DNA from: Bacteroidia bacterium
GTDB taxonomy: Bacteria > Bacteroidota > Bacteroidia > CAIKAF01
Assembly: GCA_016742095.1 (NCBI GenBank)
Contig: JACVCJ010000029.1
Span: forward strand, 1 to 45,355
Direction: 5' to 3'
Length of the DNA: 45,355 nt
Shown piece after piece: positions 1-45,355 of this stretch. Made by a program: the position numbers and the translations under genes. The notes beneath the pieces were generated by a model. That model worked only from the letters and a program-made list of their open reading frames with translations, did not search any database and was not told where the DNA came from. Within the stretch, counting starts at the first letter, position 1. The number at the start of each line of letters is the position of its first letter.

Positions 1-51
1 CATAAAACCCGGAAAAATTAAACCCCGCGGGGCATTTTCGGTTTTTCGTGA

Positions 52-669
52 CCCGTTTGCTTCACCCCCGCCCGCCCAAAGCCTGTTTTCGTCGTCCGGC
101 CCGGGCCCCTGGAACAGGTGCAGCACCGCCGTATCCTGCTGCCTGCGGGCGACTGGCGTGAACCGGACAGCGGCCGTTTCCGAAGCGATATACAGATCAT
201 TACCAAAGTGCCGCCACATACGCCCTTCGGTATCCTGGAAGAACATGCCGGAGAACTGGAGATCGATGAAACGCCCGTGTTCTTTTCGGGCATCCGTTAC
301 GGCAGTTTCCTGAATTCGGCCGGGATAGCCACCGATCCCGGCCGGGGCCGCCTGCTGCTGGTAACCGGCATTGCACAACCCGAACCGCTTAAAAAATACC
401 TGAAAGACGCGGGTATTCTTTTTACACATATGTCATACCCCGATCACCACCTGTTCAGCGATGCCGATATACGGAAGATAGAAGCAAAATTCCGGGCCGA
501 AAAATGCGCCTACGTACTTTTTACCGAAAAGGATTTTGTACGCCTGGGCAACAGCTGGCCCGACGATATTCCCACGCTGTACCTGCCCGTACAGGCCGAA
601 ATACTGAAAGATGCCCGGGGTTTCGATCTGCGCATGCTCTCTTTTGTGCAACGCTTTTTTGCTTCCTGA
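52..669 (+). CDS. lpxK: Tetraacyldisaccharide 4'-kinase, C-terminal part (5' end missing or disrupted)
   Basis: LpxK phosphorylates the 4' position of the lipid A disaccharide at the inner face of the cytoplasmic membrane. Visible family features are the LLPAG..REP..G segment around 140-180, the DIQIITK strand after it, and the C-terminal portion with the VFFSGIRYG, LLLVTGIA and VLFTEKDFVRL signatures. Bacteroidota LpxK is usually about 340 residues. Here only about 185 recognisable residues remain, and the P-loop and DDAFQHR regions are absent. In this frame stops occur at 19-21 and 49-51, and the C-rich stretch 52-117 does not translate into LpxK-like sequence. Either the gene is truncated or frameshifted, or the first 120 bases are a contig-edge artefact. 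The first in-frame ATG is at 118. The family call is firm; the 5' boundary is not. Confidence 0.75.
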   Translation, partial: PVCFTPARPKPVFVVRPGPLEQVQHRRILLPAGDWREPDSGRFRSDIQIITKVPPHTPFGILEEHAGELEIDETPVFFSGIRYGSFLNSAGIATDPGRGRLLLVTGIAQPEPLKKYLKDAGILFTHMSYPDHHLFSDADIRKIEAKFRAEKCAYVLFTEKDFVRLGNSWPDDIPTLYLPVQAEILKDARGFDLRMLSFVQRFFAS

Positions 670-814
670 GCCCGTTCCTATGATGAAAAGAACCGCTTAT
701 GGCACCTGCCGTGCATTTGTTCGGACACCGCATGCATTTTCTGGCCGCAGCAGGTATCTTTATCCTGCAGGTATTCTGTCCGGCCCTGAAAAAACGACGG
801 CCTTTCTCCATGCT

Positions 815-3800
815 ATGAACGCATTGTGTAACGTAATTCTCCGTTTCCGGCGGGCAGTGCTTTTTTTGCTGCTGCAGACGGTATTGCTGCCGCTGCATGC
901 GCAGTTCGAACATTATATCTCGCTCGGGAATCGCGAGGGGATGCCTTCCAACAATATTTACCAGCTGCTCGAAGGTACAGACGGTTTTATCTGGATCGGT
1001 ACCAACCGGGGCCTGGTGCGCTATGACGGCCGTACGTTCCGCGTCTTTACCACCAGGGACGGTCTGCCCACCAATGATATCTGGCAGATGGAAATTACTC
1101 CCGACGGTAAGGTCTGGTTCATTTCACGCAGTAAACGCTGGGGCTATATCTGGAAAGACCGGGTATATAGTTTCCAGGCAGCGGAAGGAACAATTCCTTC
1201 TTCTTCTTTTTTTTTCATTGACAGGGACAATCTGCGTTTTGAAGGCGGAAAAAGGCAAAACACGCTGCTATCCGGAATATTTGCCCTGCGGGATAATGTG
1301 TGGCAGTTCGAGGACAGCCTGGCATACCCGGAAAGTATCCGGGGCGTGGGACTGGATATGCGCGGCCTGATCCTGCCGGGCCGAAAAGTGATGTACACAG
1401 GCACGGACCCGGTGTATATAACAGACTTTGAAAATAACCGGCTTTTTACACTGCGGAATAAGGGCAACGGGCCCATGCTTACCTCGTTTCGTGAAGTAGG
1501 CCTGGGCCGCTTATGGGACGGGTACCTTCTGATGTATATGAGCAGGGAGTCGGCCACCCTGTTTAACCTGCGGGATAAAAGCTTTGTCTCACGTAAACTT
1601 TTCGATTCCAGTGAAACCCAGGTTTTCCAGGGTTTTGCAGAATACCAGCGCTACGGCGCTCATTATTTCCAGGGAAGCAAGTACAACCAGTTCGTTATTG
1701 TAGACAGTAACCTGAATTTTATCGAAAAACACAACTTCCCTGAAATATACCCGGCTGCACATATTTTAAAAGACCGCGGGGGAAATTACTGGATGGCCGG
1801 TCCGCAGGGAGGTCTCACCGTATTCCCGCATTATTCCCTGGATGTACAACGGTATTTCAACGGCGAAAAAGTGACGATCGTCTGCCAGACCGGGAAAGAA
1901 CTGATCGTGGTGGCCGGCGGTAACACACCGTATGTACGTACCAACGGGGATACACTCTTTAAACGGATAAAACATACGATCGACTTTGTGATCAGTGTGA
2001 ATTCCTACGCGCCGGAAAATCTCTATTACATGGGCGGACGCCTGGGAACCCTGTACGGGAACGATCTGCATAACCTGCGGGAAGTAAGATATACCTATGT
2101 AAATGTAAAGAGCGGGTTACGTTTACCCGTACACCCGAACATTAAGGATATGATCCGTCTGCCCGACGGTAGTTACATGGCCTTAAGCGGGTCCCGGCTG
2201 CATTTTTTTGACAGGAACCTGCAGACCCGGTACGATATTGTATACGGACCCGGGCGGCATTATATATACGGAGCCCGTAAACTGCTGTACTGGAATAATA
2301 CGCTTTATATAGGCGGAGACGGAATGTACCGCCTGCATAACGATTCGGTGCAGGTGGTGCCGGGTCTGCCCGAAAGCATGCAGAAGGGAATCCTGTACCT
2401 GTTGCCTTTCAGTAAAGAGTACATGCTGGTAGGTACCGATGGTTCGGGAGTGTACCTGTACGATGGGGCACAACGGGCCATTCCCGTGGCCGGCAGCGAA
2501 GGTTTTGTGATCAATAAGATCGTACTCCGCAACCGTGCCATGTGGATCGCTACCGACAACGGAGTACACCGCATCGAAGCCGGTCCGGACGGCCACAGCA
2601 GTTACCTGGCCGAATCTTTTTATATGGAAGACGGCCTGCTGAGCAATAACGTGAACAGCATCGACTTTACGGGAGATACGCTCTGGGCCGCGCACGACCA
2701 GGGCCTGGTAGCGCTGAACCTAAGCCGGGGAAAATACCGTACGTCCATACGTCCGTTCCTGGATACGCGGGACATCTACCGCATCAACGACAGCACGTAT
2801 GCACTTACCTACGGCGATCTCGAAAACATCGAACTCGATTTCGGGGTGCTGGCCCTGCCCGTGCAGAAGTACATGACCTATTCCTTTAAGCTGGGAGAGA
2901 ACGCCGGGTGGTTCACATCGGCCACCACCACGCTGTCTTTGGGAAAAATGAACCCGGGAGAACAGTATATTTATTTCCGGGCCGCCGATCAGCACGGGAA
3001 CAGCGGTCAGTTTCGCCTGCTGTTGCAGGTACGTCCGCTCTGGTACCAGACCTTCTGGGCAAAGGCCGGCCTGGTGCTGCTGATCATACTGCTGGCCACC
3101 GGTGTAACACTTTTGCTGCGCCTGCGTGCCGAACGTCGCCAGAAAGCGGCCCTGAGCCTCAAAGGCCGTATGTCGGAACTGGAACTGCAGGCCCTGCGTT
3201 CCCAGATGAACCCGCACTTTGTGTTCAATTCGCTGAATGCCATCCAGTTTTTTGTGATCAAGAACAAGGTGGAACTTTCGGAGGCCTACCTGGCCAAATT
3301 CTCGAAGCTGGTGCGTATGTTCTTTGAATATTCACGCTACGACAGCCTGCTGCTGGAACAGGAGATCGATCTGCTGGAGCGTTACCTGGAGATCGAAAAA
3401 CTGCGTTTCGAGGATAAACTCAGCTATCGTGTAGAAGTAGACGAACGGATTGATACCGAAGAAATGGAAATTCCGTCGATGATCCTGCAGCCGATCGTGG
3501 AAAACGCTGTAAACCATGGTATATTCCACAAGAGAGGGAATGGCCGGGTAGAGGTCGTTTTTACGTATATAAATGATAATTCCGTGCATGTGCAGGTAAA
3601 GGATGATGGCGTAGGCATTCATGCAATGCGGGAAATGTACCGGAACGACACGAGGAACTACCGCTCCAGATCCTCCGAAGTATTAAAGGAACGCCTGAAA
3701 ATTTTAAGTGAAAATAAATTGTCGAAATGGCAGGTGAAGTATTCGATCCGGGACCTCGGTGAGGAAGACCCCGGGCTTACCGGAACACAGGTAGACATCG

Positions 3801-3835
3801 AGTTTATATACAAAGCAGAAAGGGACGCCCGATGA
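815..3835 (+). CDS. Two-component sensor histidine kinase with periplasmic beta-propeller (LytS/YehU-like), copy 1
   Basis: A 1006-residue membrane histidine kinase. An N-terminal signal segment (about 1-29, ending LHAQ) leads into a long periplasmic region with two-component-propeller repeats (GFIWIGTNRGLVRYDG and similar, about 40-680) and a Y_Y_Y domain (about 680-740). One transmembrane helix follows (about 749-772), then a His_kinase domain with H801 in QMNPHFVFNSLN, N-box Asn897 (VENAVNHG) and G-box Asp931 (DDGVGI). The start at 815 is preferred because it gives a signal peptide like that of the downstream paralogue; in-frame ATGs at 611, 680 and 683 would put non-signal sequence in front. 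The last four bases overlap the start of copy 2 (ATGA), so the two are co-translated. It probably senses a periplasmic or extracellular ligand and signals to the LytTR regulator at 6811; the ligand is unknown. Unlike hybrid two-component systems, it carries no receiver or DNA-binding domain. Confidence 0.9.
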   Translation: MNALCNVILRFRRAVLFLLLQTVLLPLHAQFEHYISLGNREGMPSNNIYQLLEGTDGFIWIGTNRGLVRYDGRTFRVFTTRDGLPTNDIWQMEITPDGKVWFISRSKRWGYIWKDRVYSFQAAEGTIPSSSFFFIDRDNLRFEGGKRQNTLLSGIFALRDNVWQFEDSLAYPESIRGVGLDMRGLILPGRKVMYTGTDPVYITDFENNRLFTLRNKGNGPMLTSFREVGLGRLWDGYLLMYMSRESATLFNLRDKSFVSRKLFDSSETQVFQGFAEYQRYGAHYFQGSKYNQFVIVDSNLNFIEKHNFPEIYPAAHILKDRGGNYWMAGPQGGLTVFPHYSLDVQRYFNGEKVTIVCQTGKELIVVAGGNTPYVRTNGDTLFKRIKHTIDFVISVNSYAPENLYYMGGRLGTLYGNDLHNLREVRYTYVNVKSGLRLPVHPNIKDMIRLPDGSYMALSGSRLHFFDRNLQTRYDIVYGPGRHYIYGARKLLYWNNTLYIGGDGMYRLHNDSVQVVPGLPESMQKGILYLLPFSKEYMLVGTDGSGVYLYDGAQRAIPVAGSEGFVINKIVLRNRAMWIATDNGVHRIEAGPDGHSSYLAESFYMEDGLLSNNVNSIDFTGDTLWAAHDQGLVALNLSRGKYRTSIRPFLDTRDIYRINDSTYALTYGDLENIELDFGVLALPVQKYMTYSFKLGENAGWFTSATTTLSLGKMNPGEQYIYFRAADQHGNSGQFRLLLQVRPLWYQTFWAKAGLVLLIILLATGVTLLLRLRAERRQKAALSLKGRMSELELQALRSQMNPHFVFNSLNAIQFFVIKNKVELSEAYLAKFSKLVRMFFEYSRYDSLLLEQEIDLLERYLEIEKLRFEDKLSYRVEVDERIDTEEMEIPSMILQPIVENAVNHGIFHKRGNGRVEVVFTYINDNSVHVQVKDDGVGIHAMREMYRNDTRNYRSRSSEVLKERLKILSENKLSKWQVKYSIRDLGEEDPGLTGTQVDIEFIYKAERDAR

Positions 3836-6804
3836 AAAAGCGCCTTTTCTTTCTTTTCAGCTGCTTTTGCCTGTTGTTTCCCCTTTACGGACAGTTTGAG
3901 CATTACATACGCTTCGGTACGCGCGAGGGCCTGCCGAGTATGCATATATACCAGCTGCTCGAAGATACCGAAGGGTACATCTGGCTGGCCACCAACCGCG
4001 GCGTGGCGCGGTATGACGGTCGTACCTTCCGGGTATTTAAAACGGCAGACGGCCTGCCCGCCAACGATATCTGGCAGCTGGAGATCACGCCCGACGGTAA
4101 GGTGTGGTACCTCTGCAAGAGCAAACGCCTGGGCTATATCTGGCACGATAAGGTGTATACATACCCCATCGAAAATGCGGAGTTTTATGGATATACCTTC
4201 TATATCGGGCAGGACCAGATACGGCTTCATGGCCGGAGCGGGAACTATGCCGGTTTCCTGGTCCTGGAGAACGGTGCATGGCGCATAAAAGATACCCTGG
4301 ACCGCCGCATGCAGATCCTCTTAAAAACACTGAGTTTACAGCTCCCGGGTAAGCGCTGGATGATCTTTGAGGAAGATTCGGTGTACGTTAACCGGGAGGA
4401 TAAAGAAAATTCCGCCGGGAGACACCTGTTCACCTTCCGCGATCTCAGTACACGCCCCCCTGTAAACCCTCCCCTGGGCCTGGGTATATGCCGTACCTGG
4501 AACGACAGTATCATGGTGCGCAGTGCCGGGAATATGATGAGTATTTTTGACCTGAAGAAGCACACAATGGTGAGCGCGGATGTGATCTTTGGCCGGGAGC
4601 CCGACTTTACCTACCAGTTTACGCCTGAATTCCAGCGCTACGGCGACCGCTACATACAGGTAAGCCGGTACAATGAATTTTCGATCGTGGATAAAGATCT
4701 GAATATCGTCGAAAACCACCGGATGCCGAAGATATTCAGTGCCGCCCATATCCTGAAAGACCGCGGCGGCAATTACTGGATGGGAGGCCCGCGGGGCGGA
4801 CTGTGTGTATTCCCTTCCTATTCCGGCCATACACGGGTATTGTTCCCCGGCAAAAAAGTGGGATTTGCCGAATGGGTGAACGGCCGTTTCTTTATTCATG
4901 TGCAGGCGGAAGGCCTTTACCTGTACGATCCGCAGAAAAATACATACAGGAACGTGGTATCGGATAAAGACGGCCTGTACATGGCAGGCTATCACCCGGC
5001 GCTGAAAATGTATTATGTGGCCGGAGATCATTACACATGGTCCGGCAAAGACCCATACCGGCTCGAAAAACGTGCATACCACCAACGCTGGCACAATGGA
5101 AAACGTATACAGGTTATACCGAGTTTCAAGGATATTATACCGCTGCAGAGAGGGTTCGCCACAGTAAGCGGTTCCGCCGTTTTCTTTATGGACAGCCTGC
5201 AGCGTGCGGAACATGATCAGGATAAGATCCCCGTGAGCCGTATGATCAACGGGGGGCGCCGGATCATCCACTGGAAAAACAGGCTGTATGTGGGCGGGAA
5301 CGGACTGTATACACTGAGGAACGACAGCCTGGTGATGCTGAGCCCCCGGAATGAGACAAAGGCCAACATCATTTTTATGGCTCCGTTCAACAGCAATTAC
5401 ATGATGCTGGGTACCGACGGCGGTGGCCTCTACCTGTACGACGGGCAGAAAGACCTGCGCTTTGTGGGCGGAACGGAGAACCTGGTGATCAACCGGGCCC
5501 TGCTGCATAAAGGCGATCTGTGGCTGGCCACGGACAACGGGGTGCACCGGATACGCCCGGCAGCAGATATCGGCGAAAGCCGCCTGCTGGAATCGTTTTA
5601 CGAGGAAGACGGCCTGCTGAGCAATAACGTGAACAGCATGGTCTTTATGGGCGACACCCTCTGGGCCGCACAGGACGAAGGACTCGTGGCCATCAACGTA
5701 CAGCCCGGACGTTTCCGGCGCCGTGTAAAACCGTACTTCAACACCCGGGATACGCACCGCCTGAACGATTCGACCTATACGCTCACCTACGGCGACCTGG
5801 AGAACATCGAACTGCACTTCGGCGTACTTTGCCTGCCCGCACAGGGGCACTTTGTCTACGACTTTAAACTGGGCGAGGAGTCGGAATGGTTCCGTTCTGC
5901 CGGCACTACGCTCTCCCTGGGTAAAATGAGCCCCGGTGAACGCATGGTCTACTTCCGGGCCACTGATCAGCACGGCAACAGCGGCCAGTTTCGACTGCTG
6001 CTGCAGGTACGTCCGCTCTGGTACCAGACCTTATGGGCAAAGGCCGCACTGGGACTGTTCATCCTGCTGCTGGCCGTAGGCATCACCCTGTTGCTGCGCC
6101 TGCGTACCGAACGCCGGCAGAAAGCGGCCCTGCGCCTCAAAGGCCGTATGTCGGAACTGGAACTGCAGGCCCTGCGTTCCCAGATGAACCCGCACTTTGT
6201 GTTCAACTCGCTGAATGCCATTCAATTTTTTGTGATCAAGAACAAGGTGGAACTTTCGGAGGCCTACCTGGCCAAATTCTCGAAGCTGGTGCGTATGTTC
6301 TTTGAATATTCACGCTACGACAGCCTGCGCCTGGAACAGGAGATCGACCTGCTGGAGCGTTACCTGGAGATCGAAAAACTGCGTTTCGAAGATAAACTCA
6401 GCTACCGGGTAGAGGTAGACGAACGGCTCGACACCGAAGAAATGGAAATACCCTCCATGATTTTGCAACCTATTGTGGAAAATGCCGTAAACCACGGTGT
6501 ATTTCATAAAAAAGGCAATGGAAGCGTATGGGTATCGTTCATATATATAGATGAAAACACAGTGAAGGTAGAAGTACGGGACGACGGCATCGGGATCAAT
6601 GCCATGAAAGAACTGTACGCTACCGAAACCCGCAATTACCGCACAAGATCGTCAGAAGTATTAAAGGAACGCCTGAAAATATTAAGTGAAAATAAAATGT
6701 CGCGCTGGGAAGTCACGTACAGCGTCCGGGACCTGACCGATGAGGACCCGGCGCTTGCAGGTACCCGGGTAGACATTACCTTTATCTATAAACCAGCAAA
6801 ATAA
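3832..6804 (+). CDS. Two-component sensor histidine kinase with periplasmic beta-propeller (LytS/YehU-like), copy 2
   Basis: A 990-residue paralogue of the preceding kinase with the same layout: signal peptide (about 1-21, ending LYGQ), propeller repeats, Y_Y_Y domain, one transmembrane helix (about 736-757), His_kinase domain with H788 in QMNPHFVFNSLN, N-box Asn884 and G-box Asp918. It overlaps copy 1 by four bases and is followed six bases later by the response regulator, so all three form one operon. The propeller regions of the two kinases differ at many positions, whereas the kinase cores are nearly identical even at synonymous sites. This suggests different sensory inputs feeding one regulator, possibly through heterodimers (inference). 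Confidence 0.9.
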   Translation: MKKRLFFLFSCFCLLFPLYGQFEHYIRFGTREGLPSMHIYQLLEDTEGYIWLATNRGVARYDGRTFRVFKTADGLPANDIWQLEITPDGKVWYLCKSKRLGYIWHDKVYTYPIENAEFYGYTFYIGQDQIRLHGRSGNYAGFLVLENGAWRIKDTLDRRMQILLKTLSLQLPGKRWMIFEEDSVYVNREDKENSAGRHLFTFRDLSTRPPVNPPLGLGICRTWNDSIMVRSAGNMMSIFDLKKHTMVSADVIFGREPDFTYQFTPEFQRYGDRYIQVSRYNEFSIVDKDLNIVENHRMPKIFSAAHILKDRGGNYWMGGPRGGLCVFPSYSGHTRVLFPGKKVGFAEWVNGRFFIHVQAEGLYLYDPQKNTYRNVVSDKDGLYMAGYHPALKMYYVAGDHYTWSGKDPYRLEKRAYHQRWHNGKRIQVIPSFKDIIPLQRGFATVSGSAVFFMDSLQRAEHDQDKIPVSRMINGGRRIIHWKNRLYVGGNGLYTLRNDSLVMLSPRNETKANIIFMAPFNSNYMMLGTDGGGLYLYDGQKDLRFVGGTENLVINRALLHKGDLWLATDNGVHRIRPAADIGESRLLESFYEEDGLLSNNVNSMVFMGDTLWAAQDEGLVAINVQPGRFRRRVKPYFNTRDTHRLNDSTYTLTYGDLENIELHFGVLCLPAQGHFVYDFKLGEESEWFRSAGTTLSLGKMSPGERMVYFRATDQHGNSGQFRLLLQVRPLWYQTLWAKAALGLFILLLAVGITLLLRLRTERRQKAALRLKGRMSELELQALRSQMNPHFVFNSLNAIQFFVIKNKVELSEAYLAKFSKLVRMFFEYSRYDSLRLEQEIDLLERYLEIEKLRFEDKLSYRVEVDERLDTEEMEIPSMILQPIVENAVNHGVFHKKGNGSVWVSFIYIDENTVKVEVRDDGIGINAMKELYATETRNYRTRSSEVLKERLKILSENKMSRWEVTYSVRDLTDEDPALAGTRVDITFIYKPAK

Positions 6805-6810
6805 CACTAC

Positions 6811-7554
6811 ATGAAAATACGTACCATACTCATCGACGACGAGCCCAAGGCGCTGGCCATACTCGAAGAAAAGCTCGCCCGCAGTTTCGGACAGATCGAG
6901 GTCGTGAAAAGCTACCGCGATCCCGAACAGGCGCTCGAAGAACTGTCCCGCATTTCCCCGCAGCTTATATTCCTGGATATTGCCATGCCACGCATGAGCG
7001 GCTTCGATTTCCTGGAACGCATTCCCGACCCGAAATTCGAGATCATTTTCGTTACGGCCTTCGGCGATTATGCCATCGAGGCCATTAAGCACTGTGCCAT
7101 CGGGTACGTGGTAAAACCCATTGTGAACGAAGAACTGGAAACTGCCGTAAACAATGCCATGCGCAATATCGAGCGCAATACCACGCAGCAACAGAACGAT
7201 TACCTGCTCAACAACCTGCGGTCCGAAGAGGGAGAAAACAAAAAACTGGTGATCCCCGTAGACGATGGCCTCATCTTTTCGGAGTATAAGGACATTGTAC
7301 GTTTTGAAGGGGAAACCGGTTATACCCGCATTCATTTTACCAATGGCAGCAGTATCCTCAGCGCGTACAACATCGGGTATTACTACAGCGTGGTGAGTAA
7401 AAAGGTGTTCTTCCAGGTGCATAAATCGCACATTGTGAACATCAGCCATATTACCCGCTATTTTAAAGACGGACTTATCGAGCTGCGTAACCAGCACCAG
7501 GTGCCGCTCTCTCGCCGTAAACGCGACGAATTCCTGGCCATATTCACCCGTTAA
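6811..7554 (+). CDS. LytTR-family response regulator
   Basis: A 247-residue cytoplasmic response regulator. The N-terminal receiver domain shows the acidic pocket (D9, D10, E11), phospho-acceptor D55 in FLDIAMPRMSG, T82 and K102. The C-terminal LytTR DNA-binding domain (about 145-247) shows the typical ending FFQVHKSHIVNISHI, then ELRNQHQVPLSRRKRDEF. It lies six bases after the second propeller kinase and is the obvious partner of both. LytTR regulators bind direct repeats upstream of target promoters; no target site could be identified here. A bidirectional terminator follows. Confidence 0.95.
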   Translation: MKIRTILIDDEPKALAILEEKLARSFGQIEVVKSYRDPEQALEELSRISPQLIFLDIAMPRMSGFDFLERIPDPKFEIIFVTAFGDYAIEAIKHCAIGYVVKPIVNEELETAVNNAMRNIERNTTQQQNDYLLNNLRSEEGENKKLVIPVDDGLIFSEYKDIVRFEGETGYTRIHFTNGSSILSAYNIGYYYSVVSKKVFFQVHKSHIVNISHITRYFKDGLIELRNQHQVPLSRRKRDEFLAIFTR

Positions 7555-7580
7555 ATAATATTGTACAGGTCTGTATAAAA

Positions 7581-7606
7581 AAAGCAGCTCTTCCGGAAGC
7601 TGCTTT
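7581..7606. terminator. Bidirectional rho-independent terminator
   Basis: A 9-bp perfect stem (AAAGCAGCT at 7581-7589 with AGCTGCTTT at 7598-7606) is flanked by A-runs and T-runs. It lies between the LytTR regulator and the convergent gene at 7627 and can serve both strands. Confidence 0.85.
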
Positions 7607-7626
7607 TCGTATACTATATTGTGGGG

Positions 7627-8184
7627 TTATCGTCTCCGTATATTCGGATTGTAGAAACCTCCTGGATTCTGCTGTACTTTCTTCATCTGCTGTTTCAGGA
7701 ACTTGATCTGCTCATCGACCATGCCCGATTTATTGTATTTCTGGGCGTCGGCCAGCAGGCGCTCGGCTTCCTGTTTGCGGCCTTTGGCCACGGCAGAGGC
7801 GGCCAGGTTCACATAGGCCACGGCTTTATCGTGATCGAAACGCAGGCCCAGGCTCAGCGCTTTTTTCATGAGTGTTTCGGTATGGTTCACCCCTTTTTCG
7901 GCCTGTGTAATGGCGCAGAGGTAATAGTAATAGCCGCGCTGACTTTTGTGCAGCTGGCTTTCCGGGTTTTTGATCTTTGCCAGCCAGCGGGCGCCACCTT
8001 CGATGTCCTGTTTACGCATACGCCACAGTACCAGCAGTATGTATTCGTTAAAGAAAAACAGGAAAACCGGGGGAGCTATAGCCAGCAGCATCAGGATGCC
8101 CCAGCCGATATCGCCGAGCACGAACCAGGTTACACTTCCGGCCAGGAACAGACCGGCAATTACGAGTTTTAAAAAGTTAGGCAT
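7627..8184 (-). CDS. Conserved membrane protein with TPR-like cytoplasmic domain, unknown function
   Basis: A 185-residue protein. Two hydrophobic helices lie near the N-terminus (about 4-24 and 28-53), followed by a helical region (about 60-165) that reads like tetratricopeptide repeats (alternating helices with Ala/Leu spacing, for example AVAYVNLAASAVAKGRKQEAERLLADA). The tail is polar and basic (NPNIRRR). No catalytic motif is seen and I do not recognise a named family. The start is supported by a promoter-like box TACCTTTG on the minus strand at 8202-8209, 18 bases upstream. It is convergent with the LytTR regulator gene. Confidence 0.75.
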   Translation of the reverse strand: MPNFLKLVIAGLFLAGSVTWFVLGDIGWGILMLLAIAPPVFLFFFNEYILLVLWRMRKQDIEGGARWLAKIKNPESQLHKSQRGYYYYLCAITQAEKGVNHTETLMKKALSLGLRFDHDKAVAYVNLAASAVAKGRKQEAERLLADAQKYNKSGMVDEQIKFLKQQMKKVQQNPGGFYNPNIRRR

Positions 8185-8201
8185 AATACAAAAACTTGCT
8201 G

Positions 8202-8209
8202 CAAAGGTA
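8202..8209 (-). promoter_or_regulatory. Bacteroidota -7 box for the gene at 7627-8184
   Basis: On the minus strand this reads TACCTTTG, matching the Bacteroidota -7 consensus TAnnTTTG. No clear TTTG -33 box is visible at the expected distance, so the call rests on one element and on its position just upstream of the ATG. Confidence 0.5.
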
Positions 8210-8354
8210 CGTGTTCCGTTGCGATTCTGGAAATGAATACCTGCTGAAATAAAGGTTAATTACTTTCCCTCTTGATGAAATGCGAGAACATGGGAACGGA
8301 AAGGGTGCTTAAAAGGTGGTATGGCAAAATTTGATTCCATTTTATAAATCTATG

Positions 8355-8383
8355 AAATTTTAATCATGATTAAAATTTTAATC
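8355..8383. repeat. Interlocking AT-rich perfect palindromes
   Basis: Bases 8355-8378 form a 24-base perfect palindrome (half-site AAATTTTAATCA). Bases 8368-8383 form a second, overlapping 16-base palindrome (GATTAAAATTTTAATC). They lie in the 215-base gap between the TPR lipoprotein gene and the gene at 7627. The site has no GC stem and no U-tract, so it does not look like a terminator; a protein-binding operator is possible. Nothing else is recognised in this gap apart from the -7 box. Confidence 0.6.
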
Positions 8384-8399
8384 AATGTTGAAATGTATT

Positions 8400-9431
8400 T
8401 TAATTTTTGCTGCGTCCTACGCGGGCCAGTCCCAGGCGGGCCATTTCGTGATCTTCGTTCACACGCAGGGCGGCTTCGTAGTCCATGCGGGCGGCGGTCT
8501 TATCGCCTTTCAGTTCGTAGGCGTACCCGCGGTGGTAAATGGCGTCGGCATAGCGTACGTCGGCACGTATGGCGTCGTTGAACCAGAAAATGGCGCTGTC
8601 CTTCATGTTCAGGTCAAACAGGTAGATATAGCCGATGTTGTGCATGGCCGCCGGGTTGCGGGAAGAAACCTTCAGCATATTGCGGTAGGTACTTATGGCC
8701 GCTTCGGGCTGCCGGTTCATCTGGTAATAATAGGCCAGTCCGTAGTAAGCTTCACCTTTGCCGGGATTGGTCTGTATGGCATTCTGAAAATAGGTGGCCG
8801 CCAGCGGATTGTTGCGGTTCGAAAAAATGGTGCCCAGCAGCATGTAGGCGTTAAAGTACTCGGGGTCGATCTCCACGCAGGTCTGCAGGCTGGTAATGGC
8901 CGTATTGGTATCGCGCATTTCGGCATAGGCCAGTCCTTTCAGAAAGTAGCCCTTGCTGTTGTACGGTTCTTTTTTGAGGGCGCGGTTCACATAAGCGAAC
9001 ATCTGTTCGTAATCTTTCAGGTAGAGTTGCAGTTCGCCGAATTTCAGCAGGGCTTCGATGTTCTCGGGCTCCAGGTCCAGGGCTTTTTGCAGGCAGGCCT
9101 TGGTTTCGTCGGGTTTGCGCACCATCATGTTCAGGTCGCCCAGCAGCAGGTAATATTTGGCTTTGGTGCTGTCCAGGCGTATGGCTTTCTGGCAGTCCAC
9201 AATGGCCGAGGCCGGGTTTTCTGCATCAAAATGATACTGGGCGCGGGCAAAGTAGTTCTCCGGGTTATCGGGATCTTCCCCGATCAGCAGGTCCAGGTTG
9301 CGCAGGGTGCTCAGCGTATCGTTCATCGGGTTCAGTTCCCCGCTTTTTTTATTGCCGCAGGATGAGGCCGCCAGCAGCATAAAGGCGCCGGCCGCCAGAA
9401 ACAGTGTGGTGTATAAAAGTCCTTTTTTCAT
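8400..9431 (-). CDS. Tetratricopeptide-repeat lipoprotein
   Basis: A 343-residue secreted lipoprotein. A signal peptide with a lipobox-like end (LLAASSC, Cys25) is followed by about eight TPR motifs covering about 60-335, with signature residues such as ALLKFGELQLYLKDY, YFLKGLAYAEMRDTNTAI and AEAYYGLAYYYQMNRQPEAA-type helices. TPR lipoproteins scaffold protein complexes in the periplasm or outer membrane; the partner cannot be told here. A promoter-like TACTTTTG box lies on the minus strand at 9454-9461, 22 bases upstream of the ATG. The gene may be transcribed alone or with the downstream membrane protein. Confidence 0.88.
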   Translation of the reverse strand: MKKGLLYTTLFLAAGAFMLLAASSCGNKKSGELNPMNDTLSTLRNLDLLIGEDPDNPENYFARAQYHFDAENPASAIVDCQKAIRLDSTKAKYYLLLGDLNMMVRKPDETKACLQKALDLEPENIEALLKFGELQLYLKDYEQMFAYVNRALKKEPYNSKGYFLKGLAYAEMRDTNTAITSLQTCVEIDPEYFNAYMLLGTIFSNRNNPLAATYFQNAIQTNPGKGEAYYGLAYYYQMNRQPEAAISTYRNMLKVSSRNPAAMHNIGYIYLFDLNMKDSAIFWFNDAIRADVRYADAIYHRGYAYELKGDKTAARMDYEAALRVNEDHEMARLGLARVGRSKN

Positions 9432-9453
9432 AATTCTCCGGTTTCCCTGAACG

Positions 9454-9461
9454 CAAAAGTA
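9454..9461 (-). promoter_or_regulatory. Bacteroidota -7 box for the TPR lipoprotein gene
   Basis: Minus-strand TACTTTTG fits TAnnTTTG. The -33 element is not evident, so this is a single-element call supported by distance to the start codon. Confidence 0.45.
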
Positions 9462-9493
9462 CTATTTTCTGCGCGCTGCGACTCCGATAAATT

Positions 9494-10006
9494 TCAGGCT
9501 TTGTCGGAAGGTTTGGCCAGGTTCACGAACCAGCCTGCGATTCCTCCCAGTATCACATAGGCCGCAAAGAAGTAAAAACCGTTGTGCAGCTCGGCCTGGA
9601 AACGGATGTCCTTACCGCTGAACGAACCGGCCACCAGGAAGGCGATGAGTATACTCACGGCAAACACATCGGCCATGGCCCATTTGTTCAGGAACTGGAA
9701 CAGCCATACCAGCACGGAATTGGGCTTTTTTACAAACAGCTGGTACACATAGCCGCTTACCTTCACATTGGGCACAATAATGCCGAAAAGCGTAAGCAGG
9801 GCGGCCGGCAGGGTATAGCCATTCCTGAACAGGTCTGAAATGGTGCCCAGTATGCTGCGGGTCTCGTCCAGCACCTCGGTATCGAAGAACAGCATGCTGG
9901 CGCTGGCCTTAATGGTCATAAAAGGCAGTACCCAGCCCAGTACCATCAGGGTTTGGGAGGCCAGGATAAAAAAGAGCGCGATCTTGGCGGAAAAATTCAG
10001 TTTCAT
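9494..10006 (-). CDS. PqiA-family (paraquat-inducible protein A) membrane protein, short form
   Basis: A 170-residue integral membrane protein with four predicted helices (about 8-32, 63-82, 100-122 and 135-162). The stretch FLNKWAMADVFAVSILIAFL is the conserved PqiA core, in which a W.M.DVF.V motif is typical. Classical PqiA is about 400 residues with zinc-ribbon cysteines; this is a single-module version with no cysteine pair. The ATG at 10006 was chosen because it overlaps the stop of the Nif3-family gene by four bases (ATGA), indicating translational coupling. Upstream in-frame sequence belongs to the overlapping gene. PqiA proteins are linked to envelope lipid transport with MCE partners, but none is seen here, so the role is inferred only. 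Confidence 0.8.
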   Translation of the reverse strand: MKLNFSAKIALFFILASQTLMVLGWVLPFMTIKASASMLFFDTEVLDETRSILGTISDLFRNGYTLPAALLTLFGIIVPNVKVSGYVYQLFVKKPNSVLVWLFQFLNKWAMADVFAVSILIAFLVAGSFSGKDIRFQAELHNGFYFFAAYVILGGIAGWFVNLAKPSDKA

Positions 10007-11100
10007 AAGTATTGTACGGGGTTTGTACGGATGCCGGTGGCCATGGCGGGAATGCCCTGGAACTGGCTCTGTAGCTTTCGGAGGATAAGATCGATGGTAT
10101 ATTGTTCGCTTTCGTAATGGCCGATGTCCAGGAGCATCAGGCGCTCTTCGGCGTCGAAGAACTCGTGGTATTTTACGTCGGAAGTGATAAAGGCGTCGGC
10201 CCCGGATTGAAGGGCTTTGGGCAGCAGGAAGATACCGGATCCGCCGCATACGGCCACCCTGCGTATATGCGTACCCGCCGTGGCGGTGTATTTAAGCATG
10301 GAAAGGCCCATCTTTTCTTTTACATAAGCCGGGAAATCAGCCGCCGGAACGGGTTGGGGCAGTTCGCCGCTCATGCCGCTGCCCACCTCTTTGTGTGCAT
10401 TGTGCAGGGGAATGATGTCGTAGGCGGGTTCCTCGTACGGATGTGCCTGCAGCATGGCTTGTACGGCGCTGTGCAGTGTATCGGTGTCCAGCAGCACTTC
10501 CAGCTGGTTTTCGGCAACTTCTTCGCGCACGCCGTTCTTTCCGATGTGCGGGTTACTGCCATCCAGCGGGCGGAACGTACCGGTACCTGCAGAACGGAAC
10601 GAAGCGCTGTCGTAATTGCCTATGCGTCCGGCGCCGGCGCTGAACAGGGCTTCGGCTACCTTTTCCGTATCGTTCAGGGGCACAAAAACGCTCAGTTTGT
10701 AGAGCAGGTCTTTTTTCGGGGCCAGTATACGGGTGTTCTCCAGGCCCAGGCGGCGGCAGATCTCGGCATTTACACCGCTCTGCACATTGTCCAGGTTGGT
10801 ATGGATGGCATAGATGGCTATGTTGTTGCGGATGGCCTTGATCACCGTACGTTCCACGTAGTTGCGGCCCGTAATTTTTTTCAGTCCGCCGAATACGATG
10901 GGGTGGTGGGCGATGACCAGGTTGCAACCCTTTTCCAGGGCCTCGTCCAACACGGCCTCGGTACTGTCCAGGCATACCATGATGCCTTTTACGGGCCAGG
11001 CGGCATCGCCGGTGATCAGTCCCGCATTATCGTAATTTTCCTGCCGGGAGAGGGGAGCCCAGGCCTCCAGTACCCGAAGTATGTCCCGTATAAGTATCAT
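10003..11100 (-). CDS. Nif3-like dinuclear metal-centre hexameric protein
   Basis: A 365-residue NIF3/YbgI-YqfO family protein, often annotated as a GTP cyclohydrolase I type 2 homologue although its true reaction is not settled. Metal-site signatures are visible: VIAHHPIVFGGLKK (H65, H66), IYAIHTNLDN in the first half and LLDIGHYESEQ near the C-terminus. The central insertion (about 125-240), containing the HPYEEPAYDI motif, is the PII-like domain found in the longer family members. It is cotranscribed with the PqiA-type gene (4-base overlap). It is divergent from the DUF3467 gene with 86 bases between starts. Confidence 0.92.
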   Translation of the reverse strand: MILIRDILRVLEAWAPLSRQENYDNAGLITGDAAWPVKGIMVCLDSTEAVLDEALEKGCNLVIAHHPIVFGGLKKITGRNYVERTVIKAIRNNIAIYAIHTNLDNVQSGVNAEICRRLGLENTRILAPKKDLLYKLSVFVPLNDTEKVAEALFSAGAGRIGNYDSASFRSAGTGTFRPLDGSNPHIGKNGVREEVAENQLEVLLDTDTLHSAVQAMLQAHPYEEPAYDIIPLHNAHKEVGSGMSGELPQPVPAADFPAYVKEKMGLSMLKYTATAGTHIRRVAVCGGSGIFLLPKALQSGADAFITSDVKYHEFFDAEERLMLLDIGHYESEQYTIDLILRKLQSQFQGIPAMATGIRTNPVQYL

Positions 11101-11153
11101 CTGATTCGTATTCAGTGGTTTATATTCTGTTTCCCGGAAAGGCGGGGAATTTA

Positions 11154-11161
11154 TATCTTTG
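11154..11161 (+). promoter_or_regulatory. Promoter -7 box for the DUF3467-mutL unit
   Basis: TATCTTTG matches TAnnTTTG and sits 25 bases before the ATG at 11187. A weak TTTC at 11130-11133 could act as the -33 element with 20 bases between. Moderate support. Confidence 0.5.
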
Positions 11162-11186
11162 TACGAAGATATAAGAAAAGGAGCGT

Positions 11187-11504
11187 ATGTCAGAACAGGA
11201 AAACAATCAGCAACTTAGCATTGAACTTACAGAAGATATCGCCGAAGGTATTTACAGCAATCTTGCTATCATCACGCACAGTCATGCCGAATTTATCATC
11301 GACTTTATAAAGATCATGCCCGGCATTCCCAAAGGGAAAGTAAAAAGCCGCATCATACTTACGCCGCAGCATGCCAAAAAACTGATGCAGGCCCTGCAGG
11401 AAAACGTGGCCCGTTTTGAGTCGCAGAACGGTACCATTAAAGATATCGACGATATGCCGCCGGGGATCCCCATGAATTTCGGCGGACCGGTCGGTATGGC
11501 CTGA
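11187..11504 (+). CDS. DUF3467 domain protein
   Basis: A 105-residue cytoplasmic protein of the DUF3467 family. Its conserved body contains YSNLAIITHSHAEFIIDFI, then IILTPQHAKKLMQALQ, ending with a Pro/Gly-rich tail (MPPGIPMNFGGP). The function is unknown. In other Bacteroidota this gene is commonly found beside rpoC (recollection, not checked). Here it stands upstream of mutL, 55 bases away, on the far side of the RNA polymerase operon. Confidence 0.85.
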   Translation: MSEQENNQQLSIELTEDIAEGIYSNLAIITHSHAEFIIDFIKIMPGIPKGKVKSRIILTPQHAKKLMQALQENVARFESQNGTIKDIDDMPPGIPMNFGGPVGMA

Positions 11505-11559
11505 TACGGCCTCAGGAGCAGGGCAGAAGGACAATCACAAGGAAAAAGGAGCGTGTATA

Positions 11560-13410
11560 TTGAACAATGAAATTCATATTTTACCCGATGCGGTAGCCAA
11601 CCGTATTGCAGCGGGCGAGGTGGTTTCACGGCCGGCAGCGGCTGTAAAGGAGCTGCTGGAAAACGCCATCGACGCCGGCGCCGATCATATCCGCCTGGTG
11701 TTTAAGGACGGCGGCAAATCCCTCATTATGGTGCAGGACAACGGCAAGGGCATGAGCGAAACGGATGCCCGGCTCTGTTTTGAACGGCATGCCACGTCCA
11801 AGATCAAGGCCCCCGACGATATTTTCTGCATCACCACCAAGGGTTTCCGCGGCGAGGCCCTGGCTTCCATTGCGGCTATTGCCAAGGTGGAGCTGAAGAC
11901 CCGCCGTAAGGAAGAGCCTGCCGGTACTTTTGTGCGCATCGAAGGCAGCGAACTGGTAAGCCAGGAGGCCTGCAGTATGAACCCGGGCACGGTCATCAGC
12001 ATCAAGAGCCTGTTCTACAATGTGCCGGCCCGCCGCAAGTTCCTCAAGAACGATTATACGGAAACCAAGCACATCATCGACGAATTTGAGCGTGTGGCCC
12101 TGGCCCATCCCGGTCTGCGCTTCGAAATGCTCAACGGCGATAACGTGATCCACAAGCTGGAACCCGGTAACCTGCGCAAACGCATCGTGGAAATGTACGG
12201 CGCGGCCTACAACGACCGCCTGGTACCCGTAGAAGAGAGTACCAACGTGGTTACCGTGGGCGGTTTTATCCTGAAGCCGGAATTCGCCCGTAAAACGGCC
12301 GGCGAACAGTTCTTTTTCGCCAACAACCGCTTTATCCGCAGTCCTTTCCTGAAACACGCGGTGGACTCTGCCTTCGAAGGTATGATCCAGAAGGACCTGA
12401 AGCCGGGTTTCTTTATTTTCCTGGACGTAGCCCCGACGGAGATCGACATCAATATCCACCCGTCCAAAACGGAAGTGAAATTCAGCGACGAGCGCATCAT
12501 TTACCACATTCTGCAGAGCTCGGTCAAGAAAGCGCTCGGTAAGTTCAATATCGCTCCGGCCATGGATTTTGACCGGGATACGGCCTTTGACCTGCCTTAC
12601 AGCAAGGAACTGTCGGAACTGAAACAGCCCTCCATCGGGTTCAACCCGGATTACAACCCTTTTCACCAGGAAGAAAAACCTGCGAAAAGCGGCGGCACGG
12701 GTAATGTTTCCGGCTGGAAACCACAGGAACGTACCGAACGGGAACAGCACAATGCCGAGAACTGGAAGAGCCTGTACGAAACACCTTCGTTCGACAGTTT
12801 TGAAACCGGTGGCGATCAGGCCTTTACTTTTCCTGCGGCGGTCGATTTTAAGGCTCCCTCGTTCCAGTGGCTGCAGACCTATATCGTTACCACGCTGAAA
12901 TCCGGACTGGTGGTGGTAGACCAGCACCGCGCGCACCTGCGTATCGTATACGAAAGGCTGCAGGCCGCGGCAGAATCACAGCAGAGCGCTACCCAGCAGG
13001 AGATGTTCCCGCGGGTGTTCGAATATACCCCGGCCGATTTCGAGGTACTAAAGGAACTGATGCCCGTGATCCGGGAGCTGGGCTTCGATGCGGAACCGTT
13101 CGGGACCAGCAGCATGGTGCTGAGAGGCATACCGGCCGGCAGCCAGGACACGGACTTTGCACAGGTCTTCGACGAAATGATCGAGGCGAGGAAGTTCAAC
13201 CGGGAAGATATGCTGCAGTTCCGCGAAGTGATGCTTCGCAAGCTGGCAGCGGGAATGGCGCTGAAAAGAGGGGTGCGGATGAACACGGCCGAAATGGAGA
13301 CCCTGCTGGCCGATCTTTTTTCGACCTCGAACCCGAACGTGACGCCGGATGGCAAGCCGATCCTTGCCACGCTGACGAGCGCATTTTTAAAGGAAAAATT
13401 CAAACTTTAG
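11560..13410 (+). CDS. mutL: DNA mismatch repair protein MutL
   Basis: A 616-residue MutL, the ATPase that links mismatch recognition by MutS to downstream repair. The N-terminal GHKL ATPase has ELLENAIDAGA (E34, N35), DNGKGM and GFRGEAL motifs. The mid region (about 220-330) is the S5-like DNA-binding subdomain, followed by a variable linker and a C-terminal dimerisation domain (about 430-616). The start is TTG at 11560: no ATG or GTG is in frame upstream nearby, translation from it gives the conserved N-terminus, and an AAGGAG-like ribosome-binding site lies eight bases upstream (about 11546-11551). The C-terminal nuclease motif DQHA(x)2E(x)4E appears as DQHRAHLRIVYE (454-465), and the zinc motif CPHGRP is replaced by TPDGKP, so endonuclease activity is doubtful. 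Confidence 0.95.
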   Translation: MNNEIHILPDAVANRIAAGEVVSRPAAAVKELLENAIDAGADHIRLVFKDGGKSLIMVQDNGKGMSETDARLCFERHATSKIKAPDDIFCITTKGFRGEALASIAAIAKVELKTRRKEEPAGTFVRIEGSELVSQEACSMNPGTVISIKSLFYNVPARRKFLKNDYTETKHIIDEFERVALAHPGLRFEMLNGDNVIHKLEPGNLRKRIVEMYGAAYNDRLVPVEESTNVVTVGGFILKPEFARKTAGEQFFFANNRFIRSPFLKHAVDSAFEGMIQKDLKPGFFIFLDVAPTEIDINIHPSKTEVKFSDERIIYHILQSSVKKALGKFNIAPAMDFDRDTAFDLPYSKELSELKQPSIGFNPDYNPFHQEEKPAKSGGTGNVSGWKPQERTEREQHNAENWKSLYETPSFDSFETGGDQAFTFPAAVDFKAPSFQWLQTYIVTTLKSGLVVVDQHRAHLRIVYERLQAAAESQQSATQQEMFPRVFEYTPADFEVLKELMPVIRELGFDAEPFGTSSMVLRGIPAGSQDTDFAQVFDEMIEARKFNREDMLQFREVMLRKLAAGMALKRGVRMNTAEMETLLADLFSTSNPNVTPDGKPILATLTSAFLKEKFKL

Positions 13411-13474
13411 CAAAAAAATGTGTGTTGAAAATCAAGGTATTTCAAAAAAAAGTAGCAAAAAGTAGACGGAACTA

Positions 13475-13504
13475 TTTGGTACTATTTAAAAATTTGTACA
13501 TTTG
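13475..13504 (+). promoter_or_regulatory. Promoter of the tRNA-tuf operon
   Basis: TTTG (13475-13478), an 18-base spacer and TACATTTG (13497-13504) form a good match to the Bacteroidota housekeeping promoter. It lies 33 bases before the first tRNA of the tRNA-tuf-secE cluster. Confidence 0.8.
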
Positions 13505-13537
13505 CAGCCCGTTTAACGCGGGGGCTTCTTAAGAAAA

Positions 13538-13610
13538 GCCGATGTAGCTCAGCTGGTAGAGCAATTGATTTGTAATCAATAGGTCGGGGGTTCGAGTCCC
13601 TTCATCGGCT
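13538..13610 (+). tRNA. tRNA-Thr (anticodon TGT)
   Basis: A 73-base cloverleaf. The acceptor arms GCCGATG and CATCGGC pair, the anticodon loop is TTTGTAA and the T-arm has GTTCGAGTC. The discriminator is T, followed by genomic CA. First of four clustered tRNAs preceding tuf. Confidence 0.95.
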
Positions 13611-13623
13611 CAGAATGGAAGTT

Positions 13624-13706
13624 GGGGAGATACCAAAGCGGCCAACTGGGGCAGACTGTAAATCTGCTGATTTTTATCTTCACAGGTTCGAATCCTGTTC
13701 TCCCCA
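13624..13706 (+). tRNA. tRNA-Tyr (anticodon GTA)
   Basis: An 83-base class II tRNA with a long variable arm. The acceptor arms GGGGAGA and TCTCCCC pair, the anticodon GTA is flanked by CAGACT and AATCTG, and the T-loop is GTTCGAATC. The discriminator is A. Confidence 0.95.
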
Positions 13707-13711
13707 CAAAA

Positions 13712-13784
13712 GCGGAAGTAGCTCAGCTGGTAGAGCATTAGCCTTCCAAGCTAAATGTCGCGGGTTCGAATCCCGTCTTCCGCT
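13712..13784 (+). tRNA. tRNA-Gly (anticodon TCC)
   Basis: A 73-base cloverleaf. The acceptor arms GCGGAAG and CTTCCGC pair, the anticodon stem is TTAGC/GCTAA around CTTCCAA, and the T-loop is GTTCGAATC. It begins five bases after tRNA-Tyr. Confidence 0.95.
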
Positions 13785-13847
13785 CGAAGGTCTCCGGTAA
13801 AACGGAGGCACTCATAAGGCGGGGTATACCCGTCTAATTGTGTTTAG

Positions 13848-13919
<72 letters not shown>

Positions 13920-13961
13920 CGAGGTTATTGAAAAGAAAAACAACTATTAAATTGCAAAACA

Positions 13962-15149
13962 ATGGCAAAAGAAAAATTTGACAGGTCCAAACCACACGTA
14001 AACATCGGTACAATTGGACACGTTGACCACGGTAAAACCACACTGACAGCTGCGATCACAAAGGTTCTGGCTGATAAAGGTTTATCACAGGCCCGCTCTT
14101 TTGATTCAATCGACAACGCTCCGGAAGAAAAAGAACGTGGTATCACAATTAATACTTCACACGTAGAGTACGAAACTGAAAATCGTCACTATGCACACGT
14201 TGACTGTCCGGGTCACGCCGACTATGTGAAAAACATGGTTACCGGTGCTGCCCAGATGGACGGTGCCATCCTGGTGGTAGCTTCTACCGATGGTCCGATG
14301 CCGCAGACACGTGAGCACATCCTCCTGGCCCGTCAGGTAGGTGTTCCCAAGATCGTTGTGTTCATGAACAAAGTGGACATGGTTGACGATCCGGAACTGC
14401 TTGACCTGGTTGAAATGGAGATCCGTGAGCTCCTGAGCTTCTACGATTTCGACGGCGACAATACACCGATCATCCGTGGTTCTGCCCTGGGTGGTCTGAA
14501 CGGAGAGCCTAAATGGGTTGATACCATTATGGAACTGATGGCTGCCGTGGATTCATTCATTCCGCTGCCTCCGCGCGATATCGAAAAACCGTTCCTGATG
14601 CCGGTTGAAGACGTGTTCACGATCACAGGTCGTGGTACCGTTGTTACAGGCCGTATCGAAACAGGTATCGTTAACGTGGGTGATCCGCTGGAGATCATCG
14701 GTATGCAGGAAGAGAAACTCACTACTACCTGCACAGGTGTAGAGATGTTCCGTAAACTCCTCGACAAAGGGGAAGCCGGTGACAACGTAGGTCTCCTGCT
14801 CCGCGGTATCGACAAATCAGATGTTCGTCGTGGTATGGTTATCGCCAAACCGGGCAGCATCACTCCGCACACCGAGTTTAAAGCTGAGGTGTACGTACTG
14901 AAAAAAGAAGAAGGCGGCCGTCACACGCCGTTCCACAACAAATACCGTCCCCAGTTCTACCTGCGTACGACTGACGTAACAGGTGAGATCGAACTGCCGG
15001 AAGGTCGTGAGATGGTAATGCCGGGTGATAATGTAACCATTACCGTTAAACTGATCGTTCCCGTAGCTATGGACAAAGGTCTGCGTTTCGCTATCCGCGA
15101 AGGTGGCCGTACCGTAGGTGCCGGTCAGGTGGTGGAAATTATCAAGTAA
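13962..15149 (+). CDS. tuf: Translation elongation factor Tu
   Basis: A 395-residue full-length EF-Tu, the GTPase that delivers aminoacyl-tRNA to the ribosome. G1 is GHVDHGKT (19-26), the switch II motif is [12 protein letters not shown], the NKVD guanine-specificity motif is present, and domains 2 and 3 follow, ending with the usual basic C-terminus (GQVVEIIK). It sits inside the tRNA-tuf-tRNA cluster, so its transcript must be cut by RNase P and other tRNA-processing enzymes at both sides. Confidence 0.99.
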
Positions 15150-15166
15150 TTTTCAGATAATACTAT

Positions 15167-15210
15167 AGGGATAAGGTGTGCTGCTTCCCGCGGCACACCT
15201 TTATTACCCT
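15167..15210 (+). other. Stem-loop between tuf and tRNA-Trp
   Basis: A perfect 9-bp stem (AAGGTGTGC at 15173-15181 with GCACACCTT at 15193-15201) is extended, with a bulge, by AGGG/CCCT pairing on the outside. The 3' flank is only TTATTA, so it is at best a weak terminator. A partial attenuator or a processing signal in the tuf-trnW-secE transcript is as likely. Confidence 0.6.
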
Positions 15211-15229
15211 AAATTAAGTTCTTTAACTT

Positions 15230-15300
15230 ACGGGCATAGTTCAATGGTAGAATAGCGGTCTCCAAAACCGTTGATCTAGGTTCGAATCCTGGTGCCCGTG
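15230..15300 (+). tRNA. tRNA-Trp (anticodon CCA)
   Basis: A 71-base cloverleaf. The acceptor arms ACGGGCA and TGCCCGT pair, the anticodon loop is CTCCAAA and the T-loop is GTTCGAATC. The discriminator is G, followed by genomic CA. It sits directly upstream of secE, the usual order in Bacteroidota. Confidence 0.95.
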
Positions 15301-15321
15301 CAAACAATAATTCAGACGAAA

Positions 15322-15519
15322 ATGTCGAAAGTTGTAACATATGTAAAGGAAAGCTACGATGAACTCGTAAACAAGGTATCCTGGCCTACCTGGTCAGAAC
15401 TGACGTCCAGCGCCATCATCGTACTGATAGCTTCCCTGTTGATAGCTCTCGTTGTGTTCCTGATGGATACAGGATTTAAATATGTGCTGGAGCAGGTATA
15501 TAACAATTTGTTTCAGTAA
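15322..15519 (+). CDS. secE: Preprotein translocase subunit SecE
   Basis: A 65-residue, single-span SecE that clamps SecY in the inner-membrane translocon. The amphipathic segment ELVNKVSWPTWSEL, with its conserved WP.W, precedes one transmembrane helix (about 34-55). The ATG at 15322 was chosen because an in-frame ATG at 15292 would begin inside tRNA-Trp. nusG follows after 18 bases, the near-universal secE-nusG order. Confidence 0.95.
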   Translation: MSKVVTYVKESYDELVNKVSWPTWSELTSSAIIVLIASLLIALVVFLMDTGFKYVLEQVYNNLFQ

Positions 15520-15537
15520 TACTAACCTTTCAGGAAG

Positions 15538-16089
15538 ATGAGTGAGAAAGTGATAAAATGGTACGTGGTACGGGCCATAAGCGGGCAGGAGAAAAAAGTG
15601 CGCGACTATGTGGACCTTGAAGTACGCCGTGCCGGTTTGTCTGACCTCGTAAGCCAGATCCTGGTACCCGTTGAAAAGGTATACCAGATCCGTAACGGCA
15701 AAAAGGTCAGCAAAGAACGTTCGTTATACCCCGGGTATATCCTGATCGAATGCGCCCTCACAGGTGAGCTGCCGCACGTGATCAAGAATACAACGGGGGT
15801 GATCGGTTTCCTGGGATCGGAAAAAGGGGGCAACCCGGTACCGCTCCGCCAGTCGGAACTGAACCGTATCCTCGGTAAAATGGACGAAATGTCCGAATCG
15901 GCCGAAGATATTTATATCCCGTTCGTGGTGGGAGAGTCCGTAAAAGTAACCGACGGACCGTTCAACAACCTGAGCGGGGTGATCGAAGAGATCAACGAAG
16001 AGAAGAAGAAACTGAAGGTAATGGTGAAGATCTTCGGGCGCAAAACGCCGGTGGAACTGAGCTACCTGCAGGTGGAAAAAGAAGGATAA
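15538..16089 (+). CDS. nusG: Transcription termination/antitermination factor NusG
   Basis: A 183-residue NusG that binds the RNA polymerase clamp and couples it to the ribosome or to Rho. The NGN domain begins [15 protein letters not shown] and carries LYPGYILIE. The C-terminal KOW domain contains [17 protein letters not shown]. The length and the absence of large inserts are standard. It is in an operon with secE and the L11-L1-L10-L12 genes. Confidence 0.97.
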
Positions 16090-16125
16090 ACAAGGATTTA
16101 TTAATTAATACATAAACGATCACAA

Positions 16126-16575
16126 ATGGCCAAGGAAGTATCTGCAATGATCAAATTGCAAATTAAGGGAGGCGCCGCGAACCCATCGCCGCCGGTAGGA
16201 CCTGCTCTTGGTGCCAAAGGTGTGAACATCATGGAGTTCTGTAAGCAGTTCAATGCCAGAACCCAGGATAAAGCAGGCAAGGTTTGTCCGGTAGTTATTA
16301 CCGTATATGCTGACAAGTCTTTCGACTTTATCGTGAAAACACCTCCGGCAGCTATTCTGATCAAGGAAGCCATCAGCCTGAAAACAGGTTCGGCCGAATC
16401 GAACAGAAAGAAAGTAGGGACCATTTCATGGGACAAGATCCGCACCATCGCTGAAGAGAAGATGCCGGACCTGAACTGTTTTACAATTGACGCTGCCATG
16501 CGCTTGGTTGCAGGAACGGCAAGAAGTATGGGTGTTAACGTAGAAGGCGGTACCGCCCCTGCTGAAAAAAACTAA
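16126..16575 (+). CDS. rplK: 50S ribosomal protein L11
   Basis: A 149-residue L11 of the GTPase-associated centre. The N-terminal domain shows [21 protein letters not shown], and the C-terminal RNA-binding domain ends with [10 protein letters not shown]. It starts 36 bases after nusG and is followed by rplA after 15 bases, with a GGAGG ribosome-binding site between them. Confidence 0.98.
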
Positions 16576-16590
16576 TCGGAGGAAACAGAC

Positions 16591-17286
16591 ATGGCAAAAC
16601 TGACTAAAAACAGAAAGAAAGCGATCGCCCTGGTTGATGCCAACAAGGCTTATGACCTGAGCGAAGCTGCCGAGCTGCTGAAGAAGATCACCTTCGCAAA
16701 GTTCGATGAGTCCGTAGACGTAAACGTTCGCCTGGGTGTTGACCCGCGTAAGGCTGACCAGATGGTACGTGGTTCCGTTCAACTGCCGCACGGCGTTGGT
16801 AAGACCGTACGTGTACTGGTACTCTGTACTCCTGACAAGGAAGAAGAGGCTAAAGCCGCCGGTGCCGACATGGTAGGTCTGGACGACTATATCGAGAAGA
16901 TCAAACAAGGCTGGACAGATGTGGACGTAATTATCTGTACGCCCAACGTAATGGGTAAAGTAGGTGCCCTGGGCCGTATCCTCGGACCCCGCGGCCTGAT
17001 GCCGAACCCGAAAACGGGTACCGTTACGCTGGAAGTAGGTAAAGCCGTTACCGATACCAAAGCCGGTAAGATCGATTTCAAAGTGGATAAGACAGGTATC
17101 GTGCATACTTCGGTAGGACGCGTATCTTTCCCGGTGGAGAACATTGCGGACAACGTAAAAGAGTTCATGACCACCGTTATGAAACTGAAACCGAGTTCAT
17201 CCAAAGGTACCTATGTGAAAAGTGTTTTCATCAGCACGACCATGGGCCCTGGTATTAAGTTGGATTCCTCTAAATTTTCTGCATAA
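16591..17286 (+). CDS. rplA: 50S ribosomal protein L1
   Basis: A 231-residue L1 of the mobile L1 stalk. The diagnostic segment [19 protein letters not shown] is present, as is the C-terminal [11 protein letters not shown] ending. L1 often represses its own operon by binding a leader that mimics its 23S site. No obvious mimic was worked out here. Confidence 0.98.
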
Positions 17287-17303
17287 TTTAAAACCGTAAA
17301 GCT

Positions 17304-17828
17304 ATGACAAGAGAAGAAAAAAAGCAGGTAATCGACGGTTTAACGGAATCACTCGGTAATCCCGGTGCGGTTTATCTGGCCGACTATACAGGGATGTCCG
17401 TAGAGGTAACACAGAAATTGCGCAAAGAGTGTTTTGAAAAAGACATTACGATGCTGGTAGTAAAGAACACGCTGCTGCAAAAAGCGATGGAAGCTTCCGG
17501 TAAGGATTTTTCCCCGCTGTTCGCCCAGCTGCACGGAGCTACGGCCGTTATGTTCTCACAGAACAATAACTCGCCCGCAAAACTTATCAAAGGCTTCCAG
17601 AAAACATCCGATAAATTAAAACTCAAAGGTGCATATGTAGAAGAATCCTGCTACGTAGGTATCGAGCAGCTCGAAGTTCTTGTAAATCTGAAATCCCGCG
17701 AGGAGCTTATCGCCGATGTGGTGGCTCTGCTGCAATCTCCGATCAAGAACGTTGTGGGTGCTCTACAGGGAAATTCAGGCCAGAAAATCGCCGGCCTGGT
17801 GAAAGCCCTCGAAGAAAAAAAGGCGTAA
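17304..17828 (+). CDS. rplJ: 50S ribosomal protein L10
   Basis: A 174-residue L10, the base of the L7/L12 stalk. The N-terminal RNA-binding domain begins TREEKKQVIDGLTESL with VVKNTLLQKA. The C-terminal helix that binds L12 dimers ends LVKALEEKKA. Only 17 bases separate it from rplA, so the long L10 leader regulatory structure known from some bacteria has no room here. Confidence 0.97.
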   Translation: MTREEKKQVIDGLTESLGNPGAVYLADYTGMSVEVTQKLRKECFEKDITMLVVKNTLLQKAMEASGKDFSPLFAQLHGATAVMFSQNNNSPAKLIKGFQKTSDKLKLKGAYVEESCYVGIEQLEVLVNLKSREELIADVVALLQSPIKNVVGALQGNSGQKIAGLVKALEEKKA

Positions 17829-17870
17829 ATAAACTTAAACAAAAAATTAAAATTTTAAATTACAATTAAA

Positions 17871-18251
17871 ATGGCAGACGTTAAAGAATTAGCAGAACAA
17901 TTAGTTAACCTTACCGTTAAAGAGGTAAACGAGTTAGCTACAATTGTAAAAGATGAGTACGGAATCGAGCCGGCTGCTGCTGCTCCGGTAATGATCGCCG
18001 GCGGTGGTAACGCAGGTGGTGGCGAAGCTGCTGCTGAGAAAACATCTTTCGACGTAGTTCTGAAAAGCGGTGGCGCTAACAAACTGGCCGTTGTGAAGAT
18101 CGTTAAAGATATCACAGGTCTGGGTCTGAAAGAAGCCAAAGAACTGGTAGACGGTGCTCCGAAGCCGGTTAAAGAAGGTGTTAGCAAAGAAGAAGCCGAG
18201 TCTGTAAAAGCTCAGCTGACTGAAGCCGGCGCCGAAGTTGAGGTGAAGTAA
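17871..18251 (+). CDS. rplL: 50S ribosomal protein L7/L12
   Basis: A 126-residue L12, the flexible stalk protein that recruits translation factors. The N-terminal dimerisation domain is [21 protein letters not shown]. An Ala/Gly-rich hinge (about 35-55) follows, then the C-terminal factor-binding domain with [16 protein letters not shown]-type sequence and the GA.VE.K end. Upstream of the ATG the leader is AT-only, typical of Bacteroidota initiation without a strong Shine-Dalgarno sequence. Confidence 0.98.
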
Positions 18252-18279
18252 TCCCGGTTGCCCGGAAAAATATCGGTGG

Positions 18280-18305
18280 GCTTCTTTCCAGTTTTGGTAA
18301 GAAGC
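18280..18305 (+). other. Stem-loop downstream of rplL
   Basis: GCTTCTT (18280-18286) pairs with AAGAAGC (18299-18305), and an inner CCA/TGG extends the stem. No U-tract follows. It may protect the rplL 3' end or be a processing site; seen by eye only. Confidence 0.5.
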
Positions 18306-18342
18306 TTCCGCCGTTTGTAGGAATCGTTCTTAAATTTCTTGC

Positions 18343-18416
18343 AAAAAACCAATTGAAAACTACCTGTTGCGGATTCTGCCTGTCCCCGGACCGGCAATCC
18401 GCAGCGGTGGTTTTTT
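18343..18416 (+). promoter_or_regulatory. Possible attenuator between rplL and rpoB
   Basis: AAAAAACCA (18343-18351) pairs perfectly with TGGTTTTTT (18408-18416), enclosing a strong branched hairpin. In that hairpin TGCGGATT (18368-18375) pairs with AATCCGCA (18396-18403), with TGCC/GGCA and GTCC/GGAC inside. The closing arm ends in a run of six T, as in an intrinsic terminator. It lies 30 bases before rpoB. Partial termination between rplL and rpoB, setting the ribosomal protein to polymerase ratio, is known in E. coli; that it happens here is inference. Confidence 0.55.
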
Positions 18417-18445
18417 AAAGCTTAAAAATTAAAACAATTTTAGCC

Positions 18446-21400
18446 TTGGCTCAAAATAAAGAACAAAACCGTATCAGTTTCTCTTCTGCCCCGAATGTGG
18501 CAGATTATCCGGATTTCCTGGATTTGCAACTGAAATCTTTCAAGGATTTTTTCCAGCTGGAAACAACCCCTGAAAATCGTACGAACGAAGGGCTCTTTGC
18601 CGTGTTCTCCGAGAACTTCCCGATCACGGACGCACGTAACCAGTTCGTACTTGAATTCCTTGACTATTACGTAGACCCGCCGCGCTACAGCATCGATGAG
18701 TGTATCGAACGCGGGCTTACCTATAGTGTGCCTCTTAAAGCTAAATTGAAGCTTTATTGTACGGACCCTGAACACGAGGACTTCGAGACCATCGTGCAGG
18801 ACGTATACCTGGGAACTATTCCTTACATGACGCCCAAAGGTACCTTCGTGATCAACGGGGCCGAGCGTGTGGTCGTATCCCAGCTGCACCGCTCACCGGG
18901 TGTATTCTTCGGACAAAGCCGCCACGCGAACGGAACCAAACTGTATTCCGCCCGCGTTATCCCGTTCAAAGGTTCATGGATCGAGTTCGCCACCGATATC
19001 AACTCGGTGATGTATGCCTATATCGACCGTAAGAAAAAGTTACCCGTGACCACGCTGCTGCGTGCCATCGGTTTCGAAACGGATAAAAGCATCCTCGAGA
19101 TCTTCGACCTGGCCGATGAGATCAAAGTGAATAAATCGACCATCAAGAAATACGTAGGCCGTAAACTGGCTGCACGCGTTCTGAAAACATGGATCGAAGA
19201 CTTCGTGGACGAAGATACAGGTGAGGTAGTGTCCATCGAGCGTAACGAAGTTGTGCTCGACCGGGAGACCATACTTGAAAAAGACCATACTGATCTGATC
19301 CTCGATTCAGGCGTTAAAACCATTATCCTGCACAAGGAAGATGTGAACGCCGGCGATTATGAGATCATCTACAATACACTGCAGAAAGATACCACCAACT
19401 CAGAAATTGAGGCGGTGGAACACATCTATCGCGTACTCCGTAATGCCGAACCACCCGATGAGGAAACGGCACGCGGCGTACTGGAGAAACTGTTCTTCTC
19501 CGATAAACGTTACGACCTGGGTGAAGTGGGCCGTTACCGTATCAACAAAAAACTGATACTGGATACGCCGATGGATACGCGTGTACTTACCCGCGAAGAC
19601 ATCATCGCCATCATCAAGCACCTGATCCAGCTGATCAACTCCCGTACCAACGTGGACGATATCGATCACCTGAGCAACCGTCGTGTACGTACCGTAGGCG
19701 AACAGCTGTACAACCAGTTCGGCGTTGGTCTGGCCCGTATGGCCCGCACCATCCGCGAACGTATGAACGTACGCGATAACGAGGTATTTACGCCGATCGA
19801 CCTGATCAATGCCAAGACCCTGTCTTCGGTGATCAACTCCTTCTTCGGTACCAACCAGCTGAGCCAGTTCATGGACCAGACGAACCCCCTGGCCGAAATT
19901 ACCCACAAACGTCGTTTGTCGGCACTCGGTCCCGGTGGTCTCTCCCGCGAACGTGCCGGTTTCGAGGTTCGTGACGTACACTACACGCACTACGGTCGCC
20001 TGTGTACCATCGAAACCCCGGAAGGTCCGAACATCGGTCTGATCTCTTCACTCTGCGTATTCGCCAAAGTGAATAACCTGGGTTTCATCGAAACGCCGTA
20101 TTATAAAGTAGAGAACGGTAAGGTAAAAGTGACCGAGCCGATCTACCTGAGCGCCGAGGAGGAAGAAACGTCGACCATCGCGCAGGCGGTAGAAAAGCTG
20201 GGCAAAGACGGCCTGATCCTGAACGATCGTATCAAAGCCCGCCAGGAAGCCGATTACCCGGTGGTAGGTCCCGACAAGATCGACCTGATCGACGTGGCCC
20301 CGAACCAGATCGCTTCCATCGCGGCTTCGCTCATTCCCTTCCTGGAGCATGACGATGCCAACCGCGCCCTGATGGGATCGAACATGATGCGTCAGGCGGT
20401 TCCGCTGATGAAGCCGGAAGCGCCGATCGTAGGTACCGGCCTGGAAGAACGTGTGGCCCGCGACTCCCGTATCCTGATCACTGCCGAATTCGACGGTGTG
20501 GTGGAATACGTGGACGCTACCACGATCTCCGTTCGCTACAACCGTACCGATGACGACCGTATCGTATCCTTCGACGACGATATCAAAACATACAACCTGA
20601 TCAAGTTCCGTAAAACGAACCAGAGTACGGCCATTACCCTGCGCCCCAGCGTTATGAAGGGCCAGAAAGTGAAAAAAGGTCAGTCGCTCTGCGAAGGTTT
20701 TGCCACAGAGGCCGGGGAACTGGCCATCGGCCGTAACCTGAAAGTGGCCTTCATGCCCTGGAAAGGTTACAACTTCGAGGATGCCATCGTGATCTCTGAG
20801 CGCGTGGTTTCCGACGACCTGTTCACATCGATCCACATCGACGAGTTCATCATGGAGGTGCGCGACACCAAAATGGGTCTGGAAGAACTTACCGCCGATA
20901 TCCCGAACGTATCTGAAGATGCTACCAAAGATCTCGATGAGAACGGTATCATCCGCATCGGTGCCGAGGTAAAACCGGGCGATATCCTGATCGGTAAAAT
21001 TACTCCGAAAGGCGAAAGCGATCCTACGCCGGAAGAGAAACTGCTGCGTGCCATCTTCGGCGATAAGGCCGGCGATGTGAAAGACGCCTCTATGAAAGCG
21101 CCACCGAGCATGTACGGCGTAGTTGTAGATAAAAAGCTGTTCTCCCGTTCGGTAAAGGATAAAAAAGCCAAAGCGGAAGAAAAACGCGAGATCGAAGTAC
21201 TGGAAAAAGAGTACGATAAATACTTCGGTGAACTGAAGAAAAAAATGGTGGAGAAAATGGTGGCCATCCTCGATGGACAGACCTCTGCCGGTGTATACAC
21301 GCTGCTTCGTGAAGAAGTGGTGAAAAAAGGTGTGAAATTCTCGGCCAAAGTGCTGGAGAAACTGAATTTCGTGGAACTGAACCCGGCCGACTGGACCAAG

Positions 21401-22252
21401 GACGACGAGATCAACACACTGGTAAAACTGCTGCTCCACAACTACTCGATCAAGTACAACGACCTGTACGGCGTATTCAAGCGCAAGAAGTACAACATTA
21501 CCGTGGGCGACGAACTGCCTTCCGGTATCGTACAGCTGGCCAAAGTATATATTGCACAGAAACGTAAGCTGAAAGTAGGGGATAAACTGGCGGGCCGTCA
21601 CGGTAACAAGGGTATCGTAGCCCGTATCGTACGCCGCGAGGACATGCCGTTCCTGGAAGACGGGACCCCGGTAGACATCGTACTGAACCCGCTGGGCGTA
21701 CCTTCGCGTATGAACCTGGGACAGATCTACGAATCTATCCTGGCCTGGGCCGGACGTGAACTGGGTCTCAAATTTGCGACCCCGATCTTCGACGGTGCTT
21801 CCCTGGAACAGATCAATGATTACATGCGCCAGGCAGGTCTGCCGGAAAACGGCTCTACCTATCTCCACGACGGAGGTACGGGCGACCGCTTCCACCAGCC
21901 GGCTACCGTAGGTATCATTTATATGCTGAAACTTTCGCACATGGTCGATGACAAGATGCACGCCCGTTCCATCGGTCCGTACTCACTCATTACGCAGCAG
22001 CCCCTCGGTGGTAAAGCCCAGTTCGGTGGCCAGCGTTTCGGTGAGATGGAGGTTTGGGCCATCGAAGCCTTCGGTGCGGCCAACATCCTGCAGGAGATCC
22101 TTACTGTTAAGTCTGACGACGTAATGGGACGTGCCAAAGCATACGAAGCGATCGTGAAAGGCGACAACATGCCTACACCGGGTATCCCGGAATCCTTCAA
22201 CGTACTGCTGCACGAGCTGCGTGGATTAGGTCTTAAAGTTTCGCTTGAATAA
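18446..22252 (+). CDS. rpoB: DNA-directed RNA polymerase subunit beta
   Basis: A 1268-residue full-length beta subunit. It shows the rifampicin-pocket region ([34 protein letters not shown], about 460-495, split here by the cited residues), the [11 protein letters not shown] motif, the [11 protein letters not shown] and NFEDAI catalytic-side motifs, and the C-terminal [18 protein letters not shown] end that contacts beta'. The start is TTG at 18446: it yields the expected N-terminus ([14 protein letters not shown]), no ATG or GTG is available upstream in frame, and the next in-frame ATG lies more than 100 codons inside. rpoC follows after 34 bases. Confidence 0.98.
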
Positions 22253-22286
22253 TTAAATTGTAAAAACTAAAATCTCTGATAAGCCC

Positions 22287-25200
22287 ATGGCATTTAAAAA
22301 AGAGGTAAAGGCTGAAAGCGAGTTTTCGAAAATAACCATTTCGCTTGCTTCACCCGAAGATATTCTTGACCGCTCCAGCGGCGAGGTCCTGAAACCGGAA
22401 ACGATCAACTACCGCACCTACAAACCCGAACGCGACGGTTTGTTCTGCGAACGTATCTTCGGCCCCGTGAAGGACTGGCAGTGCGCCTGCGGAAAGTACA
22501 AAGGTATCCGTTACAAAAGCATCGTGTGCGACCGCTGCGGTGTGGAAGTGACCGAGAAAAAAGTACGTCGTGAGCGCAGCGGGCATATCCAGCTGGTAGT
22601 ACCGGTGGCACACATCTGGTATTTCCGTTCACTGCCCAACAAGATCGGTCATCTGCTTGGTCTGGCTACCAAGAAACTGGAGGCCATCATTTATTACGAA
22701 CGTTACGTGGTTATTCAGCCCGGTATACTGGAAAAAGACGGTGTAAATGCCGGCGATTTCCTGGCCGAGGAAGAATACCTGGACCTGCTCGAAAAATTAC
22801 CGAAAGAGAACCAGTACCTGGACGAAAGCGATTCCAACAAATTCATCGCCAAAATGGGTGGTGAGGCCCTGTGGGAAATGCTGCGCCGCCTGGACCTGGA
22901 CGAACTGTCATACCGCCTGCGTCACCAGGCTTACAACGAAACCTCGCAGCAGCGTAAACAGGAAGCCCTGAAACGCCTGCAGGTGGTGGAAGCCTTCCGC
23001 GATGCGAACTCCCGCGTGGAGAACCGCCCCGAGTGGATGGTGATCAAGGTGATACCGGTTATTCCGCCGGAACTGCGTCCGCTGGTTCCGCTGGACGGTG
23101 GCCGCTTTGCCACTTCCGACCTGAACGATCTGTACCGTCGTGTTATTATCCGTAATAACCGTCTGAAACGCCTGATCGAGATCAAGGCCCCGGATGTGAT
23201 CCTGCGTAACGAAAAACGTATGCTGCAGGAAGCGGTTGACTCCCTGTTCGATAACAGCCGTAAATCATCGGCCATTAAAACCGATGCCAACCGTCCGCTT
23301 AAATCCCTGTCCGACAGCCTTAAAGGTAAACAGGGACGTTTCCGTCAGAACCTGCTCGGTAAACGTGTGGACTACTCGGCCCGTTCCGTAATTGTGGTAG
23401 GTCCCGAAATGAAACTGCACGAGTGTGGTCTGCCGAAAGATATGGCGGCCGAACTCTTCAAACCGTTCATCATCCGTAAGCTGATCCAGCGCGGACTCGT
23501 GAAAACGGTAAAATCAGCCAAGAAGATCGTTGACCGCAAAGATCCCGTGATCTGGGAGATCCTGGAGAACGTACTGAAAGGTCACCCGGTACTGCTGAAC
23601 CGTGCCCCCACACTGCACCGTCTGGGTATCCAGGCCTTCCAGCCGAAACTGGTAGAAGGTAAGGCCATCCAGCTGCACCCCCTGGTGTGTACGGCCTTCA
23701 ACGCCGACTTTGACGGTGACCAGATGGCGGTTCACGTTCCTCTGGGGAATGCTGCGATCCTGGAAGCCCAGCTGCTGATGCTCGCTTCGCACAACATCCT
23801 GAACCCGTCGAACGGTGCGCCTATTACCGTACCTTCACAGGACATGGTACTGGGTCTGTACTACCTCACAAAAGGTAAACGCAACACCAAGACCGACAAG
23901 GTGAACGGAGAAGGTATGACCTTCTACGGTGCCGAAGAAGTAACCATTGCCTACAACGAAAAACGTGTGGACCTGCACGCCTGGATCAAGGTGAAGACCA
24001 AGATCCGTAACGAAGAGGGCGAGATCGTGGACGGTATGATCGAAACTACCGTTGGACGTGTAATGTTCAACGAAGTGGTGCCGCCGACCATCGGCTTCAT
24101 CAACCAGCTGCTCACGAAAAAGTCACTGCGCGACATCATCGGGGATATTTACAAAAATACCGATGTGGCTACTACAGCGGCTTTCCTCGACGATATCAAG
24201 CAACTCGGGTTCATGACTGCCTTCCGCGGAGGTCTGTCCTTCAACCTGAACGACGTTGTGATCCCTTCTGAAAAAGAAGAACTGATCGCCGACGCACAAA
24301 GCCAGGTAGACGAGGTGTGGTCGAACTATAACATGGGTTTCATCACGAACAACGAACGTTATAACCAGATCATCGATATCTGGACACACACGAACTCCAA
24401 ACTGACGCAGATCCTGATGAAAAAGATCAGTGAAGACCGTCAGGGTTTCAACGCCATCTACATGATGCTTGATTCCGGAGCCCGTGGTTCCAAAGAGCAG
24501 ATCCGTCAGCTCTCCGGTATGCGTGGTCTGATGGCCAAACCGCAGAAATCCGGCGACGTAGGTAACGAAATTATCGAGAACCCGATCCTTTCGAACTTTA
24601 AGGAAGGTCTGTCGATCCTCGAGTACTTCATCTCTACGCACGGTGCCCGTAAAGGTCTTGCGGATACGGCCCTCAAAACGGCGGATGCGGGTTACCTGAC
24701 CCGTCGTCTGGTTGACGTTGCCCAGGACGTGATCATTACAGAAGAAGACTGCGGAACACTGCGCGGGATCGCCATGTCTGCACTCAAAAATAACGAAGAG
24801 GTTGTGGAAAGCCTGTACGACCGCGTTCTCGGACGTGTTTCCGTACACGACGTATACAATCCATCTACCGGTGACGTGATCATCAAAGCCGGTGAGGAGA
24901 TCACCGAAGAGATCGCTTCCATCATCGAAAACTCGCCGATCGAAACCGTAGAGATACGTTCGGTACTTACCTGCGAAACCAAAAAAGGTGTGTGCGGTAA
25001 ATGTTACGGACGTAACCTGGCCACAGGCCGCCTGGTGAACATGGGCGAGGCTGTGGGCGTGATCGCTGCACAGTCGATCGGTGAGCCGGGTACACAGCTT
25101 ACTCTCCGTACCTTCCACGTGGGTGGTGTTGCGGGTGGTTCGGCCTCGTCCAGCAGCATCATCGCCAAATACGACGGTGTGGTAGAGATCGAAGAACTGC

Positions 25201-26579
25201 GTACCGTTACCAAAAAAGGCGAAGCAGGAAACGAAGAGATCGTGATCGGTCGTTCGGCCGAGATGCGTATCCTGGATTCCAACACGCGCATGGTACTTAC
25301 TTCATCGAACATTCCTTACGGTGCTACCATCTATGTAAAAGACGGCGGCAGCGTGAAAAAAGGAGACCTGATCTGTGACTGGGACCCGTACAACGCCCTG
25401 ATCATTTCGGAGTTCGACGGTAAAGTAGTATACGAAAACATCGAAGAAGGTATCACCTTCCGCGAAGAAAGCGACGAACAGACCGGTATCAAAGAAAAAG
25501 TGATCATCGAGCGTCGTGATAAGACCAAGAACCCGGCGATCCAGATCACCGACAAATCGGGCGAAGTACTTCGTACGTACAACATCCCGGCCGGTGCCCA
25601 CGTGATCGTGGACGACGGTGCCAAGATCCAGTCCGGCGCCATCCTGGTTAAGATCCCGCGTTCTTCCGGTAAAGTAGGTGACATCACCGGTGGTCTGCCG
25701 CGTGTAACGGAGCTTTTCGAAGCCCGTAACCCGTCGAACCCTGCCGTGGTTTCCGAAATCGACGGTATCGTAGCTATGGGTAAGATCAAACGCGGTAACC
25801 GTGAAGTGACCGTTACCTCACGTACCGGCGAAGAGAAGAAATACCTGGTGAACCTGAGCAAACACATCCTGGTGCAGGAGAACGACTTCGTGAAAGCGGG
25901 ACAACCGCTCACCGACGGCGCTACCACACCTACGGACATCCTCGATATCAAAGGACCTACACAGGTGCAGGAATACCTGGTGAACGAGATCCAGGAGGTA
26001 TACCGTATGCAGGGTGTGCGTATCAACGATAAACACTACGAAGTGATCGTACGCCAGATGATGAAGAAAGTGCTGATCCTGGATTCCGGCGACACCATGT
26101 TCCTGGAAGGTCAGATGGCCAACAAGTTCGAATTCAACGAGGTGAACGATGCCCTGTTCGGAATGAAGGTGGTTACCGAAGCCGGTGACTCCGAAGTACT
26201 GAAACCGGGTCAGATCATCACAGCCCGCCGCCTGCGCGACGAGAACTCGATCCTGAAACGTAAGGACCAGAAACTGGTTGAGGTGCGCGATGCTGTACCC
26301 GCCACGTCTCAGCAGGTACTTCAGGGTATTACGAGAGCGTCTCTGCAGACCGACAGCTGGATCTCAGCCGCTTCATTCCAGGAAACGACCAAGGTACTGA
26401 ACGAGGCTGCGGTACGCGCCAAGGAAGATACCCTGGAAGGTCTGAAGGAGAACGTGATCGTAGGTCACCTGATCCCGGCCGGTACCGGACTCCGTACGTA
26501 TGAGAAGATCATCGTAGGTTCTAAGGAAGAGATGGCTACCGTGCAGCCGAAACGTTCCAAAGACAAAGTAACGAGCTAA
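22287..26579 (+). CDS. rpoC: DNA-directed RNA polymerase subunit beta'
   Basis: A 1430-residue beta' subunit. The N-terminal zinc ribbon is [20 protein letters not shown]. The catalytic magnesium loop NADFDGD spans residues 472-478 (D474, D476, D478). The second zinc site [16 protein letters not shown], the trigger-loop region and the C-terminal GHLIPAGTG motif are present. It ends the operon and is followed immediately by an intrinsic terminator. Confidence 0.99.
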
Positions 26580-26584
26580 TATAA

Positions 26585-26618
26585 AAGAGGGGTAGTTGCA
26601 GAATTACCCCTCTTAATT
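26585..26618 (+). terminator. Terminator of the rpoBC operon
   Basis: A 10-bp perfect stem AAGAGGGGTA (26585-26594) with TACCCCTCTT (26605-26614) and a 10-base loop, followed by AATTTT. It ends five bases or so after the rpoC stop. Confidence 0.9.
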
Positions 26619-26640
26619 TTAAACAATTAACAGCAGCGTG

Positions 26641-26672
26641 TTTGCATTTTTAAGTTTAAATGTATACCTTTG
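26641..26672 (+). promoter_or_regulatory. Promoter of rpsU
   Basis: TTTG (26641-26644), a 20-base spacer and TACCTTTG (26665-26672) match the Bacteroidota promoter consensus almost ideally. They lie 36 bases before the rpsU ATG. Confidence 0.85.
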
Positions 26673-26707
26673 CGATCCCAAAAATAAATTAAGAAAGAAG
26701 AAACTAT

Positions 26708-26902
26708 ATGTTGGTAGTACCAGTAAAAGAAGGCGAGAGCATCGAAAGAGCTCTTAAGAAGTACAAAAAGAAATTTGAAAAAACAGGCGTTGTACGTCAG
26801 CTTCGCGAGCGTCAGCACTTTACCAAAAAATCGGTAAAACTGCGCAATGCCCGTCTGCGTGCCGCTTACCGCGAGCGCATGACCAGCGAGATCACTGCGT
26901 AA
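26708..26902 (+). CDS. rpsU: 30S ribosomal protein S21
   Basis: A 64-residue, very basic S21 near the anti-Shine-Dalgarno end of 16S rRNA. Signatures are VPVKEGESIERALKKYKKKF, VVRQLRERQHFTKKSVKLR and the short C-terminal RERMTSEI tail. It has its own promoter and a strong terminator. In Bacteroidota, rpsU commonly adjoins xerC; here a toxin-antitoxin-like module lies between them. Confidence 0.97.
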   Translation: MLVVPVKEGESIERALKKYKKKFEKTGVVRQLRERQHFTKKSVKLRNARLRAAYRERMTSEITA

Positions 26903-26924
26903 TACAACGTATTATCATATTTGT

Positions 26925-26951
26925 AAAAAGCACCTCACAAGGGTGCTTTTT
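26925..26951 (+). terminator. Terminator of rpsU
   Basis: A 10-bp perfect stem AAAAAGCACC (26925-26934) with GGTGCTTTTT (26942-26951), ending in a T-run. It insulates rpsU from the module downstream. Confidence 0.9.
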
Positions 26952-27007
26952 GCGTTTTAGCCGATCCGGACTGAATATTTTCAAGAGGGAAATACCCGGG
27001 GAAATTG

Positions 27008-27036
27008 TAAATTTGTGAAACGCCAAAATCACAAAT
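27008..27036 (+). promoter_or_regulatory. Promoter box and inverted-repeat operator, copy 1
   Basis: The -7-like box TAAATTTG (27008-27015) overlaps a perfect 8-bp inverted repeat: ATTTGTGA (27011-27018), ten bases, TCACAAAT (27029-27036). It ends four bases before the ATG of the small gene. The arrangement is what autoregulated toxin-antitoxin operons usually show; binding is inferred. A -33 TTTG is not evident. Confidence 0.65.
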
Positions 27037-27040
27037 AAAT

Positions 27041-27220
27041 ATGGAAAACGAACAGGCAAAACTTCTGGATGCACTTTTGTGCAGACTTGAGTCTCAGAAG
27101 CGGGGAAAACGAGAAGCCATCGAGTCCCTGCACTCCGCCGGAATCCTTACCAAAGACGGGAAACGTTTTACCAGACCCTATGCCAATCTCGGCAAAGCCG
27201 TAAAGGCGCTCAAAAAATAA
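27041..27220 (+). CDS. Small antitoxin-like protein, copy 1
   Basis: A 59-residue basic, helix-rich protein: N-terminal MENEQAKLLDALLCRLESQKRG, then a conserved region (about 22-59) with REAIESLHSAGILTKDGK and RPYANLGKAVKALKK. It is identical to copy 2 from residue 19 onward and differs at several residues before that. No ribbon-helix-helix or Xre domain is evident. The stop overlaps the start of the following toxin-like frame in TAATG (27218-27222), the coupling typical of toxin-antitoxin pairs. The partner here is only a stump, so this copy may act as a solitary antitoxin. The function is inferred from context. Confidence 0.7.
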   Translation: MENEQAKLLDALLCRLESQKRGKREAIESLHSAGILTKDGKRFTRPYANLGKAVKALKK

Positions 27221-27393
27221 TGTACGATACCTGGCCCAACCTTATGCCCGGCTTTCACGGCTGTGATGAGTCCGTGCGTGACAGGCCGGTTTATCATCCT
27301 GATCCAGGGGACTTTTATAATTCTACTGGATATTTTCAAGAGGAAAATGCCCCGGAAAATTGTAAATTTGTGAAACACCAAAATCACAAATAA
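27220..27393 (+). pseudogene. 5' remnant of the toxin-like gene, copy 1
   Basis: The first 28 codons match the start of the complete gene at 27575 (MYDT.PNLM.GFHGCDESVRDR.VY.PD). After codon 28 homology stops and the frame runs through the 22-base spacer into the second repeat, ending at TAA 27391-27393 inside the second operator. The GHGFYVWE motif and all later conserved residues are lost, so no activity is expected. Synonymous changes outnumber amino-acid changes against copy 2 (about eight versus four codons by eye), suggesting that both were under selection for a time before truncation. Confidence 0.8.
27363..27391 (+). promoter_or_regulatory. Promoter box and inverted-repeat operator, copy 2
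   Basis: TAAATTTG (27363-27370) overlaps ATTTGTGA (27366-27373), ten bases and TCACAAAT (27384-27391). Both arms are identical to copy 1, and only the loop differs (AACACCAAAA against AACGCCAAAA). It lies four bases before the ATG of the second small gene. Confidence 0.65.
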
Positions 27394-27395
27394 AT

Positions 27396-27575
27396 ATGGA
27401 AAATAAACAGGTAAAACTCCTGGCAGATCTTGCCCGCAGGCTTGCTGCTCAAAAGCGGGGAAAACGAGAAGCCATCGAATCTCTGCACTCTGCCGGTATA
27501 CTTACCAAAGACGGGAAACGTTTCACCAGACCCTATGCCAACCTCGGCAAAGCCGTAAAGGCGCTCAAAAAATAA
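27396..27575 (+). CDS. Small antitoxin-like protein, copy 2
   Basis: A 59-residue paralogue of the protein at 27041: N-terminal MENKQVKLLADLARRLAAQ, then the same conserved half with KRGKREAIESLHSAGIL and RPYANLGKAVKALKK. It is basic and probably all-helical, with no enzyme motif. The stop and the next start share TAATG (27573-27577), so the 213-residue protein downstream is translationally coupled to it. Its size, order, coupling and operator fit an antitoxin that neutralises the next gene product; this is inference and I do not recognise a named antitoxin family. Confidence 0.75.
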   Translation: MENKQVKLLADLARRLAAQKRGKREAIESLHSAGILTKDGKRFTRPYANLGKAVKALKK

Positions 27576-28216
27576 TGTACGATACCCGGCCCAATCTTAT
27601 GCTCGGCTTCCATGGCTGCGACGAGTCTGTGCGCGACAGGCTGGTTTATGACCCCGATGTGATACGCCGGAGCAAGGAAGTTTTCGACTGGCTGGGGCAT
27701 GGTTTCTATGTATGGGAGAACAATTACGAAAGAGCCCTGCAATGGGCCGAAGACAAAAAGAAAAGAAACCCGTCCTTCGGAAAACCTGCCGTACTGGGAG
27801 TTGTATACCAACTCGATCACTGCCTCGATTTTACGGATACAGTCTATATACGGAACGTCGAAAGATGTTATGAACAGATGAAGTCCGATTTTGATATATT
27901 GGGCAGAACGTTGCCGCGTAATAGATCCGTTACCGGCGACGAACACCAGGACATGGTGATCCGGGAACTGGACTGCTCGGTGATCGAATACCTGCACGAT
28001 AAAATAGACCGGGATATCCGCAGCGATATACAGCTGCGGGGTTACAGCGAACTCCGGCATTTTGATACGGTAAGAGGCCTGTTCACCGAAGGCGGACCAG
28101 CATTCGAAGGCGCCGGAATACGGAAAAAGAACCATATTCAGATTTGTATTCGTAACTTTAACTGCATAAAAGGCTTTTTTATCCCGAGAAAACGAAGCCC
28201 GTTTCCGCAGGGATAG
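27575..28216 (+). CDS. Toxin-like protein with ADP-ribosyltransferase-like motifs (DUF3990-like)
   Basis: A 213-residue cytoplasmic protein. Conserved features are GFHGCD near residue 11, WLGHGFYVWENNYERALQWA (about 40-59), a central AVLGVVYQLDHCLDFTD, the segment HQDMVIRELDCSVIEYLHD (about 125-143), then FDTVRGLFTEGGPAFEGAGI and the C-terminal NHIQICIRNFNCIKGFFIPR. The HG ... GxGFY ... A..WA order is the pattern seen in DUF3990 and other ADP-ribosyltransferase-like folds, where His, Tyr and a later Glu shape the NAD site; Glu in RGLFTEGG is a candidate. It is coupled to the small gene upstream (TAATG), and no terminator separates it from xerC 37 bases downstream. Toxin activity is inferred from architecture. 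Confidence 0.7.
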   Translation: MYDTRPNLMLGFHGCDESVRDRLVYDPDVIRRSKEVFDWLGHGFYVWENNYERALQWAEDKKKRNPSFGKPAVLGVVYQLDHCLDFTDTVYIRNVERCYEQMKSDFDILGRTLPRNRSVTGDEHQDMVIRELDCSVIEYLHDKIDRDIRSDIQLRGYSELRHFDTVRGLFTEGGPAFEGAGIRKKNHIQICIRNFNCIKGFFIPRKRSPFPQG

Positions 28217-28253
28217 GCTCAGACTCATGCCATTCTGAACAAAACCGCAGGCA

Positions 28254-29141
28254 ATGACAGAACAGTTTCAGCAATATTCCGATCATCTGCTGCACGAAAA
28301 ACGCTATTCCGTGCATACGCATACCGCGTACATGAAAGACCTGGAGCAGGTCCGTGACTTTTTTGCGGAACAGCTCAACATCAGCGACTGGCATGAACTG
28401 AAGCCGGCCCACCTGCGCAGCTACGTGGTACACCTGGCCCAGGATGGGATGGAAGCCCGCAGCATACACCGTAAAATATCCTCCCTGCGCTCCTTCTTTA
28501 AATATTTTATGCGTTCGGGTTTTTTTACCTCGAACCCCGTACAGCATATTACCCTGCCCAAAATGTGTAAAAAGCTGCCCGTATTTGTGGATGAACAGAA
28601 AATGGAAACCCTGCTTGAGAAAGTATCTTTCGACGACGATTTTGAGGGAAAACTCCATTTTGCGATCTTTAACCTGTTCTATGCCACCGGTATGCGTCTG
28701 AGTGAACTCTGCAGCCTGAAACTCCACGCTGCCGACCTTTCTGAAGGAAACGTTAAAGTGCTCGGAAAACGTAACAAAGAGCGTTTAATCCCGTTAACAA
28801 TAGAAGTAAGGGAGGTTTTATCCGCCTACCGTGAAGAGCGAAATAAGCTTCCGTCGGCCGACAGCGAATTTTTCTTTCTGCGGGAAAACGGGGAACCGCT
28901 TTATACAAAGTACGTATATCTTGTGATCAAAGCCGGGCTTTCGGCAGTCACCACGCAGGATAAAAAAAGTCCGCACGTACTCCGGCACACATTTGCCACG
29001 CATATGCTCAATGCCGGAGCCGATATCAATGCGGTAAAAGAACTGCTGGGTCACGCCGGGCTGGCCGCCACACAGGTATATACGCACAATACCCTGGACA
29101 AGTTAAAGAAAGTGTATAACCAGGCTCACCCAAGGGCCTAA
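28254..29141 (+). CDS. xerC: Tyrosine recombinase XerC
   Basis: A 295-residue tyrosine recombinase that resolves chromosome dimers at dif. The N-terminal SAM-like core-binding domain spans about 1-90. The catalytic residues are visible: R148 (ATGMRLSEL), K172 (GKRNKERLIP), H241 and R244 (HVLRHTFATHML), H267 (LLGHAGLAATQ) and Tyr276 (VYTHN). The complete catalytic set and the position before hpf identify the housekeeping enzyme rather than a mobile-element integrase. Its promoter is not obvious and it may be transcribed from the module upstream. Confidence 0.92.
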   Translation: MTEQFQQYSDHLLHEKRYSVHTHTAYMKDLEQVRDFFAEQLNISDWHELKPAHLRSYVVHLAQDGMEARSIHRKISSLRSFFKYFMRSGFFTSNPVQHITLPKMCKKLPVFVDEQKMETLLEKVSFDDDFEGKLHFAIFNLFYATGMRLSELCSLKLHAADLSEGNVKVLGKRNKERLIPLTIEVREVLSAYREERNKLPSADSEFFFLRENGEPLYTKYVYLVIKAGLSAVTTQDKKSPHVLRHTFATHMLNAGADINAVKELLGHAGLAATQVYTHNTLDKLKKVYNQAHPRA

Positions 29142-29156
29142 AAACCTAAACAGAAT

Positions 29157-29450
29157 ATGAATGTTCAAGTAAATGTTTTCGACGTGAACAATGCCGATCA
29201 GCTGAAAGCGCATGTATCCAAACGGATCGAAAAACTGAAACACGTATACGACGAGATTTTAAGTGCCGATGTGGTGATCCGCAAGAACAAAGCGGTAGAC
29301 CCCTCGCCTAAAACCGTGGAAATGAAAATTCATGTGAGCGGACAGGACCTGTTCGCCAGGAAAGAATCCGAAAAGGCCGAAGAAGCCATCGATGTGGCCT
29401 TCGAAGCCCTGAACAGGCAATTGATAAAGTTTAAAGAACTTAAAAAATAA
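29157..29450 (+). CDS. hpf: Ribosome hibernation-promoting factor, short form
   Basis: A 97-residue HPF/RaiA (YfiA) protein that binds the 30S A and P sites in stationary phase. It shows the beta-alpha-beta-beta-beta-alpha order, with KRIEKLKHVYDEILSADVVI, VEMKIHVSGQDLFARKE and EEAIDVAFEALNRQLIKFKE. The C-terminal dimerisation domain of long HPF is absent. It lies 15 bases after xerC, the same operon as in other Bacteroidota. Confidence 0.93.
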   Translation: MNVQVNVFDVNNADQLKAHVSKRIEKLKHVYDEILSADVVIRKNKAVDPSPKTVEMKIHVSGQDLFARKESEKAEEAIDVAFEALNRQLIKFKELKK

Positions 29451-29455
29451 AAAAG

Positions 29456-29483
29456 AAAAGGCTCCTTCGGGGGCCTTTTTTTT
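29456..29483. terminator. Terminator with UUCG tetraloop
   Basis: AAAAGGCTCC (29456-29465), loop TTCG, GGGGCCTTTT (29470-29479), then more T. There is one G-U pair in the stem. A C(UUCG)G cap gives a very stable hairpin. It closes the xerC-hpf unit and faces the convergent DUF480 gene. Confidence 0.9.
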
Positions 29484-29534
29484 ATCGTTCAGTATACGCT
29501 CGGAGCGCATGCTGTTTGCCCGCTCTGAGATGTA

Positions 29535-30173
29535 TTATTCCAGCTGTTTCAGCAGGTCTTCCAGTTTCTCTTTCAGTTCCGCCACTTCGGCTTCCAGGGT
29601 ACGCACCCGCTCTTCCAGGCCCGAAGATTGTACCCGAAGGGGTTCCTGCTCTTCTTCCCAGGCGCTGAGGTCGGGTTCGCCGTTCAGCAGGTGCATATAA
29701 CGGGCTTCCTTTTGTCCGGCCTTACGCGGTAACTGCATCAGCAGGGGATCTTCTCTGGTGGTCATGGCTTCCAGTGTCTGCTGCACATGTTCCAGGGAAT
29801 CGAACTCGAAAAGACGTCCGCTGTTCGATTTTATCTCGCCCGGTGTCAGCGGGCCGCGCAGCAGCAGCAGGCAGAGCACGGCTTCTTCGGCCGTTTCCAT
29901 GTCGAGCACAATTCCGGCATTATGTTTAAACTTGATCACCCGGCTTCCGCCACCGCTTACCGTGAGTACAAGCCCGCGTCTTTTCAGTCCGTCGATGCCG
30001 ATCTGTACGGTGGTCTCATCGTACTGTACCACCGGGTTGCGTGAGCTTTTCTGGTTGCAGGCCGTTTGTATGCCTTGCAGCGACATGGGATAATATTCGG
30101 GGGTTGATTTTTCTTTTTCCAGTAATACGCCTAAAACGCGGGTTTCCACGGGATCAAGGAGCAGATTTTCCAT
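29535..30173 (-). CDS. YceH/DUF480 family protein
   Basis: A 212-residue protein of the YceH (DUF480) family. The diagnostic N-terminus is LLDPVETRVLGVLLEKEKSTPEYYPMSL with NQKSSRNPVV. Two winged-helix domains span about 1-165, and a C-terminal coiled coil (LEERVRTLEAEVAELKEKL, about 185-212) follows. The ATG at 30173 is chosen because the family always begins a few residues before L.L...E.RVLG; upstream in-frame sequence is unlike the family. The function is unknown, with DNA binding inferred from the fold. Confidence 0.92.
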   Translation of the reverse strand: MENLLLDPVETRVLGVLLEKEKSTPEYYPMSLQGIQTACNQKSSRNPVVQYDETTVQIGIDGLKRRGLVLTVSGGGSRVIKFKHNAGIVLDMETAEEAVLCLLLLRGPLTPGEIKSNSGRLFEFDSLEHVQQTLEAMTTREDPLLMQLPRKAGQKEARYMHLLNGEPDLSAWEEEQEPLRVQSSGLEERVRTLEAEVAELKEKLEDLLKQLE

Positions 30174-30306
30174 AGTGCCTGTATTGAATGAATCGATTGT
30201 TATGCAAGTATACTGAAGTTTCGCGAGGCATCCAACCCTGTGGAGTGTCCCTGTTGCAAGGGAAGAGAAAATTTGTGCGGCGCGGAGATAATCTGTACAG
30301 AACGTG

Positions 30307-30314
30307 TATATTTG
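30307..30314 (+). promoter_or_regulatory. -7 box of the SprB/glycine-rich protein gene
   Basis: TATATTTG matches TAnnTTTG and lies 20 bases before the ATG at 30335. No -33 TTTG is at the right distance (the nearest is about 31 bases upstream). Confidence 0.45.
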
Positions 30315-30334
30315 AAGCACATTACTTAACTAAC

Positions 30335-32116
30335 ATGAGAATTCCTGCTCTGTGCAGCGCTTTGCTGCTTTTCGTATGGGGTTTCTGTATTCAGAGCGCC
30401 CTCGCGTCTGCTCCCGTCCAGGGAGGCACGCCCATTACCGTAACGGTACTTAACACGGCCAATGCATCCTGCCTGGGGATCAACAACGGCTCGGCTACGG
30501 TGACCTCTTCCGGCGGGACCGCGCCATATACCTACAGCTGGAGTCCTTCCGGCGGTATCGATTCGGTGGCCACGAACCTGGCGCCCGGCGTATATACCGT
30601 ATTTGTGACCGATGCGGCGCAAAACAGCGGTATGGCTACGGTGACCATCGGTCAGAACAGCCCGGTGCTTATTTCTCTTTTGTCGCAGTCAGACCACGGA
30701 GGTTTTAATATTTCCTGCCACGGCGGCTCGGACGGCTCCCTGCTGACCACGGCCACAGGCGGACAGGCCGGCATTTATGATTCCTTGGTATACAATTACA
30801 GCGGAACGGTACAGACCTTTGTGGTGCCCGCAGGTGTACACGAGGTATTTATGAAAGTATGGGGCGCACAGGGCGGGGCCAACTGGGCCAATAATACCAA
30901 TTTCGGCGGTTATGCCGAAGGTGGAATGAATGTGAACCCCGGGGATACCCTGCTTGTATATGTAGGCGGACAGCCTGTAGGTACGGCCGGCGGCTGGAAC
31001 GGCGGCGGTGCCGGAGACGGTGGGGGAGCCGGCGGTGGCGGCGCTTCGGACGTACGCCATGGCGGCAATACACTCAATGACCGCGTAATTGTTGGAGGTG
31101 CCGGCGGCGGTGCCGGTTACTGGAGCAGCCTGCATGTAGTGGGCGGCATCGGTGGCGGACTTACGGGCGGTGATGGTTACCGCAATACCACCGTAGATAT
31201 GGGCGGACTGGGCGCCACGCAAAGTGGTCCCGGTGCGAACGGAACCTGTGTATCGTTTAACGTAACGGCGCTGGCCGGAGCCTTTGGACTTGGCGGAACA
31301 CCGCTGGGTCAGAACTGTGGTTGCGAAGGTTACGGCGGCGGTGCAGGCTGGTATGGCGGCGCAGGCAGCGGAAACTGCCGCGGCGGCGGTGGCGGTTCGT
31401 CTTACATCGGCGGACTTACCAATGCCAGTACCACCGGCGGACTGCGTGCCGGACACGGCCGTGTGGTCATTCAATATCCTCTGCCCGCATTTGCCTACGC
31501 CTATTCCTGGTCTTCCGGTATTACAGACAGTAATGCGACCGGGCTTGCGGCCGGAGAACATATACTTACCGTTACCGCCACCGGAGGCTGTACGGCCATA
31601 GATACCTTTACGCTTACCGAACCCGCAGAAATTACGGCCCTCACCAGTGCTACTGATGAGATCAACGGTAATGACGGCAGTGTGAACCTTTCCGTAAGCG
31701 GCGGGGTGGCACCCTATACCTTCCAGTGGTCGAACAACGCTACCACGCAGAACCTGAGCAATGTACCGGGAGGCGTATATACCGTACTGATCACCGATGC
31801 CAACCAGTGCACCCGAACGGCGGCTGTAACGGTAATGAGTCGTGTGGGTCTTGAAAACAGCGGTATTACGGCATTCAGCATGTACCCGAACCCGGTGTCG
31901 GACGATGTGTTCTACATCGATTTCAGCACCCTGCAACAGGCCGCCTATAACCTGAAAATAACCGATGTTACCGGCAGAACGGTATTCCTGAAGAACGGGG
32001 CACAGAAGACGGCCGGACCGGTAGCCGTGCCTGTAGGCGACTGGAAACCGGGTACCTATTTCGTAACACTCGGGAACGAAGGCAAAAAAATAACACGCGC
32101 CCTGGTAATTCGTTAA
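30335..32116 (+). CDS. Type IX-secreted protein with SprB repeats and an ALK-like glycine-rich domain
   Basis: A 593-residue exported protein. The signal peptide is about 1-25 (ALASA). One intact SprB-type repeat lies at about 40-107 (GGTAPYTYSWSPSGG). A second begins at about 112-148 (ISCHGGSDGSLLTTATGG) and resumes at about 388-430 (YAYSWSSGITDSNATGL to TLTEP). Between its halves sits a glycine-rich domain of about 230 residues (150-382) that starts with a TFVVPAGVHEVFMKVWGAQGG-like strand and ends SSYIGG ... GHGRVVIQY, as in the ALK/LTK glycine-rich domain family. A third SprB repeat (about 432-500) and a C-terminal type IX sorting domain (YPNP at about 517, to 593) follow. The ATG at 30335 gives the signal peptide. 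It is probably surface-anchored or released, with adhesive or structural use inferred. Confidence 0.88.
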   Translation: MRIPALCSALLLFVWGFCIQSALASAPVQGGTPITVTVLNTANASCLGINNGSATVTSSGGTAPYTYSWSPSGGIDSVATNLAPGVYTVFVTDAAQNSGMATVTIGQNSPVLISLLSQSDHGGFNISCHGGSDGSLLTTATGGQAGIYDSLVYNYSGTVQTFVVPAGVHEVFMKVWGAQGGANWANNTNFGGYAEGGMNVNPGDTLLVYVGGQPVGTAGGWNGGGAGDGGGAGGGGASDVRHGGNTLNDRVIVGGAGGGAGYWSSLHVVGGIGGGLTGGDGYRNTTVDMGGLGATQSGPGANGTCVSFNVTALAGAFGLGGTPLGQNCGCEGYGGGAGWYGGAGSGNCRGGGGGSSYIGGLTNASTTGGLRAGHGRVVIQYPLPAFAYAYSWSSGITDSNATGLAAGEHILTVTATGGCTAIDTFTLTEPAEITALTSATDEINGNDGSVNLSVSGGVAPYTFQWSNNATTQNLSNVPGGVYTVLITDANQCTRTAAVTVMSRVGLENSGITAFSMYPNPVSDDVFYIDFSTLQQAAYNLKITDVTGRTVFLKNGAQKTAGPVAVPVGDWKPGTYFVTLGNEGKKITRALVIR

Positions 32117-32140
32117 AAGGCGCTGGTCCATATAACATTT

Positions 32141-32174
32141 ACCCGGTACGGAAGCTTTCTGTACCGGGTTTTTT
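32141..32174 (+). terminator. Terminator after the SprB/glycine-rich protein gene
   Basis: ACCCGGTAC (32141-32149) pairs perfectly with GTACCGGGT (32161-32169), and TTTTT follows. Strong intrinsic terminator. Confidence 0.92.
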
Positions 32175-32214
32175 ATTCCCGGGAAAAGGATGTGCAATTG
32201 CGGTAAAAAGGTCG

Positions 32215-32222
32215 TAATTTTG
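32215..32222 (+). promoter_or_regulatory. -7 box of uvrB
   Basis: TAATTTTG fits TAnnTTTG, 44 bases before the ATG. The leader contains a small hairpin GGCATC (32235-32240) with GATGCC (32246-32251) just ahead of a GGAG ribosome-binding site. No clear -33 box. Confidence 0.5.
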
Positions 32223-32266
32223 CACAGGAAAAAAGGCATCTCAGGGATGCCGACGGAGAAAAAAAT

Positions 32267-34306
32267 ATGAAGTTCGAATTACAGTCCCCTTATAAACCTA
32301 CCGGCGATCAGCCCGGTGCCATTAAACAGATGGTGGCCGGCGTGCAACGCGGAGAACGTTTCCAGACCCTGCTCGGTGCCACCGGTACGGGAAAAACCTT
32401 CAGCATAGCCAATGTCATTGAAGAAGTGCAGCGCCCCACGCTGGTGCTGAGTCACAATAAAACGCTGGCGGCCCAGCTTTATGGCGAGTTCAAGCAGTTC
32501 TTTCCGCAGAACGCCGTGGAGTATTTTGTATCCTATTACGATTATTACCAGCCCGAGGCCTATATACCGACCACCGACACCTATATCGAAAAAGACCTCT
32601 CCATCAACGAAGAGATCGAAAAACTGCGGCTCAGTACCACATCGGCCCTGCTCAGCGGCCGTAAGGACGTACTGGTGGTAAGCAGCGTTTCCTGCATCTA
32701 CGGTATGGGAAACCCCGAAGATTTCTACGCTAACATCATCCGGGTGAAACGGGGCATGCGCCTGGGCCGGAATGCCTTCCTGCACAAACTCATCGATTCC
32801 TTATACTACCGCACCGAAACCGATTTTAAACGCGGTACCTTCCGGGTGACCGGCGATACGGTGGACGTGTTCCTGGCCTATGCCGACAATGCCGTACGTC
32901 TGTATTTCTGGGGCGAGGAAATTGAGATGATCGAACTGATCGATCCGTTTTCCGGCAAGAAAATTTCAGAACTGGACGATTTTGTGATCAATCCGGCCAA
33001 CCTGTTCGTAACCACCCGCGAACGCCTGAAGAACGCCGAGTACGCTATCCGCGACGACCTTACCGCACAGGTGGAGTATTTTGATAAGGAACAGAAGTTC
33101 CTGGAGGCCAAACGCCTGAAACAGCGCGTGGAATACGACCTGGAAATGATCAAGGAACTGGGCTATTGCAGCGGCATCGAGAACTACTCACGCTATTTCG
33201 ACGGCCGTAAGCCGGGCAGCCGCCCCTTCTGCCTGCTCGATTATTTCCCGGAAGATTTTATGATGGTGGTGGACGAAAGCCACGTGACCATTCCCCAGAT
33301 ACGGGCCATGTACAACGGCGACCGTCTGCGCAAGACCAACCTGGTGGATTTCGGGTTCCGTCTGCCTTCGGCGCTGGACAACCGCCCGCTGACCTTTGAC
33401 GAGTTCGAGGGGAAGATAAATCAGATGATCTTCGTAAGCGCGACCCCCGGCGATTATGAACTGCAGATGACCCAGGGCGAAGTGGTGGAACAGGTGATCC
33501 GTCCGACCGGCATTGTAGACCCGGTGATCGACATTCGGCCGAGCGGCAACCAGATCGACGACCTGCTCGAAGAAATTGAAAAACGGGCGCATAAGGACGA
33601 GCGTGTGCTGGTGACCACCCTGACCAAACGCATGGCCGAAGAGCTTACCAAATACATGGCCAAGGTGAATATCCGCTGCCGTTACATCCACAGTGAGGTG
33701 GATACGCTGGAACGCGTGGAGATACTCCGCGACCTGCGCCTGGGCGTCTTCGACGTGCTCATCGGCGTAAACCTGCTGCGCGAAGGACTGGACCTGCCCG
33801 AAGTAAGCCTGGTGGCCATACTCGATGCCGATAAGGAAGGCTTCCTGCGCAACCAGCGTTCCCTGATACAGACCATCGGGCGCGCCGCGCGTAACGTGAA
33901 CGGTACCGTGATCATGTATGCCGATAAGATCACCGACAGCATGCAGCGGGCCATCGACGAGACCGAACGCCGCCGCGAGAAACAGATACGATACAATGTA
34001 GAACATCATATTGTTCCGAAACAGGCCAAATCGGACAAGGAGCGCATCATGAACCAGACCATTGTAGGCAGCGCCAATAAGAACAAGGAGAAAAAAGGCG
34101 CTTCTTATGTACAGCCCGACGAGATCCGTGCAGCGGCCGAGGAAAGCAAAGTGGATTACCGCAGTAAGGACGATATCCTGAAAGCGGTCGAACGTACCCG
34201 CAAAGCCATGGAAAAAGCGGCGCGGGAACTGGACTTTATCGCGGCTGCCGAACTGCGCGACCAGATGTTCGAGCTGCAGAAACTGGCCGGGGAATTCAAA
34301 TCCTGA
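32267..34306 (+). CDS. uvrB: Excinuclease ABC subunit B
   Basis: A 679-residue UvrB, the damage-verifying helicase of nucleotide excision repair. Walker A is GATGTGKT (37-44). The beta-hairpin region YYDYYQPEAYIP (about 92-103), the DESH Walker B box and later helicase motifs (IGRAARN) are present. The C-terminal UVR motif (LRDQMFELQKLAGEF) binds UvrC. Length and domains are standard. It is monocistronic, with two hairpins after the stop. Confidence 0.98.
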   Translation: MKFELQSPYKPTGDQPGAIKQMVAGVQRGERFQTLLGATGTGKTFSIANVIEEVQRPTLVLSHNKTLAAQLYGEFKQFFPQNAVEYFVSYYDYYQPEAYIPTTDTYIEKDLSINEEIEKLRLSTTSALLSGRKDVLVVSSVSCIYGMGNPEDFYANIIRVKRGMRLGRNAFLHKLIDSLYYRTETDFKRGTFRVTGDTVDVFLAYADNAVRLYFWGEEIEMIELIDPFSGKKISELDDFVINPANLFVTTRERLKNAEYAIRDDLTAQVEYFDKEQKFLEAKRLKQRVEYDLEMIKELGYCSGIENYSRYFDGRKPGSRPFCLLDYFPEDFMMVVDESHVTIPQIRAMYNGDRLRKTNLVDFGFRLPSALDNRPLTFDEFEGKINQMIFVSATPGDYELQMTQGEVVEQVIRPTGIVDPVIDIRPSGNQIDDLLEEIEKRAHKDERVLVTTLTKRMAEELTKYMAKVNIRCRYIHSEVDTLERVEILRDLRLGVFDVLIGVNLLREGLDLPEVSLVAILDADKEGFLRNQRSLIQTIGRAARNVNGTVIMYADKITDSMQRAIDETERRREKQIRYNVEHHIVPKQAKSDKERIMNQTIVGSANKNKEKKGASYVQPDEIRAAAEESKVDYRSKDDILKAVERTRKAMEKAARELDFIAAAELRDQMFELQKLAGEFKS

Positions 34307-34339
34307 AGAAAAAAGAACTATTTCCAGTATAACTAAATG

Positions 34340-34366
34340 AAAATTCCCTTATTTTATAAGGATTTT
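34340..34366 (+). terminator. AT-rich hairpin after uvrB
   Basis: CCTTAT (34347-34352) pairs with ATAAGG (34356-34361), and AAAAT/ATTTT flank it with two bulged bases. It is weaker than the next hairpin and may be a first partial terminator. Confidence 0.5.
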
Positions 34367-34375
34367 CTATTTGAA

Positions 34376-34416
34376 AGGAAAAATCCTGTGCGCTTATCCG
34401 GATTTTTCCTGTTTGT
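34376..34416 (+). terminator. Terminator after uvrB
   Basis: A perfect 11-bp stem AGGAAAAATCC (34376-34386) with GGATTTTTCCT (34400-34410), followed by a T-rich tail. It separates uvrB from the lipoprotein island. Confidence 0.8.
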
Positions 34417-34442
34417 TTTTTAGTTTAACTTTAGTTACTTTG
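34412..34442 (+). promoter_or_regulatory. Promoter of the lipoprotein island
   Basis: TTTG (34412-34415), a 19-base spacer and TTACTTTG (34435-34442), a 7 of 8 match to the -7 box with its constant bases. It lies 62 bases before the ATG at 34505. The -33 box sits in the tail of the preceding terminator. Confidence 0.6.
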
Positions 34443-34504
34443 TGTTTGTGGATAAATTAAACCTGCCGCGAGGTATGGAAAGAGGTAACTATTATCCATA
34501 ACAT

Positions 34505-34999
34505 ATGAAAGTAGCAAAAATGAGCATTGCCATACTGGCGATCGGAATGGCGCTGACTTCCTGCCGGAAAGGAGAAGACACGCTGCAAGACAACGTAGGA
34601 ATTGCGAACATCGAGAAGGATTCGCCGTTGTATACCAAAGTGAAAACGTGGTTTCATGATCCGGGTGAGGAAGATGGGAGAGGAGAGACCTGGGGTTGTG
34701 TTGCGGAGCCTAGTAATTGCTTTTCCACTGTTGTCATCAAGCCCAAGGATCTTGTGGTATTTGACGATATCATCGATGCACTCGACGACAATGATTACGC
34801 CGAAGTGCTGAATATCGTACAGGCAAAAGGCCAGGAAGTAAAGAACGTGATCGGCCCTGACCTGCACGATGCACTACTGAACGGCACGCTGAAGCTGAGT
34901 TACAAGGGAGCCAGTCCTGACGGCAGCGGCGAAGATATGTACCTGCTGTTCACCGACAATGTAGGGAATATCGATGCGGTTATACCGGTCAGCAAGTAA
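34505..34999 (+). CDS. Small lipoprotein, unknown function
   Basis: A 164-residue predicted lipoprotein with signal peptide MKVAKMSIAILAIGMALTSC (Cys20 in a lipobox). The mature part has two further cysteines (C65 and C72 in WGCVAEPSNC), an acidic stretch near 53-60, and a C-terminal half rich in Asp/Gly. No family is recognised. It is the first gene of a lipoprotein run and shares the promoter at 34412; 55 bases separate it from the next start. Base composition here is more AT-rich than in uvrB. Confidence 0.75.
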   Translation: MKVAKMSIAILAIGMALTSCRKGEDTLQDNVGIANIEKDSPLYTKVKTWFHDPGEEDGRGETWGCVAEPSNCFSTVVIKPKDLVVFDDIIDALDDNDYAEVLNIVQAKGQEVKNVIGPDLHDALLNGTLKLSYKGASPDGSGEDMYLLFTDNVGNIDAVIPVSK

Positions 35000-35054
35000 C
35001 AGTCAACACACAAACGGGGGCTGGGTAGCCTCCGTTTTCTTATTTTTTATACAG

Positions 35055-36254
35055 ATGAGCGTACGCATACTATTTACATTCATTATAATCTTTTTCCTTG
35101 CCGCCTGTGGAAACAAAGGGCGGGTACCGGTCCCGCATTCAGACAAGCGCCTTGTCGCAATAGACAGTTTTGAAATTCGGACCGGTTTTACGCCCATGTA
35201 TATGTATTCCGGGTATTTTGAGGAAAACGACAGCGGCTACCTGTTCCTGGCCAACCTGCTGGTGCACGATTCCATCCATTTTTATACGTACCCGGGCCTG
35301 GAAAAACGCAGGGTAATTCCCCTGAAAAAAGTTAAGGACCTTGGGTACGAGCTATACAATATCCAGGTGGCCAGCCTCGATTCCGTTATGCTCATGGGGC
35401 GTTATCACAATATCCTGTTTACTGTCGATGACAAAGGAAACATCGTCAACGAGCGTGACCTGGTTTCTCTCTGTGATGCCGATTCGTTTTATATAGATCT
35501 GGACCTGCTGCGGGGAGGGAACCAGAATATCTTTACATTCGAGGGTAAGCCCTATCTGCTGCTGAATGCGTCAAACAGCAGTATCAAGCCCTATCCTTCC
35601 GGTTCGCTGGAAGATGCATTCCGTTATTACGGCAGCCCTTACACGGACCCTATGCTTGCCCTCTATTCTCTTACAGAACACACGCTGCGACTTGATTCCC
35701 TTGCTTTGTTCCGTCCGCTGAATCCAGAAGGTAAGTTGATGACGGTACATGGTTTTTATGCATATACGCGCTTCCGTGATAAGGCGCTTATCCTTTCACA
35801 CTACAGCGATACGCTGTATGTAGTAAACCCTGAGCATCTGCACCTGGAACGGAAAATCCCGCTCCGGTATAGCAGCACCGAGAGACTAAGCATTGAAACG
35901 TATCCGATTACAGAAAAGAACAGGGAAAATGCTTCAAACCTTTTTACAGAAGCTTTTCGCAGAGGTAATTATGTAAGTCACGTTTTCAGCGACTTTCGCG
36001 GTGAATACGCTTTTGTTGCCGTTATCCCGCCAAGAACAGAGAAACAGACGGAAGAAAAGGTATACAATGGACTGCGTTATCTTGTGTTTGATCATAACCT
36101 GGAACAGATCGACGAAGAGCATTTTTTCAATAGGACCACGAATGCAGGATTCGTAATACCCGTCAGCAACGGAATGTTGTTCTCTCTTAATACGCCCAAC
36201 AACCCCAATTTTAGTGAAACCAAAGCCCGCTTTGCACTGTACCGTTATGAATAA
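35055..36254 (+). CDS. Propeller-like lipoprotein (DUF4221-like), copy 1
   Basis: A 399-residue lipoprotein: signal peptide ending FFLAAC (Cys18), then a long beta-rich mature part with recurring patterns such as YLFLANLLVHDSIHFYTYPGL, LDSVMLMGRYHNILFTVDDKGNI, ALYSLTEHTLRLDSL and KALILSHYSDTLYVVNP, which read like six-bladed propeller blades. The resemblance to Bacteroidota DUF4221 lipoproteins is by eye. The ATG at 35055 is chosen for the signal peptide. It overlaps the next gene by eight bases (ATGAATAA). It is a tandem paralogue of that gene, of exactly the same length. The ligand is unknown. Confidence 0.75.
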   Translation: MSVRILFTFIIIFFLAACGNKGRVPVPHSDKRLVAIDSFEIRTGFTPMYMYSGYFEENDSGYLFLANLLVHDSIHFYTYPGLEKRRVIPLKKVKDLGYELYNIQVASLDSVMLMGRYHNILFTVDDKGNIVNERDLVSLCDADSFYIDLDLLRGGNQNIFTFEGKPYLLLNASNSSIKPYPSGSLEDAFRYYGSPYTDPMLALYSLTEHTLRLDSLALFRPLNPEGKLMTVHGFYAYTRFRDKALILSHYSDTLYVVNPEHLHLERKIPLRYSSTERLSIETYPITEKNRENASNLFTEAFRRGNYVSHVFSDFRGEYAFVAVIPPRTEKQTEEKVYNGLRYLVFDHNLEQIDEEHFFNRTTNAGFVIPVSNGMLFSLNTPNNPNFSETKARFALYRYE

Positions 36255-37446
36255 AAGTATCTTCGTTTTGTTTACTGTCTTTCTGGTCGCTGCCTGCGGG
36301 AATAAAGAGGAATTACCCGTACCCCGTTCCGATAAACGCCTGCTGGCCATCGACAGTTTTGAGATACAGACCGGCTTTACGCCCTTCCATCTGTATTCAG
36401 GCTTTGTAGAAGTGGGTGACAGCGGCTATCTCTACCTGGCCAATCTCCTGGTGCATGATTCCCTGCACTTTTATACCTATCCCGGACTGAAAAAACGGAA
36501 AAGTATACCCCTCAAAACCATTATGGACAGGGGATATGAACTCTATAACATCCAAGTGGCCGGCCTCGATTCCATTATGTTCCTGGGCAGGTATCACAAT
36601 ATCCTGTTCACCATTGACGACAAGGGGAATATCATCAACGAACGTGATCTGGAACCTTTGTGTGATGCAGATTCCTTTCATGTAGACCTCGATCTGCTGA
36701 AGGGAGATCATCAGAACCTGTTTATGTTCAATGGTAAACCGTACCTGCTGTTTAATGCCGCAAACAGTGGCATTAAACCTCATCCCACCCGATCAACCGT
36801 AGAGATCGCACGCAAATTTTATGGCAGCCGTTACCTCGACCCTTCACTTGCCCTGTATTCCCTTACGGATGGCACACTCCGCTTTGATGATCTCGCCCTG
36901 TTCCGCCCCTTGAATCCCAAAGGAGAACTCATGCCGGTCAATATGTTCTATGATTATTGTCGTTTCAAAGACAAGGCGCTCATTACTTCCGCATATAGTG
37001 ATACACTTTATGTGGTAAACCCTGAACATCTGACGCTTGAACAGACCATTCCGATGCGGTTTTCCGCAGTAGAAAAATTAGGCGTTCCTGCCACGCCGAT
37101 CTCCCCGGAAAACCTGGCAAACTCTTCCCGGCTGTTTACGGAAAGTATGATGCAGGGTGGCTATCTCTGCAACCTGTTTGCAGACCGTAAAAACAATTAT
37201 GTGTTTATTACCGCTCTGTATCCAGAAACGAAAGAGGATATTCAAAAGAAAACGTACAAGGGCGTTGCATTTATAATCCTTGACGAGAATCTGAAACAGA
37301 TGGACGAGGAGCATTTCTTCCATCCAGCCACGGATGCAGGGTTCGTTATCCCCGTCAGCAACGGAATACTGTTCTCTCTGGATATGCCTGCGAATCCCAA
37401 TTTTAGTGAAACCAAAGCCCGCTTTGCGCTGTACCGTTATGAATAA
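36247..37446 (+). CDS. Propeller-like lipoprotein (DUF4221-like), copy 2
   Basis: A 399-residue paralogue of the preceding protein, alignable end to end. Signal peptide MNKSIFVLFTVFLVAAC (Cys17), then the same blade patterns (YLYLANLLVHDSLHFYTYPGL, LDSIMFLGRYHNILFTIDDKGNI). The last 15 or so codons (NPNFSETKARFALYRYE) are almost identical in DNA to copy 1. It starts inside the end of copy 1 and ends with the same 8-base overlap with the CxxC lipoprotein, so the three genes are translationally coupled. Confidence 0.75.
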   Translation: MNKSIFVLFTVFLVAACGNKEELPVPRSDKRLLAIDSFEIQTGFTPFHLYSGFVEVGDSGYLYLANLLVHDSLHFYTYPGLKKRKSIPLKTIMDRGYELYNIQVAGLDSIMFLGRYHNILFTIDDKGNIINERDLEPLCDADSFHVDLDLLKGDHQNLFMFNGKPYLLFNAANSGIKPHPTRSTVEIARKFYGSRYLDPSLALYSLTDGTLRFDDLALFRPLNPKGELMPVNMFYDYCRFKDKALITSAYSDTLYVVNPEHLTLEQTIPMRFSAVEKLGVPATPISPENLANSSRLFTESMMQGGYLCNLFADRKNNYVFITALYPETKEDIQKKTYKGVAFIILDENLKQMDEEHFFHPATDAGFVIPVSNGILFSLDMPANPNFSETKARFALYRYE

Positions 37447-37906
37447 GATCATTCGTATATTCCTGACCACGTTTCTTCTTGCGTCCTGCGGCACGAAACC
37501 GGATGTGCGCACGGAGAAACTGAATGCCTACCTGGACGCGCAGTTCAGGACAAAAGCAGATACCACCTGGCGGGGGATCGTGGTGCTGACCATGAACGGC
37601 TGTTTTTCCTGCAATCGCTATTTCCTGGAAAGCATGACCAGGCAGCCGGATATTTCCGGCTATGCCGTACTCGTGTCCGCTTCACCGGGCACCATACCTG
37701 CCGGGGCATACGAAGGTAAACAGGCCGATACGGTATGGAAGGACTACCAGGACCGCTTTTACGATACGCAGCTGATGAAGTCCTCCGGGATCATATACCT
37801 GAGGCAGGGTGTTGTAGATACCATTGTGGACCTGCGTTCCGAAGGACTGGAACAGCAGGTGGAATATATGCAGAAGCGGTTTGCAACGGCGCAGGCTGAT
37901 TTTTAA
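37439..37906 (+). CDS. Lipoprotein with CxxC motif, possibly thioredoxin-like
   Basis: A 155-residue lipoprotein: signal peptide ending LLASC (Cys17). The segment GIVVLTMNGCFSCNRYFLE holds a CFSC pair (C55, C58) after a hydrophobic strand, as in thioredoxin-fold active sites. A later strand, IIYLRQGVVDTIVDL, fits the fold, but the cis-Pro motif is not certain. It is coupled by an 8-base overlap to the second propeller lipoprotein, suggesting that it acts on, or with, those proteins in the periplasm. Redox activity is inference. Confidence 0.7.
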   Translation: MNKIIRIFLTTFLLASCGTKPDVRTEKLNAYLDAQFRTKADTTWRGIVVLTMNGCFSCNRYFLESMTRQPDISGYAVLVSASPGTIPAGAYEGKQADTVWKDYQDRFYDTQLMKSSGIIYLRQGVVDTIVDLRSEGLEQQVEYMQKRFATAQADF

Positions 37907-37957
37907 TCCACCTGTTTTCAGTAAGATTTGGTATCTTGTCCTTTAAAACCTGATTGG

Positions 37958-40075
37958 ATGAGAACGTTAATTTTACTGACATGTTCCCTGACCCTTATGC
38001 TCTTTTCCGTACGCAGTGCTGCACAGGTACAGGCTGTACATAACCCCGACGAAATCATGATCATGCTGAAACCCGGTTACGATTCCGGGCATTTCCTGAA
38101 AGAGATCAACAAGCGCGGATTCCTGGGCAGTTTTCGGGTAAAGCAGGTACTCTCGGAGCGCTATCGTCTTTACCTGCTGGGCCTGGACCCGGTAATGGGC
38201 GACAGCCGCAACTGGCTGGACGAGGTGCTGGAAAGCGAAACGGTAGCCCTGGCACAGCTCAACTACCAGGTGCAGCTGCGGGTAAATCCCAGTGATGCCG
38301 GTTTCGGCCAGCAATGGGGCCTGCATAACACCGGGCAGTCGGGTGGCTCCGCCGATGCGGACATAGACGCTCCCGAAGCCTGGGATATTACCACGGGCGG
38401 TCTTACGGCCCAGGGCGATACCATTGTAGTGGCGGTGATCGACGGCGGATTTCAGCTGACACACCCTGACCTGCAGGCCAATTATTTTAAAAACTGGGGC
38501 GATATTCCCGGCAACGGTATCGATGACGACGGGAACGGCTACATCGACGACCGCAACGGCTGGAACGCCTATAACAATAACGGTAATGTACCCAGCGACC
38601 AGCACGGCACGCACGTAGCCGGCATTATCGGTGCGCGCGGTAACAATGCTACCGGTGTAAGCGGCGTGAACTGGAACGTAAAAATAATGCCCATCGCCGG
38701 TTCCAGCGGAACTTCGGCTACCGTAGTTGCGGCCTATGCCTATGCGGCTACTATGCGCGAACTGTACAATACCACCAATGGGGCCAAAGGCGCTTTTGTG
38801 GTGTCTACCAATTCCTCTTTCGGCGTGGATTTTGGCCAGGCGGCCAGCTTCCCGATCTGGTGTGCGTTTTACGATACACTGGGTTCACTGGGTATTCTCA
38901 GCGCGGGTGCCGGTCCCAATGCCAATACCAATATCGATGCCCAGGGCGATATCCCGACCACCTGTCCGAGCAACTGGCTGGTGGCGGTTACCAATACCAC
39001 ACGTACGGATACACGTAACAACAGTTCGGGCTACGGAGCCATAAACATGGACCTGGGTGCTCCGGGTACTACTATTTACAGTACGGTAACGGGCAGCGGC
39101 TACCAGAATCTTACGGGTACTTCCATGGCTACACCGCATGTGGCGGGCTCCATCGGACTGATGTATTCTGCGGCCTGCAGTAAATTCATAACCGATTACA
39201 AAGCCAGTCCGGGTGCGCTGGCCCTGCAGATGCGTACCTACCTGCTCACGGGCGTAGACCCCATTACGGCGCTGGCTACCAATACCTCCAGCGGCGGAAG
39301 ACTCAATCTACACAAGGCCATCCAGAATGTACAGACCTACAACTGTGTCGTAGAACCGCCCCCCGTAGCGTCTTTCGCGGCCAGCGGAACTACCAGCGGC
39401 TGTGCACCCCTGAGCGTAAGTTTTACCAATACCAGCTCGGGCAATGGCAATACCTATGCCTGGGTGTTCAGCGGGGGGAACCCGGCCACTTCCACGCAGG
39501 CCGGTCCCACGGTGAGCTACAGTACGCCCGGCACCTACGATGTACAGTTGAGCGTGACCAACGGCGGCGGTACCGATGTGGAACTGCTGAGCGGTTATAT
39601 AACGGTGTTTGTAGTACCGGCAGCGCCTGTGGTGAGTGTTTCCGGCAATACCTTTACCTCATCGTATGCCACGGGTAACCAGTGGTACAACAGCGGCGGT
39701 GCCATTGCAGGCGCCACGGGACAGACCTTTACGCCCACGCAGGGAGGTTCGTATTACGTGATACACACTTCGGCAGACGGCTGCGTTTCTCCGGCTTCGG
39801 CGCCGGTAGCACCTGCGCTCGGCAATAAAGAAAATGTATACCAGGCACTGAACGTATTCCCGAACCCGGCCTCTTCGGTGTTGTATGCCGACCTCGGCGA
39901 TCTGCCCCCGTCAGCCCTGAAACTGGTGGACGCCGCAGGCCGCAGTGTGTGGCAGAAAGCACAGCAGACAGGCCTCGTGAACGTACCGCTGGACGGGCTT
40001 TCAGCCGGTATGTACACCCTGATCGTACAGGGCGGGAACACACAGGGCAACTATAAAATACAGGTGGTCCGCTAA
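37958..40075 (+). CDS. Type IX-secreted subtilisin-like serine protease (S8) with PKD domain
   Basis: A 705-residue exported protease. The signal peptide is about 1-22 (ending SAAQ), and a propeptide-like region runs about 25-110. The S8 catalytic triad is D162 (AVIDGGF), H216 (DQHGTHVAG) and S389 (GTSMATPHVAG). A PKD domain (about 468-552), an Ig-like segment (about 553-625) and a type IX sorting domain (FPNPASS to the C-terminal IQVVR) follow. The segment aligned with the usual oxyanion-hole AGN reads AGAGPN, with Ala318 in place of Asn. Secreted peptide degradation or surface processing is expected. The ATG at 37958 gives the signal peptide. Confidence 0.92.
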   Translation: MRTLILLTCSLTLMLFSVRSAAQVQAVHNPDEIMIMLKPGYDSGHFLKEINKRGFLGSFRVKQVLSERYRLYLLGLDPVMGDSRNWLDEVLESETVALAQLNYQVQLRVNPSDAGFGQQWGLHNTGQSGGSADADIDAPEAWDITTGGLTAQGDTIVVAVIDGGFQLTHPDLQANYFKNWGDIPGNGIDDDGNGYIDDRNGWNAYNNNGNVPSDQHGTHVAGIIGARGNNATGVSGVNWNVKIMPIAGSSGTSATVVAAYAYAATMRELYNTTNGAKGAFVVSTNSSFGVDFGQAASFPIWCAFYDTLGSLGILSAGAGPNANTNIDAQGDIPTTCPSNWLVAVTNTTRTDTRNNSSGYGAINMDLGAPGTTIYSTVTGSGYQNLTGTSMATPHVAGSIGLMYSAACSKFITDYKASPGALALQMRTYLLTGVDPITALATNTSSGGRLNLHKAIQNVQTYNCVVEPPPVASFAASGTTSGCAPLSVSFTNTSSGNGNTYAWVFSGGNPATSTQAGPTVSYSTPGTYDVQLSVTNGGGTDVELLSGYITVFVVPAAPVVSVSGNTFTSSYATGNQWYNSGGAIAGATGQTFTPTQGGSYYVIHTSADGCVSPASAPVAPALGNKENVYQALNVFPNPASSVLYADLGDLPPSALKLVDAAGRSVWQKAQQTGLVNVPLDGLSAGMYTLIVQGGNTQGNYKIQVVR

Positions 40076-40158
40076 AAATATTTTACGCTTTCAGGAGATC
40101 CATGATGCATATGTGTTGCGGATTTCCTATTTTTTTGTCATTACTAATGACGAAAAAA

Positions 40159-41202
40159 ATGGCAGATTCAGCTGTAAAGGGCCGTGGCGCACAGCACAAC
40201 CCGGCAAATTCGTATCTCAAAAACCGCACGGAAGCCGATGAAGGCGAGGAACTTAAAGGCGGAGACACCGTATACCTGCAGGAAACGGCAAAGGGTATTG
40301 TAAACAAGGTGAACAGTCCCGACCTGCGGGATATGCTCAGCATGAATCCCTACCAGGGCTGCGAACATGGTTGTGTATACTGTTATGCCCGGCCCACGCA
40401 CGAATATTACGGGTACAGTGCCGGTCTCGATTTCGAGAACAAGATCATCGTAAAACACAATGCAGCCCGTCTGCTGCGCGCACATTTCGAGAAGAAGACC
40501 TGGAAACCGGCGGCGATCTCCCTGTCGGGAAATACGGACTGCTACCAGCCGGCGGAGAAAAAATTCGGCATTACCCGGCAGATACTGGGCGTATGCCTCG
40601 AATACGGCAATCCGGTAAGCATTATTACCAAGAACGCACTTATCCTGCGAGACCTGGACCTGCTGCAGGAACTGGCGGCAAAGAACCTGGTGCATGTAGC
40701 CGTATCGGTGACCACGCTTAACGAAGACGTACGGCGCATACTGGAACCCCGCACGGTAACCGGGCAGCGCCGTCTGGGCGTGATCCGCGAACTGACGAAG
40801 GCCGGGATACCCGCTATGGTCATGGCCGCTCCGATGATCCCCTTCCTGAACAGCGACGAATTGCCCGAAATACTGAAGCAGGCCGCCGACCATGGCGCCC
40901 TGGAGGCCGGGTTTACCGTGGTGCGGCTCAACGGGCCCATCGGCGAAATATTCGAGAACTGGTGCGATACCTTCATCCCCGATAAAAAAGACCGCATCCT
41001 GGAACGTATACGCGAAATGCACGGCGGCTCCCTCGAAGACCGCCGCAGTCACCTGCGTATGAAAGGAGAGGGCGAATTTGCCCGTATCCTGGGCGATACC
41101 TTCCGGCTTTTCCGGCAGAAGTATTTTGAAGGACGGCAGCTGCCCGAATTCGATTATACACAGTTCCGCGTGCCGGGTAACGGACAGCTCTCCCTTTTTT
41201 AG
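40159..41202 (+). CDS. PA0069-family radical SAM protein
   Basis: A 347-residue radical SAM enzyme of the PA0069/Rv2578c type. The iron-sulfur motif is C68xxxC72xxC75 in GCEHGCVYCYARPTHEY. The N-terminal KGRGAQHNPANSY is the family hallmark, and ISLSGNTDCYQPAEK and TRQIL follow in the barrel. The substrate is unknown; distant resemblance to spore photoproduct lyase is noted in annotations. The ATG at 40159 is preferred because it lies six residues before KGRGA as in homologues; an in-frame ATG at 40147 is also possible. Confidence 0.9.
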   Translation: MADSAVKGRGAQHNPANSYLKNRTEADEGEELKGGDTVYLQETAKGIVNKVNSPDLRDMLSMNPYQGCEHGCVYCYARPTHEYYGYSAGLDFENKIIVKHNAARLLRAHFEKKTWKPAAISLSGNTDCYQPAEKKFGITRQILGVCLEYGNPVSIITKNALILRDLDLLQELAAKNLVHVAVSVTTLNEDVRRILEPRTVTGQRRLGVIRELTKAGIPAMVMAAPMIPFLNSDELPEILKQAADHGALEAGFTVVRLNGPIGEIFENWCDTFIPDKKDRILERIREMHGGSLEDRRSHLRMKGEGEFARILGDTFRLFRQKYFEGRQLPEFDYTQFRVPGNGQLSLF

Positions 41203-41262
41203 ACAGGAATAGGTTTTTACGGCTGAAAGTGCTTTTTTTGTATCTCTTCTTACAAACGATCC

Positions 41263-42846
41263 ATGAACGTGCATTTTCTGAACGATAAAAAAACAGGCCT
41301 CCTCGTATTCATACTCTTACTGGTGCTGGTCTATTTTTTCCTGCAGTTTCATGTGATCGCCCTGTACGAACCCGGCGGCATTCATTTTATACGACAGGTG
41401 GACAGCCTCAATTTTATAAAGTATTACCGCGACCATGGTATGCAATTCTTCCATACCGGTTCCTACTGCCTCGATTCTACGGATGGGCGCGGGGCCTGTG
41501 AGTTCCCGCTGATGTACTATATGATCGCCGGTTATGAGAATGTATTCGGCGAGAACATCTTCCTGCTGCGCTGGGTATACCTGGCCATTACCACGCTGGG
41601 CCTCGTTGCTTTTTTCCGCGCGGTGAACGAACGCATCGCTTTCTGGCCCCTGGCCATTGCCCTTACGTTCATCCTGTACGGTTCGGTCATTATCGTGTAT
41701 TATGCCAACAACTACCTGCCCGATACCTGCGCCTGGGGTTTTATGCTCATCGGGTTTTATGCGGCGGGCCGTTATGTGACCGGACAAAAAAAGAAATGGC
41801 TGCTGATCGGCTTCCTGGTCTTTACCTGGGCGGCCCTGCTGAAGCCTACCTTCCTGATTACCTACGGATCGGTCAGCGGTGGGCTGTTCCTCGATCATTT
41901 CCTGGCCAAACGGGGTAGTTTCCGCAGCTTTATCCGGCAATACGGCGCCTGGATGCTGGCCTTCGGGCTGGGTGTTGTGCTGGTACTGCTCTGGAGCCGG
42001 CATATCAACCTGTACAATCAGCAGTACCATAATTCCTATTTTCTTACCCAAACGGCCCCGATCTGGAAAGTGACCCCGGAATTCAAGGCCGAAGTGTTCG
42101 ATTATGTGAGCCATTACTGGTGGGACAGCTATTATCCCAAACCGGTATTTTACGTGTTCGGCGTGCTGATCCTGGCCGGACTGATCGCCTATAAAAAGGC
42201 CGAAAAATGGCTGTACTTTACTTCGGTGCTGGCCTGGCTGGGCATGGGCCTGTACTTTATCCTGTTCTTTGCACAGTTCAAAGACCACGACTATTATTTT
42301 ATGCTGGTGTCCTTTGCCTTTTTTACCAGCGCGTTCAACGGCGTACTGGCCTTGTACAACCTGCTTCCGAACCGCCGGGTACATGGCGTACTGGCTCTTA
42401 CGCTGATCGGTTTTGCCATCAGCAGTTATATACAGGTAAAAGGCCGTATCGAATATCGCTACAACCTGCCCGACAACCTTTATTACACGGCCGTATACAA
42501 CAAACTGCACCATTCAGAGGCATTCCTGCAGAAGGCCGGGGTAGACGCTTCGGTGCCGGTGATCGTGATGGTGGACCATGCCCGCAATACGGGACTGTTT
42601 GCCCTGCGCCGTTACGGATGGCCTGTTTACGGTACATCGCAGCAGGAATTCGAACGCCTGGAATCGCTGGCTAATTCCGAGTCAGACAAAGCCTGCCTGG
42701 TGCTTACCGGGGATTCCTTATTGCAGAAAACCCAGCTTCAGCCTTTCCTGGGGCAGAAACTGGGTTCTGAAAATGGGGTGAGTATCTTCCGCTTTGCGGA
42801 TATGTACCGGGAACGTGCAGCGCAGCAGCGCAGTCAGCGGCCTTAA
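41263..42846 (+). CDS. Polytopic membrane protein, GT-C/ArnT-like glycosyltransferase candidate
   Basis: A 527-residue integral membrane protein with about ten hydrophobic helices (first about 12-33, last about 370-390) and a C-terminal soluble domain (about 400-520). An Asp (D47) in the first extracytoplasmic loop after helix 1 ([15 protein letters not shown]) resembles the catalytic Asp of GT-C enzymes that use polyprenyl-linked sugars. The acceptor is unknown. Its stop overlaps the end of ribBA on the other strand by four bases, with no terminator between. Confidence 0.7.
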
Positions 42847-44057
42847 AGGTTGCTGATGTTGTGTCCCAGTTTATTCTTCTTGGTCTCGAGATAAAAACGG
42901 TTGTACTGGTTCGGCTCTATCTGGATGGCGATGTTCTCCACGATCTCCAGTCCGTAACCGATGAGGCCCACCCGTTTTTTGGGATTGTTGCTCAGCAGTT
43001 TCATTTTGTGTACCTGCAGATCGCGGAGGATCTGTGCTCCTACGCCGTAGTCGCGCTGATCGGCCTGGAATCCCAGTTCGAGATTGGCTTCCACGGTATC
43101 CATGCCCTGTTCCTGCAGGCGGTAGGCCTTCAGTTTGTTCAGCAGCCCGATGCCGCGTCCTTCCTGCTGCATATAGAGCACCACGCCTTTGCCGGCTTCC
43201 TGGATCATCTCCATACTTTTGTGCAGCTGAGGTCCGCAGTCGCAGCGGCAGCTTCCGAAAATATCGCCGGTAGCGCAGGAACTGTGTACGCGCACCATAA
43301 TGGCCTCGTCGGGTTCCCAGCTGCCTTTTACCAGGGCCATGTGTACCTCGCCGGTAGTGGTCTGTTCGTAGGCGTGCAGTTCAAAATCGCCGTATTGGGT
43401 GGGCATTTGCACGATCTCGGTCTTATAGATCAGTGTTTCGTGCTTGATGCGGTAGGCCACCAGGTCGGCAATGGAAATGATCTTGAGATCGAAGCGTTCA
43501 GCAATTTCCATCAGTTCGGGCAGGCGGGCCATGGTTCCGTCGGCATTCATGATCTCTACCAGTACGCCGGCAGGTTCAAACCCGGCCAGGCGGGCAATGT
43601 CGATGGTGGCTTCGGTGTGGCCGGTACGGCGCAGTACGCCGCCGCGTTTTGCCTTGAGCGGGAAAATGTGGCCCGGTTTGGCAAAATCTTCCGGACGGGT
43701 GCCCGGGTCGATGAGTGCCTGTATGGTCTTGGCGCGGTCGTGCACACTGATGCCGGTGCTGCAACCCTTGCCGATAAGGTCGATGGAAACGGTGAACGGT
43801 GTGGCGTGCAGGCTGGTGTTGTCCTGGACCATCAGTTCCAGTTTCAGTTCCTCGGCACGGTCTTCGATGATCGGTGCGCAGATGAGTCCGCGCCCGTGAG
43901 TGGCCATAAAGTTGATGATCTCGGGCGTCACATTGCGTGCAGCGGTAATAAAATCGCCTTCGTTCTCGCGGTCTTCGTCGTCAACTACTATAATTACCTT
44001 GCCATTTTTGATGTCTTCAATGGCTTCTTCAATACTGTTTAATTTAAATTCGGACAT
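42843..44057 (-). CDS. ribBA: Bifunctional 3,4-dihydroxy-2-butanone-4-phosphate synthase / GTP cyclohydrolase II
   Basis: A 404-residue fusion catalysing the two entry steps of riboflavin synthesis. The N-terminal RibB part (about 1-205) has the DRENEGD loop (29-35) and [17 protein letters not shown]. The C-terminal RibA part (about 206-404) has the zinc cysteines C261, C272 and C274 within [17 protein letters not shown] and the QQEGRGIGL motif. A TACCTTTG box on the minus strand (44078-44085) lies 20 bases before the ATG. No FMN riboswitch is visible: the gap to pcm is only 61 bases. Confidence 0.97.
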
Positions 44058-44077
44058 ACCCCGTTAAAAATTTGCTG

Positions 44078-44085
44078 CAAAGGTA
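44078..44085 (-). promoter_or_regulatory. -7 box of ribBA
   Basis: Minus-strand TACCTTTG matches TAnnTTTG; no -33 element is recognised. The expected leader is about 15 bases, too short for a riboswitch. Confidence 0.5.
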
Positions 44086-44118
44086 CTAAATAAATATGTG
44101 CCCTTTTATCAATAATTC

Positions 44119-44772
44119 TTATGGGCGCTGTGTACCGTGCAACATGGGAACGAACCGGAAATCGCCCATTTCGGTCTGTGTAAAGCTGCCGTCGGCCAGT
44201 TTTTCCACCAGGATCATCTTCTGCTGATCGCCTTCGCCGAAGGGGATGCTCATGAGTCCGCCCGGCGCCAGTTGTTCCAGCAGGGCTTCGGGGATCACGG
44301 GTGCGGCCGCGGTGATCACGATCTTCTGGAAAGGGGCGTATCCCGGCAGTCCTTTATACCCGTCGCCGAACACCATTTTGGGGGCATAGCCCAGTTGCGC
44401 GAGAAAGACCTTGGTCTTATCGAACAGTTCTTTCTGCCTTTCGATGGAATATACCTTTGCACCGCATTCGAGCAGTACGGCCGCCTGGTAACCGCTGCCG
44501 GTACCGATCTCCAGCACTTTATCGCCTTTTTTTATCCTGAGCATCTGGGTCTGGAAGGCCACGGTATACGGCTGCGAAATGGTCTGTCCGGCCGCAATAC
44601 GCAGGGCCATATCTTTATAGGCCAGCTCTTTCAGGGCCGAATCTACAAAGAGATGCCTGGGTATCTTTTCAATGGCCTGCAGTACCTTTTCGTCACTGAT
44701 GCCTTTATCTTTCAGGATCTGCACCAGTTGCCTGCGCATTCCCTTTTCCGCGTATCCGTCCTGAATCAACAT
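44119..44772 (-). CDS. pcm: Protein-L-isoaspartate O-methyltransferase
   Basis: A 217-residue SAM-dependent methyltransferase that starts repair of isoaspartyl residues. It has motif I VLEIGTGSGYQAA (86-98), the family TISQPYTVAFQ segment with S66, IPRHLFV upstream, and the C-terminal RFVPMLHG. The ATG at 44772 fits the family N-terminus (a few residues before the R.QLV helix). An upstream ATG at 44823 would put start codons ahead of the promoter box at 44777-44784. Confidence 0.95.
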   Translation of the reverse strand: MLIQDGYAEKGMRRQLVQILKDKGISDEKVLQAIEKIPRHLFVDSALKELAYKDMALRIAAGQTISQPYTVAFQTQMLRIKKGDKVLEIGTGSGYQAAVLLECGAKVYSIERQKELFDKTKVFLAQLGYAPKMVFGDGYKGLPGYAPFQKIVITAAAPVIPEALLEQLAPGGLMSIPFGEGDQQKMILVEKLADGSFTQTEMGDFRFVPMLHGTQRP

Positions 44773-44776
44773 AGTG

Positions 44777-44784
44777 CAAAAGTA
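44777..44784 (-). promoter_or_regulatory. -7 box of pcm
   Basis: Minus-strand TACTTTTG matches TAnnTTTG and ends only four bases before the ATG, so the transcript could be leaderless or nearly so. Confidence 0.5.
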
Positions 44785-44885
44785 CGTTTCCTTTGGCATA
44801 GAACCGCTGCCTGTACATTGCATATTTAACAGTTTTCTGTTTAAATTGATTTCATTTTACGGCGCGGGGGTTCAGCGCGGCTTCC

Positions 44886-44893
44886 TACATTTG
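44886..44893 (+). promoter_or_regulatory. -7 box of the Gfo/Idh/MocA gene
   Basis: TACATTTG matches TAnnTTTG, 17 bases before the ATG at 44911. No clear -33 box. Confidence 0.5.
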
Positions 44894-44910
44894 GGCAACA
44901 ATTTTATGGA

Positions 44911-45355
44911 ATGGCCAAGCAAATGAGAATCGGCGTGTGGGGTGCGGGACACCTGGGAAAGATACATCTTCGTATCCTGAAGGAACTGGATGCCTTTGAA
45001 CTGGTCGGTTTTTTCGATGCCAGCGAAGAAGTGCGCCGTACCGTTTCCGAAAGCCTGGGCGTAAAGGCCTACGATTCGTCCGACGTCCTGCTCGAGGAAG
45101 TGGACTGTGCCGATATCGTTACGCCCACCCTGTACCATTACGAATATGCATCGGCCGCCGTGCGTCGCTTTAAGCATGTTTTTGTAGAAAAACCCTTTAC
45201 CGATAATGTAAAGGAGGCCCGCATACTGCTGGACCTGGCGCACGAAGCCAAGGTGATGATCCAGGTAGGTCACGTAGAACGTTTCAATCCCGCTTTTTCA
45301 GCCGCACTGCCTTACCTGGGCAAGATCGGCTTTATCGAGGGGCACCGCCTGGCAC
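44911..45355 (+). CDS. Gfo/Idh/MocA-family oxidoreductase (N-terminal part)
   Basis: At least 148 residues, running off the window. The N-terminal Rossmann fold is visible: RIGVWGAGHLGKIHLRIL (GxGxxG type), then VGFFDASEE, DIVTPTLYHYEYA, the conserved VEKPFTDN (EKP motif) and VGHVERFNPA. These are the marks of NAD(P)-dependent sugar dehydrogenases. The start may be the ATG at 44911 or the one at 44923, four codons later. The substrate cannot be judged from this fragment. Confidence 0.9.
   Translation, partial: MAKQMRIGVWGAGHLGKIHLRILKELDAFELVGFFDASEEVRRTVSESLGVKAYDSSDVLLEEVDCADIVTPTLYHYEYASAAVRRFKHVFVEKPFTDNVKEARILLDLAHEAKVMIQVGHVERFNPAFSAALPYLGKIGFIEGHRLA

Follow-up and report, generated by a model that had tools for sequence, protein, structure and literature searches.

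A putative type IX-secreted protein of a Bacteroidia bacterium with an ALK/LTK-type glycine-rich domain apparently nested in its second SprB repeat

A gene in the stretch of Bacteroidia DNA analysed here (contig JACVCJ010000029.1, 45,355 nucleotides in full length, hereafter the window) encodes a putative surface protein in which a glycine-rich domain of the ALK/LTK type appears to lie inside the second of three SprB repeats. We consider it probable, though well short of certain, that this protein is a type IX-secreted adhesin whose ALK-type ligand-binding tip has moved from a HYR to a SprB stalk. In the proposed mechanism, three SprB Ig-like repeats would form the stalk of a protein that is either held on the cell surface or released. 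The ALK/LTK-type domain, a TNF-like sandwich with a glycine-rich part, would be inserted at the strand 2–3 loop of the middle repeat, and its family-variable loops, held away from the stalk, would bind an external ligand. The domain itself would stem from a HYR-hosted lineage and have been transferred onto the SprB stalk with much of its loop sequence retained. The features of the gene are as follows.

30335–32116, plus strand: coding sequence of 593 aa, putative type IX-secreted surface protein (open frame)
30335–30412, plus strand: putative Sec signal peptide, residues 1–26 (judged from the sequence by eye)
30434–30664, plus strand: SprB repeat 1, residues 34–110 (Pfam SprB 48.2 bits on 30410–30661)
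30665–30772, plus strand: N-terminal half of SprB repeat 2, residues 111–146, ending after strand 2 (Pfam 21.3 bits alone; model strands)
30773–31489, plus strand: ALK/LTK-type glycine-rich domain, residues 147–385 (Pfam 79.6 bits on 30773–31498; pLDDT 93.4; Z 16.6 to LTK)
31490–31630, plus strand: C-terminal half of SprB repeat 2, residues 386–432, strand 3 onwards (custom SprB model positions 30–72, 32 bits)
31631–31840, plus strand: SprB repeat 3, residues 433–502 (Pfam SprB 43.7 bits on 31628–31849)
31880–32110, plus strand: type A C-terminal sorting domain, residues 516–592 (PF18962 58.2 bits, TIGR04183 47.2 bits)
32141–32169, plus strand: intrinsic terminator-like hairpin with T tract (pattern scan)

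The frame is open for 642 codons in all and begins at 30188 in the list of open reading frames; we judged the start to be the ATG at 30335, which opens a signal-peptide-like stretch. When the whole protein was scanned with Pfam, SprB was reported in three stretches (4.1e-23), ALK_LTK_GRD (PF12810) at residues 173–362 (9.5e-21, 75.3 bits; cut-off 24.5) and Por_Secre_tail at 516–592 (1.1e-15), and TIGR04183 was above its cut-off in NCBIfam. Repeats 1 and 3 both exceed the SprB (PF13573) cut-off of 28, as does repeat 2 once its halves are rejoined. The domain order given by the original prediction and its residue ranges (112–148, 150–382 and 388–430) proved right within a few residues, with the insert re-set to 147–385. 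The cysteines of the glycine-rich domain are Cys 305, 328, 330 and 348.

Besides the type A sorting domain of the protein itself, the genome encodes SprA (TIGR04189, 2376.9 bits) and has at least 150 matches to the type IX tail model (150 scored of 189 candidates, one of them marked as under the cut-off). Given these tail matches and SprA, export of the protein by the type IX route is expected, and together with the signal peptide they suggest that it is secreted and displayed at the surface. The review PMC11205867 counts SprB and RemA as examples of adhesins among the type IX proteins.

The second SprB repeat is recognised chiefly when its two parts are joined. Against the Pfam SprB model the N-terminal half scored 21.3 bits alone and the C-terminal half had no Pfam match, while the rejoined halves reached 29.4 bits, exceeding the cut-off by only 1.4 bits. 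In a custom SprB model, built in rounds and finally from 377 matched stretches that include the window's own repeats, the C-terminal half aligned from position 30 of 73. A joint MAFFT alignment of 35 non-redundant SprB triplets with no other rows split the middle repeat around the insert in 35/35, which is the outcome of a single alignment and not of 35 independent tests; when rows of glycine-rich domains were added, the SprB rows piled onto the insert instead. With the insert removed, the protein aligned over residues 19–354 of 354 with a protein from a same-family genome (L144; E 3.8e-45, 33% identity), and 65 of the 75 alignments listed in the search with the insert-free protein cross the junction. 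Pfam found four SprB stretches but no glycine-rich domain in the 567 residues of L144 that were covered, its start possibly being cut at the end of the locus, and its tail is of the type found in the window protein. Because L144 aligns across the junction and the split halves are complementary, the window protein resembles an SprB array with a domain placed in its middle repeat. Taken together, the rejoined Pfam score, the alignment and the insert-free homologue support the predicted nesting of the glycine-rich domain within SprB repeat 2.

The insert itself was expected to adopt an ALK-like fold, and both the sequence profile and the predicted structure agree. A profile of 62 bacterial domains (the window's and 61 others) matched eight distinct PDB sequences at E ≤1, all of them ALK or LTK, the best at E 1.7e-8 over profile positions 9–242. 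AlphaFold2 run on the 62-domain alignment modelled the insert with a mean pLDDT of 93.4 and a pTM of 0.91. Foldseek ranked LTK and ALK first (1.8e-8), followed by the Pam3 fibre and the Bxb1 tail tip, with a loose superposition on ALK/LTK (TM about 0.5, rmsd 8–12). VIA-align matched 189 of the 239 residues to LTK (7nx0, Z 16.6, rmsd 3.4) and 189 to ALK (9g5i, Z 16.1, rmsd 3.3), the identity in these structural alignments being 28–29%; Pam3 (7ypx, Z 10.7, 135 aligned) and Bxb1 (9d93, Z 9.9, 134 aligned) came next, followed by the first unrelated entry at 4.3. These Z-scores indicate fold, not function. Polyglycine II helices are a feature of the glycine-rich part in the ALK_LTK_GRD family.

The likeness to the ligand-binding region of ALK/LTK (PF12810; 7nx0, 9g5i, 7lrz) extends over almost the whole insert. 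The matched receptor chains are longer, at 279–362 residues versus 239. Pfam finds no kinase or transmembrane part in the window protein, which is probably type IX-secreted and carries the domain nested in an SprB repeat. The insert also resembles the tail fibre gp24 of cyanophage Pam3 and the Bxb1 tail tip. For the Pam3 fibre, PMC9608196 reports host recognition by TNF-like and glycine-rich domains with a resemblance to ALK. These phage proteins differ from the window protein in being virion fibres, trimeric and chaperone-assembled, and the accessible text describes no nesting in a repeat domain.

The closest relatives of the insert occupy a different host. Fourteen genomes from three other families (G486, G090, G482 and 11 more) carry a copy of the domain at 59–73% identity to the window's, with four cysteines similarly placed, and in 14/14 it sits in an N-terminal HYR domain rather than in SprB repeat 2; this count leaves out second, truncated neighbouring copies in two loci. 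The presence of the same insert in HYR domains elsewhere, at up to 73% identity, had not been part of the original prediction. The rejoined HYR domains of the 14 scored 41.7–61.0 bits, each above either half, with the C-terminal half alone already reaching 20.7–40.5 bits in the custom HYR model. The same insert in an SprB host was found in one genome only among those searched, which include 16 genomes of the window's order and no other of its genus. The next nearest copy, at 55% identity, belongs to a same-family genome (G011) and lies at the end of its protein. In one of the loci (L047) the HYR host is followed by further HYR domains. Beside two relatives (L250 and L251) a second gene begins with half a HYR domain and a glycine-rich domain and is cut by the end of the locus, from which it seems that such genes may come in tandem.

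Trees of the domain point in the same direction. A tree of 94 domains, which leaves out redundant, short and very divergent ones and has many weak forks, requires at least 28 changes of host context, against a mean of 56.7 in shuffles; if only its well-supported branches are counted, the number forced is lower, 2 to 6 for each context. Since there are fewer context changes than in shuffles, hosts appear to be inherited, yet also switched. The window's domain falls among the HYR-hosted ones. In a tree of the subtype it pairs with G486 (95/89) inside a four-row group (99/98), with an end branch of 0.37 for the window versus 0.10. At the DNA level the window and the G090 copy share 71.9% identity across 548 bases, a stretch that lies wholly inside the domain. 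At the columns that vary within the family, the window is 48–67% identical to five HYR-hosted relatives, compared with a median of 9% and a maximum of 29% to the other 103 domains, the five having been picked by an overall similarity that includes these same columns; all five share with the window four cysteines at like places. The simplest reading, as we infer it from the tree, is that in the window's lineage an SprB repeat acquired the domain from a HYR host, much of the loop sequence surviving the move.

Since its close relatives sit in a quite different type of repeat, the domain looks like an exchangeable binding tip, and by analogy with ALK/LTK and phage fibre tips its loops may bind a ligand. 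The main alternative gives the glycine-rich domain a structural or oligomerising role, in TNF-like trimerisation or as a spacer or protective cap. PMC9608196 describes a trimer for Pam3 gp24, a protein of the same fold. However, at the family-variable loop residues the window's domain mostly agrees with HYR-hosted relatives that stand on another stalk, a pattern more in keeping with a binding surface than with a spacer, and we regard a purely structural role as unlikely, while taking it seriously. An adhesin with a ligand-binding tip is the reading we prefer. It would mean that bacterial stalk proteins use, as an insert that can be exchanged, a domain known in animals as a receptor-type ligand-binding domain, which sequence and predicted fold support. 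Closely related tips standing on HYR or on SprB provide material with which to test whether the stalk can be swapped while tip binding stays unchanged. A wider proposal, which we offer tentatively and would not bet on, is that ALK-type domains are natural grafted tips in Bacteroidota, the whole domain, its loop chemistry intact, being recombined among different loops of unrelated Ig-like scaffolds (HYR, Ig_7, SprB) and protein ends. Stalk and specificity would then evolve separately, and animal ALK/LTK would be one more graft of a bacterial or phage recognition module. The bacterial domains in any case bear on the origin of the ALK/LTK ectodomain and on what it bound before a cytokine.

PF12810 has a single match in the window's genome. 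It was found in 31 of 100 genomes drawn from its relatives and in 5/395 of a phylum draw at E ≤1e-10, both counts including this genome. When the window region was used to search a class draw, 48/395 genomes had matches at E ≤1e-15, no more than five candidates being scored in each. The 128 distinct domains collected comprise 65 at the end of a protein and 63 in the interior. A first census of nesting, in which linkers were left untrimmed, called 13 of the 63 interior domains (8 in HYR, 5 in Ig_7; the window was not among them), along with 54/600 random cuts. In a second census, up to 8 residues were trimmed on each side, in real and control cases alike; the custom Ig_7 model was built from only six sequences. 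At a gain of 8 bits this called 22/63 interior domains (13 Ig_7, 8 HYR and 1 SprB, the window), 0/65 at protein ends, 25/400 random cuts (21 of them SprB) and 6/252 shifted joins; at 3 bits it called 34/63, 1/65, 60/400 and 25/252, respectively. Because random cuts in SprB also yield junction-spanning matches (21/400), the census alone is no proof of the window case. The SprB figure for the window's N-terminal flank is 8.7 for the half by itself and 44.4 when the complete repeat 1 next to it is counted in.

Nearly the whole host profile was recovered by Pfam above cut-off in eight of nine rejoined flanks, HYR in four and Ig_7 in four, one HYR case being barely over (21.9 vs 21.7); a further example, L070, was left out of the nine. 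For the ninth (L069) Pfam named no host domain, and by eye it appears nested in a PKD-like domain. One HYR N-terminal flank, run alone as a half-domain control, gave no match. Judged by sequence, the insert enters SprB at the loop joining strand 2 to strand 3, Ig_7 shortly before its end and HYR in the middle. Insertion into a sandwich domain had been described as unusual; this must be corrected, since it recurs inside HYR and Ig_7 domains, and the rare feature is the SprB host, not insertion as such.

Whether the two halves of repeat 2 pack as one domain was addressed with a model of residues 34–502 (12-row alignment, mean pLDDT 66.3), in which the confidence of the N-terminal half is mixed, with ten-residue blocks from 48 to 85. 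Repeat 2 has strands at 78–82 and 101–109 (model numbering) before the insert and at 356–359, 367–371, 374–381 and 387–394 after it, a set that resembles those of repeats 1 and 3 and places the insert between strands 2 and 3. The alignment was picked from 160 random row sets for splitting repeat 2, and therefore packing in this model counts as support and not as independent proof. VIA-align matched the model best to GhpA of Aureispira (9flw, Z 11.1), a three-domain match that aligns 210 residues of model positions 1–469 with a chain stretch of 245 residues, and its two-domain matches span 1–394 or 76–469. Repeats 1 and 3 can supply about 150 residues, which leaves some 60 or more of the 210 to the part that separates them; these likely belong to the half-repeats rather than to the insert, only end points being reported.

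A broken array, in which the half-repeats on either side of the glycine-rich domain have degenerated and lost their mutual packing, would account for the modest rejoined SprB score, for the mixed confidence of the N-terminal half and for the random cuts in SprB arrays that sometimes rejoin. We nevertheless find it improbable. The halves are complementary, repeat 2 has the same kind of strand set as its neighbours, the structural matches extend either across repeats 1 and 2, as far as the end of the latter, or from where repeat 2 begins through repeat 3, and HYR and Ig_7 hosts nest the domain likewise. The moderate-confidence model is consistent with a nested domain around which the two halves of repeat 2 would pack as one.

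A chimeric assembly, with two sources joined in the bin, is very unlikely. The junction is known from a single genome, and GC is higher over the insert (0.65 vs about 0.55); against a chimera, both junctions are in frame within one open frame of 642 codons and the insert fits between complementary halves, and the raised GC follows from glycine codons. Finally, the thought that the insert is a low-complexity stretch without the family fold hardly deserves credence: its glycine content is high and the HMMER bias term large (39.3 bits), yet a pLDDT of 93.4 with pTM 0.91, a Z of 16.6 to LTK against 4.3 for the first unrelated entry, and PDB matches to ALK/LTK only at E up to 1 largely contradict it.

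Among proteins with SprB repeats and a type A tail, L144 and a paralogue in the window's own genome (L128) share repeats and tail with the window protein at 33–34% identity through the junction; unlike it, they have no insert in the stretches covered. The SprB gliding adhesin is very large and mobile, whereas the window protein has 593 aa and three repeats. The matched entries of GhpA have residue numbers above 4,000, and the likeness reflects a common Ig-like arrangement, from which no membership is claimed. Grappling hooks are made of a type IX-secreted protein, as stated in the review PMC11205867.

Several other architectures were observed. In genome G481 (C1, 1955000–1990500 apart from a gap of 2.5 kb), loci L235 and L236 together hold fifteen open reading frames with a glycine-rich domain of this kind at the C-terminal end or close to it, and upstream of it several are nearly identical; this is a tandem adhesin cluster that is possibly recombining. 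In the one of these frames scanned with Pfam, the glycine-rich domain alone was named. Four proteins of about 1,700–2,300 residues from same-family genomes of genus g5 (L084, L092, L094 and L139) each contain four such domains, the first two of which were called Ig_7-hosted, and genomes of this genus have up to 23 PF12810 matches versus one in the window's genome. An open reading frame at L233 has two tandem glycine-rich domains (residues 68–326 and 332–565) in what appears to be a single HYR domain.

The fold also occurs in viral sequence collections. In the viral structure library BFVD, 143 predicted proteins match the insert fold at E ≤0.001. Several are named receptor protein-tyrosine kinase, likely a naming error that perhaps arose from the glycine-rich domain alone. 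In a phage collection, tblastn found two records for the whole protein, one over the SprB part only; the insert gave a single record, limited to its first 61 residues. Relatives are encoded at no fewer than 51 loci on viral contigs, and in most of these the match covers roughly the first 110 residues. Among titles and abstracts of the open-licence literature, PF12810 is named in one paper, which deals with a fungus, and we found no description of these bacterial domains or of their presence in type IX proteins; the terms glycine-rich, ALK, SprB and immunoglobulin are absent from the available text of a survey of domain insertions (PMC13114784).

Direct repeats at the edges of the insert were considered as an insertion scar and rejected, as the best pair agreed at 9/10 bases, was matched by 91/2000 shuffles and had its copies in different frames. 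The gene is flanked on one side by a DUF480 gene on the opposite strand and on the other by an open reading frame (32267–34306) that we take to be uvrB. The region has 6 terminator-like sites, against a mean of 2.8 in shuffles, and an Rfam scan of 30000–32400 returned nothing at gathering scores. An antisense frame of 516 residues runs through the gene (30689–32239, minus strand) and is most likely a by-product of GC-rich glycine codons. Elsewhere in the window, 37928–40075 (plus strand) encodes a subtilase that also contains a PKD domain; its type IX tail is under the Pfam cut-off (25.9 vs 27) and over that of NCBIfam (36.5 bits).
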